The translations under genes were made by a program, and so were the position numbers. DNA of 64,000 bases from NCBI RefSeq assembly GCF_039522665.1, contig NZ_BAAADV010000008.1, positions 1-64,000 of the forward strand, written 5' to 3'. The first letter of the stretch is position 1, and each line of letters starts with the position of its first letter. The notes under the pieces were generated by a model. The model saw only the letters and a list, made by a program, of their open reading frames with translations. It had not been told where the DNA came from and searched no databases. The DNA comes from Natronoarchaeum mannanilyticum. GTDB lineage: Archaea; Halobacteriota; Halobacteria; Halobacteriales; Natronoarchaeaceae. This document shows, in pieces, positions 1 to 64,000 of the stretch.

Positions 1-30
1 GCAATGGCCTCCGGCAGGATCAACCGGAAT
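1..30 (-). rRNA. rrs: 16S rRNA, 5' end (partial, runs out of window)
   Basis: Read on the minus strand, bases 30 to 1 begin ATTCCGGTTGATCCTGCCGG and continue into GGAGGCCATTGC. This is the invariant 5' end of archaeal 16S rRNA. Only the first 30 nucleotides lie in the window and the rest of the rRNA operon lies to the left. The match runs exactly to position 30, so the mature 5' end can be placed there. Confidence 0.96.
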
Positions 31-278
31 GTGCCCCCAGAGTGGGGGCGGTGGGCGGGATGTCTCCCAAAGGGAGACAACACCATAATGTGTGGTCCCC
101 GTCAGGGACCACGATCGTCTATTGCATGGGTCCGTAGATCGGTGAACACACAATCCGTCGATCGGATGGGTGTCACCGAACTACCAAGGCTAACGTCAGA
201 TCCCATCTGTACGGCGGACCGCAGGGGTGGAATCCTCATCTCTTGTCACCGGCCTTTCGTAGCCGGCGACGCGTTCAC
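31..278 (-). ncRNA. Pre-16S rRNA leader with stacked hairpins
   Basis: This is the transcribed spacer between the rRNA promoter and the 16S 5' end. Three hairpins lie close to the 16S gene: GCCCCC/GGGGGC (33-38 with 44-49), TGTCTCCC/GGGAGACA (61-68 with 72-79) and GTGGTCCC/GGGACCAC (92-99 with 105-112). A fourth, imperfect stem pairs 245-253 with 262-270. In haloarchaea the leader carries one strand of the 16S processing helix (bulge-helix-bulge). Its partner lies outside the window, so I cannot assign the cut sites. No protein-coding reading is supported here. Confidence 0.75.
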
Positions 279-283
279 ATCAA

Positions 284-309
284 TATCGAATGCACCGGGG
301 ATATAAAAC
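284..309 (-). promoter_or_regulatory. rRNA operon promoter
   Basis: On the minus strand a strong TATA element, GTTTTATATCC, lies at 309-299. About 15 bp on is TGCATTCGAT (293-284), which resembles the conserved start-site box of haloarchaeal rRNA promoters. Transcription would begin near 276-284 and run left into the leader and 16S gene. Haloarchaeal rRNA operons often have several tandem promoters. I see only this clear one between 310 and the divergent gene at 633. Confidence 0.65.
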
Positions 310-632
310 GCCGTTGCATTAGATGCCGTTCGTGATATCTACGCAAGGGTACGGACCACACACATCTCCATCCTCACGACTCGTTCTGGTGCGCTACGTT
401 CGACCGGAACTCCATCGGCGAGCTCAGCCAAGCGCTCGAAAAGATCGCGCGTGCGTGCGCGACCGCTCGCAAGAGGGTACTAACCGCACATGAGCAACGC
501 GCTCAACAAGGAGAGGACGCGCGGCGGCGCTAGCATCGGAAAGACGACCGATCACCTCGATAGCTAATCGTCCGACACTTACCGAGCACTGTAAAATAGC
601 TTTAACCCCAGAACCGTGGCGTCTATATCCGT

Positions 633-1115
633 ATGAGCGCATCAGACCGACAGGAGCTCGACGGCGTGAAAGTGGGGGTGTTCGTCGCACAGGAGAGCAC
701 CAAGGAGGTCGAGTTCACTGAGCCGAAGGCGGCCATGTCGGACGCCGGAGCCGACGTCGACGTTCTCGGCGGCGACGCCGACGACGCCCGGACCGTGAAC
801 AACGATCTCGACGAATCCGACGCGTACGGCGTCGACAAAACGTTCTCGGAGGCGGCCGCGGACGAGTGCGACGGGCGGATCGTTCCCGGCGGGATCGTGG
901 GTGCTGACACGCTTCGCGCCGACGAGGATGCCGTCGAGCTGCTAGAGCATCACCGCGCGGCCGACGGCGCGCTCGGATCCATCTGCCACGGCCCGTGGAC
1001 GCTAGTCGAAGCCGGCGTCGTCGACGACAGCGTCGTGACGAGCCGCGACCCCGACGACCTGGACGCGTTCACAGACGCGATCGTCGACGAGTTCGCGGGG
1101 GCCACCGAACGATGA
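633..1115 (+). CDS. DJ-1/PfpI family protein with internal deletion
   Basis: 160 residues of the DJ-1/PfpI (glyoxalase III/deglycase/protease-like) superfamily. The nucleophile elbow is visible as SICHGPW with Cys118-His119, and VPGGIVGADTLR precedes it. Haloarchaeal relatives are, from memory, nearer 185-190 residues. After CHGPW they carry a stretch like DGRTLTSYPSL...GGEWVDEEVVVDD before VTSRDPDDL. Here EAGVV at residues 126-130 runs straight into DDSVVTSRDPDDL, so about 25-30 residues are missing in frame. The product may be inactive or altered. A promoter (AATAGCTTTAACC, about 596-608) supports the start. It overlaps the next gene by ATGA. Confidence 0.85.
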   Translation: MSASDRQELDGVKVGVFVAQESTKEVEFTEPKAAMSDAGADVDVLGGDADDARTVNNDLDESDAYGVDKTFSEAAADECDGRIVPGGIVGADTLRADEDAVELLEHHRAADGALGSICHGPWTLVEAGVVDDSVVTSRDPDDLDAFTDAIVDEFAGATER

Positions 1116-2068
1116 CCGACATCGGATTCACCCTCTCGAGCGAGGAGCATCACCCGAACGATCTGGTCGAGTACGCGACGCGGGCCGAGGAGATCGGCTT
1201 CGATTTCCTCTCGATCTCGGATCACTTCCACCCGTGGGTGAGCGCGCAGGGGGAAGCGCCGTTCGTCTGGTCGACCCTCGGCGGCGTCGCCGCGGCGACC
1301 GACGAGATCGACGTCGGCGTGGGCGTCTCGGCGCCGATCGTGCGCGTCCACCCGGCGGTCTACGCGCAGGCGGCCGCGACGACGGCCGCGATGTTCGACG
1401 GCCGACAGTTCTTCGCCGGCGTCGGGACGGGCGAGGCGCTCAACGAACACGTTCTCGGCGACCACTGGCCGGAGCACGAAGTGCGCCTGGAGATGCTCGA
1501 GGAAGCGGTCGAGGTGGTCGACAAGCTCTGGACGGGCGAGCAGGTCAGCCACCACGGAAAACACTACACCGTCGAGAACGCGACGCTGTTCACGCTCCCG
1601 GAGGAACGACCGCCGATCTGCGTGTCGGCCTACGGCGAGCGCGCCGCAAAGGCGGCGGCAGAGTTCGGCGACGGATTCTGGTCCGTGGGCCCGCAGGACG
1701 TCGTCAAAACGTGGGAACAACACGGCGGGGAGGGGCCGCGGTTCTGCCAGCTCCAGGCCTGCGTCGCCGACAGCGAGGACGAGGCCGTCGCCACCGCCCA
1801 CGAGAAATGGCCGAACTCGGCCCTGCCGGGGGAACTGAGCTCCATCCTGCCGACGCCGACCCACTTCGAGCAGGCGACCCAGATGGTTTCGGAGAACGAC
1901 ATCGCGGAGGGGAGCATCCTGACCACGCCGGACGCCCAGCAGCACATCGACGCGATCCAAGAGGCGATCGATGCGGGGTACGATCACGTTTACGTCATGC
2001 AGATCGGGGACGACCAGGACGCGCTCCTAGAGCTGTACCGGGAAGAAGTGCTGCCGTCGTTCTGGTAA
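1112..2068 (+). CDS. F420-dependent LLM-class oxidoreductase (TIGR03557-like)
   Basis: 318 residues of the luciferase-like, F420-dependent class related to F420-dependent glucose-6-phosphate dehydrogenase. Family motifs seen are the N-terminal GFTLSSEEHHPNDLVEYA, SISDHFHPW, and GVGTGEALNEHVLGDHWPE. It is expected to be a soluble (beta/alpha)8 barrel moving hydride between reduced F420 and an unknown substrate. The start ATG at 1112 overlaps the stop of the PfpI gene (ATGA), so the two are co-translated. A longer reading from 995 was rejected because its extra part is out of frame with the family and lies inside the upstream gene. Confidence 0.9.
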   Translation: MTDIGFTLSSEEHHPNDLVEYATRAEEIGFDFLSISDHFHPWVSAQGEAPFVWSTLGGVAAATDEIDVGVGVSAPIVRVHPAVYAQAAATTAAMFDGRQFFAGVGTGEALNEHVLGDHWPEHEVRLEMLEEAVEVVDKLWTGEQVSHHGKHYTVENATLFTLPEERPPICVSAYGERAAKAAAEFGDGFWSVGPQDVVKTWEQHGGEGPRFCQLQACVADSEDEAVATAHEKWPNSALPGELSSILPTPTHFEQATQMVSENDIAEGSILTTPDAQQHIDAIQEAIDAGYDHVYVMQIGDDQDALLELYREEVLPSFW

Positions 2069-2508
2069 TCATGTATGGTCGAGTCATTACTCTTGTAGGC
2101 CGCTCTCAGAGCACAAAATGGCGGTCATAGATGGCCTCCCCGCAGCAAGTCGATGAGGGGGTTTCGGCAACAGAATGACTGTATGCCGCCCCGGATTAGG
2201 ACATCTGGTCGACTTCAGCCGACTGATATACTATTCACGCACCTACGTCCGTACACCTTCTGCAACACTCAACTGCTATCGGTACATGTCCAGGATAGGG
2301 CATTCGCGTCGGAAACGTGGCCAACGAACGAAGCATTCGAATCATGATAGGAGTCTTCATTTCAGCTATTGTTGGTGGTTCGTATCTCGTCCGGTCGTCG
2401 TTGCGGTTCAGCCCCGAACCTGACACGGGTAGATGAGAACTACAAACTGACGACCTCCGAAAGACCCGGAAACAATGAACCCAGCCCGCGCTGACAGAAC
2501 CGACGACG
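2069..2508. other. Intergenic, no gene supported
   Basis: About 440 bp of lower-GC DNA between the convergent ends of the oxidoreductase and the rhodanese/MBL gene. A 29-codon ATG frame at 2343-2432 could encode a short hydrophobic peptide (start MIGVFISAIVGG), but nothing else supports it. I see no RNA gene, repeat or clear terminator. Confidence 0.5.
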
Positions 2509-3660
2509 TCAGGCAGCGCAGTTGTTGGCACCGGTCTCGAGCATCGTAGCATCGCGACTACTCTCGACACTCTCCTTGCCACGGTTGATGCTGATGATCG
2601 TCTCGTAGTTATCCGGCTTTTCGGGAATGTTTTCGATCAACCGCTCGACGAACGCGGCCTCGTCGAGATCAGCCAGGTCGAGACTGCTGCGGACATCCGC
2701 GAGTGACGCGCCGACGAGTTCGCCCGGCGCCCCGTTCTCATAGGTGCCGTCGTTGTTCACCGTGACGTGCCCCGGCAGCACTGTGAGCTCGTCCGGAAGT
2801 TCTAGCAAGGTGTCGTGGAGCGTCTCGTACTGCATCCTCGCGCCTTCTTCGGCTTCCTCCTCACCGAATTCCAGTTCCGTGCGGCCAACCGAGTCGAGGA
2901 ACAGAGCGTCGCCCGTCAGTATCGCTTCGTCGTCGATACGGTAGTTGACCATCTCAGTAGTGTGGCCAGGCGTGTACAGCACTTCGATCTCGACATCGCC
3001 AACCGAGACCGTGTCGCCGTCCGTCAAGGGATCGAACTCATAACTGAGGTTTCGGTCGGTTGCATGGTTGCCGAGACGGTACGGAACGTCAAGTTTTGTT
3101 GCGAGGTCGTGACCGCCAGAAATGTGATCTGCATGGACGTGAGTATCCATTACCTGCGTGATCTCTAGCCCTTCTTCGGCGGTCGTCGTTATATACTGGT
3201 CAGTGTGGCGAGTTGGATCGACGACGGCGGCTTCCCCGGCGCTTCGTGACCCGACGAGGTAACTGAGACAGCCTTTTGCTCGGCGCTGGAACTGGATGAT
3301 AACGAGGTCATCGTTCTCGGTGTCGACGCGAGCAGACTCGTAAAGGGAATTCCAGTCACGCATCCCGCCTTTGACGACCGCAACGTCGTCGTAGTCGTTG
3401 GCATCCAACTCGGAGGCGAGCGCCGACGACGTTGCGCCCTTCCCACAGATCGTGATTATCTCGTCCCCGTCGGCTCGCTCGTCGATCACTTCTCGCTGGT
3501 CATCGTCCAAGGTTTCTGCCGGCCCGAACGGGATGTTCTCCGCCCCCGTGATATGCCACGCTTCGTAACTCTCCTCGGGACGCGTGTCGATGAGTGTGTA
3601 GTTATCGTCGTCCGAGTCCTGCCTGTCCGCCAACTCTCGAGCAGTGATTTTCTCGAACAT
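2509..3660 (-). CDS. Rhodanese-metallo-beta-lactamase fusion (persulfide dioxygenase-like)
   Basis: 383 residues. Residues 1-110 form a rhodanese domain with the sulfur-accepting cysteine in TICGKG. Residues about 120-340 form an ETHE1-like metallo-beta-lactamase domain with the metal motif THVHADHISGG, GHTTEM, GDALFLDSVGR and LPGHV. ETHE1-type enzymes oxidise glutathione or other persulfides to sulfite, and a fused rhodanese would hand over or regenerate sulfane sulfur. The C-terminus ends GANNCAA, like its paralogue at 11786-13033 (GPNNCAA). Start chosen at MFEKITARELA: the frame extends 71 codons further but that part has no family similarity. A variant of the island's operator (AATTGTG on this strand) lies at 3698-3704. 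Confidence 0.9.
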   Translation of the reverse strand: MFEKITARELADRQDSDDDNYTLIDTRPEESYEAWHITGAENIPFGPAETLDDDQREVIDERADGDEIITICGKGATSSALASELDANDYDDVAVVKGGMRDWNSLYESARVDTENDDLVIIQFQRRAKGCLSYLVGSRSAGEAAVVDPTRHTDQYITTTAEEGLEITQVMDTHVHADHISGGHDLATKLDVPYRLGNHATDRNLSYEFDPLTDGDTVSVGDVEIEVLYTPGHTTEMVNYRIDDEAILTGDALFLDSVGRTELEFGEEEAEEGARMQYETLHDTLLELPDELTVLPGHVTVNNDGTYENGAPGELVGASLADVRSSLDLADLDEAAFVERLIENIPEKPDNYETIISINRGKESVESSRDATMLETGANNCAA

Positions 3661-4150
3661 TGTTACCCTTTGGACGTACAGTCTTGAACGTCTTAAGCAC
3701 AATTGCTGCACAGTATGGTGGGGAATTGAGTTATGAACTGGGACCGAAATTAGCAGCGGTCCGTCCCGTCTCGAATCCCCAATCAAGGGGCGGTTCATAC
3801 GTACCAGAGTGTGGTAGTGGAAATAGGAACCAGAAACCGAAGACGAGGAGACCGAGACGATGATGCCTGTCAAAGGCTTGCCTCGACCGCTACGACATCC
3901 CTTACGCGGTTTCGTTGAGAAGCACTCATCCCTTCGATTGATCCCGGAAAATGTTACCAGAGGCTATGACGGACAAGTTCCAGGTGTATAGTGCGTAGCC
4001 GCTTCTACTCTGTCCGTATCCGTTGCTTCATGAGTCTGGTTTCGACCTAAAACTCCGTAGATTTCGCCGAAGAAGATAGTGGGATACGACCGTCAGCACT
4101 AAAGACCGCAAAGGCGATTCCGCGCCGCCGTTACCCGAAATCGAACCACT
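3661..4150. other. Intergenic between divergent sulfur genes
   Basis: 490 bp of lower-GC DNA between the divergent rhodanese/MBL and TauE genes. It holds the promoter of the minus-strand gene with a degenerate TATTGTG-type box (CACAATT, 3698-3704). I see no gene, RNA or repeat in the rest, and no TATTGTG box near the TauE gene. Confidence 0.45.
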
Positions 4151-5074
4151 ATGAGCGCTCCAGACTCTACTATCGATGTCGAACAGTTCCTCCGGAACTT
4201 CTTCGAATTCCAGTACCGAGAGGTGATGATGGTTTTCGCGACGCTTGCTGTCGTTGTGAGCTCTATCGTCTTCTTCCCCGGGATGGATAACCTGGGCAAG
4301 GGGATCCAGTCTGACGTATCGCTTGGGCTGTTGGGGATGTTCATCGTCGTAGCAATCGTTGCAGGTGTCGTCAAAGGGATGGTCGGATTCGGATACGCGC
4401 TCATCACAACCCCGATATTCGCCCTGGTGGTCGATCCGACGTTCGCCGTCGTCGTCCTCACGATCCCTCCGTGGATGATCAATATGTTTCAGGTCGGGGA
4501 GACAGACACTGGATGGACGTTCGTACGAGAGGAGTGGATACTCCTTCTGCTCGCTATCGTTGGTACCGTTCTCGGGGTCGCGTTCTTGGCCGAGTTCAGT
4601 ACAGGTCCGGCCGTACCCTTCGTTATCGGGCTCATCATCTTCGGGTACGTCGTCTTTCAGGTCGTCCAGGACTTCGTGACGGTCGAACGCTCACACAACC
4701 CGGTCGCTCTTAGTACAGCTGGGTTCCTCGAAGGATTCCTGTTGGCAGTGGCGAACCTCGGTCCGCTTCTCCCGGCGTACTTCCACACTTTCGAGAGAGA
4801 TACCGAACGGTACATCGGCGGTCTGTCGATGGTCCTCGGGGCGATTTTTACGATCCGAATCGTGCAGATGGCTCTGTTCACCGATCTCCTGACGACGTAT
4901 CGATTGTGGCTCGGATCGGTGATCGCGGTCGTCACGATCGTCGGCCTCCTCCTCGGAACCTACTTGCGGCGGCTAGAAGTAGACGAACAGAAGTTCAACT
5001 GGTTCGTCGTCGCGCTCCTGTTCGTTATCTCTCTCAACATCTTCAGGAACACGATTCCTGCCCTCTTCCTGTGA
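4151..5074 (+). CDS. TauE/SafE family sulfite/organosulfonate exporter
   Basis: 307-residue integral membrane protein with about 8 predicted helices in the two-repeat TauE/SafE pattern. The first repeat shows GVVKGMVGFGYALITTPIFAL, with its glycine/proline-rich motif, followed by VVLTIPPWMINMFQ. The second is around residues 170-260. It has a longer amphipathic N-terminus (about 25 residues) than the other TauE at 7221-8255. Beside an ETHE1-like enzyme it probably exports sulfite. Composition is less GC-rich than neighbours, which suggests a separate history. Confidence 0.88.
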   Translation: MSAPDSTIDVEQFLRNFFEFQYREVMMVFATLAVVVSSIVFFPGMDNLGKGIQSDVSLGLLGMFIVVAIVAGVVKGMVGFGYALITTPIFALVVDPTFAVVVLTIPPWMINMFQVGETDTGWTFVREEWILLLLAIVGTVLGVAFLAEFSTGPAVPFVIGLIIFGYVVFQVVQDFVTVERSHNPVALSTAGFLEGFLLAVANLGPLLPAYFHTFERDTERYIGGLSMVLGAIFTIRIVQMALFTDLLTTYRLWLGSVIAVVTIVGLLLGTYLRRLEVDEQKFNWFVVALLFVISLNIFRNTIPALFL

Positions 5075-5173
5075 CCCTCTGTGAAACGCCCCCGACCGTG
5101 TTAGAATTGCAGCGGGCCGACCGTTGCCTGAAGAGGGACGAAAGACAGGAACACCGCTTCCGCCGACAGATCA

Positions 5174-6214
5174 TCAGTCCCCCGCTTCGGAGGTGACGGG
5201 GTCGCTGACCGTCGCCGCCGTCGGGGCGTCCTCTTCGAGCCACGCTTCGGCGTCGAGGGCGGCCATGCTCCCCGTGCCGGCGGCAGTGACCGCTTGCTGG
5301 TACGTGCGGTCCATCACGTCGCCGGCCGCGAAGATGCCGTCGACCGCCGTCTCCGTCGTCATCGCGGCGTCGCCCGTGGGCGCCGTCCGGACGTACCCGT
5401 CGTCGTCGAGTTCGACCGGCGTTTCTCGGAGGAAGTCGGTGTTGGGCTCGTGGCCGATGGCGTAGAACACGCCGCCGACGTCGACGTCCGCGCGGGTCAC
5501 GTCGTCGCCCGCCTCGTACTTCTCGACCGGATACCCGTCCGGGTGAGAGACCAGCGTCGCACCGGTCACGCCGTCCTCCTGAGACCCCTCGAGTGCCAGC
5601 AGTTCCGTGTTCCAGCGGAACTCGATGTCGTCGTGGGCGCGTGCACGATCGGCCATGATCTCGGACGCGCGAAGTTCCTCGCGGCGGTGGACGACCGTCA
5701 CCGAGTCGGCGAACTTCGCGAGGAACAGCGCCTCCTCCATCGCGGAGTCGCCGCCCCCGACGACCAGCACGTCGTCGCCCCGATGGAACGCTCCGTCGCA
5801 GGTAGCACACGTCGAGAGGCCGTATCCCATCAGCTCCGCCTCGTTCTCGGCGCCGACCCATCGAGCGCTCGCGCCGGTGGCGACGACCAGTGCACGCGTT
5901 TGCACCGTGTCTCCGGTCGACAGCGTGAGCTCGAACGGCCGACCGTCGACGTCCGCCGTCTCGATGCTACCGTGCCGGAACTCGGCGCCGAACTGCTCGG
6001 CCTGTTCCTTCCCGCGCTGGATGAGCTCCATGCCGCCGACGCCGTCGGGGAAGCCGAGATAGTTCTCGACGTCGGTCGTGAGCGTCAGCTGGCCGCCCGG
6101 CTCGTCGCCTTCGAGGACGAGCGGGTCGAGGTCGGCGCGGGCGGCGTACACCGCCGCGGAGAGCCCCGCGACGCCCGATCCGGCGATGACGAGGTCGCGT
6201 CGTTCGCCGGTCAT
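5174..6214 (-). CDS. trxB: Thioredoxin reductase
   Basis: 346-residue low-molecular-weight thioredoxin reductase. Seen are the FAD fingerprint AGSGVAGLSAA (residues 11-21), the redox pair Cys136-Ala-Thr-Cys139, the NAD(P)H-binding VVGGGDSAMEEA, VHRREELRAS (Arg pair suggests NADPH preference), and the C-terminal FAD motif GIFAAGDV. Haloarchaeal members of this group use NAD(P)H to reduce thioredoxin. The gene starts at 6214, one base after the thioredoxin gene ends, so the pair is an operon. Transcription is from the operator-bearing promoter at 6601-6628. Confidence 0.95.
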   Translation of the reverse strand: MTGERRDLVIAGSGVAGLSAAVYAARADLDPLVLEGDEPGGQLTLTTDVENYLGFPDGVGGMELIQRGKEQAEQFGAEFRHGSIETADVDGRPFELTLSTGDTVQTRALVVATGASARWVGAENEAELMGYGLSTCATCDGAFHRGDDVLVVGGGDSAMEEALFLAKFADSVTVVHRREELRASEIMADRARAHDDIEFRWNTELLALEGSQEDGVTGATLVSHPDGYPVEKYEAGDDVTRADVDVGGVFYAIGHEPNTDFLRETPVELDDDGYVRTAPTGDAAMTTETAVDGIFAAGDVMDRTYQQAVTAAGTGSMAALDAEAWLEEDAPTAATVSDPVTSEAGD

Positions 6215-6577
6215 TTACTCGGTGTACCCCTCGATCAGCGACCGCAGCTGGTCCTCGGACTGGACGCCGACCACCTGCTCGGCTTGCTCGCCGTCGGCGA
6301 ACAGCACGAGCGTCGGGACGCCGCGGACGCCGTACGCGCCGGCGAGTTGCTGATTGGCGTCGACGTCGATCTTGGCGACGGCGGCGTCAGTTTCCTCGGC
6401 GAGCGTCTCGACGACCGGTTCGAGCATCTGGCACGGACCGCACCAGTCCGCGTAGAAGTCCGCGAGTACGACGTCGTAGTCGGCGACGGTGTCGTCGAGC
6501 TCGTCCTGCCCGTTCACGTAGACCGGTTCGTCGGGCGTGGCTGTGCTTGCGTCGGAAGCGGTTTCGACTGTCATCAC
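6215..6577 (-). CDS. trxA: Thioredoxin 1
   Basis: 120 residues, single thioredoxin fold with the canonical active site WCGPC (Cys46, Cys49) and the cis-proline loop GVPTLVLF. About 20 residues of Ser/Thr/Asp-rich sequence precede the fold. The start at 6577 (MMTV) or 6574 (MTV) lies at the distance expected for a leaderless transcript from the TATA at 6601-6610. It is first gene of the trxA-trxB operon and a member of the TATTGTG regulon. Confidence 0.95.
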   Translation of the reverse strand: MMTVETASDASTATPDEPVYVNGQDELDDTVADYDVVLADFYADWCGPCQMLEPVVETLAEETDAAVAKIDVDANQQLAGAYGVRGVPTLVLFADGEQAEQVVGVQSEDQLRSLIEGYTE

Positions 6578-6600
6578 CGTCTAGTACGGGACGGTAGTAG

Positions 6601-6628
6601 TTAAGAGTTTTGGATGAATCACACAATA
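6601..6628 (-). promoter_or_regulatory. TATTGTG operator and promoter of trxA-trxB
   Basis: Minus strand: TATTGTG (6628-6622), 8 bp, then CCAAAACTCTTAA (6613-6601), which reads as BRE plus TATA. The expected start of transcription falls at the trxA start codon. The box lies directly upstream of BRE/TATA, the usual place for an archaeal activator. The same arrangement recurs at 8485-8515, 16757-16785, 21222-21249, 24325-24354 and 24828-24856. Confidence 0.7.
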
Positions 6629-6744
6629 CTATTTTGCGAGCCCCCACGCTTCTCCCGGGGACAGAGGCGGATCAAAAGGAGCACGATCGACCGATGGGAA
6701 GACGGAGAGAACGGCGAACCGGAGATATCGGAGAAACCGCCGAA

Positions 6745-7149
6745 TCAGCTCTCGGCGGACGCCGACGCGGCGTCTTGCTGCTCGTACTTCGTCTCGAACT
6801 CGCCGATGAGCTGGCCCATCTTCGCGTACCAGTCGTTGAGCATCCGCTGCATGTCGTCGGCGATCTTCGAGGGGTCGGTCGGCTCGTAGACGTGGTAGTA
6901 GCCGCCCTGCTCGTAGTTGACCTGCTCTTTCTGGATGAAGCCGGTCTGGAGCAGCCGCTGGACCGCCCGGTAGGCGGTCGACCGTTCGCGGTCGACGGCC
7001 TCGGCGATCTCGTCGACGGTGAGCGGCTCTTCGGTCTCGACGAGCGCCTGGAAGCACTCCTTGTCGAGCTGTTTGAGCCCGTGGAAACACTCGAGGAGCC
7101 CCTCGCACTCCATATCCTGCCTGAGTTGTTCGGACATCGAATCTGGCAT
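6745..7149 (-). CDS. HTH transcriptional regulator, TrmB-like (paralogue of 24385-24801)
   Basis: 134 residues. A winged helix lies at about 30-80 (LTVDEIAEAVDRERSTAYRAVQRLLQTGFI), followed by NYEQGGYYHVY and a C-terminal helix with NDWYAKMGQLIGEFETKY. The paralogue at 24385-24801 has the same layout (NDWYANVGQLIQEFEDAY). Two Cys in MECEGLLECF near the N-terminus could sense thiols or metal. Start at MPDSMSEQ (7149), because transcription from the TATA at 7179-7188 should begin near 7155. Its own promoter carries the palindrome GATTGTACAATC, so it is probably autoregulated and is a candidate controller of the island. Confidence 0.8.
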   Translation of the reverse strand: MPDSMSEQLRQDMECEGLLECFHGLKQLDKECFQALVETEEPLTVDEIAEAVDRERSTAYRAVQRLLQTGFIQKEQVNYEQGGYYHVYEPTDPSKIADDMQRMLNDWYAKMGQLIGEFETKYEQQDAASASAES

Positions 7150-7177
7150 TGTTATCACGTTCACGTACGCACTACGC

Positions 7178-7209
7178 CGTTAAAAGACTTGTGTAGAGAT
7201 TGTACAATC
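7178..7209 (-). promoter_or_regulatory. Palindromic operator and promoter of HTH regulator 1
   Basis: Perfect 12-bp palindrome GATTGTACAATC at 7198-7209, followed on the minus strand about 10 bp on by CAAGTCTTTTAAC (BRE/TATA). It is a symmetric version of the TATTGTG half-site found elsewhere in the island. Confidence 0.6.
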
Positions 7210-7220
7210 CTGCGATCGGC

Positions 7221-8255
7221 TCAGTCTTCGGTCGGCGACGCCGCCGACGTCGGCTCCTCGCGCAGCGCGGTGACGCTGCTGTAAACGACGGCCCCGCTGA
7301 CCATCAGCGCCGAGCCGAGGATCAACACCAGACTGACGGTGTCGAAGATCGGGATGCCGTAGACGTTCCCGACTTCGCGGACGGCGACGGCGATCGAGCC
7401 GCCCAGCAGCATCAGCCCGAAGTACACCTTGATCTCGTCCTCGTCGACGATGCTCGTCGCGGCGGAGCCGACCCGCGCGCCGAGCGCGCTCCCGGCCAGC
7501 AGCGGCAGGACGATCGAGAGGTCGACGCCACCGTCCATCGCGTAGAGGAAGCTCCCGATCCCGCCCGAGAAGACGATCTCGAAGAGGTCCGTTCCGACCG
7601 CGATCGGCACCGGCACGCCGATCAGGTAGAACAGCGCGGGCATCCGGATGAACCCGCCGCCGACGCCGAGGAAGCCCGACAGTAGCCCCGTCGCGAACGC
7701 GACGCCGAGGATCATCCACAGCGACACCGAGATGCCGCCGCGAAGGCTCATCATCGGCGGCACGCGGTACGACTGGATCTTCTTGGCGAGGTCGGGGATG
7801 TCCGCGTCGTCGAGATCGGCGTCGGCGGCGTCGTGGTCGACGCCCGCGCCGTCGCCGCCTTTCAGCGCCTCGTAGGTGACGAAGACGCCGATGCCGCCCA
7901 GCAGGAACACGTAGGTGACGCTGATGATGCTGCCGGCCAGCCCCAGCTCCTCGAGGTGGAGCACGATCTCCTTGCCGACCTCGATGCCGGCGGTCGTGCC
8001 GGCGATCATCAACACGCCGAGCTTGTAGTCGACCTGCCCGAGGTCGCGGTGTTTCAGCGTCGCGATCACGGACGTCCCGAACACGAACGCCAGGCCGCTC
8101 CCGACGGCGACGCGCGAAGGATAGCCCATCACGAGGAGCGCGGGCGTGACGAGGAAGGACCCGCCCATCCCGAAGAATCCGAAGAGGATCCCGATGAGCA
8201 GGCCGAACCCGACGAACAGGGTCAACAGCGCCAGGCTGATTCCCAGTATCTCCAT
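7221..8255 (-). CDS. TauE/SafE family exporter with cytosolic loop
   Basis: 344 residues, about 8-9 membrane helices. The first repeat carries GFFGMGGSFLVTPALLVMGYP and the second GFLGVGGGFIRMPALFYLIG, the two hallmark motifs of TauE/SafE. Between them is an acidic hydrophilic loop (about 140-175) rich in Asp, typical of the haloarchaeal form. It probably exports sulfite or a related anion. The small gene 8258-8407 precedes it with 2 bp between stop and start, and both follow the promoter at 8485-8515. Confidence 0.92.
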   Translation of the reverse strand: MEILGISLALLTLFVGFGLLIGILFGFFGMGGSFLVTPALLVMGYPSRVAVGSGLAFVFGTSVIATLKHRDLGQVDYKLGVLMIAGTTAGIEVGKEIVLHLEELGLAGSIISVTYVFLLGGIGVFVTYEALKGGDGAGVDHDAADADLDDADIPDLAKKIQSYRVPPMMSLRGGISVSLWMILGVAFATGLLSGFLGVGGGFIRMPALFYLIGVPVPIAVGTDLFEIVFSGGIGSFLYAMDGGVDLSIVLPLLAGSALGARVGSAATSIVDEDEIKVYFGLMLLGGSIAVAVREVGNVYGIPIFDTVSLVLILGSALMVSGAVVYSSVTALREEPTSAASPTED

Positions 8256-8257
8256 CG

Positions 8258-8407
8258 TTAGATCCCTTTGAGCCGTTCGATCACTGCACTCCCGAACGCC
8301 TGTTCCGCGAGGCCGTAGCCCACGTAGAGCACGATGGCTTCGAGCAGAACGGCGCCGATCAACACGCCGGCCTCCGCGGCGGCGGGGAGACCGCTGATAT
8401 CTAGCAT
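8258..8407 (-). CDS. Small membrane protein, DUF7512-like
   Basis: 49 residues with one hydrophobic helix (about 14-34: AGVLIGAVLLEAIVLYVGYG) and a short basic C-terminus. Small proteins of this kind sit in front of TauE/SafE genes in halophilic archaea. The family name DUF7512 is given from memory. Coding is supported by clean frame use, the tight 2-bp junction with the exporter start at 8255, and the upstream promoter. Role unknown; a subunit or chaperone of the exporter is an inference. Confidence 0.8.
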   Translation of the reverse strand: MLDISGLPAAAEAGVLIGAVLLEAIVLYVGYGLAEQAFGSAVIERLKGI

Positions 8408-8484
8408 TCTCTCACACCGTCACGATTGTGCGGTAATGTCTGGATCATACTTTTTCGTACTCGCTCTATCCTAGCAGAGTGGGG

Positions 8485-8515
8485 ATAATAACGGTTTTGG
8501 ACGAACCACACAATA
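8485..8515 (-). promoter_or_regulatory. TATTGTG operator and promoter of DUF7512-tauE
   Basis: Minus strand: TATTGTG (8515-8509), 8 bp (TGGTTCGT), then CCAAAACCGTTATTATCC (8500-8483). Nearly the whole 30-bp block matches the trxA promoter at 6601-6628, including TGTGGTTCGTCCAAAAC against TGTGATTCATCCAAAAC. Confidence 0.7.
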
Positions 8516-8698
8516 TTACTACTATGGATACACGGCGTATCCCACGGAGATATACGCGTAACGTATGTGGATACGGGACTTCGGCGCGCGATCAAATGAG
8601 AGAGGAGCGCACGCCGCGCGCGGCGTTCGGGCGCAACTTCCCCGACCGTACAACTGTGGAAATTTCACACGCTAACCGATATTACGAACGGCCACGTC

Positions 8699-9541
8699 GT
8701 GAGAACCGTGAGAGCGATCTACGCGACCGACCTGTCGGCGGCCAGCGAGGCGGCGATCGAGAACGAGACGTGCTTGGACTACCTCCGGCGCGTCGGCGTC
8801 GACGAGATCCACCTCGTGACGGTCGTGCCGTCGAACGTCCACTCGGGGATGCCGGGGATGGACTTCGAGGGGCGTCGGCGCCGCGCCCTCGAGCGCTACC
8901 GGGACGTGATGGAAGACGCCGGGTTCGAGGTCGAGGCCCACGTCGTGCGCGGGACGCCGCACCGACGCATCAACGGCATCGCCGAGTCCGTCCGGGCCGA
9001 GCTGACGATCGTGGGGTCGCGAGGACAGAGCCCGCTCGAAAATCGCGTGATCGGATCGACCGCACGGAACCTCGCACGAACCACCGTCGTCCCGCTGCTG
9101 GTCAACCGGGTCGAGCGGGCGACCGACGAGCCCGAGGTGGTTCGAGAACACCTCTTTCGGCGGGTTCTCTACGCGACCGACTTCTCGGAGAACGCCGAAC
9201 GGGCGTTCGAGGCGTTCTCGTATCTGCGCCACGCGACCGAGGAAGCGACGCTCGTCCACGTCGAGTCGCCGAAAGACCCCGTCGACGACCCCGAGGCGCA
9301 GCTCTCGGAGTTCGCCGAGCGACTGGAGGACTGGGACATCGACACACGCATCGAGCTCCGGTACGGCGACGCCGCCGACGAGATTCTCGACGTCGAGGAG
9401 TCGGTCACACCCACGACGACGCTGCTCGGCTCGCGCGGCCGGAGCCGGCTCCGGCGGCTGCTGCTCGGAAGCGTCTCCGAGGAAATCGTTGCCAGAGCAG
9501 CAGGGAACGTCTACCTGGTCCCGCCGCCGCGGACGGCCTAA
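8699..9541 (+). CDS. Universal stress protein, two UspA domains
   Basis: 280 residues with tandem UspA folds. Domain 1 (about 4-135) begins AIYATDLSAASEAAIE and ends with the ATP-loop-like GSRGQSPLENRVIGSTARNL. Domain 2 (about 155-278) begins VLYATDFSENAERAFEAF and ends GSRGRSRLRRLLLGSVSEEI. The Gly-rich loops suggest nucleotide binding. The start is GTG at 8699; no better ATG lies nearby. It is on the opposite strand from the exporter operon, and no TATTGTG box clearly serves it. Confidence 0.92.
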   Translation: MRTVRAIYATDLSAASEAAIENETCLDYLRRVGVDEIHLVTVVPSNVHSGMPGMDFEGRRRRALERYRDVMEDAGFEVEAHVVRGTPHRRINGIAESVRAELTIVGSRGQSPLENRVIGSTARNLARTTVVPLLVNRVERATDEPEVVREHLFRRVLYATDFSENAERAFEAFSYLRHATEEATLVHVESPKDPVDDPEAQLSEFAERLEDWDIDTRIELRYGDAADEILDVEESVTPTTTLLGSRGRSRLRRLLLGSVSEEIVARAAGNVYLVPPPRTA

Positions 9542-9557
9542 CTGCGAGGGGTTCCCG

Positions 9558-10739
9558 TCAGCCGATCGGTAACACGGCGACCGACGCGTAACCGAGGCCC
9601 AGCGCGAGCACGAGCGACCCCGCCCAGGCGCCGACGGTCACGAGCATCTTCCGCGAGCTGACGGCGCTGCCGCCCCCGACGGCCGCGCCGCTGCCGATGA
9701 TCGCGCTGACGACGATCTCGTTGAACGACACGGGCACGCCCAGCAGCACCGCCAGCTGGGCGATGAGAAACGAGGGGACGAGCGCCGAGATCGACCGCCG
9801 CGGTCCCAGCGAGGAGTAGTCCCGCGCGAGCGACTTGATCATCCGCGGGGCGCTGGTCCAGGACCCGACGAGGATGCCGAGTCCGCCGCCGACGAGCACG
9901 ACGAGCGGCGAGATCATCCCGACGTCGTCGAGGAGTGGGAGCAGCGGCCCGACGGCCAACCCGACCTGGCTCCCGCCGGCCGAGAACGCGACGAGCGCGC
10001 CGAGCGACAGCAGCACTCGTCGCAGTCCGCCGTACTTGTCTCGTCGGATGTCCAGCGACACCGCGACGGCGATCCCGACTGCGGCGAGCAGCGTCACGAG
10101 GACCGGGACCGCGAGCCCGTCGACGCCGAGCGTCCGCCGCGCGAGGCCGGACAGCGAGCCAGCCGTCCCGCCCGGACCGAGGAACGAGAACTCGACGTTG
10201 GTCAGTACCGCGCCGACGAGCCCGGCTAACACCGGGACGCTGTATCGCTCCGGGACGTCCTCTCGGGGGAGGACGCTTGCGATCCCGTAGGCGATCCCGC
10301 CGCCGACGAACGGCGTCAGCACCCAGACCGAGCCGATCTGGGCGTACTTCGGCCAGACGGGTGTCCCGCCGAGCGCGAGGCCGACGCCGACGACCGAACC
10401 GGTCACGGTGAAGGCCGTCGCGATCGGGTAGCCGGTCCAGATACCGATCGCCATCAGCCCCGCCCCGATCAGCAGAACGACGATGACGCCCATCACCGGA
10501 AGGCTGATGCCGCCGACGAGCCCGCTGCCGATGGCTTTCGAGACGTTCGATCCCTGCGTGACGGCGCCGGCGAAGCCGAAGATGCCGACGATAAACGCCG
10601 CACGCATCGTCGAGACGGCGTTCGCGCCGACCGCCGGTGCGAACGGAGTCGCGCCGCTGGAGCCGGCGCCGATGACCCACGCCATAAACAGGCTGGCGAG
10701 CGCTGCGACGACGAAGAGAACGACAGTGGCTATATCCAT
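9558..10739 (-). CDS. PiT-family permease, probably sulfate/thiosulfate (CysP-like)
   Basis: 393-residue membrane protein of the inorganic phosphate transporter (PiT) family with about 10 helices. It carries the family signatures GANAVSTMRAA near the N-terminus and PVSFNEIVVSAIIGSG near the C-terminus. PiT relatives include phosphate carriers and the Bacillus CysP sulfate permease. It is last in the operon MBL-YeeE-YeeE-PiT, so uptake of a sulfur oxyanion fits better than phosphate. This substrate is inferred from context only. Confidence 0.85.
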   Translation of the reverse strand: MDIATVVLFVVAALASLFMAWVIGAGSSGATPFAPAVGANAVSTMRAAFIVGIFGFAGAVTQGSNVSKAIGSGLVGGISLPVMGVIVVLLIGAGLMAIGIWTGYPIATAFTVTGSVVGVGLALGGTPVWPKYAQIGSVWVLTPFVGGGIAYGIASVLPREDVPERYSVPVLAGLVGAVLTNVEFSFLGPGGTAGSLSGLARRTLGVDGLAVPVLVTLLAAVGIAVAVSLDIRRDKYGGLRRVLLSLGALVAFSAGGSQVGLAVGPLLPLLDDVGMISPLVVLVGGGLGILVGSWTSAPRMIKSLARDYSSLGPRRSISALVPSFLIAQLAVLLGVPVSFNEIVVSAIIGSGAAVGGGSAVSSRKMLVTVGAWAGSLVLALGLGYASVAVLPIG

Positions 10740-10760
10740 CAGTACGAAGATAAAAATCGA

Positions 10761-11222
10761 TCAGTCGGCGCGCGTCACTGCGGCCCCGGCGTCGGCTGAC
10801 TGGCTGCGCCAGTACCCCTGGAGGTACGCGCCGACGAACATCCCGGCGAGCGCCCAGAGGATCGTCACGTTACCGACGCCGAGGCTGGCGTAGGCCGCGC
10901 CCGGACAGATGCCCGAGAGGCCCCAGCCGACGCCGAAGATCCCGCCGCCGATCAGGACGTTCCGGTCGAACGGCTTCAGCCGGCGCTCGTACCGATCGCC
11001 CGTCAGCGGCGCCGCGTCGCTGATCCGCGGCATCACCGCGAAGGCGATTCCGGAGACGATCGCCGCGCCGAACATCACGAACAGCAGCCCGAAGTCCTCG
11101 AACTGCAGGAAGTTCAGCACGACCTCCGGCCGCGCCATCTGGCTGAAGCCGAGCCCGAACCCGAAGATCAGGCCGCCGAGCAGGATCAGCGGCATGAACA
11201 GGGGATGACGATTCTGACTCAC
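10761..11222 (-). CDS. YeeE/YedE half-transporter (DUF6691-like)
   Basis: 153 residues, about 4 membrane helices. It shows GFGLGFSQMARPEVVLNFL at the N-terminus and the conserved cysteine motif GLSGICPGAAYASLG. YeeE/YedE proteins take up thiosulfate through relay cysteines inside the membrane. In haloarchaea and some bacteria the transporter is split in two and this is the shorter half. The partner half ends one base upstream (11224-11781). Confidence 0.9.
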   Translation of the reverse strand: MSQNRHPLFMPLILLGGLIFGFGLGFSQMARPEVVLNFLQFEDFGLLFVMFGAAIVSGIAFAVMPRISDAAPLTGDRYERRLKPFDRNVLIGGGIFGVGWGLSGICPGAAYASLGVGNVTILWALAGMFVGAYLQGYWRSQSADAGAAVTRAD

Positions 11223-11223
11223 G

Positions 11224-11781
11224 TTACGGACTCACCCCCAGTGCCGCGACGATCTGGGCGGTCACGACGGCGACGGTCAGGAACGTCGCGACGCCGACGA
11301 GCGACGTCTTCGACGCCGACCCGACGCCACAGACCCCGTGGCCGGACGTACACCCTTTGCCGATCCGGGTGCCGATCCCGACCAGGACGCCGCCCACGAA
11401 CAGCCGCCAGGGCTGGACCGAGGTCGACCAGAGCGTCAGGCCGCCGACCTCGTAGAGTTCGCCGGTCGTTCCGGGCTCGTACAGCGACGTCGTGACGACT
11501 CCGGACTGGACGGTCGCGGCAAAGGCCAGCCCGCCGAGGATGATCCCGAGCGTGAACACGACGCGCCAGTCGCGCGAGGCGACGTACTGCTGGAACCGCG
11601 ACTGGTCCGAGACGTACGACAGCGTCGACTCGAGGAACGTGCTCGCGCCGGCGGCGATGCCCGTCCCGACGTAGATCACGACCGCGCCGAGACCGACGAG
11701 CAGTCCGCCGACGGCGTAGCGACTGATCCCGTTGGGGAACAGCTCGCCGGCCAGCTGGAGCGGTACCGGATCGACGACCAT
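11224..11781 (-). CDS. YeeE/YedE half-transporter
   Basis: 185 residues, about 4-5 helices, with the hallmark GKGCTSGHGVCG (two relay cysteines) near residue 142-153 and GGVLVGIGTRI before it. Together with 10761-11222 it should make one thiosulfate/sulfur uptake unit. The start lies 4 bp after the MBL gene end (11786), so the genes are co-transcribed. Confidence 0.9.
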   Translation of the reverse strand: MVVDPVPLQLAGELFPNGISRYAVGGLLVGLGAVVIYVGTGIAAGASTFLESTLSYVSDQSRFQQYVASRDWRVVFTLGIILGGLAFAATVQSGVVTTSLYEPGTTGELYEVGGLTLWSTSVQPWRLFVGGVLVGIGTRIGKGCTSGHGVCGVGSASKTSLVGVATFLTVAVVTAQIVAALGVSP

Positions 11782-11785
11782 CGAT

Positions 11786-13033
11786 TCAGTCTCCGGCCAG
11801 GGAGTCCTGGCTGGCGGCGCAGTTGTTCGGGCCGAGCTCGAGCGTGAACGCCTCGTCGTCGTCGACCGACTCCTGGCCGAGGTTCGTCGCGATGATCTCC
11901 TCGTAGTTTGCCGGTCGGGGCGGCATGTCCGAGAGGATCAGCTCGACGAACTCGTCTTCGTCCATCGTGAGCGCATCCATCTCCTCGACGAGCTGGCCGA
12001 TCGGTGCCGTGTAGGTGCCGTCCTCGGCGGGCTTGGCGGCATCGCTGAAGTGCGCGCCGCCGACGAGCACGTCATCGTCGAGCGCCAGGACGCGCTCCTG
12101 GAGAGACTCGTACAGCATACGCGCGGCGTCGGGCGCGCCGTCGTCGCCCTCTTCGAGATCGGGCCGGGCGACCGACTCGACGAACAGCCCGTCGCCGGTT
12201 GCGAGCAGGCTATCGCCGAGCAGGTAGGAGGTCATCCCGGTCGTGTGACCGGGCGTGTAAACGGTCTCGATTTCGGCGTCGCCGACCGCGAAGGTGTCGC
12301 CGTCCTCGGCGGTAGTCAGATCGTCGGCATAAGTGATGCCGCGGTCGACAGCGGCCGCGGGGATGACGCCCTCGACGCCTTCCGCGTCGAGATCGCGCAC
12401 ACCGTCACTTCGCTCCGCTCGTGACGAGCCCGAGAACTCTGCGAGTTCTCGGACGCCCGAGATGTGGTCTGCGTGAACGTGCGTGTCGATGGCGTACTGC
12501 AGGTCGACGCCCAGTTCGTCGGCGTCGTCGAGGTAGCGGTCGGTGAAGGCGCGCAGCGGATCGACGATGGCGGCCTCGCCGTCGTCGTACAGCAGGTAGC
12601 CCAGGCAGCCCGAGGAGGGACGCTGGTACTGCAGGAGCGTCCCAGGACCGTCGTAGCGCTCGACCTCGACGGCCTCGTAGATGCTGGCCCAGCCGTTCAT
12701 CCCGTCCTCGAGGTGGTTGACGTCGTAGCCGCGCTCGGCGAGCGTGCCCGCGACGTACTCGCTGGCGCCGCCCTTCGCGCACAGGACGGTGACCTCGCGG
12801 TCGTCGGGGATCCGCTCGAGGACGTCCTCGTCGATCTCGTCGTCGAGGAACTCGAAGTAGGGGACGTTGATCGACTCGACGGTCTCGCCGTCGATGCGCC
12901 ACTCCTCGTAGTCCGAGCTCATTCGCGCGTCGAGGAGCGTGAGCTCCTCGCCCGCGTCGATGCGGTCCTTCAGCGTCTCCGGAGCGATCGTTGCCACCTC
13001 GACGTCCGGGGTGGGAAAGTCGTCTGCGTTCAT
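11786..13033 (-). CDS. Rhodanese-metallo-beta-lactamase fusion with small insertion
   Basis: 415 residues. The rhodanese domain (about 10-120) has its active cysteine in VLCAKGGAS. The ETHE1-like MBL domain (about 130-380) has THVHADHISG, GHTTGMTSY and GDGLFVESVARPD. The C-terminus GPNNCAA matches the paralogue at 2509-3660. Between ISGVRELAE and GVIPAAAVDRG is an insertion of about 20 residues (SGSSRAERSDGVRDLD), coded by DNA that folds into two hairpins. It is absent from the paralogue and looks like a small element kept in frame. Start ATG 13033 lies about 5 bp from the expected transcript start. It heads the YeeE/YeeE/PiT operon. Confidence 0.9.
   Translation of the reverse strand: MNADDFPTPDVEVATIAPETLKDRIDAGEELTLLDARMSSDYEEWRIDGETVESINVPYFEFLDDEIDEDVLERIPDDREVTVLCAKGGASEYVAGTLAERGYDVNHLEDGMNGWASIYEAVEVERYDGPGTLLQYQRPSSGCLGYLLYDDGEAAIVDPLRAFTDRYLDDADELGVDLQYAIDTHVHADHISGVRELAEFSGSSRAERSDGVRDLDAEGVEGVIPAAAVDRGITYADDLTTAEDGDTFAVGDAEIETVYTPGHTTGMTSYLLGDSLLATGDGLFVESVARPDLEEGDDGAPDAARMLYESLQERVLALDDDVLVGGAHFSDAAKPAEDGTYTAPIGQLVEEMDALTMDEDEFVELILSDMPPRPANYEEIIATNLGQESVDDDEAFTLELGPNNCAASQDSLAGD
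12404..12451. repeat. Two hairpins inside the MBL gene (possible small insertion)
   Basis: GTCAC-(TTCGCTCCGCTC)-GTGAC at 12404-12425, then CGAGAACTC-TGC-GAGTTCTCG at 12431-12451, a 9-bp stem with a 3-base loop. The first contains the ACTTCGCTCCGCT word common in haloarchaeal short dispersed sequences. The region codes the extra SGSSRAERSDG-type residues. Confidence 0.55.
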
Positions 13034-13060
13034 CGTACACCCCCATCTACAGGGGTGACG

Positions 13061-13100
13061 TACAAAAGGGTTTTCATAGAAATTCAGTAACCCCACAATA
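13061..13100 (-). promoter_or_regulatory. TATTGTG operator and promoter of MBL-YeeE operon
   Basis: Minus strand: TATTGTG (13100-13094), 17 bp, then TGAAAACCCTTTTGTA (13076-13061). The gap is 9 bp longer than the usual 8, close to one extra helical turn. The start codon at 13033 is where a leaderless transcript would begin. Confidence 0.6.
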
Positions 13101-13206
13101 CAGTTGGCCGAAGGAGATCCCCTATACGGCCCATACACGCGTAAACAACACTATCTGACCTTCTCATTGGCATTTGGATGTTCGACGTATTCACAAGAAC
13201 CAACAT

Positions 13207-13233
13207 TCTTTTAACCCCGGAGATGGTATTGTG
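13207..13233 (+). promoter_or_regulatory. Promoter of tusA-dsrE with TATTGTG box downstream of TATA
   Basis: Plus strand TATA-like TTCTTTTAACC (13207-13217), then TATTGTG at 13227-13233, just before the expected transcript start near 13238. The box is followed 8 bp on by CCAAGAC. A box in this position would hinder polymerase, so repression is the simple reading. Confidence 0.6.
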
Positions 13234-13273
13234 CGTTAGCTCCAAGACAGACCACCGGAGCAGATCAAAACAC

Positions 13274-13519
13274 ATGAGTTCGGAATACGACATCGCGGAG
13301 ACGCTCGACGTGAAAGGCGCATCGTGCCCCATGCCGGTCGTCAAGACGAAAGGCGCAATCGACGACCTGGCCGAAGGCGAGGTTCTCGAGGTGCTGGCGA
13401 CCGACCCCGGCAGCATGAGCGACATCGACGGCTGGGCCTCGGGCACCGGCGGCGTCGAGCTCGTCGACCAGTCGGAGGGCGACGACGTGTACAAGCACTA
13501 CGTGCGGAAGACGGAGTAA
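13274..13519 (+). CDS. tusA: TusA-like sulfur carrier
   Basis: 81-residue TusA/SirA fold with the signature LDVKGASCPMPVVKTKGAI. Cys18 in the CPxP motif carries persulfide sulfur. TusA proteins accept sulfur from rhodaneses or desulfurases and pass it to DsrE-type proteins, and the next gene is exactly such a partner. The start ATG 13274 gives the normal family N-terminus. The junction to the dsrE-like gene is 2 bp. Confidence 0.92.
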   Translation: MSSEYDIAETLDVKGASCPMPVVKTKGAIDDLAEGEVLEVLATDPGSMSDIDGWASGTGGVELVDQSEGDDVYKHYVRKTE

Positions 13520-13521
13520 CG

Positions 13522-14100
13522 ATGAGCACGGACACACCAGACGCGTCAGCCGGCGACGCCCCCTCCCGCGCGGAGCTCGCCGCGCGCATCGACGAACTGG
13601 AGGAACAGCTGTCGGAGGCGACGAGCGACGCCGGCGACGACTCGAAGAAGATGTCGATCATCGCGACGAAGGGGACGCTCGACATGGCGTACCCGCCGCT
13701 GATCCTCGCCAGCACCGCCGCCGCGTTCGGCTACGAGGTGACGGTGTTCCACACCTTCTGGGGGCTCGACATCCTCCACGAGGAGCGCTCGAAGAACCTC
13801 AAGCTGAGTTCGGTCGGCAACCCCAACATGCCCGTGCCGAACGCGGTCGCCGCGCTGCCCGGCATGGATCGCGTGACCACGTCGATGATGGAAAAGAAGA
13901 TCGACGACAACGACACCGCGACGATCGAGGAGCTCATCGACACCTCGCTCGACATGGGCGTGGAGTTCCAGGCCTGCCAGATGACGATCGATCTGATGGA
14001 CTACGACGAGGACGACTTCTACGACGGCGTCACCACCGGCGTCGGCGCCGCGACGGCCATCCAGGATATGGCCGAGGCCGACATCCAGCTGCTCGTCTGA
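13522..14100 (+). CDS. DsrE/DsrF-like sulfur transferase (DsrE2 type)
   Basis: 192 residues. A coiled-coil-like N-terminus (15-36, ELAARIDELEEQL) precedes a DsrE fold with KMSIIATKGTLDMAYPPLILA. The conserved cysteine lies in FQACQMTIDLM (Cys152). DsrE2-type proteins bind sulfane sulfur from TusA and are found with rhodanese/TusA sets in sulfur oxidisers. Two bases separate it from tusA. A HalOD1 gene follows after 7 bp. Confidence 0.9.
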   Translation: MSTDTPDASAGDAPSRAELAARIDELEEQLSEATSDAGDDSKKMSIIATKGTLDMAYPPLILASTAAAFGYEVTVFHTFWGLDILHEERSKNLKLSSVGNPNMPVPNAVAALPGMDRVTTSMMEKKIDDNDTATIEELIDTSLDMGVEFQACQMTIDLMDYDEDDFYDGVTTGVGAATAIQDMAEADIQLLV

Positions 14101-14107
14101 TTCACCG

Positions 14108-14332
14108 ATGAACACACTCGCAAAGCGACCGATCCCACGAATCGTCGACGCCGTCGCCGAAGCGGAGGACGTCGAGCCGGCCGCGCTCAATCCGCCGCTG
14201 GCGGAGGTCGTCGATCCGGACGCGCTCGAGACGCTGCTCGAAGAGCCGACGGCGTCAGAGCTCGAAATTCGCTTCACGTACCGCGGGCACGAGGTCGTCG
14301 TCGACGAGAGCGGTCGCGTGCAGATCAGCTGA
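14108..14332 (+). CDS. HalOD1 output domain protein
   Basis: 74 residues matching the small haloarchaeal HalOD1 fold: helix IVDAVAEAEDVEPAALNPPLAEVVDPDALETLL, then two strands ELEIRFTYRGHEVVVDESGRVQIS. HalOD1 proteins are thought to be stand-alone output modules in signalling. It lies 7 bp after the dsrE-like gene and is probably the third gene of that operon. Specific role unknown. Confidence 0.82.
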   Translation: MNTLAKRPIPRIVDAVAEAEDVEPAALNPPLAEVVDPDALETLLEEPTASELEIRFTYRGHEVVVDESGRVQIS

Positions 14333-14381
14333 GCCGGACAGTTTTCTCTCCGTTGAAACCACATCGGTTGATAGGAACCGT

Positions 14382-14410
14382 GTGCTGAATACAGAGGACG
14401 CGTTCAGCAC
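14382..14410. terminator. Inverted repeat after the tusA operon
   Basis: GTGCTGAA (14382-14389) and TTCAGCAC (14403-14410) form an 8-bp perfect stem with a 13-base loop, about 50 bp after the HalOD1 stop. It could be a transcription end structure. Archaea mostly stop at U-tracts, so this is tentative. It could also be a mobile-element remnant, but no second end is seen. Confidence 0.35.
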
Positions 14411-14553
14411 GGCAACCTTGTTTGTTTCCCCCTATGACGGATGAACTAGCTGTTCAGTAGCTGTGCGAATTTTGCACGGTGAAATTGAGAGTTGGAACGT
14501 AAGACCTTCCGAGAGGCGGGGATGTTTATTATGGTTACATATAAAGAGGGGAT

Positions 14554-15192
14554 ATGCCAACCATCGAGGCGTGGTCACTGTGGGTGCATATCGCTGCAGG
14601 CGTGTTGGCCGTCCTCGCCGGGACAGGTGCGCTCGTGACGAAGAAAGGAGGACACCGACACCGACAAGCTGGCAAACTCTTCCTCGTCTCAATGGGCGTC
14701 GTCGTCGGGACGGTGTTCGTGCTCCTCGCTCTCAATCCGACCTCATTTCGGATCATTCTCACGTTGGTCGCCGTCTTCAGTGGATATCTTGCGTTCTCCG
14801 GATATCGCGTGCTTTCCCGGAAGCGGCCGGCTGCCACCCCTCAGCGTCTGGATTGGATCGCAACCGGGAGCGTGGTGCTGGCGTGTCTCGGATTGGGTGT
14901 CTGGGGGATTGTTTGGGTCGTCACCGGTAACTCATTCGGGCTCGTGATGCTCGTCTTCGGCGGAATTGGAGTAACATTCGGAACGATGGATATTCGAGCC
15001 TTCCAGAGAGATACATCCGGTGAGTGGCTAGTTAGTCATCTTCAACGGATGATTGCTGCGTTTATTGCGACGATCAGCGCCGTGTCCGCAGTCAATCTCA
15101 CCCCCGTGTTGGGTATTCTGGCGTGGTTATGGCCGACAATCGTGGGAACACCCCTGATATATTACTGGTCAAAGGAACACAGCAAGGAGTGA
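14554..15192 (+). CDS. Membrane protein, DUF2306-like
   Basis: 212 residues with about 6-7 helices. The N-terminus LWVHIAAGVLAVLAGTGALVTKKGG with H-x-H (GGHRHRQAGKLF) fits the DUF2306/YtjA-like pattern of small polytopic proteins of unknown role. A His-rich junction could bind heme or metal, but this is unproven. Base composition is lower in GC than the sulfur genes, and the flanks (14340-14550, 15193-15554) are similar, so this block may have been acquired separately. Confidence 0.7.
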   Translation: MPTIEAWSLWVHIAAGVLAVLAGTGALVTKKGGHRHRQAGKLFLVSMGVVVGTVFVLLALNPTSFRIILTLVAVFSGYLAFSGYRVLSRKRPAATPQRLDWIATGSVVLACLGLGVWGIVWVVTGNSFGLVMLVFGGIGVTFGTMDIRAFQRDTSGEWLVSHLQRMIAAFIATISAVSAVNLTPVLGILAWLWPTIVGTPLIYYWSKEHSKE

Positions 15193-15554
15193 CACGGCGA
15201 TACCACAGTCATCCCCGTATTTCGTAGTCCTTTCCCCCCATTAACCGACAGAGAAGTCCAAGGCACTTGCTCGGTAGATTGTCTGTACCGACCCCAGTAC
15301 GTGAACTCCTGTGCGACCGCCGTGCGATATATGCGCGTTCTATTCAATACGACGCCTAAAACCCGTCATCGCTGGAGATCATCAACGAGACCACAATTTT
15401 CTCTCAGCGGCCAGAAACCAGCTGGCACATGCCGTTCGAGTACCGGCGGTCGCGTTCTACGACCAGCGATACTCTGAGAGAGGGCTAGCGTGAGCTGGCT
15501 ATATTTCGGAGTCGTAACTTACCGTGAGCCGACGGAAAAACAGCAGCGTCCGGC
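15193..15554. other. Intergenic, nothing recognised
   Basis: About 360 bp of lower-GC sequence between convergent genes. Short open frames here have no family resemblance. No repeat or RNA gene seen. Confidence 0.4.
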
Positions 15555-16379
15555 TTACTCCCATTCCGAATCGAGCGCGTCGAGCAACTGATCGACCTCG
15601 TTCGAGGTGTTGACCGCATGGATCGACGCGCGGATCGCGTTCGGCGTCGGCAGCGCGCGGACGACGATACCCTCCGACGCGAGGCGCTCGACCGTCGCGG
15701 CCGGTTCGTCGACGTCGATCGTCACGAGGCCCGACTCGGGCGTCGCGGGGCTGCGAAGCCGATCGTCGGGGACGCTATCGGTCAGATGTTCCACCAGTTT
15801 CCGGATCCGATCCGCGATGCGATCGATGCCGACCTCGTCGATCGCGTCGATCGCTTCGGCCAGCGCGACGTGCGGGGCCGGGTTCGACGACCCGACCTCG
15901 AACCGCCGGGCGCCGGCCGCGAACTCGTAGGGGTCCGCTGTCGGCGTCTCGACGCTCCGGTAGCCGACCGTCCTCGGTGCGAGGGTTTCGGCGACGTCGC
16001 GGTCGACGTAGAGGAACCCGCCGCCCCACAGCCCCATGAGCCACTTGTGGCCCGCCGCGGCGACGGCGTCGGCGCCCCACTCTTCGACGTCCATCGGAAG
16101 CTGGCCTGGGACCTGGACGGCGTCGACGAGCGCGAGCGCGCCGGCGTCGTGGGCGATGTCGACGAGCTCGGCGACGGGCAACCGGGTGCCGTGTGTCCAC
16201 GTTACTGCACTGAAACACGCCAGTCGCGCGCCGTCGACGGCCTCCGCGAACGATTCGGGGTCGACGCGACCGTCCTCGGTCTCGACGACGTACTGCGGAC
16301 TCGGGCCGTGAGCGCCGAAGTTCAGGTAGACGTCCTCGTGCAGTGCGGGCGTGTCGGCGCGAAGTTCTGTGGGTTTCAT
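15555..16379 (-). pseudogene. Class V aminotransferase-fold protein with large internal deletion
   Basis: 274 residues against roughly 365 in this PLP family. The N-terminus (YLNFGAHGPSPQYVVE) is typical and normally leads into a long helix and the phosphate-binding region. Here residue 33 jumps directly to TEDGRVDPESFAEAVDGA, which in relatives comes about 90 residues later after a similar VVE. The join therefore looks like deletion between two GTCGTCGA-type repeats, kept in frame. Asp86 (VDAVQVPG) and the PLP lysine (AAGHKW, Lys112) remain, but the missing part holds cofactor phosphate contacts, so catalysis is doubtful. It follows thioredoxin 2 by 15 bp. Confidence 0.72.
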
Positions 16380-16394
16380 CGATGTCCTCTCGAA

Positions 16395-16733
16395 TCAGTC
16401 GCTGTACCTGGCGATCAGCTCCCGGAGCGTTCCCTCGTCCTGTGCTCCCCGGAGCTGTTTCACCGGCTTGCCGTCCGCGAACAGGACGAACGTCGGCGTA
16501 CTCTGGGCGCCGAACTCGATCGCGGTTTCGAGGTGCGATTCGACGTCGATCGTCAGGATCGTCGCGTCGGTGTCGGCGGCGATCGTCTCGAGGATCGGCT
16601 TCATCCGCTGGCAGGAGCCGCACCACTCGGTGTAGAACTCCGCCAGGGCGACGCCGTCGGTCTCGACGGCCGCCTCGATGTCGTCGTCGCCGAGCGAAAC
16701 CACGCTGTCAGTCTTCCTCGTCTGCGTTGCCAT
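16395..16733 (-). CDS. Thioredoxin-like protein with WCGSC site
   Basis: 112 residues, thioredoxin fold with EFYTEWCGSCQRM (Cys38, Cys41) and the cis-proline loop STPTFVLF. Ser in place of the usual Pro between the cysteines should change redox potential compared with thioredoxins 1 and 3. Leaderless start at 16733 fits the TATA at 16757-16764. It is co-transcribed with the broken aminotransferase gene. Confidence 0.9.
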   Translation of the reverse strand: MATQTRKTDSVVSLGDDDIEAAVETDGVALAEFYTEWCGSCQRMKPILETIAADTDATILTIDVESHLETAIEFGAQSTPTFVLFADGKPVKQLRGAQDEGTLRELIARYSD

Positions 16734-16756
16734 TAGAGATACCTACGCACTGGCCG

Positions 16757-16785
16757 TATAATAGTCTTGGGACTACTGCACAATA
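16757..16785 (-). promoter_or_regulatory. TATTGTG operator and promoter of thioredoxin 2
   Basis: Minus strand: TATTGTG (16785-16779), 8 bp, then CCAAGACTATTATAC (16770-16756). Same spacing as the trxA and tauE promoters. Confidence 0.7.
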
Positions 16786-16846
16786 TAGCTTTGTTCGGAT
16801 CTCGACAGCGGTAAACGACAGACCCGGACGTCAAAAACGAGGCCGA

Positions 16847-17473
16847 TCAGCGCGAGTTCCCGCCGGAGCGCTGGCGGCCGATCGAACCTGCAAGCGCCAG
16901 CAGGTAGCCGAGCCCGTGCTGGACGTCCGGATTCCGGAGCCCGCGGAGCAGTCCGACGGGGCCGACCTGCTCCGGGTCGCCGCGCTCGGCCTCGCCGACG
17001 CCGTCGAGCAGCGTCTCGATGCCGTCGCGGGTATCGTCGTCCGCGGCCGTCTGCGCGACCTCGCCGAGCGCGGCGCCGGTGCCGGCCAGCGAGGTGACCA
17101 TCTCGTCGTCGAGCGCGGCCGTCGCCAGCGACCCGACCTCCGCGATCTCGGCCAGTTCGTCGAGCGTGCCGCTTTTCTGGAGCACGATCAGCGTGTCGAG
17201 CGCTTCGCGCAGCTCGTCGCCGTTCTCGCCGACCGTCTCGGCCAGGGCGACCGTCTCGTCGGTCGCGATCCCGTCGGCGGACTCGGCGAGCGTGGAGCCC
17301 GTGGCCGAGAGTTCTCGGACCATCTCGTCGGAGAGCGCGCTCTCGCCGAGCGAGAGCACGTCCAGCAGCTCGTTGACGGCGTCGAGGTGTTCGACGAACT
17401 CGGCGACCGCCTCGGGATTCTGCTCGATCGCCGTTTCGAGATCAGTCGGCTCGGATAGCTGTTCCTCGGACAT
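16847..17473 (-). CDS. DUF1641 protein, partner of SQR-like flavoprotein
   Basis: 208 residues, acidic and helical with repeated degenerate units of about 40-50 residues (DEMVRELSATGSTLAE, DEMVTSLAGTGAALGE). The C-terminus GLLRGLRNPDVQHGLGYLL is the DUF1641 hallmark. DUF1641 genes sit beside sulfide:quinone oxidoreductase-like or formate dehydrogenase genes; here it follows the SQR-like gene by 2 bp. Function is not established; a membrane-side adaptor is possible. The start at 17473 (MSEEQLSEP) was chosen; upstream frame is inside the flavoprotein gene. Confidence 0.85.
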   Translation of the reverse strand: MSEEQLSEPTDLETAIEQNPEAVAEFVEHLDAVNELLDVLSLGESALSDEMVRELSATGSTLAESADGIATDETVALAETVGENGDELREALDTLIVLQKSGTLDELAEIAEVGSLATAALDDEMVTSLAGTGAALGEVAQTAADDDTRDGIETLLDGVGEAERGDPEQVGPVGLLRGLRNPDVQHGLGYLLALAGSIGRQRSGGNSR

Positions 17474-17475
17474 GA

Positions 17476-18621
17476 TCAGAGCAGCCCCCGCGCGGTGAGC
17501 CAGTAGGACTCGTTGTACGCCAGCTTCGACCAGTGGAGCTTCTGGGACGGCGGCGCCGGCGACGGCGGGTTCTCGTAGTCGAACTCGACGAACGACGCCG
17601 CGTCCATCCCCGTCTCGATGAAGCACAGCGTCTTGCCGTCGTAGGTCGCCGTCGCGGGATGCCCGCGGATCTCGCTGGCGAGGCGCTGGCCGACGACACC
17701 GGCCTGGTAGTGGGCGACGCTTCCCGCGTTGGGAACGCCGGTGTCGGCGGTGTCGCCGAGCGCGTACACGTTTTCGGCAGCCTCAGCTTCGAGCGTGTGC
17801 TTGTCGACGTCGACCCAGCCGTCGTCGCCGAGTCCGGCCTCCTCGATCAGGTCGATGCCGCCGTGGGGCGGGATCGTCACGAGGAGGTCGTAGTCGAGTT
17901 CGGTCCCCTCCATCGAGGTGATCGTCTCCGCGTCGGGATCGATCTCGTCGGCGTTGAAGAACGTCTCGACCCGAATGTCGCGCTCCTCCATGATCGGCCG
18001 GGCCCACTCGGCGATGTGGGGGTTGCCGTGGACGCGCTGGATCGGGTAGGTGTAGGTGATGTCGACGTCCTCGCGGAGCCCGCGCTCGCGGAACCAGTCG
18101 TCGGCCATGAACACGAACTCCAGAGGCGCCGCCGGGCACATGTGGGGCGTCCCGATGACGCTCAACACGAGTTCGCCCTCGGTGAACTCCAGGAGTTCCT
18201 CGCGGAGATCGGTCGCGCCCGCCTCGCTGTAGTAGTTGTGGCCTCCCTCAGCGAGACCGGGAATCCGGTCGGGTTCCAGCGTCGACCCGGTCGCGAGCAC
18301 GAGGTAGTCGTAACCGACCGACGGGGCGCCGCCGCGGAACCGGAGCCGCTGGCTGTCCGTGTCGATGTCGGTCACGCGGTCGATCCGGAGGTCGACGGCG
18401 TCGTCGACGAGCTCGTCGAGCCGGCGCCGCCCGTCCTCGGGTTCGCGCTGGCCGAACGGCACGTACAGCCAGACCGGCTTGTAGACGTGGTCGGGATCGT
18501 CGTTGACCAGCGTGATGCGGACGTCGCCGGCGTCGATCTCGGCGTCGAGGCGCTCGGCGAGGTCGTTCGCGAGGACGGTCCCGCCGGTCCCGCCGCCGAC
18601 GATGACGACGTGTTCCGTCAT
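17476..18621 (-). CDS. SQR-like FAD/NAD(P)-binding oxidoreductase
   Basis: 381 residues with the N-terminal FAD fold VVIVGGGTGGTVLAN, the second motif YDYLVLATGS, GTPHMCPAAPLEF with Cys162, and the C-terminal ENVYALGDTAD. The sequence, with Cys near 162 and another in KTLCFIETG (about 335), fits type III sulfide:quinone oxidoreductases, which reduce quinone with sulfide and make polysulfide at the membrane. Both redox cysteines of classical SQR would need structural alignment to confirm. It overlaps tusA (ATGA) upstream and abuts DUF1641 downstream. Confidence 0.85.
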   Translation of the reverse strand: MTEHVVIVGGGTGGTVLANDLAERLDAEIDAGDVRITLVNDDPDHVYKPVWLYVPFGQREPEDGRRRLDELVDDAVDLRIDRVTDIDTDSQRLRFRGGAPSVGYDYLVLATGSTLEPDRIPGLAEGGHNYYSEAGATDLREELLEFTEGELVLSVIGTPHMCPAAPLEFVFMADDWFRERGLREDVDITYTYPIQRVHGNPHIAEWARPIMEERDIRVETFFNADEIDPDAETITSMEGTELDYDLLVTIPPHGGIDLIEEAGLGDDGWVDVDKHTLEAEAAENVYALGDTADTGVPNAGSVAHYQAGVVGQRLASEIRGHPATATYDGKTLCFIETGMDAASFVEFDYENPPSPAPPSQKLHWSKLAYNESYWLTARGLL

Positions 18622-18854
18622 GCTTTCTCCACGTAGAACGCGGTGTGATCGTCGAGCTCTTCGATCTCGAGCAGCTCGTTGCCGGCTTCCTCGGCCCACT
18701 CGGGCACGTCGGTGAGCGACTGATCGTTGTCGCTCAGGAGCCGTATCACGTCGCCGGACTCGCTGCTTCGCATCTTTCCGATCAGGTCCATCAGCGGACC
18801 GGGGCAGGCTGCACCTCGAGCGTCGACGGTGTCGTCGGGATCGATGTCAGTCAT
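18618..18854 (-). CDS. tusA: TusA-like sulfur carrier 2
   Basis: 78 residues with VDARGAACPGPLMDLIGKM, Cys17 as the sulfur carrier in a CPGP motif. The position directly before the SQR-like gene with a 4-base overlap suggests it receives sulfur produced by that enzyme. Start at MTDIDPDD (18854); the longer frame has no support. Its promoter has the TATTGTG-type box between TATA and the start. Confidence 0.9.
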   Translation of the reverse strand: MTDIDPDDTVDARGAACPGPLMDLIGKMRSSESGDVIRLLSDNDQSLTDVPEWAEEAGNELLEIEELDDHTAFYVEKA

Positions 18855-18894
18855 AGATATCTCACAGGAGTACGTTGGCACTGGATGCCGTTAG

Positions 18895-18926
18895 TATTGT
18901 GCTACGATTCCAAGATTATGAAAATC
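18895..18926 (-). promoter_or_regulatory. Promoter of tusA2-SQR-DUF1641 with box after TATA
   Basis: Minus strand TATA-like TTTTCATAATC (18924-18914), then CACAATA (18901-18895) at the expected transcript start. On the plus strand the box reads TATTGTG-N8-CCAAGAT. The location fits repression. Confidence 0.55.
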
Positions 18927-19001
18927 CGTCTGAGAGCGCCGGGACCGCCGGCACGTTCGAGCGTCAGACGATAGAGCCGTCCGCCGCGACGCGGTCTCGG
19001 A

Positions 19002-19595
19002 TTACCGGTCGAACAAGAGCGCGTAGTGGTACGGCGGCAGGTCGACCTGCCGATCGAGCGCGAACTCCGCCGCCGAGAGCACGGCATCCTCGGTTTCTTC
19101 GGGCGTCATGCGAAGCTCCGTCGGCGGGCCCCGCGGTTCGTCCGCAACGGTCGTGGTCTCACGCGGACGGTCGTGCCAGTTGACGACGACGAGACGCCCG
19201 CCGGGATCGATCGCGTCGAACGCCTGCGCGACGAGTCCGGGCTGGTCGTCGACGCCGTGGAACGTGTTTGCCACCACGAGCGTATCGACACGTTCGGGCA
19301 GTACCGAGGCCAGGTTCCGGGCGTCGCCGTGGATCGGGACGACGTTCTCGATGCCCTGCCGGTCGGCGATCCGGTCGAGTTCGTCCAGTAGTTTCTCGTC
19401 GAGGTCGAGCGCGTACACCGGCTCGGGATCGACGATCCGGGCGGCCGGCAGTGCGAAGTAGCCGCTGCCGCAGCCGACTTCGGCGACCGACTCGCCCGCC
19501 TCGACGCCGAGTTTCCGGAGCGTCGCGCCGGGCGTCGGCCAGAGCTTGCCCCACCAGTCCCAGTCGGGCTGACCGGTGTTCTGGAACCGTTCCAT
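19002..19595 (-). CDS. SAM-dependent methyltransferase
   Basis: 197 residues, class I Rossmann methyltransferase. Motif I is VAEVGCGSGYFALPAA (about 38-53), the acidic loop after strand 2 is VYALDLDEKLL, and motif IV is TLVVANTFHGVDD. The start MERFQNTGQPDWDWWGKLWP is a conserved form in halophilic archaea. Thiol or small-molecule methylation is plausible near sulfur genes but unproven. It begins 2 bp after the DUF2892 gene. Confidence 0.88.
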   Translation of the reverse strand: MERFQNTGQPDWDWWGKLWPTPGATLRKLGVEAGESVAEVGCGSGYFALPAARIVDPEPVYALDLDEKLLDELDRIADRQGIENVVPIHGDARNLASVLPERVDTLVVANTFHGVDDQPGLVAQAFDAIDPGGRLVVVNWHDRPRETTTVADEPRGPPTELRMTPEETEDAVLSAAEFALDRQVDLPPYHYALLFDR

Positions 19596-19597
19596 CG

Positions 19598-19816
19598 CTA
19601 TCGGGACTCCGAGGTATCGATACCCAGCAGGCGGTACAGCAGACAGATTCGGACGAGTCCCGTAGCGACGAGGACGACGCCCAGCAGCGTCGCGACGGCG
19701 CCGACCGTCGGACCGAACCCCAGCAGGCCGCCCAGCGTCGCCAGTCCGACAGCTGCCAGTATCGCACCGACAACTACCCGAGTTTGTCTGTCGGCCGAGC
19801 CGATATTGTGCTCCAT
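19598..19816 (-). CDS. DUF2892 (YgaP-type) membrane protein
   Basis: 72 residues: MEHNIGSADRQTRVVVGAILAAVGL starts the family pattern, with two helices and the loop cysteine in GLVRICLLYRLLGI. DUF2892 is the membrane part of YgaP, a membrane-anchored rhodanese; here it is separate. It probably sits in the inner face of the membrane near sulfur-transfer proteins. Leaderless start 19816. Confidence 0.88.
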   Translation of the reverse strand: MEHNIGSADRQTRVVVGAILAAVGLATLGGLLGFGPTVGAVATLLGVVLVATGLVRICLLYRLLGIDTSESR

Positions 19817-19827
19817 AATCACTAATA

Positions 19828-19848
19828 CACAATACAGAAACCTAAGTC
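19828..19848 (-). promoter_or_regulatory. Promoter of DUF2892 operon with TATTGTG box after TATA
   Basis: Minus strand GACTTAGGTTTC (19848-19837) as likely TATA region, then TATTGTG (19834-19828), then the start codon at 19816. The box lies between TATA and transcript start. Confidence 0.55.
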
Positions 19849-19906
19849 TTGCTCGACGGTCGGACACCGATCCGTCGCACCACGAAACTTCCGCGTCGGC
19901 GGGCTG

Positions 19907-21157
19907 CTACCGCTCCGTCTGAGACGCCCACGCCGCCGGAAGCCGCGCGTAGACCGCCGCGTTGTCGACGAGCGCGTCGACCGACACGTACTCGTCGGGG
20001 GCGTGGACGGTGTCGGTCCCGAGTGCGAACTCGACGGTCGGGACGCCGGCGTTCCGGAGCGACTTGGCGTCGCCGCCGCCCGTCGCGCTCCGTCGGTAGA
20101 CGCGGTCGCCGGTGACGTCCGCCGCCGTCGACGCGACGGCCTCGACGAGCGGGCTGTCGGCCGGTTCGGCGGTGCCGACGCTCCAGGAGACGTCGGCGAT
20201 CGTGATGCCCTCGCAGTCGGCGACGCAGGACCGAATCTCCGAGAGCACGTCGGGGGTCCTGACGCCCGCGGTCAGTCGCACGTCGATCTCGGCGCGGGCC
20301 GACTGCGGGACGCTGTTTATCGCGTCGCCGCCCGCGAGGACGCCGAGGTTGATCGAGGGGTACCGGAACAGGTCGCGGGCGACGTCCTCGCCCATCGACG
20401 GGCCGTAGTACTCGACCGACTCCTCGACGATCGGCTCGACGTCGGCGTCGATGTCGAGCTCGCGCGTCCCGAATCGCTCCCGCAGCGTCTCGACGGCGCC
20501 GTAGAGCCGGTCGATCGCGTTGACGCCGAGCGCCGGACGGGAGCCGTGGGCACCCTCGCCGACGGCGTCGAGCGTCAGCCAGATGCTACCCCGGTCGGCG
20601 ACCGTGACGGAGTGGCGGCCCGCCTCGCAGGTCGGCTCGCCGATCACGCAGGCGTCCGCGTCGAGGCGTCCGGCCTCCAGCAGCGCGGGCAGGCCGGCGT
20701 CGCCGCCGACCTCCTCGTCGCTCACCAGGGCGAACAGGAGGTCGACCGGCGGTTCGGCGTCGGTCGCTGCGAACGCCCGGATCGCGAGCAGCATCGACGC
20801 CACGGCGCCTTTCATGTCGGTCGCGCCGCGGCCGTAGACGCGGTCGTCGACGCGTTCGCCGAGCGGGTCGTGGGTCCACGCGTCAGCGTCGAACGGCACG
20901 GTGTCGAGATGGCCGTTGTACAGCAGCGTTCGATCCGCCTCGCCGGAAACCCGAACGAGGAGGTTCGGCTTCGCCGGATCGATCGCGAAGCGCTCGATCT
21001 CGACCGGAAGCGGATCGAGGAATTGCTCGATCTCGGCGACGATCTCGCGCGTGTCGCCGGGCGGATTCGACGTATCGACCTCGATCAGATCGAGGGCGAG
21101 TTCGACCAGTTCCTCGCGGTGCTCGCGGACGTACTCGATCGGAAGAGCGGCGCTCAT
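19907..21157 (-). CDS. M20 family metallopeptidase
   Basis: 416 residues of the ArgE/DapE/CPG2 type. Metal and catalytic motifs seen are LLYNGHLDTVPF, YGRGATDMKG, SDEEVGG, IGEPT and a C-terminal ATGGGDAKSLRN with TVHAPDEYV. Substrates in this family are N-acyl amino acids or dipeptides. Its first codons overlap a 14-codon leader that is the start of a CoA-disulfide-reductase-like gene (21154-21198), so the gene appears to have been joined behind another gene's promoter. The ATGA overlap suggests coupled translation. Confidence 0.92.
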   Translation of the reverse strand: MSAALPIEYVREHREELVELALDLIEVDTSNPPGDTREIVAEIEQFLDPLPVEIERFAIDPAKPNLLVRVSGEADRTLLYNGHLDTVPFDADAWTHDPLGERVDDRVYGRGATDMKGAVASMLLAIRAFAATDAEPPVDLLFALVSDEEVGGDAGLPALLEAGRLDADACVIGEPTCEAGRHSVTVADRGSIWLTLDAVGEGAHGSRPALGVNAIDRLYGAVETLRERFGTRELDIDADVEPIVEESVEYYGPSMGEDVARDLFRYPSINLGVLAGGDAINSVPQSARAEIDVRLTAGVRTPDVLSEIRSCVADCEGITIADVSWSVGTAEPADSPLVEAVASTAADVTGDRVYRRSATGGGDAKSLRNAGVPTVEFALGTDTVHAPDEYVSVDALVDNAAVYARLPAAWASQTER

Positions 21158-21198
21158 CCCGCCGCATCACCGCCAACGACCACGAACGTCTCACTCAT
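21154..21198 (-). pseudogene. CoA-disulfide reductase-like N-terminus, now a 14-codon leader
   Basis: Translation MSETFVVVGGDAAG then stop. FVVVGGDAAGMSAA is the N-terminal FAD fingerprint of haloarchaeal CoA-disulfide reductase/NADH oxidase-like flavoproteins. In the DNA, GGATGAGCGCCGC continues as the M20 start (MSAA...), so even the next residues MSAA are shared but in another frame. Only the first 14 codons remain. The ATG at 21198 is at the expected transcript start of the operator-bearing promoter. Confidence 0.7.
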
Positions 21199-21221
21199 AC
21201 CCCCTAGTTGGGCCGGCCGCA

Positions 21222-21249
21222 TCAAAAGTATTTCTCAAAGACCACAATA
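21222..21249 (-). promoter_or_regulatory. TATTGTG operator and promoter before leader-M20
   Basis: Minus strand: TATTGTG (21249-21243), 8 bp, then GAAATACTTTTGAT (21234-21221). It resembles the trxA arrangement and would start transcription at the 14-codon leader. Confidence 0.65.
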
Positions 21250-21330
21250 TTATAAACGACTGGAGCGAGAGGATCGCGCGTCCGACCGAACGGCGAAAGA
21301 GCGAACCGATTCGGAACGACGACCGGATCG

Positions 21331-21621
21331 CTACGAGTTGCAAGAACGCCCCGACGAGCGAAGCCGGAACGCGGCGCCCAGGAGGCCGACCGTCAGCGCC
21401 GTCACCACGATCAACGTGAGACTCCCGCCCGCGGCGGCCGTCGCCCCGCCGACCGCTGCGCCCCCCGCGACGCCGTTGGCCGCCGGCGCCGCGAAGAGAC
21501 AACAGAGACTCACCGCACCGCCGGCACCGAGTACTCCCCACGGAGGCGTCGACGCCGCGTCGGAGTTCGCATCTGTCTCGGAACCCGTATCAGCCACGGG
21601 ATCGGCGTCCGAACCTGTCAT
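21331..21621 (-). CDS. Small membrane protein with Cys-Cys motif
   Basis: 96 residues: an acidic Ser/Thr/Asp N-terminus (1-27), helix 1 with adjacent cysteines (SLCCLFAAPA, Cys40-Cys41), a Gly/Ala linker and helix 2. The vicinal cysteine pair inside a helix recalls MerT/MerC-type metal transport proteins, but similarity beyond that is weak. It is last of a run with two other cysteine-motif membrane proteins and a DsbA-like protein. Confidence 0.7.
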   Translation of the reverse strand: MTGSDADPVADTGSETDANSDAASTPPWGVLGAGGAVSLCCLFAAPAANGVAGGAAVGGATAAAGGSLTLIVVTALTVGLLGAAFRLRSSGRSCNS

Positions 21622-21688
21622 CGGTTGCTCCCCACTTCAGCCCCTCGGCGCATGTGTTTTTGGGTCGACGACGGCGTCGATCGCACGG

Positions 21689-22102
21689 TCAGCACACCTC
21701 GCACCGCCGGCGCTGGTAGTACAGGACCCCGGCGAAGAAGACGACGCTCACGGCGCCGAGCAGCGGTCGGAGCGGGTCGAAGTGCGTCATGAGCGCCGAC
21801 GAGCTGAACAGCGCGAGCAGCGCGACGTTACAGATCGGACAGCCGAAGGCGAGAAATCCGCCGACGAGCCCGCCGGCGGCGAACCGATCGCCGATCGGCT
21901 CCTCGGCCAGCGACCGCTGGTAGACGAACGCCCCGGCGAAGGCGGCGGTCGTGACGAGAAACAGGTAGTCCGCCGGGGTCCGTTCGACCATCCGGACGTA
22001 GATCGGGTTCGGCAGGAGGCCGGTCACCGTCCCGAACAGGACGACCACGCCGACGCTCACGCCGGCGCTCCGCAGGAGGCGGCGGTTCGGCAGCGACGTC
22101 AT
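21689..22102 (-). CDS. Membrane protein with in-helix CPIC motif
   Basis: 137 residues, 4 helices. FLAFGCPICNVALLALF (Cys88, Cys91) puts a CxxC redox-like motif in a helix, and the C-terminus ends RRRCEVC with a second CxxC (Cys134, Cys137). I do not recognise a named family. It overlaps the preceding gene by ATGA. Start at MTSLPNRR (22102). Confidence 0.75.
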   Translation of the reverse strand: MTSLPNRRLLRSAGVSVGVVVLFGTVTGLLPNPIYVRMVERTPADYLFLVTTAAFAGAFVYQRSLAEEPIGDRFAAGGLVGGFLAFGCPICNVALLALFSSSALMTHFDPLRPLLGAVSVVFFAGVLYYQRRRCEVC

Positions 22103-22653
22103 GTGTCCCCTCCCCCGTCGATGGAACACGTTTGGGGATCGCCCGCTCGACCGAGGAAAAAGAGGAGCAGGGCGATCCCGCCGACCCGAAGGAGGTTGCC
22201 GTCGAACGGCAGCGCCGCCATCGCGCCGACGAATCCCAGCGCACCGAGCACGCCCGCGCCGCAGCTCGCGCAGCCGGCCGCGAGCACTCCCGGCAGAACG
22301 CCGACGATCGTCGACGCGCCCGTGCGGCGCGCGCGGCGGACCAGCGCCAGCGCGTTGATCGTCGCGACGCCCGTCAGTACCGCGTAGGCGGCGACGAGAC
22401 CGATCCCGAGCCAGCCCGTGCTCAGGTACACTTCGCGCGTGAGCGCGGTGACCGCGTAGACGACGTCGGTCGGATCGTTCGTCAGCACCTGGATCGAAAA
22501 CTGCGGAAAGGAACTCAACACCAGAACGACGTACGTGAGGACCGTCGCGACGGCGGCCGACAGCAACCGCAAGTCCGAGGTGAGCGGGTAGACGAGCGCG
22601 TCGCGGAGATCGCGAGCCCAGTCCCGACCACTGGCGCTGGGAGTACCGCTCAC
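22099..22653 (-). CDS. Membrane protein with in-helix CASC motif
   Basis: 184 residues, about 5 helices, basic loop RRARR (about 106-110), and AAGCASCGAGVLGALG (Cys128, Cys131) at the start of the fourth helix. The C-terminus has one more cysteine (DPQTCSIDGG). It overlaps both neighbours by 4 bp (DsbA-like upstream, CPIC protein downstream), so the three are made together. It may be the membrane electron partner of the DsbA-like protein, comparable in role to DsbB or CcdA but not clearly homologous. Confidence 0.75.
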   Translation of the reverse strand: MSGTPSASGRDWARDLRDALVYPLTSDLRLLSAAVATVLTYVVLVLSSFPQFSIQVLTNDPTDVVYAVTALTREVYLSTGWLGIGLVAAYAVLTGVATINALALVRRARRTGASTIVGVLPGVLAAGCASCGAGVLGALGFVGAMAALPFDGNLLRVGGIALLLFFLGRAGDPQTCSIDGGGDT

Positions 22654-23387
22654 GCCTCTAGCACCTGATCGATAGCGTCGGCGAAGTTCTCGTAGGGCTG
22701 GGCGCCGACCGCCTTCACCGCTGCTTCGGATTCTCGATTGTAGATCACGAACCCCGGCGTCCCCTGGATTCTCGCCTCGTGAGCGACGCCGAGGTTGGGA
22801 TCCATACTCTCGCGGATCGATTCACCGCGCTCTTCGCGACAGGTTTCGACCGCCGAGCGGTCCACGCCGTCGGTCCGTTCGGCCACTTCCGCGAACGTCT
22901 CGTCGTCGGCCCAGTCCTTCCCGGAGTTGGGCTGCTCGTCGAAGGCGGCCGAGTGCCAGTTCCAGAACGCGCTCGGCTCGGCGTCGGCCACCTGCGACCA
23001 CACGCACCGTCCCCAGATCGCCGCCGGCGTCGAGTACCGGCCGATGTTCGGCATGTACAGCGCTACGAGGCGGACGTCACCGGCGTCGATATAGTTTCGA
23101 CCGATCTCGGGGAACGTCTCCGTCTCGAACTCTTTGCAGAACGGGCACAGGTAGTCCGTCCAGTAGTAGATGTCGACCGGGGCGTCGCGTTCGCCCGCGA
23201 TCGGTCGACCGGTGAGTTCGACGCCGAAGCTGGTCGTCTCGTCGCTGGTGTGGGACGTAGCCGGCACGTAGCGTTCGCCGCCCGAGCCGGACCGCGACGC
23301 GACGTACGCGACGCCCCCGCCGAACGCGAGCGTCCCGCCGCCGGCGAGGAGCGCTCGCCGCCGCGTGATATTGCCCTCTCCGTCCAT
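22650..23387 (-). CDS. DsbA-family thiol-disulfide oxidoreductase, Tat-exported
   Basis: 245 residues. The N-terminus has a twin-arginine signal, ITRRRALLAGGGTLAFGGGVAYVA, with no lipobox cysteine. The mature domain has the DsbA/thioredoxin active site TDYLCPFCKEFE (Cys81, Cys84) and the cis-proline loop IQGTPGFVIYN. Extra cysteines occur in GRCVW and VETCREE. It should act outside the membrane on disulfides. A TATTGGG variant of the island's box lies 6 bp before the start codon (23399-23393). Confidence 0.9.
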   Translation of the reverse strand: MDGEGNITRRRALLAGGGTLAFGGGVAYVASRSGSGGERYVPATSHTSDETTSFGVELTGRPIAGERDAPVDIYYWTDYLCPFCKEFETETFPEIGRNYIDAGDVRLVALYMPNIGRYSTPAAIWGRCVWSQVADAEPSAFWNWHSAAFDEQPNSGKDWADDETFAEVAERTDGVDRSAVETCREERGESIRESMDPNLGVAHEARIQGTPGFVIYNRESEAAVKAVGAQPYENFADAIDQVLEA

Positions 23388-23457
23388 CTTTGCCCAATAC
23401 CTCTTTCCACCGTTTGATAGAGCTTGTGGTCCGCCGGACGATCCCCGTCCGAGTAGT

Positions 23458-23874
23458 CTACGCTGTCTCGGTTTCGACCGTCTCGATCACCGAGTACGGA
23501 TCGTGCGACCCGTCGTTCCGCAACACGACGACGATACCGGCCGTTTCCGCGACGGGTACCGCGACAGTGACCAGCGTGTCGTACACGCGGACGGTTCCGC
23601 GGAGCGGCTCTCCGTGGTGGTCCTCGTACGCCGGGGCGCCGATCGCGTCCAACTGGATGTTCGTCATGATCGCCCGGACGTCCGAATCGGTGTACCGTGC
23701 CGACGCCGCGTCGTCCCGGTAGGCGACGTCGTACTCCCCGTCCTCGTAGAAGGCGATTCCGACCAACGTCCCGCCGAGGTCGTCGTTCAGTACCGATTCG
23801 AGTCGGTTCGCGACGGCAACGAGTGAACGGTCGTCCGGCAGGTGTCGCTCCGTATCGGGTGCTTCGTCGGTCAT
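23458..23874 (-). CDS. Haloarchaeal protein resembling DUF7522
   Basis: 138 residues, soluble, acidic. The layout VANRLESVLNDDLGGTLVGIAFYEDGEYDVAYRDD then RYTDSDVRAIMTNIQLD resembles small haloarchaeal DUF7522 proteins (sensor-like, unknown function; name from memory). It starts 12 bp after thioredoxin 3 and is probably expressed with it. Confidence 0.65.
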   Translation of the reverse strand: MTDEAPDTERHLPDDRSLVAVANRLESVLNDDLGGTLVGIAFYEDGEYDVAYRDDAASARYTDSDVRAIMTNIQLDAIGAPAYEDHHGEPLRGTVRVYDTLVTVAVPVAETAGIVVVLRNDGSHDPYSVIETVETETA

Positions 23875-23886
23875 GTGCCCGTCGAA

Positions 23887-24300
23887 TCAGGCGTGCTGCT
23901 CGATCACGGAGCGGAGCTGGGCTTCCTCTTGCATCCCGACGAGACGCTCGACCGGCTGTCCGTCGGCGAACAGGAGTAGCGTCGGGACGCCCCGGACGTT
24001 GTACTCGGCGGCGAGTTGCTGGTTGGCGTCGATATCGACTTTCGCCACGGTCGCGTCGGTCTCGGCGGCGATCGTCTCGACGACCGGTTCGAGCATCTGA
24101 CAGGGCCCGCACCAGTCCGCGTAAAAGTCCACCAGAACGATGCCGTGCTCGTCGACGGTCTCGGTCAGATCGGCTTTCCCGCTGATCGGCACCGGATCGG
24201 TCGGATTCCGGTCGACCGTTCCGGCGTCCTCTTCTTCTCCGGCGCGGTTGCGGAGTTCCTCCATCTTCTGTTGCCGAATCTCCTCGATGTCCTCGGCCAT
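23887..24300 (-). CDS. Thioredoxin 3 with charged N-terminal extension
   Basis: 137 residues. Residues 1-40 are charged and helical (MAEDIEEIRQQKMEELRNRA), then a thioredoxin domain with VDFYADWCGPCQM (Cys64, Cys67) and GVPTLLLF. The extension recalls archaeal TBP-interacting or PDCD5-like N-termini (EEIRQQKMEEL) joined to thioredoxin. The start 24300 was chosen over 24348 because the latter is inside the promoter. Confidence 0.92.
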   Translation of the reverse strand: MAEDIEEIRQQKMEELRNRAGEEEDAGTVDRNPTDPVPISGKADLTETVDEHGIVLVDFYADWCGPCQMLEPVVETIAAETDATVAKVDIDANQQLAAEYNVRGVPTLLLFADGQPVERLVGMQEEAQLRSVIEQHA

Positions 24301-24324
24301 CGACCGACCGTACGGATCGCTCGG

Positions 24325-24354
24325 ACTTAGTACTTTTGCATAACTCATACAATA
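24325..24354 (-). promoter_or_regulatory. TATTGTA operator and promoter of thioredoxin 3
   Basis: Minus strand: TATTGTA (24354-24348), 8 bp, then GCAAAAGTACTAAG (24339-24326). One mismatch to the TATTGTG box with standard spacing. Confidence 0.65.
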
Positions 24355-24384
24355 CTGTGCTGCGATACACGAACGCCGCGGGAT

Positions 24385-24801
24385 TCAGGAGCGCGACTGT
24401 AGCGATCGGTGCTCTCGATCTTCCGTATCCCGACCGTACGCGTCCTCGAACTCCTGGATGAGCTGACCGACGTTCGCGTACCAGTCGTTGAGCAGTCGCC
24501 GCATCTCGTCGGCGAGTTCGCCGCTCTCGCGGGTACGGTACACGTGGTAGTAGCCGCCCGTCTCGTAGTTCACCTGCTCCTGAACGACTACGCCGGCCTC
24601 CAGCAGCCGCGATATCGACCGGTACGCCGTCGACCGTTCGCAACCGAGACGCTCGGCGACCTCGTCGACCGTCAGTTCCTGATCAGCTTCGCCGAGCAGG
24701 ACGAAGGCGCTCACGTCGCGGTCGTTCATCCCGTAGAAGTACACGAGCAGGTCGACGCACTGCAGTTCCCGTCGCAGGCGCTCGCTCACCGGCTCAACCA
24801 T
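24385..24801 (-). CDS. HTH transcriptional regulator, TrmB-like (paralogue of 6745-7149)
   Basis: 138 residues. The winged helix LTVDEVAERLGCERSTAYRSISRLLEAGVV is followed by NYETGGYYHVYRTRESGELADEMRRLLNDWYANVGQLIQEFEDAY. Colinear with regulator 1, but the N-terminal cysteines differ (one in LQCVDLL). It is leaderless from a promoter with a perfect TATTGTG box. Two paralogues both marked with the island's box at both ends of the sulfur genes suggest paired control. Confidence 0.8.
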   Translation of the reverse strand: MVEPVSERLRRELQCVDLLVYFYGMNDRDVSAFVLLGEADQELTVDEVAERLGCERSTAYRSISRLLEAGVVVQEQVNYETGGYYHVYRTRESGELADEMRRLLNDWYANVGQLIQEFEDAYGRDTEDREHRSLQSRS

Positions 24802-24827
24802 TCATGCGGTACGTAGGGGCGCGAGAG

Positions 24828-24856
24828 GGATAAGTATGTTTACGAAAGCCACAATA
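24828..24856 (-). promoter_or_regulatory. TATTGTG operator and promoter of HTH regulator 2
   Basis: Minus strand: TATTGTG (24856-24850), 8 bp, then AAACATACTTATCC (24841-24828). Standard spacing, upstream of TATA. Confidence 0.68.
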
Positions 24857-24970
24857 CTATACATTACAAATCTCGGATGGCGTGCGATCGCCACCGTCCG
24901 AACGATCTGAACGCCGTTCGAATCGGATCGGGAGCGGGCTCGCCGGGCGACCGCGTCGGACTTGTGGCGA

Positions 24971-24996
24971 AAGAGTTTTTCTTGGCCGGCACAATA
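24971..24996 (+). promoter_or_regulatory. Promoter of DUF302 gene with box after TATA
   Basis: Plus strand AGAGTTTTTC (24972-24981) as TATA region, then CACAATA (24990-24996), then ATG at 25007. On the minus strand it also reads TATTGTG-N8-GAAAAACTCTT, the activator-like layout, so it may be a shared two-way site. Confidence 0.55.
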
Positions 24997-25006
24997 TTCT
25001 ACACGA

Positions 25007-25447
25007 ATGACGCTCCCAATCGATCCGGCGCAGATCGACCCCGACGAGATCGGAACGCAGCAGACGACCCTGGAGATGGACCACGAGGAGGCCATCGAGC
25101 ACGTCCGCGAAGCGTTCACCGACGCCGGGTTCGGCATCCCCGTCGAGTTTTCCCCCTCCGAGATGCTCAACGAGAAGGTCGACGCCGACCGCGATCCCTA
25201 CTACGTGCTGGGGGCGTGCAACCCGTCGGTGGCCGATCGCGCACTCGATGCGACCGATAAGCGAATGGGCGGGCTGTTCCCCTGTAACGTCGTCGTCTGG
25301 GAGGAAGAACCGGGCACGCAGCGCGTCTACCACGTTTCGATCATGCGCATCGCGCGACTCGTCGGCATGGCGCCGGACGACGACGAGATGAGCGACATCA
25401 TCGCCGAGACGGGCGAACTGGTCGACGAAGCCTTCGAGGAGCTCTGA
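25007..25447 (+). CDS. DUF302 domain protein
   Basis: 146 residues. The core matches DUF302: MDHEEAIEHVREAFTDAGFGIPVEFSPSEML, YYVLGACNPSVADRALDATDKRMGGLFPCNVVVWEE. Two cysteines (GACN, FPCN) are conserved in many. DUF302 proteins occur with sulfur and metal redox genes. The fold is known but the function is not. It is first gene of a pair with the methyltransferase 2 bp after. Confidence 0.88.
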   Translation: MTLPIDPAQIDPDEIGTQQTTLEMDHEEAIEHVREAFTDAGFGIPVEFSPSEMLNEKVDADRDPYYVLGACNPSVADRALDATDKRMGGLFPCNVVVWEEEPGTQRVYHVSIMRIARLVGMAPDDDEMSDIIAETGELVDEAFEEL

Positions 25448-25449
25448 CG

Positions 25450-26010
25450 ATGGGGTACCACACGTTCGACGCGACCCGCGCCGAGAAGCTCGAACAGCCC
25501 GAGCGCCGCTACCGGTTCCTCTCGGCCGAAGAGCTGCTGTGGGCGGTCGATCCGAGCGCCGACGACACCGTCGCCGACCTCGGCAGCGGCACCGGGTTCT
25601 ACACCGACGAGGTCGCTCCGCACGCGGGACGCGTCTACGCCGTCGACGTCCAGGAGGAGATGCACGACCACTATCGGGAGAAGGGCGTCCCGGACAACGT
25701 CGAGCTGGTCACCTCCGACGTGAGCGATCTCCCGTTCGACGACGACGCACTCGACGCCGCGTTCTCGACGATGACCTACCACGAGTTCGCGAGCGACGAG
25801 TCGCTAGCCGAGGTTCGCCGCGTGCTCAGGAACGGCGGTAGACTCTCGATCGTCGACTGGGCGGCGAGCGGGTCCGGCGATGACGGCCCGCCGATCGAGG
25901 AGCGATTCAGCGCCGCCGAGGCGGCCGCGGCGCTGGAAGCGAACGGGTTCCGCATCGAGCACGAGGCAGTTCGACCGGAGACGTTCGTCCTGATTGCCGT
26001 CGCTGAGTAG
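25450..26010 (+). CDS. SAM-dependent methyltransferase
   Basis: 186 residues, class I methyltransferase: ADLGSGTGFYTDEVAPHAG, VYAVDVQEEMHDHY, SDVSDLPFDDDALDAAFSTMTYHEF. Starts 2 bp after DUF302, so they are co-expressed. Substrate not identifiable. Confidence 0.88.
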   Translation: MGYHTFDATRAEKLEQPERRYRFLSAEELLWAVDPSADDTVADLGSGTGFYTDEVAPHAGRVYAVDVQEEMHDHYREKGVPDNVELVTSDVSDLPFDDDALDAAFSTMTYHEFASDESLAEVRRVLRNGGRLSIVDWAASGSGDDGPPIEERFSAAEAAAALEANGFRIEHEAVRPETFVLIAVAE

Positions 26011-26057
26011 GTACTCAGGCCCGTTTTCGTAGTCGTCCTCGAACACGGGTTATCTGT

Positions 26058-26785
26058 GGCACTATCTAGTGTAGTACCTCCGCAGCCGGCGTACTGTGGT
26101 TGATGCCTGATGCAGACGCTGTCAATTATAATAGTCGAGGAAGACAGCGAGCTACTGCTTGGGGGCTCGCCTGACTGCCCACCCAGGACGCATGAAAGCG
26201 GTCGCTCCGCATTCTGGGGTCTAAGACCACTTTGGATATGGTTTCGGAAGGAGTAGTCGAGCTGATCGCTGAGATCGAGGCGTGCGAGGACAGTCAGATA
26301 GCCGTAGCCATCGACCAGAAACACGATGTCTGCAAACTCGTATTTCCGGTTGAGCGAGCGCAGAAACGCCTCTGCGGCATCCGTTTCGCAGTGTTCGAAG
26401 AGCTCAGCGCCCAGCGGGGGTTGTGTCGGTGTCGATCGTTGCATAGAGACAGTGGAGCACACCGTTGATTTGGACAGCCAACTCGTCGAAAGCGATCCGC
26501 GACGGCGTCGCCGTCGGCGGATCCGTCAGGGCTGTCGGCCAGCCGGTGAGTCATTACCAGATCGCTCTGTGCGATCGATCCACGCCGAGTAACCGTCACA
26601 CGGCGGTTGTTACTTGATCGATACGCCGGCAGCGGTGAGGCGGACGCCGAACGCCCTGACGAGCGTCGGCGTCCGCTCACGCTGCCGACACTCAAGATCA
26701 TCCGTCGCGAATTTCTCCCTGAGCAGGTCGCTGAGCGGCATAGACGCCTATCTTCGACCTGCTCATTCCGTAGCTAGACAGTGCC
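26058..26785 (-). mobile_element. Decayed IS6-like insertion sequence, both ends present
   Basis: 728 bp bounded by inverted ends GGCACTATCTAG (26058-26069) and, read inward on the minus strand, GGCACTGTCTAG (26785-26774). These match 11 of 12 bases. The interior encodes a broken transposase on the minus strand. No matching 8-bp target duplication is seen (TTATCTGT against CCGATTCG), so flanks may have been rearranged. Confidence 0.75.
26066..26741 (-). pseudogene. IS6-like DDE transposase, multiply disrupted
   Basis: Pieces in different frames read in order on the minus strand: MPLSDLLREKF...RAFGVRLTAAGVSIK then stop, THRLADSP, RIAFDELAVQINGVLHCLYATIDTDT, FADIVFLVDGYGYLTVLARLDLSDQLDYS, RSDRFHASWVGSQASP, VFLDYYN then stop, QRLHQA, NHSTPAAEV. 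This is the order of haloarchaeal IS6-type transposases of about 210 residues. There are at least two stops and several frameshifts, so it cannot encode active enzyme. Confidence 0.8.
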
Positions 26786-26865
26786 CCGATTCGGATGAAT
26801 GTACTCTAAAACTGACCTACCCTCCGAAACTCTGGTACTGCCGGCGGTCGAGCTTCATATCGCGG

Positions 26866-27336
26866 TTATTGGTTTACGTCGATGCCCCGGAGTTCGAGCA
26901 ACTGCTTTGCGATTTCCTCGGGATGCTCGGCGGCGACGCGGAGCGCCGCGTCGTGGAGCTCCCGACCGGCGGCGTCGCGCACGTCGTACTCCCGAAGCGT
27001 TCGTTCGACGTCCAGTTCGAGCGCGTCCTCGAAGGCGTTCCACGCTGCCTCGCGAGCGTACAGGGGGCGCTGTGTCACCTCGTCGTACGGGAACGCGGGT
27101 CCGTCGCTCGGACTCGCGGGATCGGAGGTCGTGTCGACGCCGTCGGCGCCGGTCGAGGGTTGGGAACCCGAGAGGTCGTCAGCAGCCGGCGACGGCTCCC
27201 GTTCGTCGCGCTGGACACCCGGGTCCGCTGACGAGGAGCTGTCCGACTGCGAATCGCTCGATGACGCCTCGCTTTCGGCGTCGTCATCGGCATCGTCGTC
27301 GAGCCCGTCAAGGTCGTCGAAGGGATTCCCGCTCAT
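26866..27336 (-). CDS. Acidic ParA-partner protein
   Basis: 156 residues. Residues 1-85 are disordered and very acidic/Ser-rich (DDLDGLDDDADDDAESEASSSDS). Residues 86-156 form a compact helical region: FPYDEVTQRPLYAREAAWNAFEDALELDVERTLREYDVRDAAGRELHDAAL. Haloarchaeal ParA genes are often followed by such proteins, which may bridge ParA to centromere DNA or to other factors. It overlaps the parA end by 4 bp. No ParB-type HTH is visible. Confidence 0.7.
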   Translation of the reverse strand: MSGNPFDDLDGLDDDADDDAESEASSSDSQSDSSSSADPGVQRDEREPSPAADDLSGSQPSTGADGVDTTSDPASPSDGPAFPYDEVTQRPLYAREAAWNAFEDALELDVERTLREYDVRDAAGRELHDAALRVAAEHPEEIAKQLLELRGIDVNQ

Positions 27337-28199
27337 CGCTCGATCCCTCCGTTCTCGACGATCCCAGCGAGTTCCTCGAAGTGCTGGATCTGGTCGTTGT
27401 CCGGATCGTAGTCCTGCAGTGGCTGGTTGTACTTCAGCGACCGAGAGAGCGCCGCGCGGTGCCGGATTCCCGGTTTCGGCGGTGCCGTCTCGCCAGCATC
27501 GATCTGTTCGAACTCCTCGGCAGTGATGCGGGCAAAGTTCGGCACCTTGCCCTCGGTGGTTTCGGCGGTGTTGAGATTCTCCAGAAGTTCGCGCGCCTCG
27601 GTCTGCTGGTCGATCCGGTCCTGGATCTGGTTCGGGACGACCGCGAGGACGTCGATGTCGATGTACTCCTGGGCCGGCGCGATGAGCCGTTCCATCGTGC
27701 GCTTGTACCCGCCGATCGCGCTCGAGCCGGGGGCGATCGGGATCATCACGTTGCCGGTCGCGACGAGCGCGTTGTTGTTGAGCATCCCCGGGTACGCCGG
27801 GCTGTCGAACACGATGTAGTCGTACACGTCACCCAGCAGCGGGTCGACGACGTTGGATTTGACGCGGGCGGAGCCCTGGATCGCGCCCTTCAGGTCGTTT
27901 TCGACGTCTTCGAGCGTGTTCGACGATGGCAGCAGGTCGAACCCGAACTCAGTCCGCTGGATCAGGTCGTCCAGCGTTGCGTCGCCCTGGTCGAGCACGA
28001 CGTCCCCGACGTTGATGTCGGACTGGTAGGCGTCCTCGAAGCCGAGGCCGTTGGTCGCGTGGCCGTTCGGGTCGAGGTCCGCGAACAGCACGCGGTGCTG
28101 TTCGGCGAGCTGGCGGGCGAGGTTCATCGAGATCGTCGACTTGCCGACGCCGCCTTTCAGGATCACGACGTCGACGGCGCGTGGTTCGGTAGCTGTCAT
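27333..28199 (-). CDS. parA: ParA/Soj family ATPase
   Basis: 288 residues. Deviant Walker A VVILKGGVGKSTISMNLA near residue 11-28 with the signature first lysine, then FADLDPNGHATNGLG (Walker A'), and YDYIVFDSPAYPGMLNNNAL (Walker B). Drives segregation of replicons by ATP-dependent DNA binding. Start chosen at MTATEPRAVD (28199) since upstream codons are in the iteron DNA. The 9-bp iteron array starts 14 bp upstream and is likely its centromere and perhaps its operator. Confidence 0.9.
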   Translation of the reverse strand: MTATEPRAVDVVILKGGVGKSTISMNLARQLAEQHRVLFADLDPNGHATNGLGFEDAYQSDINVGDVVLDQGDATLDDLIQRTEFGFDLLPSSNTLEDVENDLKGAIQGSARVKSNVVDPLLGDVYDYIVFDSPAYPGMLNNNALVATGNVMIPIAPGSSAIGGYKRTMERLIAPAQEYIDIDVLAVVPNQIQDRIDQQTEARELLENLNTAETTEGKVPNFARITAEEFEQIDAGETAPPKPGIRHRAALSRSLKYNQPLQDYDPDNDQIQHFEELAGIVENGGIER

Positions 28200-28212
28200 A
28201 GTTGGGCCAGTT

Positions 28213-28825
28213 ACGATAGGTGCGATAGCTGAGGTAGCTACGATAGGTAGCTCCCGCACCTTCGGTCGCTTTGCAACTATTCCGCAAACGTACTAAAGCT
28301 TCCGGAGGTGAACAAGGTACAATAGGTGCGATAGCTGAGGTAGCTACGATATGCACATATTCTCAGAGAGACCTCGTATATTCCACAGTGCAATCATAGC
28401 AGCCAGAGGCGAACAAGGCGAAATAGATGCAATAGGTGAGGTAGCTAAGGTAGGCATATCCCGGACCGGCCCACGAAATAGACCCGAGAAACAGCGAGAC
28501 AGGGAGGGACAGACAACAATAGGTGAGATAGCTCCAATAGTTTGATTCAGTGCTATGTATCAACAGCTGGCCCACAGAGATCGAGCCTGGGAAGTGGGAT
28601 TACTAGACTACAATAGGCAGAATAGGTGCAATATCTGCGATAGAAGAACGCGAACCACGAACCTGGGCGAGCGAGCACGTGCAGAACTGTCTCGAGTACA
28701 ACAGCTATGCCAACACAATAGCGACAACATCTACAATAGGAGACTATTCTCCAATGAAAGTGTCCGAGCGTTGCGGATCGCATGGCAGGGAGACCAGTAC
28801 AATAGCTAAGATAGGTAACTAAGGC
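28213..28825. repeat. Centromere-like array of 9-bp iterons
   Basis: Direct 9-bp units near (A/G)(C/A)(A/G)ATAG(G/C)T, head to tail in 2-4 copies per cluster. Clusters at 28213-28248, 28319-28354, 28420-28455, 28516-28542, 28610-28645, 28715-28741 and 28799-28816, so a new cluster starts every 84-106 bp. Typical run: ACGATAGGT, GCGATAGCT, GAGGTAGCT, ACGATAGGT. The spacers are unrelated and no protein is coded. Position directly upstream of parA suggests a partition site. Confidence 0.75.
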
Positions 28826-28879
28826 AGCTAAGCCACGCTACCTGGGATACCTGCAGTAGCCGCCAAGCCAGAGAGGCAG

Positions 28880-29283
28880 TTAGAGGAGTTCGTCGTCGAC
28901 CGGGTCGACGATCGAACCAGATTCTTCGTACGTGATGTCCGCTTTCGAAGGCACGAAGCGACGAACAGAAGCGACTCGCCGAGGTAGGTCAGCGCATGGC
29001 CGTCGTCGGTCACTTTGACCGTCCCGCCGCTCTTTCGCTCGTGGACTCGCATCGCGACGGATCGGTGGGGTTCGTTCTCGATGTACGACCGCGTACCGTC
29101 GATCGTTCGGAACGGAACGCCGTTCGAGTCGACGCTGAACTCGTAGCGAATCGTGACCGCGCGGCTCGCTTCGGGACACGGGTACTCCTGACCGGCTTCG
29201 AGGTCGTCGTCCGGCGGGAGTTCGCACGGCGTAGCCGGTGCCCCGCCCTCGACGAGCTGACCGTCGACGGCGTCCTCGCCAGT
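28880..29283 (-). pseudogene. Frameshifted hypothetical gene
   Basis: Minus-strand reading GEDAVDGQLVEGGAPATPCE ... RAVTIRYEFSVDSNGVPF ... KVTDDGHALTYLGESLLFV is protein-like and acidic. At about 28960 the frame must shift to give FVPSKADITYEESGSIVDPVDDELL and stop. No start codon is evident. I do not recognise the family. Competing frames on both strands are Arg/Ser-rich and less likely. Confidence 0.45.
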
Positions 29284-29355
29284 TAACTCGTTAGTTCTCG
29301 GGCATGGAGTCCGCCTGCCGGTCTGTGCGTGACGTATTCGTTGGTAAGATCGCCT

Positions 29356-30105
29356 CTAGAAAACAAATGGCCCCTGCTGTTGAATCGGTTCCCCGTGCGG
29401 TCGCCCGGAGACGGCGACGGCTCGCAGCGAACCATCGGTTCGGAGTTCGACGTCGCGCGACCCCGCCACCGGCAGCACGTCGCCCTCGCCAAAGCGACTG
29501 CCGTCGACGGTGCCCTCGCCGGCGACGCCGTAGAGGAAGCCCGCCCACTCGTCCGGGAACGACCAGGTCCAGGCATCCGTAACGCGAACGTCCAGATACT
29601 CCATCCGAGTGACGGGATCGATCGGCGAACCCGTCCCGACGACCGTCGTGACGGTCGCCCCGTCGAGTTCCTCCGTGGGGAGTGCTTCGCTGTCCGTATC
29701 GGTGTACGTCGGGTCAGCTTCTTTCTGGTCTCGCGGGAGATTCACCCAGAGCTGGAGCCCGTTGCACGCCTCGCCGTCGGCTGCGAACTCGGAGTGTTCG
29801 ATGCCGCCCCCGGTGACGATGTGCATCGCCTCGTCCTCGTAGGCGGTGTGCTCGACGCCGAGCGAGTCTTCGTGGTCCATCCCGCCGTCGAGCATGTAGG
29901 TAACAATCTCGAAGCCCTGATGGGGATGCATCGGGAAGCCCTGGTCCGGATCGATGTCGAAGCGCTCGAAGAGGACGAACGGATCGAGATGGCTGGGATA
30001 GCTGTCGGTCGGGAACGCCCGGTTCGCCGTCACGCCGGGCCCGTGGCGGACCGTTCCTCCGGCCACGGGCTCGGCGACGGCGTCTCGCACCTCGTCAGAT
30101 GACAT
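29356..30105 (-). CDS. Pirin family protein
   Basis: 249 residues, bicupin. It shows the N-terminal cupin metal motif FPMHPHQGFEIVTYMLDG, GGGIEHSEF, and QLWVNLPRDQKEADPTY. Pirins bind iron and some have quercetinase activity. Start at MSSDEVRDAV (30105). Divergent from superoxide dismutase, so both may answer to oxidative stress. Confidence 0.93.
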   Translation of the reverse strand: MSSDEVRDAVAEPVAGGTVRHGPGVTANRAFPTDSYPSHLDPFVLFERFDIDPDQGFPMHPHQGFEIVTYMLDGGMDHEDSLGVEHTAYEDEAMHIVTGGGIEHSEFAADGEACNGLQLWVNLPRDQKEADPTYTDTDSEALPTEELDGATVTTVVGTGSPIDPVTRMEYLDVRVTDAWTWSFPDEWAGFLYGVAGEGTVDGSRFGEGDVLPVAGSRDVELRTDGSLRAVAVSGRPHGEPIQQQGPFVF

Positions 30106-30305
30106 AGTGGATCTGAGGGATTGGAACTGATAAGCGTCTTGCTCGCAGAACCTCTTAATTGGCAAGATTAGAACCAATCATATTCAGAGACGCCATATAG
30201 CCACCAGAACTACGATTTCACCGCTATCCCATATTTCGTGAATGTTACTAAAACGTCCTACAGAGAACGTTCATATGGTTGCCGACTATATACAAGCGTG
30301 TAGAT

Positions 30306-30908
30306 ATGAGCGATTACGAACTACCGCCGCTGCCGTACGACTACGACGCGCTGGAACCGCACATCTCCGAACAGGTACTCACCTGGCATCACGACACCCA
30401 CCACCAGGGCTACGTCAACGGCTGGAACGCCGCCGAGGAGACGCTCGCCGAGAACCGCGAGGAGGGCGACTTCTCGTCGTCGGCGAGCGCGATCCGCAAC
30501 GTCACGCACAACGGGAGCGGCCACGTGCTGCACGACCTCTTCTGGCAGTCGATGAGCCCCGAGGGCGGCGACGAGCCCAGCGGCGCTCTCGCCGACCGGA
30601 TCGAGGAGGACTTCGGCTCCTACGACGCCTGGAAGGGCGAGTTCGAGGCCGCGGCGTCCGCCGCCGGCGGCTGGGCGCTGCTGGTCTACGACTCTCACAG
30701 CAACCAGCTCCGCAACGTCGTCGTCGACAAGCACGACCAGGGCGCCCTCTGGGGCAGCCACCCCATCCTCGCGCTGGACGTCTGGGAGCACTCCTACTAC
30801 CACGACTACGGCCCCGCCCGCGGCGAGTTCGTCGAGAACTTCTTCGAGGTCGTCGACTGGGACGAGCCGTCCAGTCGCTACGAGCAGGCCGTCGAGCAGT
30901 TCGAGTAG
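30306..30908 (+). CDS. sod: Superoxide dismutase, Mn/Fe type
   Basis: 200 residues: YELPPLPYDYDALEPHISEQVLTWHHDTHHQGYVNG, metal ligands His in WHHDTHHQ and NGSGHVLHDLFW, and DVWEHSYYHDYG. The Mn/Fe family converts superoxide to peroxide and oxygen in the cytosol; haloarchaeal enzymes use manganese. Start 30306 (MSDYELPPL). An 8-bp palindrome GAACGTTC lies at 30265-30272 in the divergent control region shared with pirin. Confidence 0.97.
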   Translation: MSDYELPPLPYDYDALEPHISEQVLTWHHDTHHQGYVNGWNAAEETLAENREEGDFSSSASAIRNVTHNGSGHVLHDLFWQSMSPEGGDEPSGALADRIEEDFGSYDAWKGEFEAAASAAGGWALLVYDSHSNQLRNVVVDKHDQGALWGSHPILALDVWEHSYYHDYGPARGEFVENFFEVVDWDEPSSRYEQAVEQFE

Positions 30909-31019
30909 GACACGCAACCGAGAGGTATTCTACCGCAGTCGTTTTTTCGGTGCTGAGCTGAAAGTGTCGTAGAGCGGGTTGGACTCTTGTTTTTCGAGCA
31001 GCAGTTAAAGACAACGGAT

Positions 31020-31739
31020 TCATTGATCTGTCTCTTTCCAGTCGTCCGGGTCTCCTTCACGGAATTCGCCCTTGGCATGGCGCTCATGGGGCCAGAAAGT
31101 GGCGCCCAGCAGTACGACGTAGAACACACCCACAACGACAATCACAACAATCCCGGGGATACGGGCGATTCCAGCGGTTGTCAGCCAGTCTTGGCGCGGT
31201 GCGAACGCTGTGATCCGGAAGACCCACGCGACCAAGAGGACACCGAGTAGCGCAAGGTACACGCGCCGGAGCCGGTTTGCGAGTGCCTCGTAGAATGAGA
31301 CTTTCAGCGTCGGCCTGCGATAGTCACTGCTCAGTTCCGCTCGCCAGTCGTGATCTTCAGTGCCTTGGGACGGATCGAGGGCGTTTGCAAGCAGGTTCTC
31401 TTGGATGACTCGAGTACGAGAGCGAAAGACGTCGTAGTCCCGGTACCGCCGTGCTTCGATACCCAGAAAGATGGTGACGACGACAACCCCGATCAGCAGG
31501 ATATAGTGTGGGTTGTCAGTACTTGAAAACGCCCACGTCAAGATTGCTGCCATCAGCGTCACCGCCCACTTCGTCGTCTCGTCGAGGCGCTGCCGCCACG
31601 TCCCCACTCGGTCAATCTCTCCGCGGTAGGCGTGGGCCATCACCGACCCGAGTCCCGTACTGTCGTCAACCATTTCGCGGCCGATCTCGCGTTGGTCCGG
31701 TGCTGTCGGGTCGAACTCGTCGCCACTCGAATCGGGCAT
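31020..31739 (-). CDS. DUF2270 membrane protein
   Basis: 239 residues. The core SVMAHAYRGEIDRVGTWRQRLDETTKWAV starts DUF2270, with helices near 68-90, 95-112, 160-180 and 195-215, and IEARRYRDYDVFRSRTRVIQEN between. Function unknown. Start at MPDSSGDEF (31739), which leaves a short acidic cytosolic N-terminus. Confidence 0.88.
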   Translation of the reverse strand: MPDSSGDEFDPTAPDQREIGREMVDDSTGLGSVMAHAYRGEIDRVGTWRQRLDETTKWAVTLMAAILTWAFSSTDNPHYILLIGVVVVTIFLGIEARRYRDYDVFRSRTRVIQENLLANALDPSQGTEDHDWRAELSSDYRRPTLKVSFYEALANRLRRVYLALLGVLLVAWVFRITAFAPRQDWLTTAGIARIPGIVVIVVVGVFYVVLLGATFWPHERHAKGEFREGDPDDWKETDQ

Positions 31740-32043
31740 AGGAGAGAGACATCTCCCCGCTCCATAAGCAGGTATGATGACGGTGTGCTCCGGGTGGCAT
31801 ACTGGAGAACATCGGATGGTACGCACACCGACTTAACAGCGGGTCACATCGACAAACGGCGTAACTTGTCGGCGGGGCGCGACCGCCACGCTGAACAGAG
31901 ACTGGCACGCAACTATAAACCAGTCCCCGTACGACGCGATATCACAACGATCTATCACCAGCTCAAGTACGTCCCCGAGTGCGTTCTAGTATACCTCCAC
32001 AGGTACGTTCCTACGTACGTGAGTAGGGGAATTCGGGCGAACG
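31740..32043. other. Intergenic, nothing recognised
   Basis: About 300 bp between two minus-strand genes. Contains the promoter of the DUF2270 gene. No RNA gene or repeat seen. Confidence 0.4.
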
Positions 32044-32643
32044 CTAGAATCCCCAGCGGAGACCGGACATCGTGATGACGATGGCGATCATGAGCACGAG
32101 TTCGACCAGGCTCAGCATTCCGTATTTTTTATTCAGGGCCGCCAGTCGCTCGTGGTCAGTATCTTCGGCAGCGATCTCATCGAACATCCCGGCTGTAAAC
32201 GTATGTAGGGGACCGAATCCGAGGATGAGCAGTGCGATAGCGATAGCGAGCGCCGCCAACAGGGTCGGTGATGGAGAGGCCCACAGTCGCATCATACTGG
32301 CGAGGCCGATCCCCGATCCGATTGTACCGACTGAAACCGGTTCCATGAGAAGATTCATCTTCGGGACGAACCCTTCGGCGAACTCGGCATTTGCTTCCTC
32401 GGAGAGACTCCCCATGACGGGGCCAAGGACGACCGCTCCGAGTACCGCAGTTCCGAACCAGAACGCACCAAGGAAGAGGTGGACCGTGAACATGATTCGG
32501 ACGTCGTTTGACAGATATCCCAAGATGGGAAGTACCAGTGGAACGGCGATAGCACCGGCCGCAAACGGCCGGGTAGCGGCATCAGTCATCAACCGGTACC
32601 GCTCGCGTCGGGTCGCCGGTCTGTGGGCATCACTCAGTGACAT
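32044..32643 (-). CDS. CopD-like membrane protein
   Basis: 199 residues, about 5 helices. IMFTVHLFLGAFWFGTAVLGAVVLGPVM has a helix histidine typical of CopD/DUF4149-like proteins, and GFGPLHTFTAGMFD follows. Family assignment is by pattern and not certain. Transcribed alone. Confidence 0.55.
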   Translation of the reverse strand: MSLSDAHRPATRRERYRLMTDAATRPFAAGAIAVPLVLPILGYLSNDVRIMFTVHLFLGAFWFGTAVLGAVVLGPVMGSLSEEANAEFAEGFVPKMNLLMEPVSVGTIGSGIGLASMMRLWASPSPTLLAALAIAIALLILGFGPLHTFTAGMFDEIAAEDTDHERLAALNKKYGMLSLVELVLMIAIVITMSGLRWGF

Positions 32644-32770
32644 GCTCTCTCACACTTCATAACGGTCTAATTATAGTTATCGTACAAAAAGCGGACGGTT
32701 GGAACAACGCTGAGACATCCCATCGCAGGCAGTTGCAGAAACAACGACACAGGACAGGAAAAACGAGTAC

Positions 32771-33952
32771 TCAGTACGTCTGGGGCGGCCGTTCGAGAAT
32801 CTCGAAGATTTCCTTCGCGCGATACTCCTGATTACGGTCTTTCCCCGTGACTTCCTCCAAGACGCCGTCGTCTTCCAGCGCGTCGATCGCCCGGTACGCC
32901 GTGGACCGCTCGATGTCGAGCATATCCGCGACCGTGTTGGTCGTCACGTAGGGCTGCTCAAACAGCTTGCACGCCAGACGGTTTTTCGCGTACCGGACGC
33001 CGCCGTACTCGTTCTCGTAGCGACGCCGCAGCTCATCGAGCGCGAGGGTGCGGTCGACGGACTCCTCGGCTTGCTGGGCGACTCCCTTCACGAAGAACGA
33101 GAGCCAGCCCTCCCAGTCGCCGCGGGTGCGTACCGCCTCCATTCGGTCCACGTACGAGGCCTTGTTCCGGTTGAAGTACTCGCTGAGGTAGAGGTTCGGC
33201 CGTTCGAGAAGGCCGCCGTCGTACAGCTGGAGCGTAATGAGAAGGCGGCCGAGTCGCCCGTTCCCGTCGCCGTACGGGTGGATCGTCTCGAACTGGTAGT
33301 GAAACAGGGCGATGTCGACGAGCGCGTGATAGCTCCCGCCGGTTCGATAGTACGTCATCAGCGCGTCCATCAGCCCGTCGACCGCATCCGGTACCGGCGG
33401 GAGAAAGTCCCCGAGGTGGTTGGGCACCGTCTTGTAGGCGCCGATCGTGTCGGTGTCGACGCGGTCGTCCGAGACGTCCGCGAGGAGGGTCTCGTGGAGG
33501 TCGTGAAGAAGATCGACGGAGAGTTCCTCGCCGGCGTCGATGGCGTCGATGCCGTTTTCGACGGCCCGCTCGTAGTTGAGGACTTCCTGCGTATCCTTCA
33601 TCCCCGTTCCGCTCGGCACGGACTCGGCGGAACGACCGTCCGCACCCTCGTCGAGTGCGCGGGTTTCGAGGCTGTAGAGCGCGTTGTAGTCGACGTCGGC
33701 GCCTTCGATCTCGGCAGACTCCATCGCCTCCTTCCGGAGGAGCGACGTGTAGAGAACGGGCGGGAAATCGAGTTCGAGGCTGATGCCGCTGAGCTTGCCG
33801 AGCCAGAACGTGGCGTCGGCGATCAGATCGTAGAAGTCCGCGTCTACCGCGAGGTCACGCGAAGGGGGCAGCGGAGCGGGCCTGTAGTACGACTCTCTCC
33901 CGTAGGAGACGAGTTCGCCAGGCGCCGCATCCTCTATTTCGGCGTCTCTCAT
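32771..33952 (-). CDS. Fic family protein with inhibitory helix and C-terminal HTH
   Basis: 393 residues. The catalytic Fic motif HPYGDGNGRLGR (about 226-237) would transfer AMP from ATP to a target hydroxyl. The N-terminal motif S79-A-E-I-E83-G fits the class II inhibitory (S/T)xxxE(G/N) helix, which blocks ATP. The C-terminal 65 residues have a winged-helix pattern (TVADMLDIERSTAYRAIDALEDDGVL). This is the common Fic-wHTH form with unknown target. No separate antitoxin gene is adjacent. Confidence 0.93.
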   Translation of the reverse strand: MRDAEIEDAAPGELVSYGRESYYRPAPLPPSRDLAVDADFYDLIADATFWLGKLSGISLELDFPPVLYTSLLRKEAMESAEIEGADVDYNALYSLETRALDEGADGRSAESVPSGTGMKDTQEVLNYERAVENGIDAIDAGEELSVDLLHDLHETLLADVSDDRVDTDTIGAYKTVPNHLGDFLPPVPDAVDGLMDALMTYYRTGGSYHALVDIALFHYQFETIHPYGDGNGRLGRLLITLQLYDGGLLERPNLYLSEYFNRNKASYVDRMEAVRTRGDWEGWLSFFVKGVAQQAEESVDRTLALDELRRRYENEYGGVRYAKNRLACKLFEQPYVTTNTVADMLDIERSTAYRAIDALEDDGVLEEVTGKDRNQEYRAKEIFEILERPPQTY

Positions 33953-34058
33953 GCACGTACCCGCTCTACGTCCCCCCAGTAATTGAATATGGCGGCCCTA
34001 AATGCAAACAGTGATTCTGTAGTACTTGTCTCGTTGCGCGCTCGTCAGCTATACGCAA

Positions 34059-35018
34059 CTACTGCCGGTCCGCCCGCTCGCGAACAGTCGTCTCGATCAC
34101 GGAGACGGTCTCGTCGATCAGCACGTCCAGCTTGTCGTCCCCGCAGGGCAGCGACAGCCGGACGCGAAGCGGCTCCTCCGAGACGACGGTCGTGTACTCG
34201 TCGCTGACGCACCAGTCGAACTGCCAGAACGGCTCGGTGTTCAGATCGACGCCGCGGTTCGCGTAAAAGACGAGCGTGTCGGAGTGGTCCAGCAGCGTGA
34301 CGCCGACCGTCGACTGGAGGCTGTACTGGCAGCGCTGGCAGACGTGCTCGACGCCGACGTCGAGGTCGGCATCCGCGGGATCGCGAACGAGACTCGTCTC
34401 GACGGCGCCGGTGCACTCGGGGCAGACGCCGTCGGCAGCCAGGCAGTAGTGGTGGCGAACGTAGTGATGGAACGCCTCGAGGAGGTCGTCGGTCGATCGG
34501 TCGTCGAGCCCGCCGGACGGGAACGGGTAGCTCACCTGGACGGCGCCGCAGTCGACGCAGCCGATCGAGAGGGTGTCGTCGACGTACCAGCCGTGGAGCT
34601 CGCCGTCGCACGCGTAGCACGACCCTTCGACGGGGAAGAAGCCGAGCTGCGCGCGTTCCGTGAGGGCGCCGGTGAAGATCGAGCTGACGACCTTTCGGCC
34701 GGGGTAGCGGAACTCGTACCCGTCGTCGCTCTGCTTGACGAAGTGGCCGGTGAGCTGGCGGAGGTGGTAGCTGAAGTTCGCGCTGTCGTCGATGTCGACC
34801 TGATCGAAGAGGGCGGTGAAACTCACGGGGTGGTCGTCCGCGCCGAGTTCGAGCAGCGCCCGGAGAATATCGACGCGGGTGTCGTTCCCGAGCGTCGAGA
34901 AGACGTCCGCGGGGAGCAGCTCCGATTCGGTCCGGGCGGCGGGCGCAGCGTCGCTCTCGGAGTCCGAATCCGTGTCCGCGTCCGGCTCGGAGCCGGCGGT
35001 CCGATCGAATTGGCTCAT
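34059..35018 (-). CDS. ArsR-like winged-helix protein with zinc ribbons (DUF7351-like)
   Basis: 319 residues. An acidic N-terminus (1-38), then wHTH TLGNDTRVDILRALLEL...FSYHLRQLTGHFV, then CYACDGELHGWYVDDTLSIGCVDCG and CPECTGAVE...HVCQRCQ, two Cys4 zinc ribbons. This arrangement is common in halophilic archaea and annotated DUF7351/DUF7347. Probably a transcription factor; targets unknown. Confidence 0.82.
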   Translation of the reverse strand: MSQFDRTAGSEPDADTDSDSESDAAPAARTESELLPADVFSTLGNDTRVDILRALLELGADDHPVSFTALFDQVDIDDSANFSYHLRQLTGHFVKQSDDGYEFRYPGRKVVSSIFTGALTERAQLGFFPVEGSCYACDGELHGWYVDDTLSIGCVDCGAVQVSYPFPSGGLDDRSTDDLLEAFHHYVRHHYCLAADGVCPECTGAVETSLVRDPADADLDVGVEHVCQRCQYSLQSTVGVTLLDHSDTLVFYANRGVDLNTEPFWQFDWCVSDEYTTVVSEEPLRVRLSLPCGDDKLDVLIDETVSVIETTVRERADRQ

Positions 35019-35569
35019 ACTGCGTATACTACCGCTCTACTGGTGAAAACCCATCGAAGGATGAGCCGAGTTCCCAGTAGGAAGTGCCTCGTAGCCACTT
35101 ACCGACGTTTCGGCAGCTACTCGCAGAAACATTCTCGTATCTTAGTCTCCTCCACAATCTCCTCGTAGAGCGTAGCGGCGAGTCGGTGAATCGTCTGAAC
35201 TAGTGTTTTTTCGGAGATACCCGTCTGATAGTAGGACTCCAGTCGGTTCTCGAGTCAGAACTCTCTTCCCTCGTCTGCCAAGCCGCCTAACCAGCAACGC
35301 CCCCACGCTACTCCGATCCAAAACCACCCATGCGCAATAGGTGAAAAAGTTACAATAGTTGCAATAGGTGCAATAGTCTGGTGGTGAGATCGCAGTAAGT
35401 ACACGGATCCGACGATGAGAACGGGCCCGTCGGCGCCCAGGGACACCACCTCAACCAATTCAGTCACAGGTGCAGTTATTCGACCCTCGAGTCGAGCGGC
35501 GCCCGGACGTGTACGATACGGCTGGAATCTTTATATGGTCTAATTTTGATAGTAAAACGGGCCTCGACT
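35019..35569. other. Intergenic with orphan iteron cluster
   Basis: 550 bp between divergent genes. It holds five 9-bp iterons (35334-35378), described separately, and the promoter of the next gene (TTTATATGG, 35530-35538). No other gene is supported. Confidence 0.5.
35334..35378. repeat. Orphan cluster of five parA-type 9-bp iterons
   Basis: Units GCAATAGGT, GAAAAAGTT, ACAATAGTT, GCAATAGGT, GCAATAGTC run head to tail. Consensus and 9-bp phase match the array upstream of parA (28213-28825), 6.5 kb away. One unit is degenerate. Confidence 0.72.
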
Positions 35570-36190
35570 ATGGCGCTAACGAACCGCTGGAACCGGGTTC
35601 GGTACCGGCTGTACGCGCCGATCTACGACACGGTGGCGCGGCCGCTGGAACGGGGTCGAAAGCGGGCGATCGAGCGACTCGATCCGAGCCTGGACAGTCG
35701 GATCCTGATTCTCGGCTGCGGAACCGGAATGGATCTCGAGTACCTTCCGGAGTCGGTATCGGTGACGGCGATCGATCTGACATCCCGGATGGTCCGACGG
35801 ACTGCAACTCGTGGGACCGCTCTAGATCGTGACGTCGCCGTCGGAATCGCGGACGCGCACAACGTACCGTTTACCGAGGGGTCGTTCGATGCGGTCCTGC
35901 TGCACCTCGTCCTCTCGGTGGTCCCCGATCCCGCAGCCGTGGTCGCCGAAACCGAGCGCGTCCTGACGCCGGATGGTCGCGTTTCGATCTACGACAAGTT
36001 CGGCCCGGAGGACGGCGACCCGTCGTTCGCCAGGCGAATCGCCAATCCGATCGCCCGTCTCCTGTTTGCGGATCTCAACCGCCCGCTCGAACCGATGCTC
36101 GCCGATACGAGCCTCACCGTCGGCCGGCGAGAACAGTTCCTCGGTGGCCTCTATACGGTCACGATCGCTCGTCGGGACCCTGGCGAGTAA
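35570..36190 (+). CDS. SAM-dependent methyltransferase (UbiE/PmtA-like)
   Basis: 206 residues. ALTNRWNRVRYRLYAPIYDTVARPLERGRKRAI then ILILGCGTGMDLEYLPE (motif I), VTAIDLTSRMV, LLHLVLSVVPDP (motif IV) and VSIYDKFGPED. The N-terminal YAPIYD is typical for phospholipid or quinone methyltransferases. Start 35570 fits the TATA at 35530. Confidence 0.85.
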   Translation: MALTNRWNRVRYRLYAPIYDTVARPLERGRKRAIERLDPSLDSRILILGCGTGMDLEYLPESVSVTAIDLTSRMVRRTATRGTALDRDVAVGIADAHNVPFTEGSFDAVLLHLVLSVVPDPAAVVAETERVLTPDGRVSIYDKFGPEDGDPSFARRIANPIARLLFADLNRPLEPMLADTSLTVGRREQFLGGLYTVTIARRDPGE

Positions 36191-36340
36191 CGGGAGGGGA
36201 TCGATCGCTCGTGGGGCGGGGGAGTCAGCGCCTCCGCTCGCTTTCGGATTCGGGATGTGACGGTCGCACTCTTAAATCATCCCAGCATCTCCGGATCAAG
36301 GGTTCAGTCGGGGGACGGCGTTGTACAGCACGAATCGGCG

Positions 36341-37306
36341 ATGACGGTACTCGAAACGGACAACCTGACGAAGCGGTACGGCACCGGCGAGCGGCGCGTG
36401 CTCGCGGTCGACGGACTCGACGTGCAGATCGAGTCCGGAGAGGTGTTCGGCTTTCTCGGTCTCAACGGCGCCGGCAAGTCCACGACCATCGACATGCTCC
36501 TGGACTACGTCCGGCCCACCGAGGGGACCGCGACGATCCTCGGGCGCGACGTTCACGCGGAGTCCGAGGAACTCCGACGTCATATCGGCGTCCTCCCCGA
36601 GGGACTCGATCTGTACGACCGGCTCACCGGGCGCCGCCACCTCGAATTCGCCGTCGACTGGAAGGACGCCGACGACGACGCGGACGCGATCCTCGATCGG
36701 ATCGGGCTCTCGACCGCGGACGCCGCGCGGACCGTCGGCGGATACTCCAAGGGGATGCAACAGCGACTCGCCCTGGGGATGGTTCTGGTCGGCGATCCGG
36801 ACCTCCTGCTCCTCGACGAACCGTCGTCGGGGCTGGATCCGCACGGGATCCGCCGGATGCGTAACATCGTCCGGGAGGAGGCCGCCGACGGGACGACGGT
36901 CTTCTTTTCCAGTCACATCCTCGGCGAGGTGGAGGCGGTCTGCGACCGCGTCGGGATCCTCTCGGAGGGCCGACTCGTCGCCGTCGACGACGTCGAGAGC
37001 CTCCGGGAGACGGTCGGCGCCGGGTCCGAACTCCGGCTCCGCGTCGCGACCGACATCCCCGTCGACGTGAGCGAGATCGACGGCGTCGCGTCCGTCGCCC
37101 GGGCCGGACGTGAGCTTCGGGTGACGACCGACGATCCGCGCGCGAAAGCGGCCGTCGTCGCACGGCTCGTGAACCGCGGCGTCGAGGTGCTCGACGTCGA
37201 TTCGGACGAGCCATCGCTGGAGGACGTGTTCACCGCCTACACGACGGGGCAAGAGCGGGACGGCGGCGAGGACGACGCCCCCGAGGCGCGGGAGGTGGTC
37301 GCATGA
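36341..37306 (+). CDS. ABC transporter ATP-binding protein
   Basis: 321 residues. Walker A FLGLNGAGKSTTIDM, signature YSKGMQQRLALG, Walker B DLLLLDEPSSGLD, switch His in FFSSHILGE. C-terminal 90 residues form the accessory domain of drug/antibiotic-type exporters. Pairs with the permease that overlaps it by 4 bp (37303). Start ATG 36341 is preferred over 36257, whose extra residues are not conserved-looking. Confidence 0.93.
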   Translation: MTVLETDNLTKRYGTGERRVLAVDGLDVQIESGEVFGFLGLNGAGKSTTIDMLLDYVRPTEGTATILGRDVHAESEELRRHIGVLPEGLDLYDRLTGRRHLEFAVDWKDADDDADAILDRIGLSTADAARTVGGYSKGMQQRLALGMVLVGDPDLLLLDEPSSGLDPHGIRRMRNIVREEAADGTTVFFSSHILGEVEAVCDRVGILSEGRLVAVDDVESLRETVGAGSELRLRVATDIPVDVSEIDGVASVARAGRELRVTTDDPRAKAAVVARLVNRGVEVLDVDSDEPSLEDVFTAYTTGQERDGGEDDAPEAREVVA

Positions 37307-38193
37307 CGGCAACCTGGGCCAGCCTCGCTCGCAAGGACTTCGCGGACGCCGCGCGCTCGAAGATGCTCTGGGGGTTCATCGCCGTGTTCGTCGCGTTCCT
37401 GGCGATGTCGCTCCCCGTCGCCGAGCAGCTGTTTCCCGAAACCGTGACCGTCACGCCCGCCAAGGCGCTGTCGGGCGTCGCGATGCTGGCGCAGCTGTTC
37501 GTCCCGGGCATCGCGCTGGTGGCCGGCTACATGGCCGTCGTCGGCGAGCGCCGGTCGGGGAGCCTGCGCGTCCTGCTGAGCTACCCGTTCTCCCGGCGCG
37601 ACGTCGTCGTCGGGAAACTCGTCGGTCGACTCAGCGTCACCGCGACGGCGCTCACCGTCGGCTACGCCGTCGGCAGCGTGCTCGTCGTCGCGCTGTACGG
37701 CGTCCCCGACGTCTCGGCGTTCGCCGGATTCGTGGGCGCCGGCGTGCTGGTCGGGCTAACCTTCACTGGCCTGGCCGTCGGCGGCTCGGCCGCCGCGGCG
37801 TCGCGCGGGCAGGCGATGACGCTGACCGTCGGATCGTTCGTGGCGATGGTGTTCTTCTGGAAGCCCGTCGCCGCGGGACTGTACTACGCGGTCACCGGCT
37901 CCCTGCCGGGGCTCCGCGCCGATCGGTGGTACGTCCTGCTGAAGCGGCTCAACCCGCTGGAGGCGTTCCGCGTCCTCGCGAGCGCCGTGCTCGACGAGGA
38001 GGTGAGCGCAGTCCCCGAGTTCCCCGTCGAGGACGTGCCGGCGACCCCCGAGCGGCTCGAGCTCGCGAACCGGCTGGCCGGCGACGTCCCGTTCTACCTC
38101 CAGGAGTGGTTCTCGATCGTCGTGTTGCTCGCGTGGGGCGTGTTCCCGGTCGTGCTGGGGTACCGGCGGTTCGAGCGCTCGGATCTCGGGTGA
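37303..38193 (+). CDS. ABC-2 type permease
   Basis: 296 residues, 6 helices of the ABC-2 exporter type (NosY-like). An N-terminal cytosolic helix SLARKDFADAARSKMLW leads into helix 1. AAASRGQAMTLTVGSFVAMVFFW is central and the C-terminus ends VVLGYRRFERSDLG. Works with 36341-37306. Substrate unknown. Confidence 0.9.
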   Translation: MTATWASLARKDFADAARSKMLWGFIAVFVAFLAMSLPVAEQLFPETVTVTPAKALSGVAMLAQLFVPGIALVAGYMAVVGERRSGSLRVLLSYPFSRRDVVVGKLVGRLSVTATALTVGYAVGSVLVVALYGVPDVSAFAGFVGAGVLVGLTFTGLAVGGSAAAASRGQAMTLTVGSFVAMVFFWKPVAAGLYYAVTGSLPGLRADRWYVLLKRLNPLEAFRVLASAVLDEEVSAVPEFPVEDVPATPERLELANRLAGDVPFYLQEWFSIVVLLAWGVFPVVLGYRRFERSDLG

Positions 38194-38311
38194 GAAGGTA
38201 CGTCACGTCCTGCCCTCGGGGAGCGTCGTCACGGTCGGGTCGTGTCCGGGCCGGTCGTTCGACGAACGGACGGTCCATCTCTGCGGCCGCGGTCGGTAGT
38301 TCGCGACGGAA

Positions 38312-38359
38312 CGGCGATACGACGAAGCGGCGATACGGCGAAGCGGCGATACGAGCGAG
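38312..38359. repeat. Three tandem 16-bp repeats
   Basis: CGGCGATACGACGAAG, CGGCGATACGGCGAAG and CGGCGATACGAGCGAG run head to tail after the permease gene. The first two differ by one base. Not coding as far as can be seen. Confidence 0.7.
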
Positions 38360-38448
38360 TACGCGTGGGGAGGGTGCAACCCACCGACGACGATTTACGA
38401 AGACAAACCCGCTTTTTACCGTCTGTGGTAGAAAGTAAACGGTGAACG

Positions 38449-38532
38449 ATGGTAGCGAACAGCTGGCGGTTCGACTCGTCGCGGGACAGCCAGTACAGCC
38501 GTCGCTACGAGACGCTCACGGGGACCCGCTAG
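38449..38532 (+). CDS. Possible 27-residue leader peptide
   Basis: ATG to TAG frame MVANSWRFDSSRDSQYSRRY..., ending 10 bp before the FAD monooxygenase. It follows a likely TATA (GCTTTTTACC, 38411-38420). Could be a small translated leader or chance. Low confidence. Confidence 0.3.
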   Translation: MVANSWRFDSSRDSQYSRRYETLTGTR

Positions 38533-38542
38533 ACATTCATCC

Positions 38543-39664
38543 ATGACGCGTTCCGCAACCCTCGACGTGCTGATCGTCGGCGGGGGTATCGCCGGCCTCG
38601 GGCTCGCCGGGTATCTGGCCCGACAGGGGTGCGAGCCCACTGTGGTCGAGCAGGCGACCGAGTGGCGATCGAGCGGGTACGGCATCGGGCTCTGGTCGGA
38701 CGGGCTCGCCGTGCTGGACGAGCTCGACTGTCTCGGGGCGGTCCGGCAGCGAGCGGCCGACCCGAACCGAATCGAGATCCGCGCGACCGGGGGCGAACGC
38801 CTCAGGCAAACGACGATCCCGCCCGACCGGACGCTACTGCTCGCCGTCCATCGCGCCGACCTCCACGCGGCGCTTCGAACGGCGGTTCCGGCGGACTGGA
38901 TTCGGATGGGAACGACGCCCGCACGTATCAGAGAGCGACGCGGCGGGGTCGACGTCACCTTCGACGACGGGCGGACCGAGACGTTCGATCTCGTCGTCGG
39001 CGCGGACGGGATCCACTCGACCGTTCGCGAGCAGTGTTTCACCGAGTGGACCCTCAGGGATCTCGACACCTACGTCTGGTCGCTGTGGGTCGAGGAGGAC
39101 GTCGATGTCGGGGGAGACATGGTCAGCGTCTGGGGGCCGGGCAGCGAGGGCTTCGTCGCTCGTGTCGGCGACCGCGTCGGCGTCAACCTCGCCGCCCGTC
39201 TCGAGAGCGCGCCGGAGCCGCCGGCACTCGACGAGTTGCGGACGCTGGCCGACGCCGTCGACTGGCAGCGCCCGGCGCTCCTGGAGGAGACTGACGAGGA
39301 GCCGTTCTTCGACCGCGTGCGCGAGGTCACCTGCGAGCGGTGGCGGACCGACCGGGTCGCGCTCGTCGGCGACGCCGCCCACGCGCTCCACCCGATCGCC
39401 GGGATGGGAGCGTCGCTCGCCCTGCAGGACGCTCGGGTCCTCGCCCAGGAACTCGCGACGACGCGGCCCGAGCGCGTCTCGACGGCGCTCGACCGCTTCG
39501 AAGCGCGGCGCAGGAAGCCCGTCGAACGGGAGAAGCGGAAAGCGCGCGTCGAAGCCGCAGTCACGTTCGTGGAGTCCGAACCGCTGCGTCGGCTCCGGAA
39601 CGGCGTCGTCGAACACACGCCGATACTCGACCTGTTCGTCCGACAGCAAGCGATCAGCGGCTGA
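38543..39664 (+). CDS. FAD-dependent monooxygenase (PHBH/UbiH fold)
   Basis: 373 residues. FAD motif VLIVGGGIAGLGLAGYLARQG, DG motif LVVGADGIHSTVREQC, and GDAAHALHPIAGMGASLALQDA. Group A aromatic hydroxylase type; substrate unknown. Converges with another FAD monooxygenase on the minus strand 29 bp downstream. Confidence 0.9.
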   Translation: MTRSATLDVLIVGGGIAGLGLAGYLARQGCEPTVVEQATEWRSSGYGIGLWSDGLAVLDELDCLGAVRQRAADPNRIEIRATGGERLRQTTIPPDRTLLLAVHRADLHAALRTAVPADWIRMGTTPARIRERRGGVDVTFDDGRTETFDLVVGADGIHSTVREQCFTEWTLRDLDTYVWSLWVEEDVDVGGDMVSVWGPGSEGFVARVGDRVGVNLAARLESAPEPPALDELRTLADAVDWQRPALLEETDEEPFFDRVREVTCERWRTDRVALVGDAAHALHPIAGMGASLALQDARVLAQELATTRPERVSTALDRFEARRRKPVEREKRKARVEAAVTFVESEPLRRLRNGVVEHTPILDLFVRQQAISG

Positions 39665-39693
39665 ATGCCGCTCGTCGGGGTTCCAGGCGGCAG

Positions 39694-40992
39694 TTACTCG
39701 CACGATTCCGGCGCCGCGGCGAAGTACGACCGCGCTACCGATGGCGGGTCGTCGCCGAACAACATGTGCCGGACGGTATCTCGCATGATCGGCTCGCCCA
39801 GCGTGAACAGCGCCCGGAACAGGAGTCGAAACGCTGTCGGCGGGAGTGCGTCGCTGTTGCGTGCGATCCACCCGATACCGCCGCCCATCCGTCGCTGCAG
39901 GCGGACGGTCGCTTCGACCTGTGGGCGGCGCGTGCGCTCGAACCCGCGAAGCGCGCCTTCGGAGAGGGGAGTGCCCTCGTCGCGCTCTGCGAGAGCGTCC
40001 GCCAGAATTGGATGGAGTGCGACCGCGTCTTTGAGGGCCATGAGGTTCCCCTGGCCGCCGAACGGCGAGGCGACGTGGGCCGCGTCACCGATCAGGACGA
40101 GGCCGTCCCGCGTCCAGTTCTCGGTGATCCCCGGGGCGATCCGCAGGAGCGAGCACTGCTCGAAGCCGGTGAAGTGAGTCTCGATCGTCTCCCGGTACCC
40201 GGGAGCGATCGCCGCGAGTCGGGCCGCGAACGCGTCGGGCCCCTGCGCCCGGATGTCGGGGTACGTTCCCGCCTCGATGGGGAGTCCGAGCTGGACCTCG
40301 CCGCCCGGGAGTCCGAAGTTGGCGAGGACGCCGTGTTCGTTGATGTAGACGTCCACTGGCTCCGCGGCGGTCGAATCGGGGAGCTTGACCCAGACGAGTT
40401 CCACGTCGGACTCGAAGCGGTTCGCACCGAGTCCCAGCTCGTCGCGGACCGTCGAGTATCGGCCGTCGGCGGCCACGACGACGTCCGCGCGGACGTCGAG
40501 CCCCCGGGTAGTCGCCCGATCCGTGGCCCGGACGCCGACGATCCGGTCCCGCTCGGTCAGAAGCCCGGTGACGGGCGTCCCGTCGCGGTACTCGAAGGTG
40601 GCGTAGTGCTCGGCCTCGTCGATGAGCAGTCGCAGGAGAGGCGGCTGTTCCATGAACACCACGTGGTCGTAGATATCGGAGTACGTCGAGAGATCGGCGA
40701 TCGCGTAGCGCTTCCCGAACGCGTGGACGTGAGGCCGCCGGATCCGCACGGGATCGAGCGCGTACACCTTCTCGAGCAGGTCCATCCGGTCGAAGTACTG
40801 CAGAGCGAGCGGTTGAAACCCGAACCCGCGGAACTCGCGCGAGAGGTCGGTGTGGCGCTCCGCGAGCACGACGTCGACGCCGCTCCGCGCGAGGAGGTAC
40901 GCGAGGGCGGTACCCGCGATTCCCGCCCCGACGATCGCGACGTCCGTCGAAACTGAGGTTTCCGCCGACGCTGGCGAGGCACCCATTTTCAT
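39694..40992 (-). CDS. FAD-dependent monooxygenase (PHBH/UbiH fold)
   Basis: 432 residues from MKMGASPASAE. FAD motif VAIVGAGIAGTALAYLLARSG, DG motif VVVAADGRYSTVRDELG, and IGDAAHVASPFGGQGNLMALKDA. The family includes polyketide/isoprenoid hydroxylases. The frame is open for another 300 codons upstream, but that part is Arg/Pro-rich, overlaps the antisense regulator, and is rejected. An alternative start is 40986. Confidence 0.88.
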   Translation of the reverse strand: MKMGASPASAETSVSTDVAIVGAGIAGTALAYLLARSGVDVVLAERHTDLSREFRGFGFQPLALQYFDRMDLLEKVYALDPVRIRRPHVHAFGKRYAIADLSTYSDIYDHVVFMEQPPLLRLLIDEAEHYATFEYRDGTPVTGLLTERDRIVGVRATDRATTRGLDVRADVVVAADGRYSTVRDELGLGANRFESDVELVWVKLPDSTAAEPVDVYINEHGVLANFGLPGGEVQLGLPIEAGTYPDIRAQGPDAFAARLAAIAPGYRETIETHFTGFEQCSLLRIAPGITENWTRDGLVLIGDAAHVASPFGGQGNLMALKDAVALHPILADALAERDEGTPLSEGALRGFERTRRPQVEATVRLQRRMGGGIGWIARNSDALPPTAFRLLFRALFTLGEPIMRDTVRHMLFGDDPPSVARSYFAAAPESCE

Positions 40993-41213
40993 CTCACCGG
41001 GGAAGCCGTACGTTCGTAGTCTACAGTTGGAGGGAGGGCATGATGAAAGTGGGTCCCGGTGCCGGCGAGACGCGCGTTCGTCGTCGGGTGGCATGGTGTG
41101 AGCCTCCGAGCGCATCGGCGGCCTCGTCGCCCGAGTCGGTTGCTCCGAGCAGACCAGGTCCGTTTTTGCGGAGTTCGCGGCGCTATCGGGAGGGTCGGCA
41201 CCGACTACGTCGG

Positions 41214-41846
41214 TCACTCGCCCGGAACAAGCACGTCGTCCACGAGGTTGCGCTCGGCGCGCTGGAGGTGTTCCGACACCGTCGAAGGCTCGAGATTGAG
41301 TTCCTCGGCGAGGTCCTCGGTCGAAGTCCGGCGGGGAACGTCGTAGTACCCGAGGGAGTGGGCAGTCCGGAGCACCTCGCGCTGGCGATCGGTCAGGCGG
41401 TCCATCGTCGACGTCGGTCCGCGGAGCTCCGACAGCCGTTCGAGATCGACGTTCACGCCGGCTCCGAGCATCCGCTCGATGCTCCGGCCGATCTCGTCGT
41501 GCGAACCGACGAGCGTGAGGTCGAAGCCCCGCTCGCGGACAGCCGAGATCTCGTAGGCGGTGCTGTGTTCGTCCAGCGGACAGGCTTCGTCGCAGGGCGA
41601 CGCCCGAGCCTTCCAGAGGTACGTGGCTCCGGACTGCGACTCGTCGACCGCTTCCCACCATTCGATCGCGTCCAGTCGCTCCAGTTCCGCGGCGGGGATC
41701 GGCTCCGCGACGCGGACCTGGTGGACGCCCTCGGAGTCGAGCTCTGCGACGTCTTGCAGGCCGGCGGCTCTGAGCACGTCGACGACGGCGTCGAGTTCGA
41801 GGGACGCCAGGTCCCAGTCGTGCAGGCGGACGATGGCTTCGCGCAT
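41214..41846 (-). CDS. HTH-10 (Bat-type) transcriptional regulator
   Basis: 210 residues. C-terminal HTH-10 LTDRQREVLRTAHSLGYYDVPRRTSTEDLAEELNLEPSTVSEHLQRAERNL. N-terminal 140 residues are a sensory GAF-like part with CDEACPLDE, which could bind metal. Bat-type regulators activate genes in halophilic archaea. Neighbouring monooxygenase genes are candidate targets. Confidence 0.88.
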   Translation of the reverse strand: MREAIVRLHDWDLASLELDAVVDVLRAAGLQDVAELDSEGVHQVRVAEPIPAAELERLDAIEWWEAVDESQSGATYLWKARASPCDEACPLDEHSTAYEISAVRERGFDLTLVGSHDEIGRSIERMLGAGVNVDLERLSELRGPTSTMDRLTDRQREVLRTAHSLGYYDVPRRTSTEDLAEELNLEPSTVSEHLQRAERNLVDDVLVPGE

Positions 41847-41920
41847 GGCACCGTACTGCTGTAATGTAGCCGTTGCCGGTGCTTGTAGGCACGCATCAGA
41901 ACGGTTACGGGAGTCAGAAA

Positions 41921-41957
41921 CGGTTCCGGAAACCGGATCTGTTTCGGTTCCCGAAAC
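41921..41957 (+). promoter_or_regulatory. Dyads before HTH regulator 41999
   Basis: GTTTCGG-TTC-CCGAAAC (41941-41957) is a perfect 7-bp inverted repeat overlapping the likely BRE/TATA CGAAACGCCTTAGA. An imperfect relative, CGGTTCCGGAAACCG, lies at 41921-41935, one or two turns upstream. Likely an autoregulatory operator. Confidence 0.5.
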
Positions 41958-41998
41958 GCCTTAGACGAGGGGGATTGCTACCACTAGCCACAGTCCGG

Positions 41999-42829
41999 AT
42001 GGAACGTGACGACGACCTACTGGAACTCGCCGTGACCCGCAAGGACGCGTTAGCGGCGCTATCGGAGGGGTCGAGGCGACGCCGCGCGCTGCAGGAGGAA
42101 CTCGACGTGTCGAAAACGACCTGTCACCGGATCCTCCGGTCGTTCGACGAACGGGGACTGATCCGGCGAACCGAGGCGGGCTACGAACTGACGCTGTTCG
42201 GCCGCATCGTCGCGGAGCAGACGGCCACGTTCGAGGAACGCGTGGCGAGAGCGGCACGGATGCGGCGGCTGCTCGAACTGTTCGATGCGTCCGACGAAAC
42301 GGTTGCGAACGGCGGGGGCGAGACGGTCGCGTTCGACGTCTTCGCCGACGTCGAGTGGACGGTCGCGGGGGACCAGTCGTTCTCCATCGACAGGGGGATC
42401 GAACGAGTCGAGGGCGTCGACGTGCTCAGGGTCCTCGACTGGACGCCCGTCCCCGACCTCTATCACGAGAAGATCCTCCGCACCCTCGCGGACAACGCGG
42501 CGCGAGTCGAATCAATCTACCCGAAATCGGAGGTGAAAGACCGCCTTGAGCGGTTCCCGGAACTCCACGACGAGCTCCTGGAGCGAGGGGCGCGGCCCCG
42601 GTACTGGGTGTACGATGACGTGCCGGCGTGGGGGATGTCGATCTACGACGACGCGCTCGTCGAGTTGCGCGCGTACGACCGCCAGTCCGGGGCGTACGTC
42701 CTCGACGCGACCGCCGACGACCCGGACGCCGTCGACTGGGCGCTCGACGTCTTCGCCGAGTATCGCGCCCGCTCCGTCGCGCTCACGGAGATCGATGAGC
42801 TTCCCGACTGGGGCGACTACTCGTGGTGA
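41999..42829 (+). CDS. Haloarchaeal HTH regulator with DUF1724-like effector domain
   Basis: 276 residues. The wHTH at 15-70 is SRRRRALQEELDVSKTTCHRILRSFDERGLIRRTEAGYELT. The effector domain contains LRVLDWTPVPDLYHEKILRTLAD and YDDVPAWGMSIYDDALVELRAYD, as in many methanogen and halophile MarR/DUF1724 proteins. Start 41999 follows the dyad by 41 bp. Confidence 0.82.
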   Translation: MERDDDLLELAVTRKDALAALSEGSRRRRALQEELDVSKTTCHRILRSFDERGLIRRTEAGYELTLFGRIVAEQTATFEERVARAARMRRLLELFDASDETVANGGGETVAFDVFADVEWTVAGDQSFSIDRGIERVEGVDVLRVLDWTPVPDLYHEKILRTLADNAARVESIYPKSEVKDRLERFPELHDELLERGARPRYWVYDDVPAWGMSIYDDALVELRAYDRQSGAYVLDATADDPDAVDWALDVFAEYRARSVALTEIDELPDWGDYSW

Positions 42830-42951
42830 AACAGGTGAGCGTCCGGGGAACGGGGGAAACAGGACATCTCAACGAAAGCAAGGAAGTATAGGGGCAAGAC
42901 CGACAGTCGTCCAAAGGTATTGGAAGGACCGGACGGAACGGTAGCGATACG

Positions 42952-43590
42952 ATGGATGTACTTCTCCTGGGTGCGAGCGGTCGTATCGGTCGCCGCGTCG
43001 CGGACGAACTGCTCGATCGGGGCCACGGCGTCACCGGCGTCTCGCGGAGCGGCGAGATCGAGGGCGTCGACGATCCGGAGCTCGTTTCGGTCGCGGGCGA
43101 CGCGACCGATCCCGACGACGTCGCACGGCTCGCCGCGGGCCACGACGCGGTGGCATCGACGCTCGGCCCGGGCGACGACGAGTCCCCGGACGTGCTCGTC
43201 GAGATGATGGAAGCCGTCATCGAGGGATTGGGCCGCGCGTCGGTCGACCGCCTCGTGTGGACCGGCGGAGCCGGCGGCCTGCACGTCGGCCCGGACACCC
43301 GCCTGGTCGACACCGACGACTTCCCCGAGGAGTGGGAGTCTCTCGCCCGCGCGGCCATCGACGCCTACGACGTCCTCGAGGCGGCCGACGACCTCGACTG
43401 GACGTACCTCGCGCCCGCCGCAATGATCGAACCCGGCGAGCGCACCGGCGAGTACCGGACCGCCGAGGGCGAGCTCGTCGCCGACGAGGAGGGCGACAGC
43501 TACATCTCGATGGAGGACTTCGCCGTCGCCCTCGTCGACGAACTCGAGGAGGGGAACGCCGTTCATACCTACCTCGGGACCGGGTACTGA
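42952..43590 (+). CDS. Atypical SDR, NAD(P)H-binding
   Basis: 212 residues. MDVLLLGASGRIGRRVADELLDRGHGV has the GxxGxxG nucleotide motif. VSVAGDATDPDDVARLAAGHDAVASTLGP and TYLAPAAMIEPGERTGEYR fit the NmrA/SDR-a5 group. No catalytic YxxxK is visible. Could be a redox sensor or reductase. Transcribed after the HTH gene but with 122 bp between. Confidence 0.87.
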   Translation: MDVLLLGASGRIGRRVADELLDRGHGVTGVSRSGEIEGVDDPELVSVAGDATDPDDVARLAAGHDAVASTLGPGDDESPDVLVEMMEAVIEGLGRASVDRLVWTGGAGGLHVGPDTRLVDTDDFPEEWESLARAAIDAYDVLEAADDLDWTYLAPAAMIEPGERTGEYRTAEGELVADEEGDSYISMEDFAVALVDELEEGNAVHTYLGTGY

Positions 43591-43614
43591 CGCTGTCGCC
43601 GTCGACCTACGCCG

Positions 43615-43831
43615 ACCCCGAAACGGGCGATGGGTTCGGTTTCGTCACCGATCACGACCCGAAAATCGCTGTATCACTAGATCGATGCGGAGGCCGGCGA
43701 CGAGTTCCACCGGGAGTACCGACAGCAGGAACGCGGAGAATTCGGGGTCCCCATCCGGAAAACCGAGTCGACCGGCAGCGAACCAGCACGAAGCGAGAGT
43801 CCCGATCCCTCATTTTGACCTCGCCGGCGAC
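43615..43831 (+). pseudogene. DUF2249 remnant with 4-bp frameshift
   Basis: One frame reads GDGFGFVTDHDPKIAVSLD and the next, from 43684, reads DAEAGDEFHREYRQQERGEFGVPIRKTE. Joined, this is the C-terminal DUF2249 pattern (…VTDHDPK…LDAEAGDEF…EYRQQ…). The two frames differ by the 4 bases CGAT in GATCGATGCG, which looks like a short duplication. The N-terminal part is not clear. Confidence 0.6.
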
Positions 43832-43851
43832 CGTGGACATCCTCCCCCGAC

Positions 43852-44337
43852 TCAAGGATGTAGCGGAAGTCGGCCTCGGCCGTTGTGCCGCATGAACTCG
43901 CGATTTCGCTGTACCCAACTCAGCAGTCGGTCCCGTAGCAACTCACCGTCGGCCGTTTTCGGATCGGGGCCGCCGAGCGTTGCGATGATCGTGAGCACCA
44001 GCCCGCCAACCGATCCGAGCAGGACGGTTACGGCGGTCAGCACCGACACCGAAACGACCAGTTCCGAGAGCCGTGCGAACCGCGATTTGTCGTCGGCGTC
44101 GGTCGTCGATCCGGCGCCGACGCCGTGTCGACCGACGACGGCCAGAAACGAACCGCCGACGACGAGCGCCGTCGCCGCCGCTCCGCCGTACGTGATCGCG
44201 CGCGACGTCGTCCAGTTTCCGAGAGCGACGTAAACGCCGACGATCTCGACCAAAATCACGCCGAGTCCGACGACGATCGTCGCCCAGCCGAGCCGCGTTG
44301 GCCCCGTCACCCCTCGTCGCTGCGTTGACGAACTCAT
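43852..44337 (-). CDS. Hypothetical membrane protein
   Basis: 161 residues with three helices (about 16-40, 50-70, 95-120) and a basic, cytosolic C-terminal tail. I see no family. Start at MSSSTQRRG (44337). Confidence 0.6.
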   Translation of the reverse strand: MSSSTQRRGVTGPTRLGWATIVVGLGVILVEIVGVYVALGNWTTSRAITYGGAAATALVVGGSFLAVVGRHGVGAGSTTDADDKSRFARLSELVVSVSVLTAVTVLLGSVGGLVLTIIATLGGPDPKTADGELLRDRLLSWVQRNREFMRHNGRGRLPLHP

Positions 44338-44444
44338 GTGCTCTGATAGAGCGCGTGCGGTGATCAAGTTCCCGTAGGCCGAAAACGGGTTTTTGGCCAT
44401 CCAAGAGATTTTGTTGATCGGATTACAACTTCCGGTAAGAACCC

Positions 44445-44918
44445 ATGGCCCGGATACTTCCGACGAACAGCGAGGCGACAGTCGACCGAGGCGGCGATCC
44501 GCAGTTGATCTGCCTCGACGACGATCGGGCCGACGAGATCCTCGCCGCGGTCCAGTCGGACACCGCCCGGTCCGTCGTTCGTGCCCTGACCGAGAAGCCG
44601 ATGACGCCGACGGAGATCGCGGAGTCCCTCGAGATGTCCGTGGAGAACGCCACCTACCACCTCGACAACCTCGAGGAAGCCGGGCTCGTCGCGGTCGTCG
44701 ATACCGTCTACTCCGAGAAGGGCCGCGAGATGGCGGTGTACGGTCCGGCCGAGGAGCCGCTGGTGTTGTTCTTCGGCTCGCGGGAGAACGACCAGGGGCT
44801 GCGTGCCGCCTTTGCGGAGTTCGTTCCCGCGATCGGCCCCGTCGCGGCGCTGATCGCGATCAAGGAAGTACTGGGTCGGTCTCTCGATCTCGGCGATCTG
44901 GCTGGGGACCTCTTCTGA
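44445..44918 (+). CDS. ArsR-type winged-helix regulator
   Basis: 157 residues. ADEILAAVQSDTARSVVRALTEKPMTPTEIAESLEMSVENATYHLDNLEEAGLVAVVDTVYSEKGREMAVYGP is a typical archaeal ArsR wHTH. The C-terminus PAIGPVAALIAIKEVLG is hydrophobic. Its stop overlaps the start of the ABC ATPase (TGATG), so it is probably the local regulator of the ABC operon. Confidence 0.88.
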   Translation: MARILPTNSEATVDRGGDPQLICLDDDRADEILAAVQSDTARSVVRALTEKPMTPTEIAESLEMSVENATYHLDNLEEAGLVAVVDTVYSEKGREMAVYGPAEEPLVLFFGSRENDQGLRAAFAEFVPAIGPVAALIAIKEVLGRSLDLGDLAGDLF

Positions 44919-45679
44919 TGACGGCGATCGAGACCACGGCGTTGAGCAAGCGCTACGACGAGACGCTCGCCGTCGACGACCTCGAGCTGTCGATCCCAGA
45001 GGGCGTCGTCTACGGCTTTCTCGGGCCGAACGGCGCGGGCAAGACGACGACGATGCGGATGCTGACCGGACTCGCTCGACCGTCCGACGGGAGCGGGTCC
45101 GTGGCCGGCGTCTCGATCACGGACCGGGACAGCCTTCGGCCGCACATCGGCTACCTGCCCGAAGAACCGCCGCTGTACGAGCAGGCGACCGCCTACGAGC
45201 AGCTGGACTACATCGCCGGGCTGCGCGACCTGCCCGAGGAACCGACGCGAGCGCGTATCGACGACCTCCTCGATGCGCTCGATCTCCGCGACGACGCCGC
45301 GACGCGGATCGCGGACTACTCCAAAGGGATGCGCCAGAAAACGGCCTACATCCAGGCCGTGCTCCACGAACCCGACGTCGTGTTCCTCGACGAGCCCACG
45401 GCCGGACTTGATCCGCGGGCCGCTCGCACGATTCGGGAGATGATCACCGACCTCGCCGACGCCGGGACGACCGTCTTCCTCTCGACGCACATCCTCCCCG
45501 TCGTCGAGGCGGTCGCCGACACGGTCGGCATCCTCTACGACGGGCAACTCGTCGCCGAGGACGCTCCCGACGCGCTGACCCGGCGCGCCGCGACCGGCGA
45601 GACGCAGACTCTCGAGGACGTGTTCCTCGAGTTGACCGGGACCGATCACGCCGACGACGCGGAGGCGAGGGATGGCTGA
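44918..45679 (+). CDS. ABC transporter ATP-binding protein
   Basis: 253 residues. Walker A FLGPNGAGKTTTMRM, signature YSKGMRQKTAYIQ, Walker B DVVFLDEPTAGLD, switch LSTHILP. Exporter/drug-type ATPase. Start 44918, overlapping the regulator. It overlaps the permease (45672). Confidence 0.92.
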   Translation: MTAIETTALSKRYDETLAVDDLELSIPEGVVYGFLGPNGAGKTTTMRMLTGLARPSDGSGSVAGVSITDRDSLRPHIGYLPEEPPLYEQATAYEQLDYIAGLRDLPEEPTRARIDDLLDALDLRDDAATRIADYSKGMRQKTAYIQAVLHEPDVVFLDEPTAGLDPRAARTIREMITDLADAGTTVFLSTHILPVVEAVADTVGILYDGQLVAEDAPDALTRRAATGETQTLEDVFLELTGTDHADDAEARDG

Positions 45680-47447
45680 ACGGGGCTGGCCGCGGCACGC
45701 GCTCGACATCGGCGTCTTCGAGTTTCGTCGGTCGGTCCGCGCGCTCTGGGCGGACAAGGCGCGGTTCGCGTTCACCGTCCTCGGCGTCCTGCTCCCCTCG
45801 CTCACGACGAGCGCCCTCGTCGTCGTATTCGCGGAGTCGATCAGCGGCGTCCAGACGCTTCCCGCGCCGGCCTATGTCCGCGGGACGGTCGCGCTGTTCT
45901 GGCTGTTCGCCGTGTTCCTGATCGGCCAGCGCGTCGTGTCGGCGCGCACGCGGATCGAGGCCGAGTCGCTGATGCTGACGACCGTGTCGGCGCGAACGGT
46001 CGCGGCGGGGCTGATCGTCGCGGAGATCCTTCGCGTCCTCGCCTACGTCGGAGCGCCGGTACTCGTGCTGACTGGCATCTGCGTCTTCCTCCTCGACTCG
46101 CTGGCCGGGCTCGTACTCGTCCCGGCAGCGGCAGTGCTCTTCACGGCGACCGTCGTCGTCGCAGGATCGGCGGCCGGGTACGCGGTAGCCTGGCTCGTCG
46201 CGACGTCGCGGTTCGTCGCCCGACACAAGATGGTGATCGGCTCCGTCGCCTCGTTCGCCGGGATGGGGTTCTACTTTCTGTTTTTCTTCCCGCAGATCGA
46301 GTGGGCGAGCCAGGCGGCGCTCGCGTGGCTGCCCGTCGGGTGGTTCGTCGATCTCGCGATCGTCGGGACCGGGCTCGCAGAATCGCCACTCCGGGCGGTG
46401 GGCGTACTCGTCGCGAGCGCGGGGCACCTCGTCGGCGGCGGCGCCGTCGTCGAGCGCGAAACCGTGGCGCTGTGGTTCACCGAACCGGTGAGCGTCGAGC
46501 CGTCGGCTGCGGATCGCGAGGCTGGGCCTGCGGGGAGCGGGGACTCGTCGCGGCTGTCGCGGGGGAGTTCCCTCTCGGCCGCCGTGAGGCCCCTGACCGT
46601 CCCGAACGTCGTTTCGGCGCCGGTCCGAGCAGTCGCGGAGTGGGCGCTCCTCCGAACGCGGCGCGATCCCAATCGTCTGATGTTCGTGATGATCCCGGTG
46701 TTCGCCATCGGCAGTCCGCTCGTCAGTACGAGCGTCCGATCCGGGTCGATCGGCGCGCTGGCCGCGCCGCTCGGGGCGGTTGGGTTGCCCTGGCTCGCCG
46801 GCTCCCTGTTCGCGATGAATCCGCTGGGCGACGAGGGTGTGGTGCTTCCGGTGACACTCACGGCAGTCTCGGGGGAACAGTACGTTCGGGGCCTCACGGT
46901 GCCGGGACTGGTGTTCGGGCTCCCGATCGTCCTCGTCGTGACCGGAATCGCAGGGCTCGCCTCGCCCTACTCGCCCGTCGAACAGGGCGGCCTGCTCGCT
47001 CTCGGCGGCTACCTCACGGTCGTGTCAGTCGTGATCGCGCCGGCGATCGGGATGGCGCTCCCACGGTTCAGCGCGATCAGCGTCGGCCAGAGTCGGGACG
47101 TGATCCCGCCGCGGATGAGCGCCGTCGGCGTCCACGCCGCACTGACGGTGGGACCCGGCGCGTTGCTTGCTATCCTCGTTGTTTCCCCGGCGGTCGCGCG
47201 AGCGATCCTCGCCGGCGTGTTCGGGTTCGTCCCGGCGATCCTGCTCGAACTGCTTGCGGCGTCGAACGGCGGGCTCCTCGCAGGGGCCGACGAGCCGTTT
47301 CGCGGCATCGGACGGGCGATTCAGGCAATCGGACTCGAGCAGTTGCAGATCGGCGGGGCAGCGGCGCTGCTGATCGGCGGCGTCCTCGTCTCGTCGTTGC
47401 TCTACCGGCGCGCAGTACGACGGTTCGACCGATACACTCCACCCTGA
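45672..47447 (+). CDS. Large ABC-2 type membrane permease
   Basis: 591 residues, about 12 helices in two halves joined by a hydrophilic loop (about 265-310). The N-terminus ALDIGVFEFRRSVRALWADKARF is typical for ABC-2 subunits. Probably two permease copies fused. Works with 44918-45679; substrate unknown. Confidence 0.82.
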   Translation: MAERGWPRHALDIGVFEFRRSVRALWADKARFAFTVLGVLLPSLTTSALVVVFAESISGVQTLPAPAYVRGTVALFWLFAVFLIGQRVVSARTRIEAESLMLTTVSARTVAAGLIVAEILRVLAYVGAPVLVLTGICVFLLDSLAGLVLVPAAAVLFTATVVVAGSAAGYAVAWLVATSRFVARHKMVIGSVASFAGMGFYFLFFFPQIEWASQAALAWLPVGWFVDLAIVGTGLAESPLRAVGVLVASAGHLVGGGAVVERETVALWFTEPVSVEPSAADREAGPAGSGDSSRLSRGSSLSAAVRPLTVPNVVSAPVRAVAEWALLRTRRDPNRLMFVMIPVFAIGSPLVSTSVRSGSIGALAAPLGAVGLPWLAGSLFAMNPLGDEGVVLPVTLTAVSGEQYVRGLTVPGLVFGLPIVLVVTGIAGLASPYSPVEQGGLLALGGYLTVVSVVIAPAIGMALPRFSAISVGQSRDVIPPRMSAVGVHAALTVGPGALLAILVVSPAVARAILAGVFGFVPAILLELLAASNGGLLAGADEPFRGIGRAIQAIGLEQLQIGGAAALLIGGVLVSSLLYRRAVRRFDRYTPP

Positions 47448-47549
47448 CCGCTTTCCGCGGCCGAGTCCGCTCCGTGATCTGTGAAAACGGATGATATATG
47501 CAGATGGGAACAAGTATCAACGGCAAAGAGAGTAAAACACTGTTCAGGC

Positions 47550-47987
47550 ATGACCCCACCCTCCGTGTACGAACATTTCCAGGTGACCGACCTCGACCAC
47601 CCGGACGGCGTCTATCGTGTCGTCGGCACTGACGACGGGACGGTGACGTTGCTCCGAGTCGCGGACGCCGACGGGCAACGCGTGAACAGCGGCGAAATCG
47701 TGACGGTTCGCTCCGATGAGCTCGCCGAGTGCCCGGAAGCCAAGAACCCGGACGGAAACCGGCCGCTCGGGGAGAAAGTCACGTCGAACCTGATGATGAC
47801 GTTCTGGTCGCTTCGGGCCTTCGCACAGCAGCTCGTCGTCCATCCGATACCGTCTGTTCTGGCGGTCGCGCTCGTAGCCATCGGCGTGGTTGGTGAGGAG
47901 TTCGTACAGCTTCCGAGCGCTGCGCAGAGCGCGTTGATTCTCGGTGGGAGTCTCGGCCTCGCCTACATCGGGAGTGGCCGTCTGTAG
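47550..47987 (+). CDS. Hypothetical protein with C-terminal membrane helices
   Basis: 145 residues. A soluble N-terminal part (VYEHFQVTDLDHPDGVYRVVGTDDGTVTLLRVADADGQRVNSGEIVTV) resembles small haloarchaeal beta-barrel domains, followed by two helices at 95-140. No function known. Start at MTPPSVYEHF (47550). Confidence 0.7.
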   Translation: MTPPSVYEHFQVTDLDHPDGVYRVVGTDDGTVTLLRVADADGQRVNSGEIVTVRSDELAECPEAKNPDGNRPLGEKVTSNLMMTFWSLRAFAQQLVVHPIPSVLAVALVAIGVVGEEFVQLPSAAQSALILGGSLGLAYIGSGRL

Positions 47988-48120
47988 CGATCGCCGCTCG
48001 GTTGGAATCGAGTCGACAGCGGTCGCGACGATGAACGGTATAGCTGTTAAGCGAGACGCACGGTTCCACCGACTGGAACTCGGCTCGGGCCACTTTTTGA
48101 CGTCGGCAACACATACGAGT

Positions 48121-48564
48121 ATGGCACGCGCCTCACCAAGCGACCGATCCGAAGATGCAAACGAAGACCGTCTCACAGCAACCGTCTCCCGCCGGTCGAT
48201 CGGCCGCGCCGTCGCCGCGATGGGACTGCCGCTCACCGCCGGTTGTTCGGCCATCACGGGAGCTCTCGGCGGCGACCCGGGCGAGGTGACCGTATTCAAC
48301 GACACCGACTCCTCGGTGACAGCAACGGTTACGGTCACGAATATCGGCGCAGAGGACGAGGTTCTCGCAGACACGGCCGACATCGACGCAGCGGCGGCAG
48401 CCAAGTACGACGACGTGTTCGAGTCGGCGACGCGGTATCGGTTCGCGGTCGAAACGACGAGCGGACTGTCGGATAGCTACGAGTGGGAACTCCCCTCAAC
48501 CGACCACTACCTCTACATCACGATCTCAGGAGACTCGATCGAGTTCGAGGAGAACGAACCGTAG
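48121..48564 (+). CDS. Tat lipoprotein, hypothetical
   Basis: 147 residues. The N-terminus SRRSIGRAVAAMGLPLTAGCS is a twin-arginine signal with lipobox (Cys about 42), so it is an exported lipoprotein. The mature part is a small beta-sandwich with VTVFNDTDSSVTATVTVTNI and YLYITISGDSIEFEE. Role unknown. Confidence 0.78.
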   Translation: MARASPSDRSEDANEDRLTATVSRRSIGRAVAAMGLPLTAGCSAITGALGGDPGEVTVFNDTDSSVTATVTVTNIGAEDEVLADTADIDAAAAAKYDDVFESATRYRFAVETTSGLSDSYEWELPSTDHYLYITISGDSIEFEENEP

Positions 48565-48665
48565 CGCGATACACAGTCGTCACGGGCAGTCGATCGCCGA
48601 TCGGAGCGTTCGACCACCGATCGACCATCATTCTGATAGAAGAACCAAACACCCGCTACCGGTGT

Positions 48666-49013
48666 TCACTCTCGACCGAACGGCATCCGCAGCCCGTAGA
48701 GAATACACAAGAGACCGATGATGCGACTCGTCTCACCGGCAAGAGAAAACGCCGTATCGACCGTCGCCTCCATCCCTGGGGCAAACTGTCCGACCACTCC
48801 GAGAACGCCGAAGCCGGCGAGAAGCAGTACCGGCGTCCAGAACGCGAGCAGGAATCCCACGGCGATGAACAGCATCGGCAAACTCCGATTTTGCCGGTAG
48901 CCCCTGAACGCGAGATAGCCGACCGCGAGCCCGAGAACCGAGGCGACGACGGAGAGAGCGAACCCGACCGGTTCGCCGGTGTGAACGCCGAGTTGTGCGA
49001 GTAACTGTACCAT
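48666..49013 (-). CDS. DUF7521-like membrane protein
   Basis: 115 residues, three helices. The pattern ALSVVASVLGLAVGYLAFRGYRQNRSLPMLFIAVGFLLAFWTPVLL is that of DUF7521 membrane proteins, which often sit near a winged-helix gene in haloarchaea (one is at 49961). Function unknown; family name from memory. Confidence 0.75.
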   Translation of the reverse strand: MVQLLAQLGVHTGEPVGFALSVVASVLGLAVGYLAFRGYRQNRSLPMLFIAVGFLLAFWTPVLLLAGFGVLGVVGQFAPGMEATVDTAFSLAGETSRIIGLLCILYGLRMPFGRE

Positions 49014-49437
49014 ATCTCCTCACCGACGTGCGTTAGCAGGGTGGTGTGTACTCGGAACCCGGCGAACGTGAGGCGGAACCGTTTGCGGGGTGGGCAGTCC
49101 GGTCCCGAATAGATGCCACTGTAGTAGCGTCGTAGGAGACGTACTCGTGGTTGAGAACCGTCGACGGGCCGGGAGTTGCACGGTGCCTGTACGATCATCG
49201 CTGGTCCGTTCGCAGTGTCGCAGCACGCTGCCAGTAGTGGATCTCCGGAACATGGATAGTACCTTCGTCGGACGACTGTTACGGTTCCTCCGTCAGGCGA
49301 GTGGTGCTCGTCCGATCGTCGTTCACGCTTTGTATAGCATACCAGTGCGCGTGCCAAGGTCAATACGTCGGCACAGTTCCAAGTGTTGGAACTGCGGTCA
49401 CCTTCTTATGTCCCTTGCGCGTGTAGACCGAGATACA
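49014..49437. other. Intergenic, nothing recognised
   Basis: About 420 bp. A promoter for the small gene at 49438 is likely near 49400. Long frames here are biased shadows. No repeat seen. Confidence 0.4.
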
Positions 49438-49599
49438 ATGGTGGCCATCAACGAAACGACCATCGGACTGACGTTCGCGGTCCTCGGCGTCGTGTTCTCG
49501 ATCGTGTGGCTAGCGCTCGGCCTCTACGGGATTAATTCCCTCCGGGATATCAAGGAGGCGCTGAACGAGGACGAATCGGCCGATAGCCAGGAGCTGTAG
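49438..49599 (+). CDS. Small single-helix membrane protein
   Basis: 53 residues: MVAINETTIGLTFAVLGVVF then SIVWLALGLYGINSLRDIKEALNEDE. One membrane helix and an acidic tail. Start at the only ATG in the right place. No family recognised. Confidence 0.6.
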   Translation: MVAINETTIGLTFAVLGVVFSIVWLALGLYGINSLRDIKEALNEDESADSQEL

Positions 49600-49960
49600 C
49601 GCACCGCCGGCTGTTTTTGCGTGAACCGGACGCGTCGTTTCTTTCGGCAAAAGAGCGCCAGACGGCCTCCGCTGTCAGAGACCGTCTGCGCGTGCAAGCT
49701 TTGCAGTTCTAACTCGCCGAGACGTCAGCGACAGCTTCTGCCGTCTACATCCAATCCCGCAACACCGCCAATCGCGGGCGCAACTAGTTCCCTATCAGAG
49801 CACGGACGAGCAACGCCCAATCCCGCCAGCAGCGGGGAGATCGGTGATTCCGGCCAACCATCACCAGCATATCTGATACAATATGTATACGAAGAAATTA
49901 GTGAGCGGTCGGTTACGAGTGTAGTACCGGGAACGACGAGCCGTACAACCAGGTACGCCA
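49600..49960. other. Intergenic, nothing recognised
   Basis: 360 bp, lower GC at 49860-49910 where a promoter for the HTH gene at 49961 may lie (ATACAATATGTATAC). No gene supported. Confidence 0.4.
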
Positions 49961-50314
49961 ATGGGTAGCGACGACGAGGAGATACGGTCTATCGCAGCAC
50001 TGCTCGCGGACGAATGCGCCCAGCGTATCCTCATCGAGACGACCACGGAACCGATGTCCGCCGACGACCTGAGCGAGGTCTGCGAGGTGTCGCCCCAGAC
50101 CGTGTACCGCCGACTCGACGATCTCGTCGAGCGCGACCTGCTCGAAGAGAATCTCCAGCCCGATTCCGAAGGGCACCACTACAAAGTGTACAGCGCGACG
50201 CTCGACAAGATCGTGATCGACGTCACGCCGGACGGGCTCGAACTGAGCCTCTCACGGCGGGACCAGATGGCCGACCGGTTCACGCGATTCGTCGACGAAG
50301 TGCGCGATCGGTGA
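49961..50314 (+). CDS. Winged-helix regulator
   Basis: 117 residues. IRSIAALLADECAQRILIETTTEPMSADDLSEVCEVSPQTVYRRLDDLVERDLLEENLQPDSEGHHYKVYSATLDKIVIDV is a wHTH with wing. Similar proteins pair with DUF7521. It ends in a helical tail. Targets unknown. Confidence 0.82.
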   Translation: MGSDDEEIRSIAALLADECAQRILIETTTEPMSADDLSEVCEVSPQTVYRRLDDLVERDLLEENLQPDSEGHHYKVYSATLDKIVIDVTPDGLELSLSRRDQMADRFTRFVDEVRDR

Positions 50315-50436
50315 CGGACCCGAGTTCCGTCTGGGCTGGGAGAGCGGACTCTCATCTATCAGCACGTACTCATTTCATCTCGCGATTAATTGGGTCGATT
50401 ATATGTTCCGGGAGGTCAAGTCTGCCGATACGGACG

Positions 50437-51762
50437 ATGAATCGCCGCAACCTGCTGCTCTCTACCGGCGGCCTCGCGGGCGTCCTCGGACTCGGGGGGT
50501 ATCATCAACGCCGACGGATCAAGCGCTGGTCCGAGAAGGAGGGACTGAACGCGACCCGCGCGATGGACCACCCGACTGCGGAACTGACGACGAACCTCAC
50601 CGTCACCGAATCACACCTGGAAACCGCCCTCGCTGATCTCGATCGCGTCGTCGAAAACGCCCGGGATGCGGCGTCGGAGACCGAGTTCACAGAATATCAG
50701 GAACACGTGATCGAGCGGGCCGAGTCGTGGCTCGAAAACGCCGAAGCCACGCTCGAGGAGGCGAAATCGAAACGCTCCGAGTTCGCGCAACTGAACGCAG
50801 AGGAACGGTTGGACCTGCTCGAAGAGCTTCGCGGCGAGCTCACAGGAGCGGGACGGATGCTGGGACTGGCGAAGCTCGCGCACGACGAGGTGACGGTTGA
50901 AGGAATCGAGACGGAACTGGATGCACTCGACGACGAGTACAGGACCGCCGGCGAGGAGGTAGAGTACTACGCCTCCGACGTCACGCGGGCGATCGTCGCG
51001 TACGGGGAGCTGGACGACGTACTAGAAGGAGTGCAGGGGAGCATCAGCACGGGACGGGGGTACATTCCCGAGCGGCCACGGCACTCGTACGGGAGAGCGC
51101 TCTACGCGCGCCACCGCCTCGGTGACGTGCGCCGATTTATCGAGGAACTGCGACGCGACGCCGAGGATGGAGCGACCCCAGAGGCGATGGACGGGACCCT
51201 CGACGATCGGTATCGGACGCTCCGCGAACGAACGGAAGCGGTACTCGACGAGACCGACTTCGAATACGATGACGACGTGTCGACGCACGCGACGGAAATT
51301 TGGACGGAGTGGATAGTGGGGCCCCAATCTGACGGGGCTGACGAGTACGACGACGGACGGCTCGCACTCGCGACGCGGATGGCCGCAGAACGGACCGCCG
51401 CCGCGTTGTCCCTCGAAGCGTTCGAGGACATTCCGGAAGTCAGCCATCCGGACGATCCGGCGGTCGGCGAACTCGACACGACGGCTGCGGACGTACGCGC
51501 GGCCAAACGGCGAGCGGTCGACGAGTTGACCGGGCGACTCGACGAGGTCGGCGATGACCCGCTCGGTCGATACCTGTGCGTCCAACTGGTCGACGATCTG
51601 GAGTGGGAGGACCGCCGAATCGGACAAACGCTCGACGACGTCAACCGAGACAGCGCGAAGGAGTGGACGTTGGCGCTCGAAACGCTTCGGCGCGGGTATC
51701 TGGAAATTGCGGAAATCGCAGCGGTCATACCTGACGTCCTTGCGATCGTCGAGAGGCGGTAG
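50437..51762 (+). CDS. Hypothetical coiled-coil protein with Tat-like N-terminus
   Basis: 441 residues. MNRRNLLLSTGGLAGVLGLGGYHQRRR looks like a Tat signal or anchor; the rest is acidic and mostly alpha-helical with long heptad-like stretches (HVIERAESWLENAEATLEEAKSKRSEF; DVRRFIEELRRD). No family recognised. It is last before the replication origin. Confidence 0.6.
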   Translation: MNRRNLLLSTGGLAGVLGLGGYHQRRRIKRWSEKEGLNATRAMDHPTAELTTNLTVTESHLETALADLDRVVENARDAASETEFTEYQEHVIERAESWLENAEATLEEAKSKRSEFAQLNAEERLDLLEELRGELTGAGRMLGLAKLAHDEVTVEGIETELDALDDEYRTAGEEVEYYASDVTRAIVAYGELDDVLEGVQGSISTGRGYIPERPRHSYGRALYARHRLGDVRRFIEELRRDAEDGATPEAMDGTLDDRYRTLRERTEAVLDETDFEYDDDVSTHATEIWTEWIVGPQSDGADEYDDGRLALATRMAAERTAAALSLEAFEDIPEVSHPDDPAVGELDTTAADVRAAKRRAVDELTGRLDEVGDDPLGRYLCVQLVDDLEWEDRRIGQTLDDVNRDSAKEWTLALETLRRGYLEIAEIAAVIPDVLAIVERR

Positions 51763-51964
51763 GAGTGTTCTCATCGAGGTAGTGATGGATGGGTGGTGCG
51801 TCGGTCGTTGCGAGATCTCCGAGAACGCGATCGTCGAACGCGAGCACGAGCAGCGCGCCGGCCGGGATGATCGACGGCGCGGAGGACGTCCGGAGGTTCG
51901 CCGACTTCGCAATGTCTGAATATCCTTTTCTAGGGATCCTTGGGAGGAGGCCAAGTGAGTCCGC

Positions 51965-52854
51965 CAACACCCACACCCCTCTATCGATTTGTTTCGGGGG
52001 ATAAGTAGGGGCCACCCCGTTCGCCGAGTGCCTGTCGTCGTATAGAGAGCTGGAGATAGTGGTGGGTATCTCTATCGATTCGGTATCCATTGTTGATCGT
52101 TTGTTCTCTTCTTCGATCGCTTTCCGAGCAGCGACTCGGTCGACGGGAGTATTGACACCGATTATCTCTCCTTCCAGAACTTTCTCGGATCGGCCCTAAC
52201 ACCCACACACCTCTATCGATTTGTTCGCGGGAAAAAGAGAGGGAGTTGATTGACGCAGAAGTAGACGAGTCGTTGAACGACGACAGGTTGGATGAAGAAC
52301 ATCGGTCGTTTCTCGTCGGTAGCATGCTCAAAGCTGTAGTCTTAGTGGTTTAAGTACTAGAGAGGCACCAAAATCGCAGTACGGCATATGGATTCAACAA
52401 ATCGATAACGGGGTGTGTCCATCTAGTTACTATACTAGCTATAGCTAGTTCTAGAAGAGAAAGATGGATGGAAATCGGTAGTGCGCCACGAATACTGCCA
52501 TAGTATGTACTGCAAACACGAGATCGGTATATCGGGAGTAAACCCCCGCCCCCCACGTGATCCGCCAGAACAAATCGATAGAGGGGTGTGGGTGTTGGTT
52601 CTCGACGACGTGTCCGCCGATCACTCCGCCATCGAACAATCGTTCACAGCAGCGGGGTTCTACCTGCCTGAGGTCATTAGACCCGACTACGGCTGGTCTT
52701 TCTCGCACCTCTATCGGTTTGTTCTCCGAGTGGCCTTCCTTGTCAGGGCGGCTCGTTCACTTCCTAGCGAGTCTTCTGGATAGCATCGCCCAGATGGCTC
52801 TCACCCCCTCCCCACCACCAGCCGAAACAAATCGATAGAGGTGTGTGGGTGTGC
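51965..52854. other. Replication origin: ORB-like repeats and AT-rich core
   Basis: Inter-gene region (51763-53050) upstream of orc1/cdc6. A repeat near AACAAATCGATAGAGG-TGTGTGGGTGTTG occurs on the minus strand at 51965-52000, 52198-52230 and 52705-52724, and on the plus strand at 52395-52420, 52567-52599 and 52824-52854, with a partial copy at 53001-53015. Three further copies follow the gene. Between them is AT-rich DNA (52330-52480) with the 16-bp palindrome ACTAGCTATAGCTAGT (52434-52449). G-tracts at one end of each repeat agree with haloarchaeal origin recognition boxes. Confidence 0.8.
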
Positions 52855-53050
52855 CTCCAGCCAGCAGTCGATGCCGACGATCCAAACAGAACCAGCCTAG
52901 AAGGCCTCGTCAGCGCTCGGCAAGAGCATATCGTCGACGGTTATCTACTCTTGTACCTGTACTGTGAAAAATGCAAGATCTGTAGCTTCTGGCGGCGGAA
53001 TACAAATCGATGGGGGAACCTTTTTGGTGGGCGAATGAGTTTGGACGCGT

Positions 53051-54370
53051 ATGTCCGGTCCCGGTGGTGACGAGCGAACGGAGGGGAGTTCGATCAGAGA
53101 GCTCCTTCTCGAACAGGAGGACACGGCGAGTCTCATCCGGGACCGAACGCTCCTCGATCCGAACGAGGTCGTTGACGAGGACCGTATCGTCGGTCGCGAC
53201 GCCCAGCTGGAGTCGATCACGCAGTATCTCAGCGTCGTGATCCAGCAGGAGCGTCCGCCGAACCTGCTTCTCTACGGCCCATCGGGAACGGGAAAGTCGC
53301 TGATCATCAACGCCGTTTGCCAGAACATCGACGAGCTCTGCGAGAGTCGGGACATCCAGTTTGGCGTCGTCGAGATGAACTGCCAGAACGTCGGGACGCT
53401 CGGCTCGGCGGTGTACGAACTTGCGCGCCGCGTCGCCGACGACGCCGGCACCGAGGTACAGGTGCCGGAGCACGGCATCCCGACGAAAAAGAAGTGGCGC
53501 GAACTGTATCGGCTGATCAACGAGCACTACGACACGATCGTGTTCGTGCTCGACGAGCTCGACATGCTGGTCGGACGTCGCGACAAGGACGAACCCGCCT
53601 TCTCTCGACTACTCTACCAGCTCTCGCGCGCCGGCAGCACCAACGAGGTCACCGCGAACGTGTCGGTCACGGCGATCACGAACGACACGAAGATGATGGA
53701 AGACGTCGGCAGTCGCGCCCTGAGTTCGTTCACGCCGGAAGACGTCCACTTCGACGATTACGATGCGAACCAGCTCCGGGAGATTCTCCGGCACCGGGAG
53801 GACGCGTTCTACGAGGATGCGCTCTCGAATGACGTCATCCCGCTCGCGGCGGCCTTCGCCGCCCAAACACACGGCGACGCCCGTAAGGCGATCGACCTGA
53901 TGCGAACGGCCGGCTCGATCGCGGAACGCGCCGGCGCCGAGGAGGTCGAAGAAGCACACGTTCGGCGAGCCCAGGACAAGGTCGAGAAGAACCGGGTTCT
54001 CGAAGTCACTCGCGGAATCAGCACCCAGAAGAAACTCTGCCTGTTCGCCACGGCCGCCGTCGCGCAGGAAACCGGCGACGGCGCCGCGAAGAGCCCACAC
54101 GGCTACACGATCTACCAGTACCTCACCGATACGCTGGACGCCGACCAGTACCACCAGGAGACGTACGTCAACAAGATGAAGGAACTGACGACGTACTCGC
54201 TGGTCGAGTGCGAGCGCAAGAGTCAGGGCCCTCACTCCGGGAGTTACCTGGAGTTCACGTTCGGCGAAGACCCCGGGACGATCATCGAGACGCTCCGCGA
54301 GGACTCCCGGATCAGTGACATCGACGCCGGCGACCTCCGGACGGTCGTGAACGCGCAACTCCGTGCGTGA
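53051..54370 (+). CDS. orc1/cdc6: Orc1/Cdc6 replication initiator
   Basis: 439 residues. AAA+ ATPase with Walker A YGPSGTGKSLIINAV, Walker B VFVLDELDMLVGR, sensor SVTAITNDTKMMEDV, and lid YDANQLREILRHREDAF. C-terminal winged helix is about 330-439 (KLCLFATAAVAQETGDGAAKSPHGYTIYQYLTD). It should bind the flanking ORB-like repeats and load the helicase. Start ATG 53051. Confidence 0.95.
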   Translation: MSGPGGDERTEGSSIRELLLEQEDTASLIRDRTLLDPNEVVDEDRIVGRDAQLESITQYLSVVIQQERPPNLLLYGPSGTGKSLIINAVCQNIDELCESRDIQFGVVEMNCQNVGTLGSAVYELARRVADDAGTEVQVPEHGIPTKKKWRELYRLINEHYDTIVFVLDELDMLVGRRDKDEPAFSRLLYQLSRAGSTNEVTANVSVTAITNDTKMMEDVGSRALSSFTPEDVHFDDYDANQLREILRHREDAFYEDALSNDVIPLAAAFAAQTHGDARKAIDLMRTAGSIAERAGAEEVEEAHVRRAQDKVEKNRVLEVTRGISTQKKLCLFATAAVAQETGDGAAKSPHGYTIYQYLTDTLDADQYHQETYVNKMKELTTYSLVECERKSQGPHSGSYLEFTFGEDPGTIIETLREDSRISDIDAGDLRTVVNAQLRA

Positions 54371-54423
54371 TCTCCCGGACGCCCTGCGGGCTCGGGATTG
54401 ATCTCCGCCACTCGATATCGCAC

Positions 54424-54555
54424 GAAACAAATCGATAGAGGTGTGTCTCCGTCCGGATGGTGCACCGACACTCCGATTCAGATCCGGTTTCGAACAAATC
54501 GATAATGGTGTGTCCCTCAAGGCGAACAGGAAAAACAAATCGATAGAGGTGCGCC
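54424..54555 (+). repeat. Three ORB-like repeats downstream of orc1/cdc6
   Basis: Copies of the origin repeat at 54424-54450, 54492-54516 and 54531-54555, all plus orientation (ACAAATCGATAGAGG-type cores). They put initiator sites on both sides of the gene. Confidence 0.75.
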
Positions 54556-54684
54556 TATGCACCGATATCGATGGATGTCCGAAGAGAGGAGTCTTCTACC
54601 GATAACCGGCGGGCGGTAATCTGTCTCGATTGCAAGTACCACTGGTTATATTGCATCCGCACTCTATTACTCACACGAGTATCC

Positions 54685-55839
54685 ATGACCGCGAACGACG
54701 ATCGCATTCGCACGACGCACATCGGCAGCCTCCCCCGCCCGCCGGAACTGCTCGACCTCCTCGAGAAGCGCCAGAACGGCGAGGACGTCGACGCCGACGA
54801 GTGGGACGCGACCGTCGCGGACGCCACGCGCGCCGTCGTCGAACGCCAGGCCGAGGCCGGGCTCGATGCCGTCAACAACGGCGAGCAGTCTCGCGTCTCG
54901 TTCAACTGGTACGTCGCGGACCGGCTCAGCGGCATCGAGGGCAAGCGCGAACAGGAGCTCTGGGCCGACCTCCAGGAGTTCCCCGACTACGCCGAGGAGT
55001 CGTTCAAGACGGACGTCATCGATCTCTCGATGCAGCCCGTCGTCACCGGGCCCGTCGAGTACACCGGCCACGACGAGGCCGAGGCCGAGCTCGCGGAGTT
55101 CCGCGACGCGCTCGCGGCCGTCGACGCCGATTTCGAGGACACGTTCGTGACCGCGGCGTCGCCCAGCGTCGTCACCGCCACGCACGTCGACGAGTACTAC
55201 GACGACTACGAGGAGTTCCTCTTCGCCGTCGCGGACGCGATGGCCGAGGAGTACGAACTCGTCGCCGACACCGGGATGACCCTCCAGATCGACGCTCCCG
55301 AACTCCTCACCGTCGGTCACACGGCGGCGTACGCGGACGAACCAATCGAGGAGGTCAAGGCGGCGACGCGTCTCCACGTCGAGGCGCTCAACGAGGCGCT
55401 GTCGAACGTCCCGGCAGATCAGGTTCGGCTCCACACTTGCTGGGGGAGCTACGAGGGCCCTCACCACCTCGACACGGACCTGGCCGAGATGCTCCCCGAG
55501 ATTTACGAGGCTGACATCACCGGACTCAGCGTCGAGCAGGCGAACCCGCGGCATCAACACGAGTACCGGGCGTTCGCCGAGCACCCGGTGCCCGACGGCT
55601 GGACGCTGATCCCGGGCGTCGTCGACGTGAAGACGAACGTCATCGACCACCCCGAGACCATCGCGGACCGCTTGGAGCGGGTCGCCGACGCGGTCGACGA
55701 GTCGACGCCGCTGGTCGCCGCGCCGGACTGCGGCTTCGGCACGCAGGCCGGCATCGGGATGGTCGATCCCGAGATCGCGTGGGCGAAACTAGAGGCGCTC
55801 GTCGAGGGCGCCGAAATCGCGACCGAGCGCATCTACTGA
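54685..55839 (+). CDS. Cobalamin-independent methionine synthase-like protein
   Basis: 384 residues of the MetE C-terminal/UROD-like barrel. RTTHIGSLPRPPELLDLL at the start; zinc ligands likely in VRLHTCWGSYEG and PDCGFGTQ; ANPRHQHEYRAF. In archaea such short MetE proteins transfer methyl groups to homocysteine or other thiols from a corrinoid or unknown donor. Start at MTANDDRIRT (54685). Confidence 0.9.
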   Translation: MTANDDRIRTTHIGSLPRPPELLDLLEKRQNGEDVDADEWDATVADATRAVVERQAEAGLDAVNNGEQSRVSFNWYVADRLSGIEGKREQELWADLQEFPDYAEESFKTDVIDLSMQPVVTGPVEYTGHDEAEAELAEFRDALAAVDADFEDTFVTAASPSVVTATHVDEYYDDYEEFLFAVADAMAEEYELVADTGMTLQIDAPELLTVGHTAAYADEPIEEVKAATRLHVEALNEALSNVPADQVRLHTCWGSYEGPHHLDTDLAEMLPEIYEADITGLSVEQANPRHQHEYRAFAEHPVPDGWTLIPGVVDVKTNVIDHPETIADRLERVADAVDESTPLVAAPDCGFGTQAGIGMVDPEIAWAKLEALVEGAEIATERIY

Positions 55840-55889
55840 CGCACACATGTAGAGTAACATGTATAGCGTACGAGGTCGTATGCGCGTGT

Positions 55890-56135
55890 ATGGCTGCAGA
55901 AGAGGGCCCCGAGGAAACGAAAGTCAGCGACCGTGGAATGGTCACCATCCCAGCGGCACTCCGGCGACGGCTCGATATCGAAGCGGGCGATAAACTCCGC
56001 TGGCAAACTGATGACGAGGGCGATCTCTCCGTCGAAATCGTCCATCAACGCGAGGGCGTTTTTGACGATTTTGAACCGGTAGACGCTGGTGAAACTGATG
56101 CAGTCGAGGCCGAAAGCGAGTTCGGGCGAGAGTAA
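55890..56135 (+). CDS. AbrB/MazE-type antitoxin
   Basis: 81 residues. SpoVT/AbrB DNA-binding domain VSDRGMVTIPAALRRRLDIEAGDKLRWQ and acidic tail. It should neutralise the PIN toxin whose start overlaps its stop by one base. The complex usually represses its own promoter. Confidence 0.9.
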   Translation: MAAEEGPEETKVSDRGMVTIPAALRRRLDIEAGDKLRWQTDDEGDLSVEIVHQREGVFDDFEPVDAGETDAVEAESEFGRE

Positions 56136-56572
56136 TGGCAGTCGCACTTCTCGATACGAACGTCATCTTTGCCAGTGCGAGTGCCCGAGATACGTATCAC
56201 GATCGCTCAACGGCGATCATTCGAGATATCGATCACGGAGAACTCCCGGAAGCTCTTATCACGAATTATGCACTCGCCGAAACACTCAACCTTACCAGAG
56301 AGAAACTCGGTCCCGACGCTGCGAACGGCCTCCTTGACCGCCTTCTTGAGGGATCACACTTCGAAGTTGTACACGCTCCAAAGGCGGATTTCAACGCCGC
56401 CCAAGCGCTGTTCCGCCAGTATGATGAGCTTTCATTTGTCGATGCGACTATTGTAGCGTACATGGAACGTGAAGATATCGGGTATCTGTACTCCTTCGAC
56501 ACCGATTTTGACGCTATCAATGGTCTAACTCGACTAGATACTGCAGACAACCCGTTCGATAGTGATGCCTGA
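56135..56572 (+). CDS. PIN-domain toxin (VapC type)
   Basis: 145 residues. Catalytic acids in LLDTNVIFASA, ALAETLNL, FVDATIVAYM and YSFDTDFDA. PIN toxins are Mg-dependent RNases. Base composition is lower in GC than the neighbours, so this pair may have been acquired. Confidence 0.92.
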   Translation: MAVALLDTNVIFASASARDTYHDRSTAIIRDIDHGELPEALITNYALAETLNLTREKLGPDAANGLLDRLLEGSHFEVVHAPKADFNAAQALFRQYDELSFVDATIVAYMEREDIGYLYSFDTDFDAINGLTRLDTADNPFDSDA

Positions 56573-56676
56573 TTCACCGTTCTTTTCGTTCCAACTGTCC
56601 AAACCGAAGGACTACGCCGACGGAAGTTGGGATCCGTCACCTGTGAGCACGATAAACGCGCCGACGTCGCCGACGC

Positions 56677-57675
56677 TTACTCGTTGACGAGCAGGATCTT
56701 CCCGCGGAAGTCGCCCGCTTCGCCGAGTCGGTGTGCGTCCGCGACGTCTTCGAAGGCGAACCGCTCGTCGATGTGTGGTTCGACGACGCCGTCGTCGACG
56801 AGCGACGCGATGTCCGAGAGTTCCTCGCCGATGCGCGCCTGTCGATCCCCGAGCAGCACCGGCAGGATGACGAGCACGACGCCGAGTTCGAGCGAGTTGG
56901 CGTGCAGCGCCGAGACGTCCTGGGTCGAACTCGACTCCGTCGTGACGACCGCGCCGAACGGCCGGACCGCCTCGAACGCCGTCTGGATGTGGTCGTCGCC
57001 GACCGGGTCGAACACCACGTCGAAGCCGTCGCCGTCGGCGTACTCTTCGACGTACGTCTCGACGTCGGTCGTGGTGTAGTCGACGGTGTGGTCCGCGCCG
57101 AGCTCTTCGGCGAAGTTGCGCTTCTCCTCGGTCGATCCCGTCGCCGTCACGTCCGCGCCGAACCATCTGCCCAGTTGGACGCCGATGTGGCCGACGCCGC
57201 CGCTGGCGCCGTAGACGAGCAGGTCGTCGTCGATGCCGACCGTCGCCTTGTCTGTGAGCAGTTCCCACGCGGTGAGCGCGACGACTGGGAGCGCCGCGGC
57301 GTCCTCGAGCGGAATCGACTCCGGCGCGCGAGCGAACGTGCCGGCGTGCCCGACGACGTAGTCGGCGAGCGCGCCCTGTCGGCCCGCGCCGCCGGGCATC
57401 CCGTACACTTCGTCGCCCGGTTCGAACCGTTCGACGTCCTCGCCGACGGCGTCGACGACGCCGGAGACGTCACAGTGGAGCGTCGCGGGGAACTCGGGCG
57501 CGAAGTCGGGGATTTCGCCCTGGCGGATCTTGTAGTCGACGGGATTGAGGCTGGAGGCGGCAACGTCGACCCGGATCTCGTCGGCAGCCGGCTCGGGGAC
57601 CTCGCGGGTCGTTCGTTCGAAGACGTCGGGGTCGCCGTACGATTCGATCACGTACGCGGTCATCTCCATGGTCAT
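56677..57675 (-). CDS. Zinc-independent MDR quinone oxidoreductase
   Basis: 332 residues. AAAEIRVDV-type N-terminal domain (VDVAASSLNPVDYKIRQGEIP), nucleotide motif VYGASGGVGHIGVQLGRWFGA, and C-terminal FAFEDVADAHRLGEAGDFRGKILL. NADPH:quinone/enone reductase of the MDR family. Start 57675 (MTMEMTAYV) or 57669. Confidence 0.9.
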   Translation of the reverse strand: MTMEMTAYVIESYGDPDVFERTTREVPEPAADEIRVDVAASSLNPVDYKIRQGEIPDFAPEFPATLHCDVSGVVDAVGEDVERFEPGDEVYGMPGGAGRQGALADYVVGHAGTFARAPESIPLEDAAALPVVALTAWELLTDKATVGIDDDLLVYGASGGVGHIGVQLGRWFGADVTATGSTEEKRNFAEELGADHTVDYTTTDVETYVEEYADGDGFDVVFDPVGDDHIQTAFEAVRPFGAVVTTESSSTQDVSALHANSLELGVVLVILPVLLGDRQARIGEELSDIASLVDDGVVEPHIDERFAFEDVADAHRLGEAGDFRGKILLVNE

Positions 57676-57842
57676 GTTGTAGTCGTGGGTCGCGAGAGGG
57701 GAATAGCCACCGGTGGTGACGCACCGAGCGGGAGCGAACGGGAGATCGATCCGGTGACCCTGGAGATCCTCTGGAACAACTCCTTGTTGATGCCTATATA
57801 ATAACTTATTTTATCATCTTCGGATCGTATGCGAATTGAGTG

Positions 57843-59330
57843 ATGACACGTCACCGGCCGGACCTGCTACTCCACGAAGCGCACGTACTGACGGTCGATT
57901 CGGAGAACCGCCTCTTCGAACGCGGAACTGTCGTCGTCGATGACGGACGCATCGTCGAGGTTCGGAGTACGGATCCCGAGGACGGACGCGGCTCAGCGGA
58001 GCAAACGATAGACTGCAGCGGCAAACTCGTCATGCCCGGGCTCGTCAATGCTCACACTCACCTCGAGCTTACGCCGCTACTCGGGGCTTTCAGCGATCTC
58101 GGGTTCTGGCAGCTGTGGGCCACGGCAGCGGCTATCTACTCGGACCTCCAGACGGGATCGTTCGAGTACCTCGCAAGAGCGGGCTACGAACTTGCCGCGT
58201 TAAACTTCCTCCGGAGCGGCGTCACCACGATCAATTCGATCGATGCGGTGCCGAGCCTCGGTGTCGACGTTCTCGGCGACGCCGGCCTCCGTGCATCTCT
58301 CGGTTCCGCTATCTCTGACATGTTTTGGGATACGCCCACGGACGAGCAGTTCGCCCGCGCTCGCTCGTTCATCGACGACTACCACGGAGCCTACGGCGGT
58401 CGGATCCACGCGACCATCTGTCCGCACGTCGACTGGGCGTGTACGCGTTCCCTGTGGGAACGCGCTGCTGGACTCGCTGACGAGCACCCCAACCTCCTCG
58501 TACACACGCACCTCCTCGAACTCGACCAGAGCAATACGATGGCCCGGGCAAACGGCGCCTCCGACTCCCTCGGGCTGCTCGAGGAGATCGGACTCCTCGA
58601 CGACCGTCTCCTCGCCGGCCATTTCAGGGCCGCCACCGCACAAGACGTCCAGCGAGCGGCGCAAGCCGGCGTCTCCGTCGCGCACTGTCCGTCGACGCTC
58701 ATTTACTGGAACCACGACGCGGACGCCCAGTGGACACCGGTGCCGGCGCTACGCGAGGCCGACGTCCCCGTCGGCATCGGCCTCGACGATCACTACTGGC
58801 ACGACTCGTACGATCTATTCAGGGAAGCGCGCCAGACCCGCCTCGCGGCGAATCTCGAGTACTCGTGGGGACAGTTCGCGTCGATGGAGCTAGTTCGGAT
58901 GCTCACGATCGACGCGGCGAGAGCGATGGGACGCTCCGAGGAGATCGGGAGTATCGAGTCCGGGAAGAAGGCGGATCTTATCGTCGTAGACACGACGGAT
59001 CCCAAGTTTGTACCCACGACGAACCTCCCGGCACAGGTGGTGAACAATGCGACCGCAGCGGACGTCGAGACGGTCATCGTCGACGGCTCCGTCGTCGTTC
59101 GAGACGGCGTGGTGGAGACGATGGATCGGGACGGCGTACTCGAGCGGACGACGAACGCCGTCGCTCGATTTCAGGAGGACTCCGGGTGGTCGCTCGATCT
59201 CGACGGTGGGACCCCACCGAGCACACTCCGGACGATCGAGAGCGTCCCGAAGCGAGGGCCGGCGAAGCTGTTCCGGCGCCTGTTCTCACAATCCGCCAAG
59301 GAGACACTGCTGAACGACGTCGATCGTTGA
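57843..59330 (+). CDS. Amidohydrolase (deaminase/chlorohydrolase-like)
   Basis: 495 residues. Metal ligands in VNAHTHLELTPL, LLVHTHLLEL, AGHF, VAHCPST and GLDDHYWHDS. C-terminal GSIESGKKADLIVVDT. The family includes SAH/5-MTA deaminase and chlorohydrolases. Substrate unknown. A GTG lies directly before the ATG at 57843. Confidence 0.88.
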   Translation: MTRHRPDLLLHEAHVLTVDSENRLFERGTVVVDDGRIVEVRSTDPEDGRGSAEQTIDCSGKLVMPGLVNAHTHLELTPLLGAFSDLGFWQLWATAAAIYSDLQTGSFEYLARAGYELAALNFLRSGVTTINSIDAVPSLGVDVLGDAGLRASLGSAISDMFWDTPTDEQFARARSFIDDYHGAYGGRIHATICPHVDWACTRSLWERAAGLADEHPNLLVHTHLLELDQSNTMARANGASDSLGLLEEIGLLDDRLLAGHFRAATAQDVQRAAQAGVSVAHCPSTLIYWNHDADAQWTPVPALREADVPVGIGLDDHYWHDSYDLFREARQTRLAANLEYSWGQFASMELVRMLTIDAARAMGRSEEIGSIESGKKADLIVVDTTDPKFVPTTNLPAQVVNNATAADVETVIVDGSVVVRDGVVETMDRDGVLERTTNAVARFQEDSGWSLDLDGGTPPSTLRTIESVPKRGPAKLFRRLFSQSAKETLLNDVDR

Positions 59331-59699
59331 GCTACCCGCGGCTTTCGCCGTGAGAAACTCGCTTGGGTGTCACCGTGACGTCGGCTGCGGTTAGTGCCGT
59401 CGGGTGTTCGTTTCCGCTCGACGTCGAGAGCCGGCCACTCACCCCGAATGGCCCGTAAGCACTCCCGGCTGTCGTGTCGGCATCGGCGAACGCGGCTCGA
59501 GTAGCAATTTGCGCAATCCGATCGCTGAGGCCCGACAGCATCACGGGTAGATTTACCACGGTGGGTTTGATAGTGAACCATCAATGAACGCGATCGATCG
59601 TGGCCCGCCCGTTCGCTCGACAGCAACGACGCACAGGCGATGCCGAGGCTACCGATACGGTGCGACCGACGACCGTCCCGCCAGGAGCGGATTCGGACG
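59331..59699. other. Intergenic, possible short minus-strand frame
   Basis: Between the amidohydrolase and the regulator. A minus-strand frame at 59332-59559 (MVNLPVMLSGLSDRIAQIATRAAF...) has some protein-like composition but no supporting evidence. A dyad TTGAT-N8-ATCAA lies at 59567-59584 in the control region of the next gene. Confidence 0.35.
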
Positions 59700-62585
59700 A
59701 TGACCTGGTCGGGGTCCGTGCTGCAATCGTCGCGCCTCTTGCTCGTCGGTCAGGCGGCGTGGCTCGACCAGTTCGCGGACCGTCTCTCGTCGAGCGTCGA
59801 CGCCACCGTCCGGACGGTTCGGACGACACCGGAAGCGCTCGACGCCGTTCGTCGCGGAACGGTCGACTGTGTCGTCACCGCCTACGCGCTCGACGAGACG
59901 ACGGGCGTCGAGGTACTCCGGACGATCCGGGCAGAAACCGAGACGCTGCCCGTCGTGCTGGGCGCGGCGTCGGGCAGCGATGCCGTCGCCAGCGAGGCGA
60001 TGGACGCCGGCGTCACCGATTACGTCGCCGTCGACGACGCGAGCGACGAGGCGCTCGACGACACGGTGACGGAACTGCTCCGCCGAACCGAGCGCGCCGT
60101 CAGGTCCGCGCGGCGAACCGCGACCCGGCGCGACCGGGCCAGGCAGTTCGAAGCGATGTTCCAGGACGTGCGGACGGCGACGTGGGTGCTCGACGCCGAC
60201 GGGGCGCTCGCTCGCGCGAACCGGCGAGCGCGCGAGCTAGTCCACGAGGAGATCACGAGCCTCGTCGGCGAACCGTTCTGGACGCTGCCGTGGTGGGACG
60301 GGGACGACGGGATCCGACAGGACGTCCGGCGGCTCGTCGAAACGGCCCTCCGGGGAACGTTCGGCAACGCGGTCGTCTCGCAGCCCCGCGACGCCGCCGA
60401 CCCGCGGGTGATCGATCTCTCGGTTCGGCCGGTCGAGAACGAAGCGGGCGAACTGGTCTCGATCGTCGTCAGGGGCGTCGACATCAGTGACCGCGTGGGC
60501 CTCGAACGCGAGCTGCGGCGCTCCGAGGAGCTCCACCGCGTCACGCTCAACAACATGACCGACACCGTCCTCATCACCGACGAGGGCGGCGAGTACACGT
60601 ACGTCTGTCCGAACGTGCATTTCATCTTCGGATACACCGCCGAGGAGATCCGCGAGCTCGGGACGATCGACGAACTGCTCGGCGAGGATCTGTTCGACCG
60701 CGAGGAGCTCGCCGAGGAGGGCGTGCTCAAGAACATCGAGTGCACCGCGACGGACAAGGCTGGCCGCGAGCACACGCTGCTCGTCAACGTCCGGGAGGTG
60801 TCGATTCAGGACGGTCGACTCCTCTACAGCTGTCGTGACATCACGACGCGCAAGCAGCGCGAGGACGCGCTGGCGACGCTGCAGGAGACCGCCCGCGAGT
60901 TCCTCTACGCCGGGACCCACCAGGAGATCGCCCAGCACGTCGTCGACAGCACGCCGGACGTGCTCGACGTCGACGCGAGCGCGGTCTACCTGTTCGACGC
61001 CGACGCGAACGACCTCCAACCCGCTGCGTACTCGCCGGCGATGACCGAACTGAACGGGCCGCTCCCGACGGTCCACGTCGACGGGACCGCCCTGCCGAGC
61101 CACAGCTTCGTCGAGGACGAACCGCTGTTCTTCGCGGACGTCCACGAGGCCGATCGGCTCGAAAACCGAGCGACGGACCTGCGCAGCACCGCGTACATCC
61201 CGCTGGGCGATCACGGCGTGTTCGTCGCGGGCTCCGAGCAGGTCGACGCGTTCAGTCAGGTGACGCGGGAGCTCGCCGATCTGCTCGCCGCGACCGCCGA
61301 GGCGGCGCTCGATCGGGTCTCGCGGGAGTCCCGGCTCCGCGAGCAGGAGCGCACGCTTCAGGAGCAAAACGACCAGCTCACCGCGCTCAATCGCACCAAC
61401 GAGACGATCCGCGAGATCGACCACGCGCTCGTGCAGGCCGAGACCCGCGAGGAGATCGATCACACGGTCTGTGAACTTCTGGCCGACGACGATCGGTTCA
61501 GCTTCGCGTGGATCGGCACCGTCGACCAGGCGACCGAGACGGTCGACCCCCGCGCGTGGGCCGGCGACGGACGGGGGTATCTGGACAGCCAGTCGTTCGA
61601 CGTCACGGAATCCGCGACCGAGCCCGCGGCCCGAACCGCTGCGACCGGCGAGGCCACCATGATCTCCAACGTCGCCGAGGGGCTGCGCGATGAGCCGTGG
61701 CGCAAGGAAGCGCTCGTCCGGGACTACCTCTCGGCGCTGAGCATCCCGCTGCGCTACAACGAGATCACCCACGGCGTCCTGACGGTGTACGCCGAGACCC
61801 GCGACGCGTTCGACGACACGGCCCAAGCGGTACTGGTCGAACTCGGCGAGACGATCGCCTCCGCGCTCAGCGCCATCGAGCGCAAGAACGCGCTCCTGAC
61901 GACGTCGATGACGCGCGTCGAACTGGCGGTCGACGATCCGTCGTTCGTCCTGTCGCGGCTCGCGCGGGACGCCGAGTGTACGCTGTCGTATCACGGCGGC
62001 GTCCAGCAGACCGCGGAGGGCAGTTACGTGTTCGTCACCGTGGACGACGCGTCGGTCGAATCCGTCGCGGACGTCGCCGCCGAACTGATTGCCGTCGACG
62101 ACGCCCGGCCGATCAGCGCCGACGGATCGGGCGGCGTTCTTCGCTTGAAACTCGCCGAACCGTTTCTCGCGCTGGAACTGGCCGACCACGGCGCCGTCTT
62201 CCGCGAGGCGACGGCGGATCCGTCCGCGACGACGCTCGTCGTCGACGTCCCGGGGAGCATCGACGTCCGGACCGTCACCCAGCTCGTCGGCGGGGCGTTC
62301 TCGGACGTCGAACTACGCTCCAAACAGTCGATCGACCAGGCGTCGGAACGGACGCTGTACGCTCAGGTCCTCGACGAGCTGACCGACCGCCAGCTCGAGG
62401 TCGTCCAGACGGCCTACTACAGCGGTTACTTCGAGTCGCCTCGCGACAGCACCGGCGAGGACGTCGCGGCGACGCTCGACATCTCGCCGCCCGCGTTCTA
62501 CCAGCACGTCCGGGCCGCTCAGCGGAAGCTGTTCGCCGCACTGTTCGATGGAAGCCACCATCCCGTCGCCGCGCTCCCCGAGTAG
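59700..62585 (+). CDS. Multi-domain PAS/GAF HTH-10 regulator (Bat-like)
   Basis: 961 residues from MTWSGSVLQ. N-terminal receiver-like domain (RLLLVGQAAWLDQF... VDCVVTAYALDETTGVEVLRTIR; the phospho-Asp is not clear), PAS at about 150-265 and 280-400, GAF at about 410-550 and 580-730, then a Bat-type effector and C-terminal HTH-10 LTDRQLEVVQTAYYSGYFESPRDSTGEDVAATLDISPPAFYQHVRAAQRKL. A sensor-regulator in one chain. Signal unknown. A longer start at 59640 is possible. Confidence 0.88.
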   Translation: MTWSGSVLQSSRLLLVGQAAWLDQFADRLSSSVDATVRTVRTTPEALDAVRRGTVDCVVTAYALDETTGVEVLRTIRAETETLPVVLGAASGSDAVASEAMDAGVTDYVAVDDASDEALDDTVTELLRRTERAVRSARRTATRRDRARQFEAMFQDVRTATWVLDADGALARANRRARELVHEEITSLVGEPFWTLPWWDGDDGIRQDVRRLVETALRGTFGNAVVSQPRDAADPRVIDLSVRPVENEAGELVSIVVRGVDISDRVGLERELRRSEELHRVTLNNMTDTVLITDEGGEYTYVCPNVHFIFGYTAEEIRELGTIDELLGEDLFDREELAEEGVLKNIECTATDKAGREHTLLVNVREVSIQDGRLLYSCRDITTRKQREDALATLQETAREFLYAGTHQEIAQHVVDSTPDVLDVDASAVYLFDADANDLQPAAYSPAMTELNGPLPTVHVDGTALPSHSFVEDEPLFFADVHEADRLENRATDLRSTAYIPLGDHGVFVAGSEQVDAFSQVTRELADLLAATAEAALDRVSRESRLREQERTLQEQNDQLTALNRTNETIREIDHALVQAETREEIDHTVCELLADDDRFSFAWIGTVDQATETVDPRAWAGDGRGYLDSQSFDVTESATEPAARTAATGEATMISNVAEGLRDEPWRKEALVRDYLSALSIPLRYNEITHGVLTVYAETRDAFDDTAQAVLVELGETIASALSAIERKNALLTTSMTRVELAVDDPSFVLSRLARDAECTLSYHGGVQQTAEGSYVFVTVDDASVESVADVAAELIAVDDARPISADGSGGVLRLKLAEPFLALELADHGAVFREATADPSATTLVVDVPGSIDVRTVTQLVGGAFSDVELRSKQSIDQASERTLYAQVLDELTDRQLEVVQTAYYSGYFESPRDSTGEDVAATLDISPPAFYQHVRAAQRKLFAALFDGSHHPVAALPE

Positions 62586-62706
62586 GTTCAATAACAAACC
62601 TTCATATTGGGAACCGGTTCGGTAACGAACAGCCGAATATTCCCTTATACACTTATTATCCTTTGGTAGAGCGACCGGGCACGAACGCCGGCGCTCGCGA
62701 CCAACA

Positions 62707-62850
62707 ATGAAAGATGTCAAAGTGGACCCCGGCGAGAAGAGCCCCTACGAATGCTTCGAGTGCGGTAACATCGTCCGGTCGGCGGACAACCCCGACTACT
62801 GTCCCGACTGCGGCGGCGAGATGCGCAATCGCCGCACGCCGATCGAGTAA
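62707..62850 (+). CDS. Small rubrerythrin-like zinc ribbon protein
   Basis: 47 residues: [36 protein letters not shown]. Two CxxC knuckles for Zn or Fe (rubredoxin type). Family annotated rubrerythrin-like/DUF7129 in halophiles. Ends 2 bp before the next gene, so the two are co-expressed. Confidence 0.88.
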
Positions 62851-62852
62851 TC

Positions 62853-64000
62853 GTGGCTTCCGACTCGGAGGGTAGTCGCGACGGCCAGTCGGCGCCGGCA
62901 GCATCGTCGACGTCGTCCGAACCGGAATCCGCCGTCGAGACGGCCCGCCGACAGCTCAAACGGGCCGCCGACCGGCTCGACATCGACCCGAACGTCGTCG
63001 AACGGTTGAGACACCCGACGACGGTCACTGAGGTCACGGTGCCGATCGAGCGCGACGACGGGACCGTCGAGGTGTTCACCGGCTATCGGGCTCAGCACGA
63101 CAGCGTCCGCGGACCCTACAAGGGCGGCCTCCGCTACCACCCCGACGTCACCCGCGACGAGTGCGTCGGCCTCGGGATGTGGATGACCTGGAAGTGCGCG
63201 GTGATGGACCTGCCGTTCGGTGGCGCGAAAGGCGGCATCGCCGTCGACCCGAAGTCGCTCAGCGCCGAGGAGAAGGAGCGGCTCACCCGCCGGTTCGCCG
63301 AGGAAATCCGGGAGGTGATCGGCCCCACGGTCGATATTCCTGCGCCGGACATGGGAACCGACCCGCAGACGATGGCGTGGCTGATGGACGCCTACTCGAT
63401 GCAGCAAGGCGAGACGATCCCCGGCGTCGTGACGGGCAAGCCGCCCGTGATCGGCGGCAGCGAGGGGCGCCAGGAAGCGCCGGGCCGCAGCGTCGCGATC
63501 GTCACCGAGCGGGTCTGCGACCACTACGACCGCCCGCTCGAAGACACCACGGTCGCAGTCCAGGGGTACGGGAGCGTCGGCGCCAACGCCGCCCGTCTGC
63601 TCGACGAGTGGGGCGCCACGATCGTCGCCGTGAGCGACGTCAACGGCGCGATGTACGATCCCGACGGCATCGATACGCAGGCGGTGCCCTCACACGACGA
63701 GGAGCCGGAAGCCGTCACCGACCACGCCGATACGGTGATCGGCAACGACGAGCTCCTGACGCTCGACGTCGACGTGCTGATCCCGGCGGCGCTGGGCAAC
63801 GTCATCACCGAGGCGAACGCCGACGCGATCGCCGCGGATATCGTCGTCGAAGGGGCGAACGGCCCGACGACGTCGACCGGCGACGCGATCCTGGCCGAGC
63901 GGGGCGTCCACGTCGTCCCCGACATCCTGGCGAACGCCGGCGGCGTCACGGTGAGCTACTTCGAGTGGCTTCAGGACATCAACCGGCGCGCGTGGTCGCT
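62853..64000 (+). CDS. gdhA: Glu/Leu/Phe/Val dehydrogenase, glutamate dehydrogenase-like (partial)
   Basis: At least 382 residues, cut by the window end. GTG start at 62853. N-terminal 30 residues are Ser/Ala/Glu-rich. [20 protein letters not shown] (catalytic region Lys), [30 protein letters not shown], nucleotide-binding [17 protein letters not shown] and [13 protein letters not shown]. Converts glutamate and 2-oxoglutarate with NAD(P). The last residues seen ([13 protein letters not shown]) are near the C-terminal part. Confidence 0.95.

Follow-up and report, generated by a model that had tools for sequence, protein, structure and literature searches.

INTRODUCTION

The centromere-binding proteins (CBPs) of bacterial type Ib partition systems are small, have an unstructured N-terminus, and also act as repressors (PMC5016525). 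Type Ib systems such as TP228 ParFG-parH and that of pCXC100 have their centromere, composed of short direct and inverted repeats, ahead of the operon (PMC5016525). The delta-omega system of pSM19035 combines a small ParA with a small partner whose N-terminus is disordered, and its contiguous short units, which occur in both orientations, overlap the par promoters (PMC9499535, PMC5016525). Four contiguous units are the minimum required (PMC9499535, PMC5016525), several sites are present per plasmid (PMC9499535), and omega accepts direct and inverted heptads as a two-fold dimer (PMC5016525). In the reviews consulted, the archaeal segregation systems described are SegAB and pNOB8 AspA-ParBA, both from Sulfolobales (PMC5120986, PMC12284271, PMC9178275). 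SegAB pairs a ParA-type ATPase with a small site-specific DNA-binding protein whose sites lie upstream of the operon and elsewhere on the replicon (PMC12284271). In pNOB8, an archaeal plasmid, partition involves ParA together with a protein that binds a palindrome (PMC5120986, PMC9178275). We found no haloarchaeal centromere in the literature searched, which took in a minority of subscription journals; this agrees with the first-pass annotation of the DNA studied here, which knew of none.

Here, we describe a locus in a window of 64,000 nucleotides (the whole stretch of DNA that was analyzed) from Natronoarchaeum mannanilyticum, in which an array of 9-bp iterons of the form TRMRATAGS, a proposed centromere and operator (28213..28831, + strand), precedes parA and a gene for a small partner protein. 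The locus resembles pSM19035 in its small ParA, in a small partner with a disordered N-terminus (whose binding to the units is proposed here), in contiguous short units in both orientations that overlap the promoter region, in cluster sizes similar to the required number of units, and in multiple sites per replicon (cf. the satellite clusters below). It differs in that pSM19035 has 7-bp WATCACW heptads rather than a 9-bp frame with subfamily-specific sequences; in that omega is a proven ribbon-helix-helix (RHH) protein with a short tail, whereas the partner described here has a long acidic linker and a fold with no detected relative; and in that the pSM19035 par genes are transcribed separately, whereas parA and the partner gene overlap here. 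The upstream repeats of TP228 and the other type Ib systems are also comparable, but those systems are bacterial, their repeat architecture differs, and their CBPs are unrelated by sequence to the partner as far as tested. The repeat unit of pCXC100 is 9 bp long. SegB, an RHH protein, recognizes isolated 13-bp palindromes, unlike the contiguous 9-bp slots here, and SegAB is chromosomal and crenarchaeal (PMC12284271). A SegB-type site was rejected, since its 13-bp palindrome with an AGAnTCT core (PMC12284271) is unlike the TRMRATAGS units and their subfamily variants. The pNOB8 system differs in having three proteins, a 23-bp palindrome, AspA in first position, an extra ParB adaptor, and no iteron lattice. 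What appears new is the candidate binding-protein family, the 9-bp frame, and sequence drift at constant period; the principle resembles that of bacterial type Ib systems.

RESULTS

A phased array of 9-bp units upstream of parA

The first-pass annotation had described ~24 units of 9 bp that begin 14 bp from parA and recur in clusters every 84–106 bp over 600 bp. Its description proved accurate: we counted ~25 plus-strand units in 28213-28831 (PWM sites >5 bits), found 13 bp between the first unit (28213) and the parA ATG (28199), and delimited seven clusters with 87–107 bp between centres. Specifically, cluster 1 (28213..28248, +), read directly from the sequence, consists of four tandem units, ACGATAGGT GCGATAGCT GAGGTAGCT ACGATAGGT, and is followed by cluster 2 (28319..28354, +; ACAATAGGT GCGATAGCT GAGGTAGCT ACGATATGC), cluster 3 (28420..28455, +; GAAATAGAT GCAATAGGT GAGGTAGCT AAGGTAGGC), cluster 4 (28516..28542, +; ACAATAGGT GAGATAGCT CCAATAGTT), and cluster 5 (28610..28645, +; ACAATAGGC AGAATAGGT GCAATATCT GCGATAGAA). 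Cluster 6 (28698..28741, +) contains degenerate units with sites at 28703, 28720, and 28738, and cluster 7 (28799..28831, +) contains ACAATAGCT AAGATAGGT and then one off-frame unit. The array also includes minus-strand units, which keep the same 9-bp frame as the plus-strand ones.

The clusters, of three to four units each, are regularly spaced. Their first units (core A at 28218, 28324, 28425, 28521, 28615, 28703, and 28804) are 106, 101, 96, 94, 88, and 101 bp apart, and the intervals between cluster centres, with both strands counted, are 107, 97, 98, 87, 101, and 96 bp. The coefficient of variation (CV) of the cluster spacing is 0.067 (P ~4e-5 versus random division of equal spacer length), and the autocorrelation proposed as a check at 9 and ~100 bp has its maxima at lags of 9 (z 5.2) and 101 (z 3.9). 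Overall, the 900 bp before parA contain 36 PWM sites versus 2.84 expected from Markov shuffles; the PWM was trained partly on the window array, and the same units are also present in 25 independent orthologous loci. An exact two-unit pattern was absent from the remainder of the 3.57-Mb genome. A short tandem repeat with 16/8-bp units (CGACGAAGCGGCGATA) at 38304-38363 has no obvious relation to the 9-bp units.

Clusters 1 and 2 are almost identical, indicating that local duplication has occurred. Tandem duplication was nevertheless rejected as the origin of the ~100-bp phasing, since the inter-cluster spacers, with the repeats removed, are mutually dissimilar. The near identity of these two clusters is also what a functionless, neutral remnant of repeat expansion might display, but such an origin for the array is very improbable given the unmatched spacers, the persistence of the units and their 9-bp frame across many genera, and the confinement of satellite clusters to the same replicon (see below).

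The parA-partner gene pair and its replicon

The parA gene (27333..28199, −) encodes a Walker-type partition ATPase of 288 aa, as judged from Pfam, PDB matches, and orthologues. Its product matches Pfam AAA_31 (1.3e-26) as well as CbiA, is related to Soj/ParA structures in the PDB (phmmer), and carries the deviant Walker A motif of the type I ParA family (KGGVGKS, starting at residue 15). It has no N-terminal HTH and is small, as are the ParA proteins of type Ib systems. The 306-kb contig contains no tRNA genes and an Orc1/Cdc6 gene at 53051-54370, a gene content as expected for a megaplasmid; a search for terminal overlap of the contig, i.e., circularity, found none. We assign plasmid status because of the lack of tRNAs and the records of relatives, the 20 best annotated relatives being on plasmid records in a searched collection that consisted of plasmids. 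Some family members are located on 3–4 Mb contigs, and therefore the system is not strictly plasmidic.

The stop codon of parA is overlapped by 4 nt by a gene for a proposed CBP of 156 aa (26866..27336, −), which is kept in 25/25 close orthologues; in those examined, its start is always at −1 nt relative to the end of parA. Type I systems have a second gene in the operon for a site-specific DNA-binding adaptor, and the partner is a candidate for this role. It consists of a short N-terminal motif of F-x-x-L type (NPFDDL), a long acidic disordered linker, and an 80-residue C-terminal domain, and this three-part architecture is common to all subfamilies: the N-terminal motif varies (NPFDDL, GFDDLEEA, NRFAGLSDA, or DRFAGLDE), and an acidic linker follows it in nearly every subfamily. 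A partner profile matched 193/391 genomes of the class (54/86 genera), whereas 85 genomes of other classes in the phylum gave no match, so the gene appears, in the samples, to be conserved and haloarchaea-specific.

An AlphaFold2 model of the C-terminal domain, built from a 61-sequence alignment, had a mean pLDDT of 91.7 and a pTM of 0.77. With a predicted disordered middle and a confidently folded C-terminal domain, the partner is a candidate for the type Ib CBP layout, in which a disordered N-terminal tail precedes a C-terminal DNA-binding domain. The modeled monomer contains an extended QRPLYAR segment followed by helices 22-42, 50-63, and 65-75, an order of elements that fits a monomer of the RHH superfamily, whose strand and two helices build an intertwined dimer, with a first helix longer than usual. 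Searches of Pfam, NCBIfam, PHROG, and the PDB returned no convincing relative and no RHH Pfam match; hhalign against haloarchaeal RHH_1 proteins gave a probability of 0.1%, and Foldseek found no match among solved and viral structures. RHH membership, which thus found no match by sequence, profile, or fold, is not claimed. A ParB-CTPase partner of type Ia was likewise rejected, as the 156-aa protein has no ParB/HTH family match.

Conservation of the 9-bp frame

The comparison of parA upstream regions, on which the first-pass annotation had let its reading depend, covered 25 close orthologues (ParA 75–83% identity), many of them on plasmid records or sub-chromosomal contigs. Units were kept upstream of parA in 25/25 of these loci, with 9–33 sites per locus in stretches of at most 900 bp versus 1.5–2.9 expected. 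Among same-strand unit pairs no more than 60 bp apart, 552/697 were at 0 mod 9; 298/398 convergent pairs were at 3 mod 9 and 172/224 divergent pairs at 6 mod 9. Because these distances follow one strict frame, forward and reverse units occupy the same 9-bp slots, as if each slot were taken by a two-fold-symmetric protein dimer. A weaker second frame, offset by 4 bp and containing the palindrome AATAGGTnCCTAT, is also present.

We further analyzed a divergent set (ParA <60% identical), for which 40 loci were fetched and parA was found in 39. For 79% of 38 divergent loci, the 9-bp comb statistic of the 500 bp preceding parA was above the 99th percentile of 1000 control windows, a threshold that 1% of random windows pass. 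The share was 89% among all 93 loci, which include some same-strain duplicates from two collections and are not fully independent. A few divergent loci had no clear 9-bp signal. The unit sequence differs among subfamilies, with TAGST-, CTnAGG-, TCTATTC-, and TGTASACA-type units. Phase scores were above the null-run maximum of 14.2 in 12/19 subfamily sets; these scores are inflated, as the EM motif search for each subfamily picks the best of 25 seeds by phase, and the seven values below 14.2 were not counted. The period is thus better conserved than the letters, since unit sequences drift while the 9-bp period persists.

The regular ~100-bp spacing, which the first-pass annotation had singled out as the key higher-order feature, is borne out in the window and does not extend beyond it: in relatives, the units form a single dense block or irregularly spaced clusters (CV 0.25–0.5), and the phasing was rejected as a family trait. 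What is conserved, on this sequence comparison, is the 9-bp frame and not the ~100-bp phasing. In L057, clusters extend to about 950 bp, and L092 (G179:C4), from the same genus (ParA 91%), has a distal palindrome in addition to two clusters. The L092 array is followed by transposase-like sequence, which suggests that an insertion may have shortened it. A tentative lead is that TAGST-like cores occur with partners that have a P/A/Q-x-Y-A/P-R segment, and TGTASACA or ACATTG cores with partners that have S-x-Y-V-R; in L109, whose ParA is 40% identical, the TQRPLYAR segment of the window partner and the unit type of the window occur together. The centromere reading of the first-pass annotation is well supported by the comparison: the units persist in 25/25 orthologues, the 9-bp period persists in most distant relatives, and a gene for a conserved candidate binding protein directly follows parA.

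Satellite clusters on the same replicon

A satellite cluster of five 9-bp units (35334..35378, +) lies 7 kb from parA; beyond it and the array, the 306-kb contig has no in-phase cluster. This satellite has 3 mismatches to a three-unit pattern. With up to 2 mismatches, this three-unit pattern had 46 matches in 11/12 genomes tested, all of them on the parA contig (product of contig fractions, ~1.6e-13), and they include 13 satellite clusters at distances of >3 kb from parA. The three-unit matches replaced those of a two-unit pattern with 2 mismatches, which gave a high background. The window satellite is located between a DUF7347/DUF7351 regulator-like gene (34059-35018, −) and a methyltransferase gene (35546-36190, +) and could also affect the expression of both.

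Promoter and leader elements

In the window, clusters 1 and 2 lie on either side of a TATA-like TTTAGTA (28291..28297, −), a candidate parA promoter element that also occurs in L092. Scanning the 25 orthologous loci for promoter elements, which were placed at −132 to −37 from parA, revealed the palindrome AATAGGTnCCTAT 37–84 nt before parA in most close orthologues and a TATA-like GTAGAnTTAAG typically 59–62 bp upstream of it in nearly every orthologue with both. These elements, together with the one between the window clusters, would suit an array that serves only as a multi-site operator for parA autoregulation, the true centromere lying elsewhere, e.g., in the satellite clusters. We consider this unlikely: 600 bp and seven clusters are more than repression needs, and the L057 clusters reach still farther out. 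Moreover, operator and centromere functions are commonly combined in type Ib systems (PMC5016525, PMC9499535), so an operator role is a sub-case of the centromere reading rather than a full alternative to it.

The leaders of 10 loci (L038, L039, L041, L042, L044, L045, L048, L049, L053, and L054) have a possible 9-bp stem of the GTCCGCTG with CAGCGGAC type, ~20–90 nt before parA, which closes over the operator palindrome and reaches the ribosome-binding region. One pair shows a compensatory change, and the stem is absent in the window.

A paralogous par pair with iterons inside the partner gene

The same genome contains a second par pair on contig C6 (L002; G000:C6:49175-50925), with a ParA 38% identical to that of the window. 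Its iterons (TACAATGTC / TGCACTTTC type) have a sequence other than that of the window units and are located both upstream of parA and inside the partner gene (L002 720-1496 and 2320-2470). Each in-gene 9-bp unit corresponds to three codons of the disordered linker of the partner, and the 9-bp comb of the linker DNA is 2.87 (control-window 99th percentile, 0.94). In this partner gene, A/T makes up 0.61 of third positions in iteron codons versus 0.15 in the other codons, and AGT is the serine codon in 11/17 cases in iteron codons versus 1/20 elsewhere. This suggests DNA-level selection inside the coding sequence. Among divergent loci, iterons inside partner codons were clear in the C6 paralogue only.

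An orc1/cdc6 gene adjoins the C6 par pair, and the window contig has an Orc1/Cdc6 gene as well. Direct iterons are typical of plasmid origins, and the units might accordingly be replication iterons bound by Rep or Orc1/Cdc6, with the array as the plasmid origin. This reading is improbable: the window orc1 gene is 25 kb from the array, the array accompanies the parA-partner pair in 25 orthologues and in the majority of divergent loci, unit sequences differ from one subfamily to the next in step with the par pair, and satellite clusters are scattered over the replicon.

DISCUSSION

We read the array as the centromere-like site at which a ParA-type system partitions the plasmid; the partner protein would bind its units, and the parA promoter would be controlled through it too. 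We put the probability of this reading at roughly 0.85. The best reading of the whole locus is a type-Ib-like ParA system with a new candidate centromere-binding family and with a 9-bp lattice that serves both as centromere and in control of the parA promoter.

We infer that the partner would bind the 9-bp units, with one two-fold dimer per slot, and that dimers in successive slots would form a short continuous nucleoprotein filament on each cluster. The FDDL-type N-terminal motif, held on its long acidic tether, may engage nucleoid-bound ParA-ATP. This contact would stimulate the ParA ATPase, and the replicon would follow the ParA gradient, as with omega and ParG in type Ib systems. Because the array flanks and overlaps the parA promoter region, the same binding would be expected to repress parA and the partner gene. 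The satellite clusters may provide extra loading or anchoring sites. A wider proposal, offered tentatively, is that haloarchaea have a partition system in common whose CBP, of a new DNA-binding fold, coats a strict 9-bp lattice. The letters of this lattice would diverge between lineages at a constant period, satellites would be spread over the replicon, and one lineage would carry the lattice in the linker codons of the CBP itself.

These results provide a candidate centromere and an unannotated candidate binding protein for the partition of haloarchaeal megaplasmids. The partner family occurs in 54 of the 86 sampled haloarchaeal genera, and the proposal is testable in tractable haloarchaeal hosts. 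Since the letters change within a constant 9-bp frame, the subfamilies form a natural series for studies of centromere specificity and plasmid incompatibility. The array looks like a DNA handle, and is our candidate for the one by which haloarchaeal plasmids are shared out at cell division.
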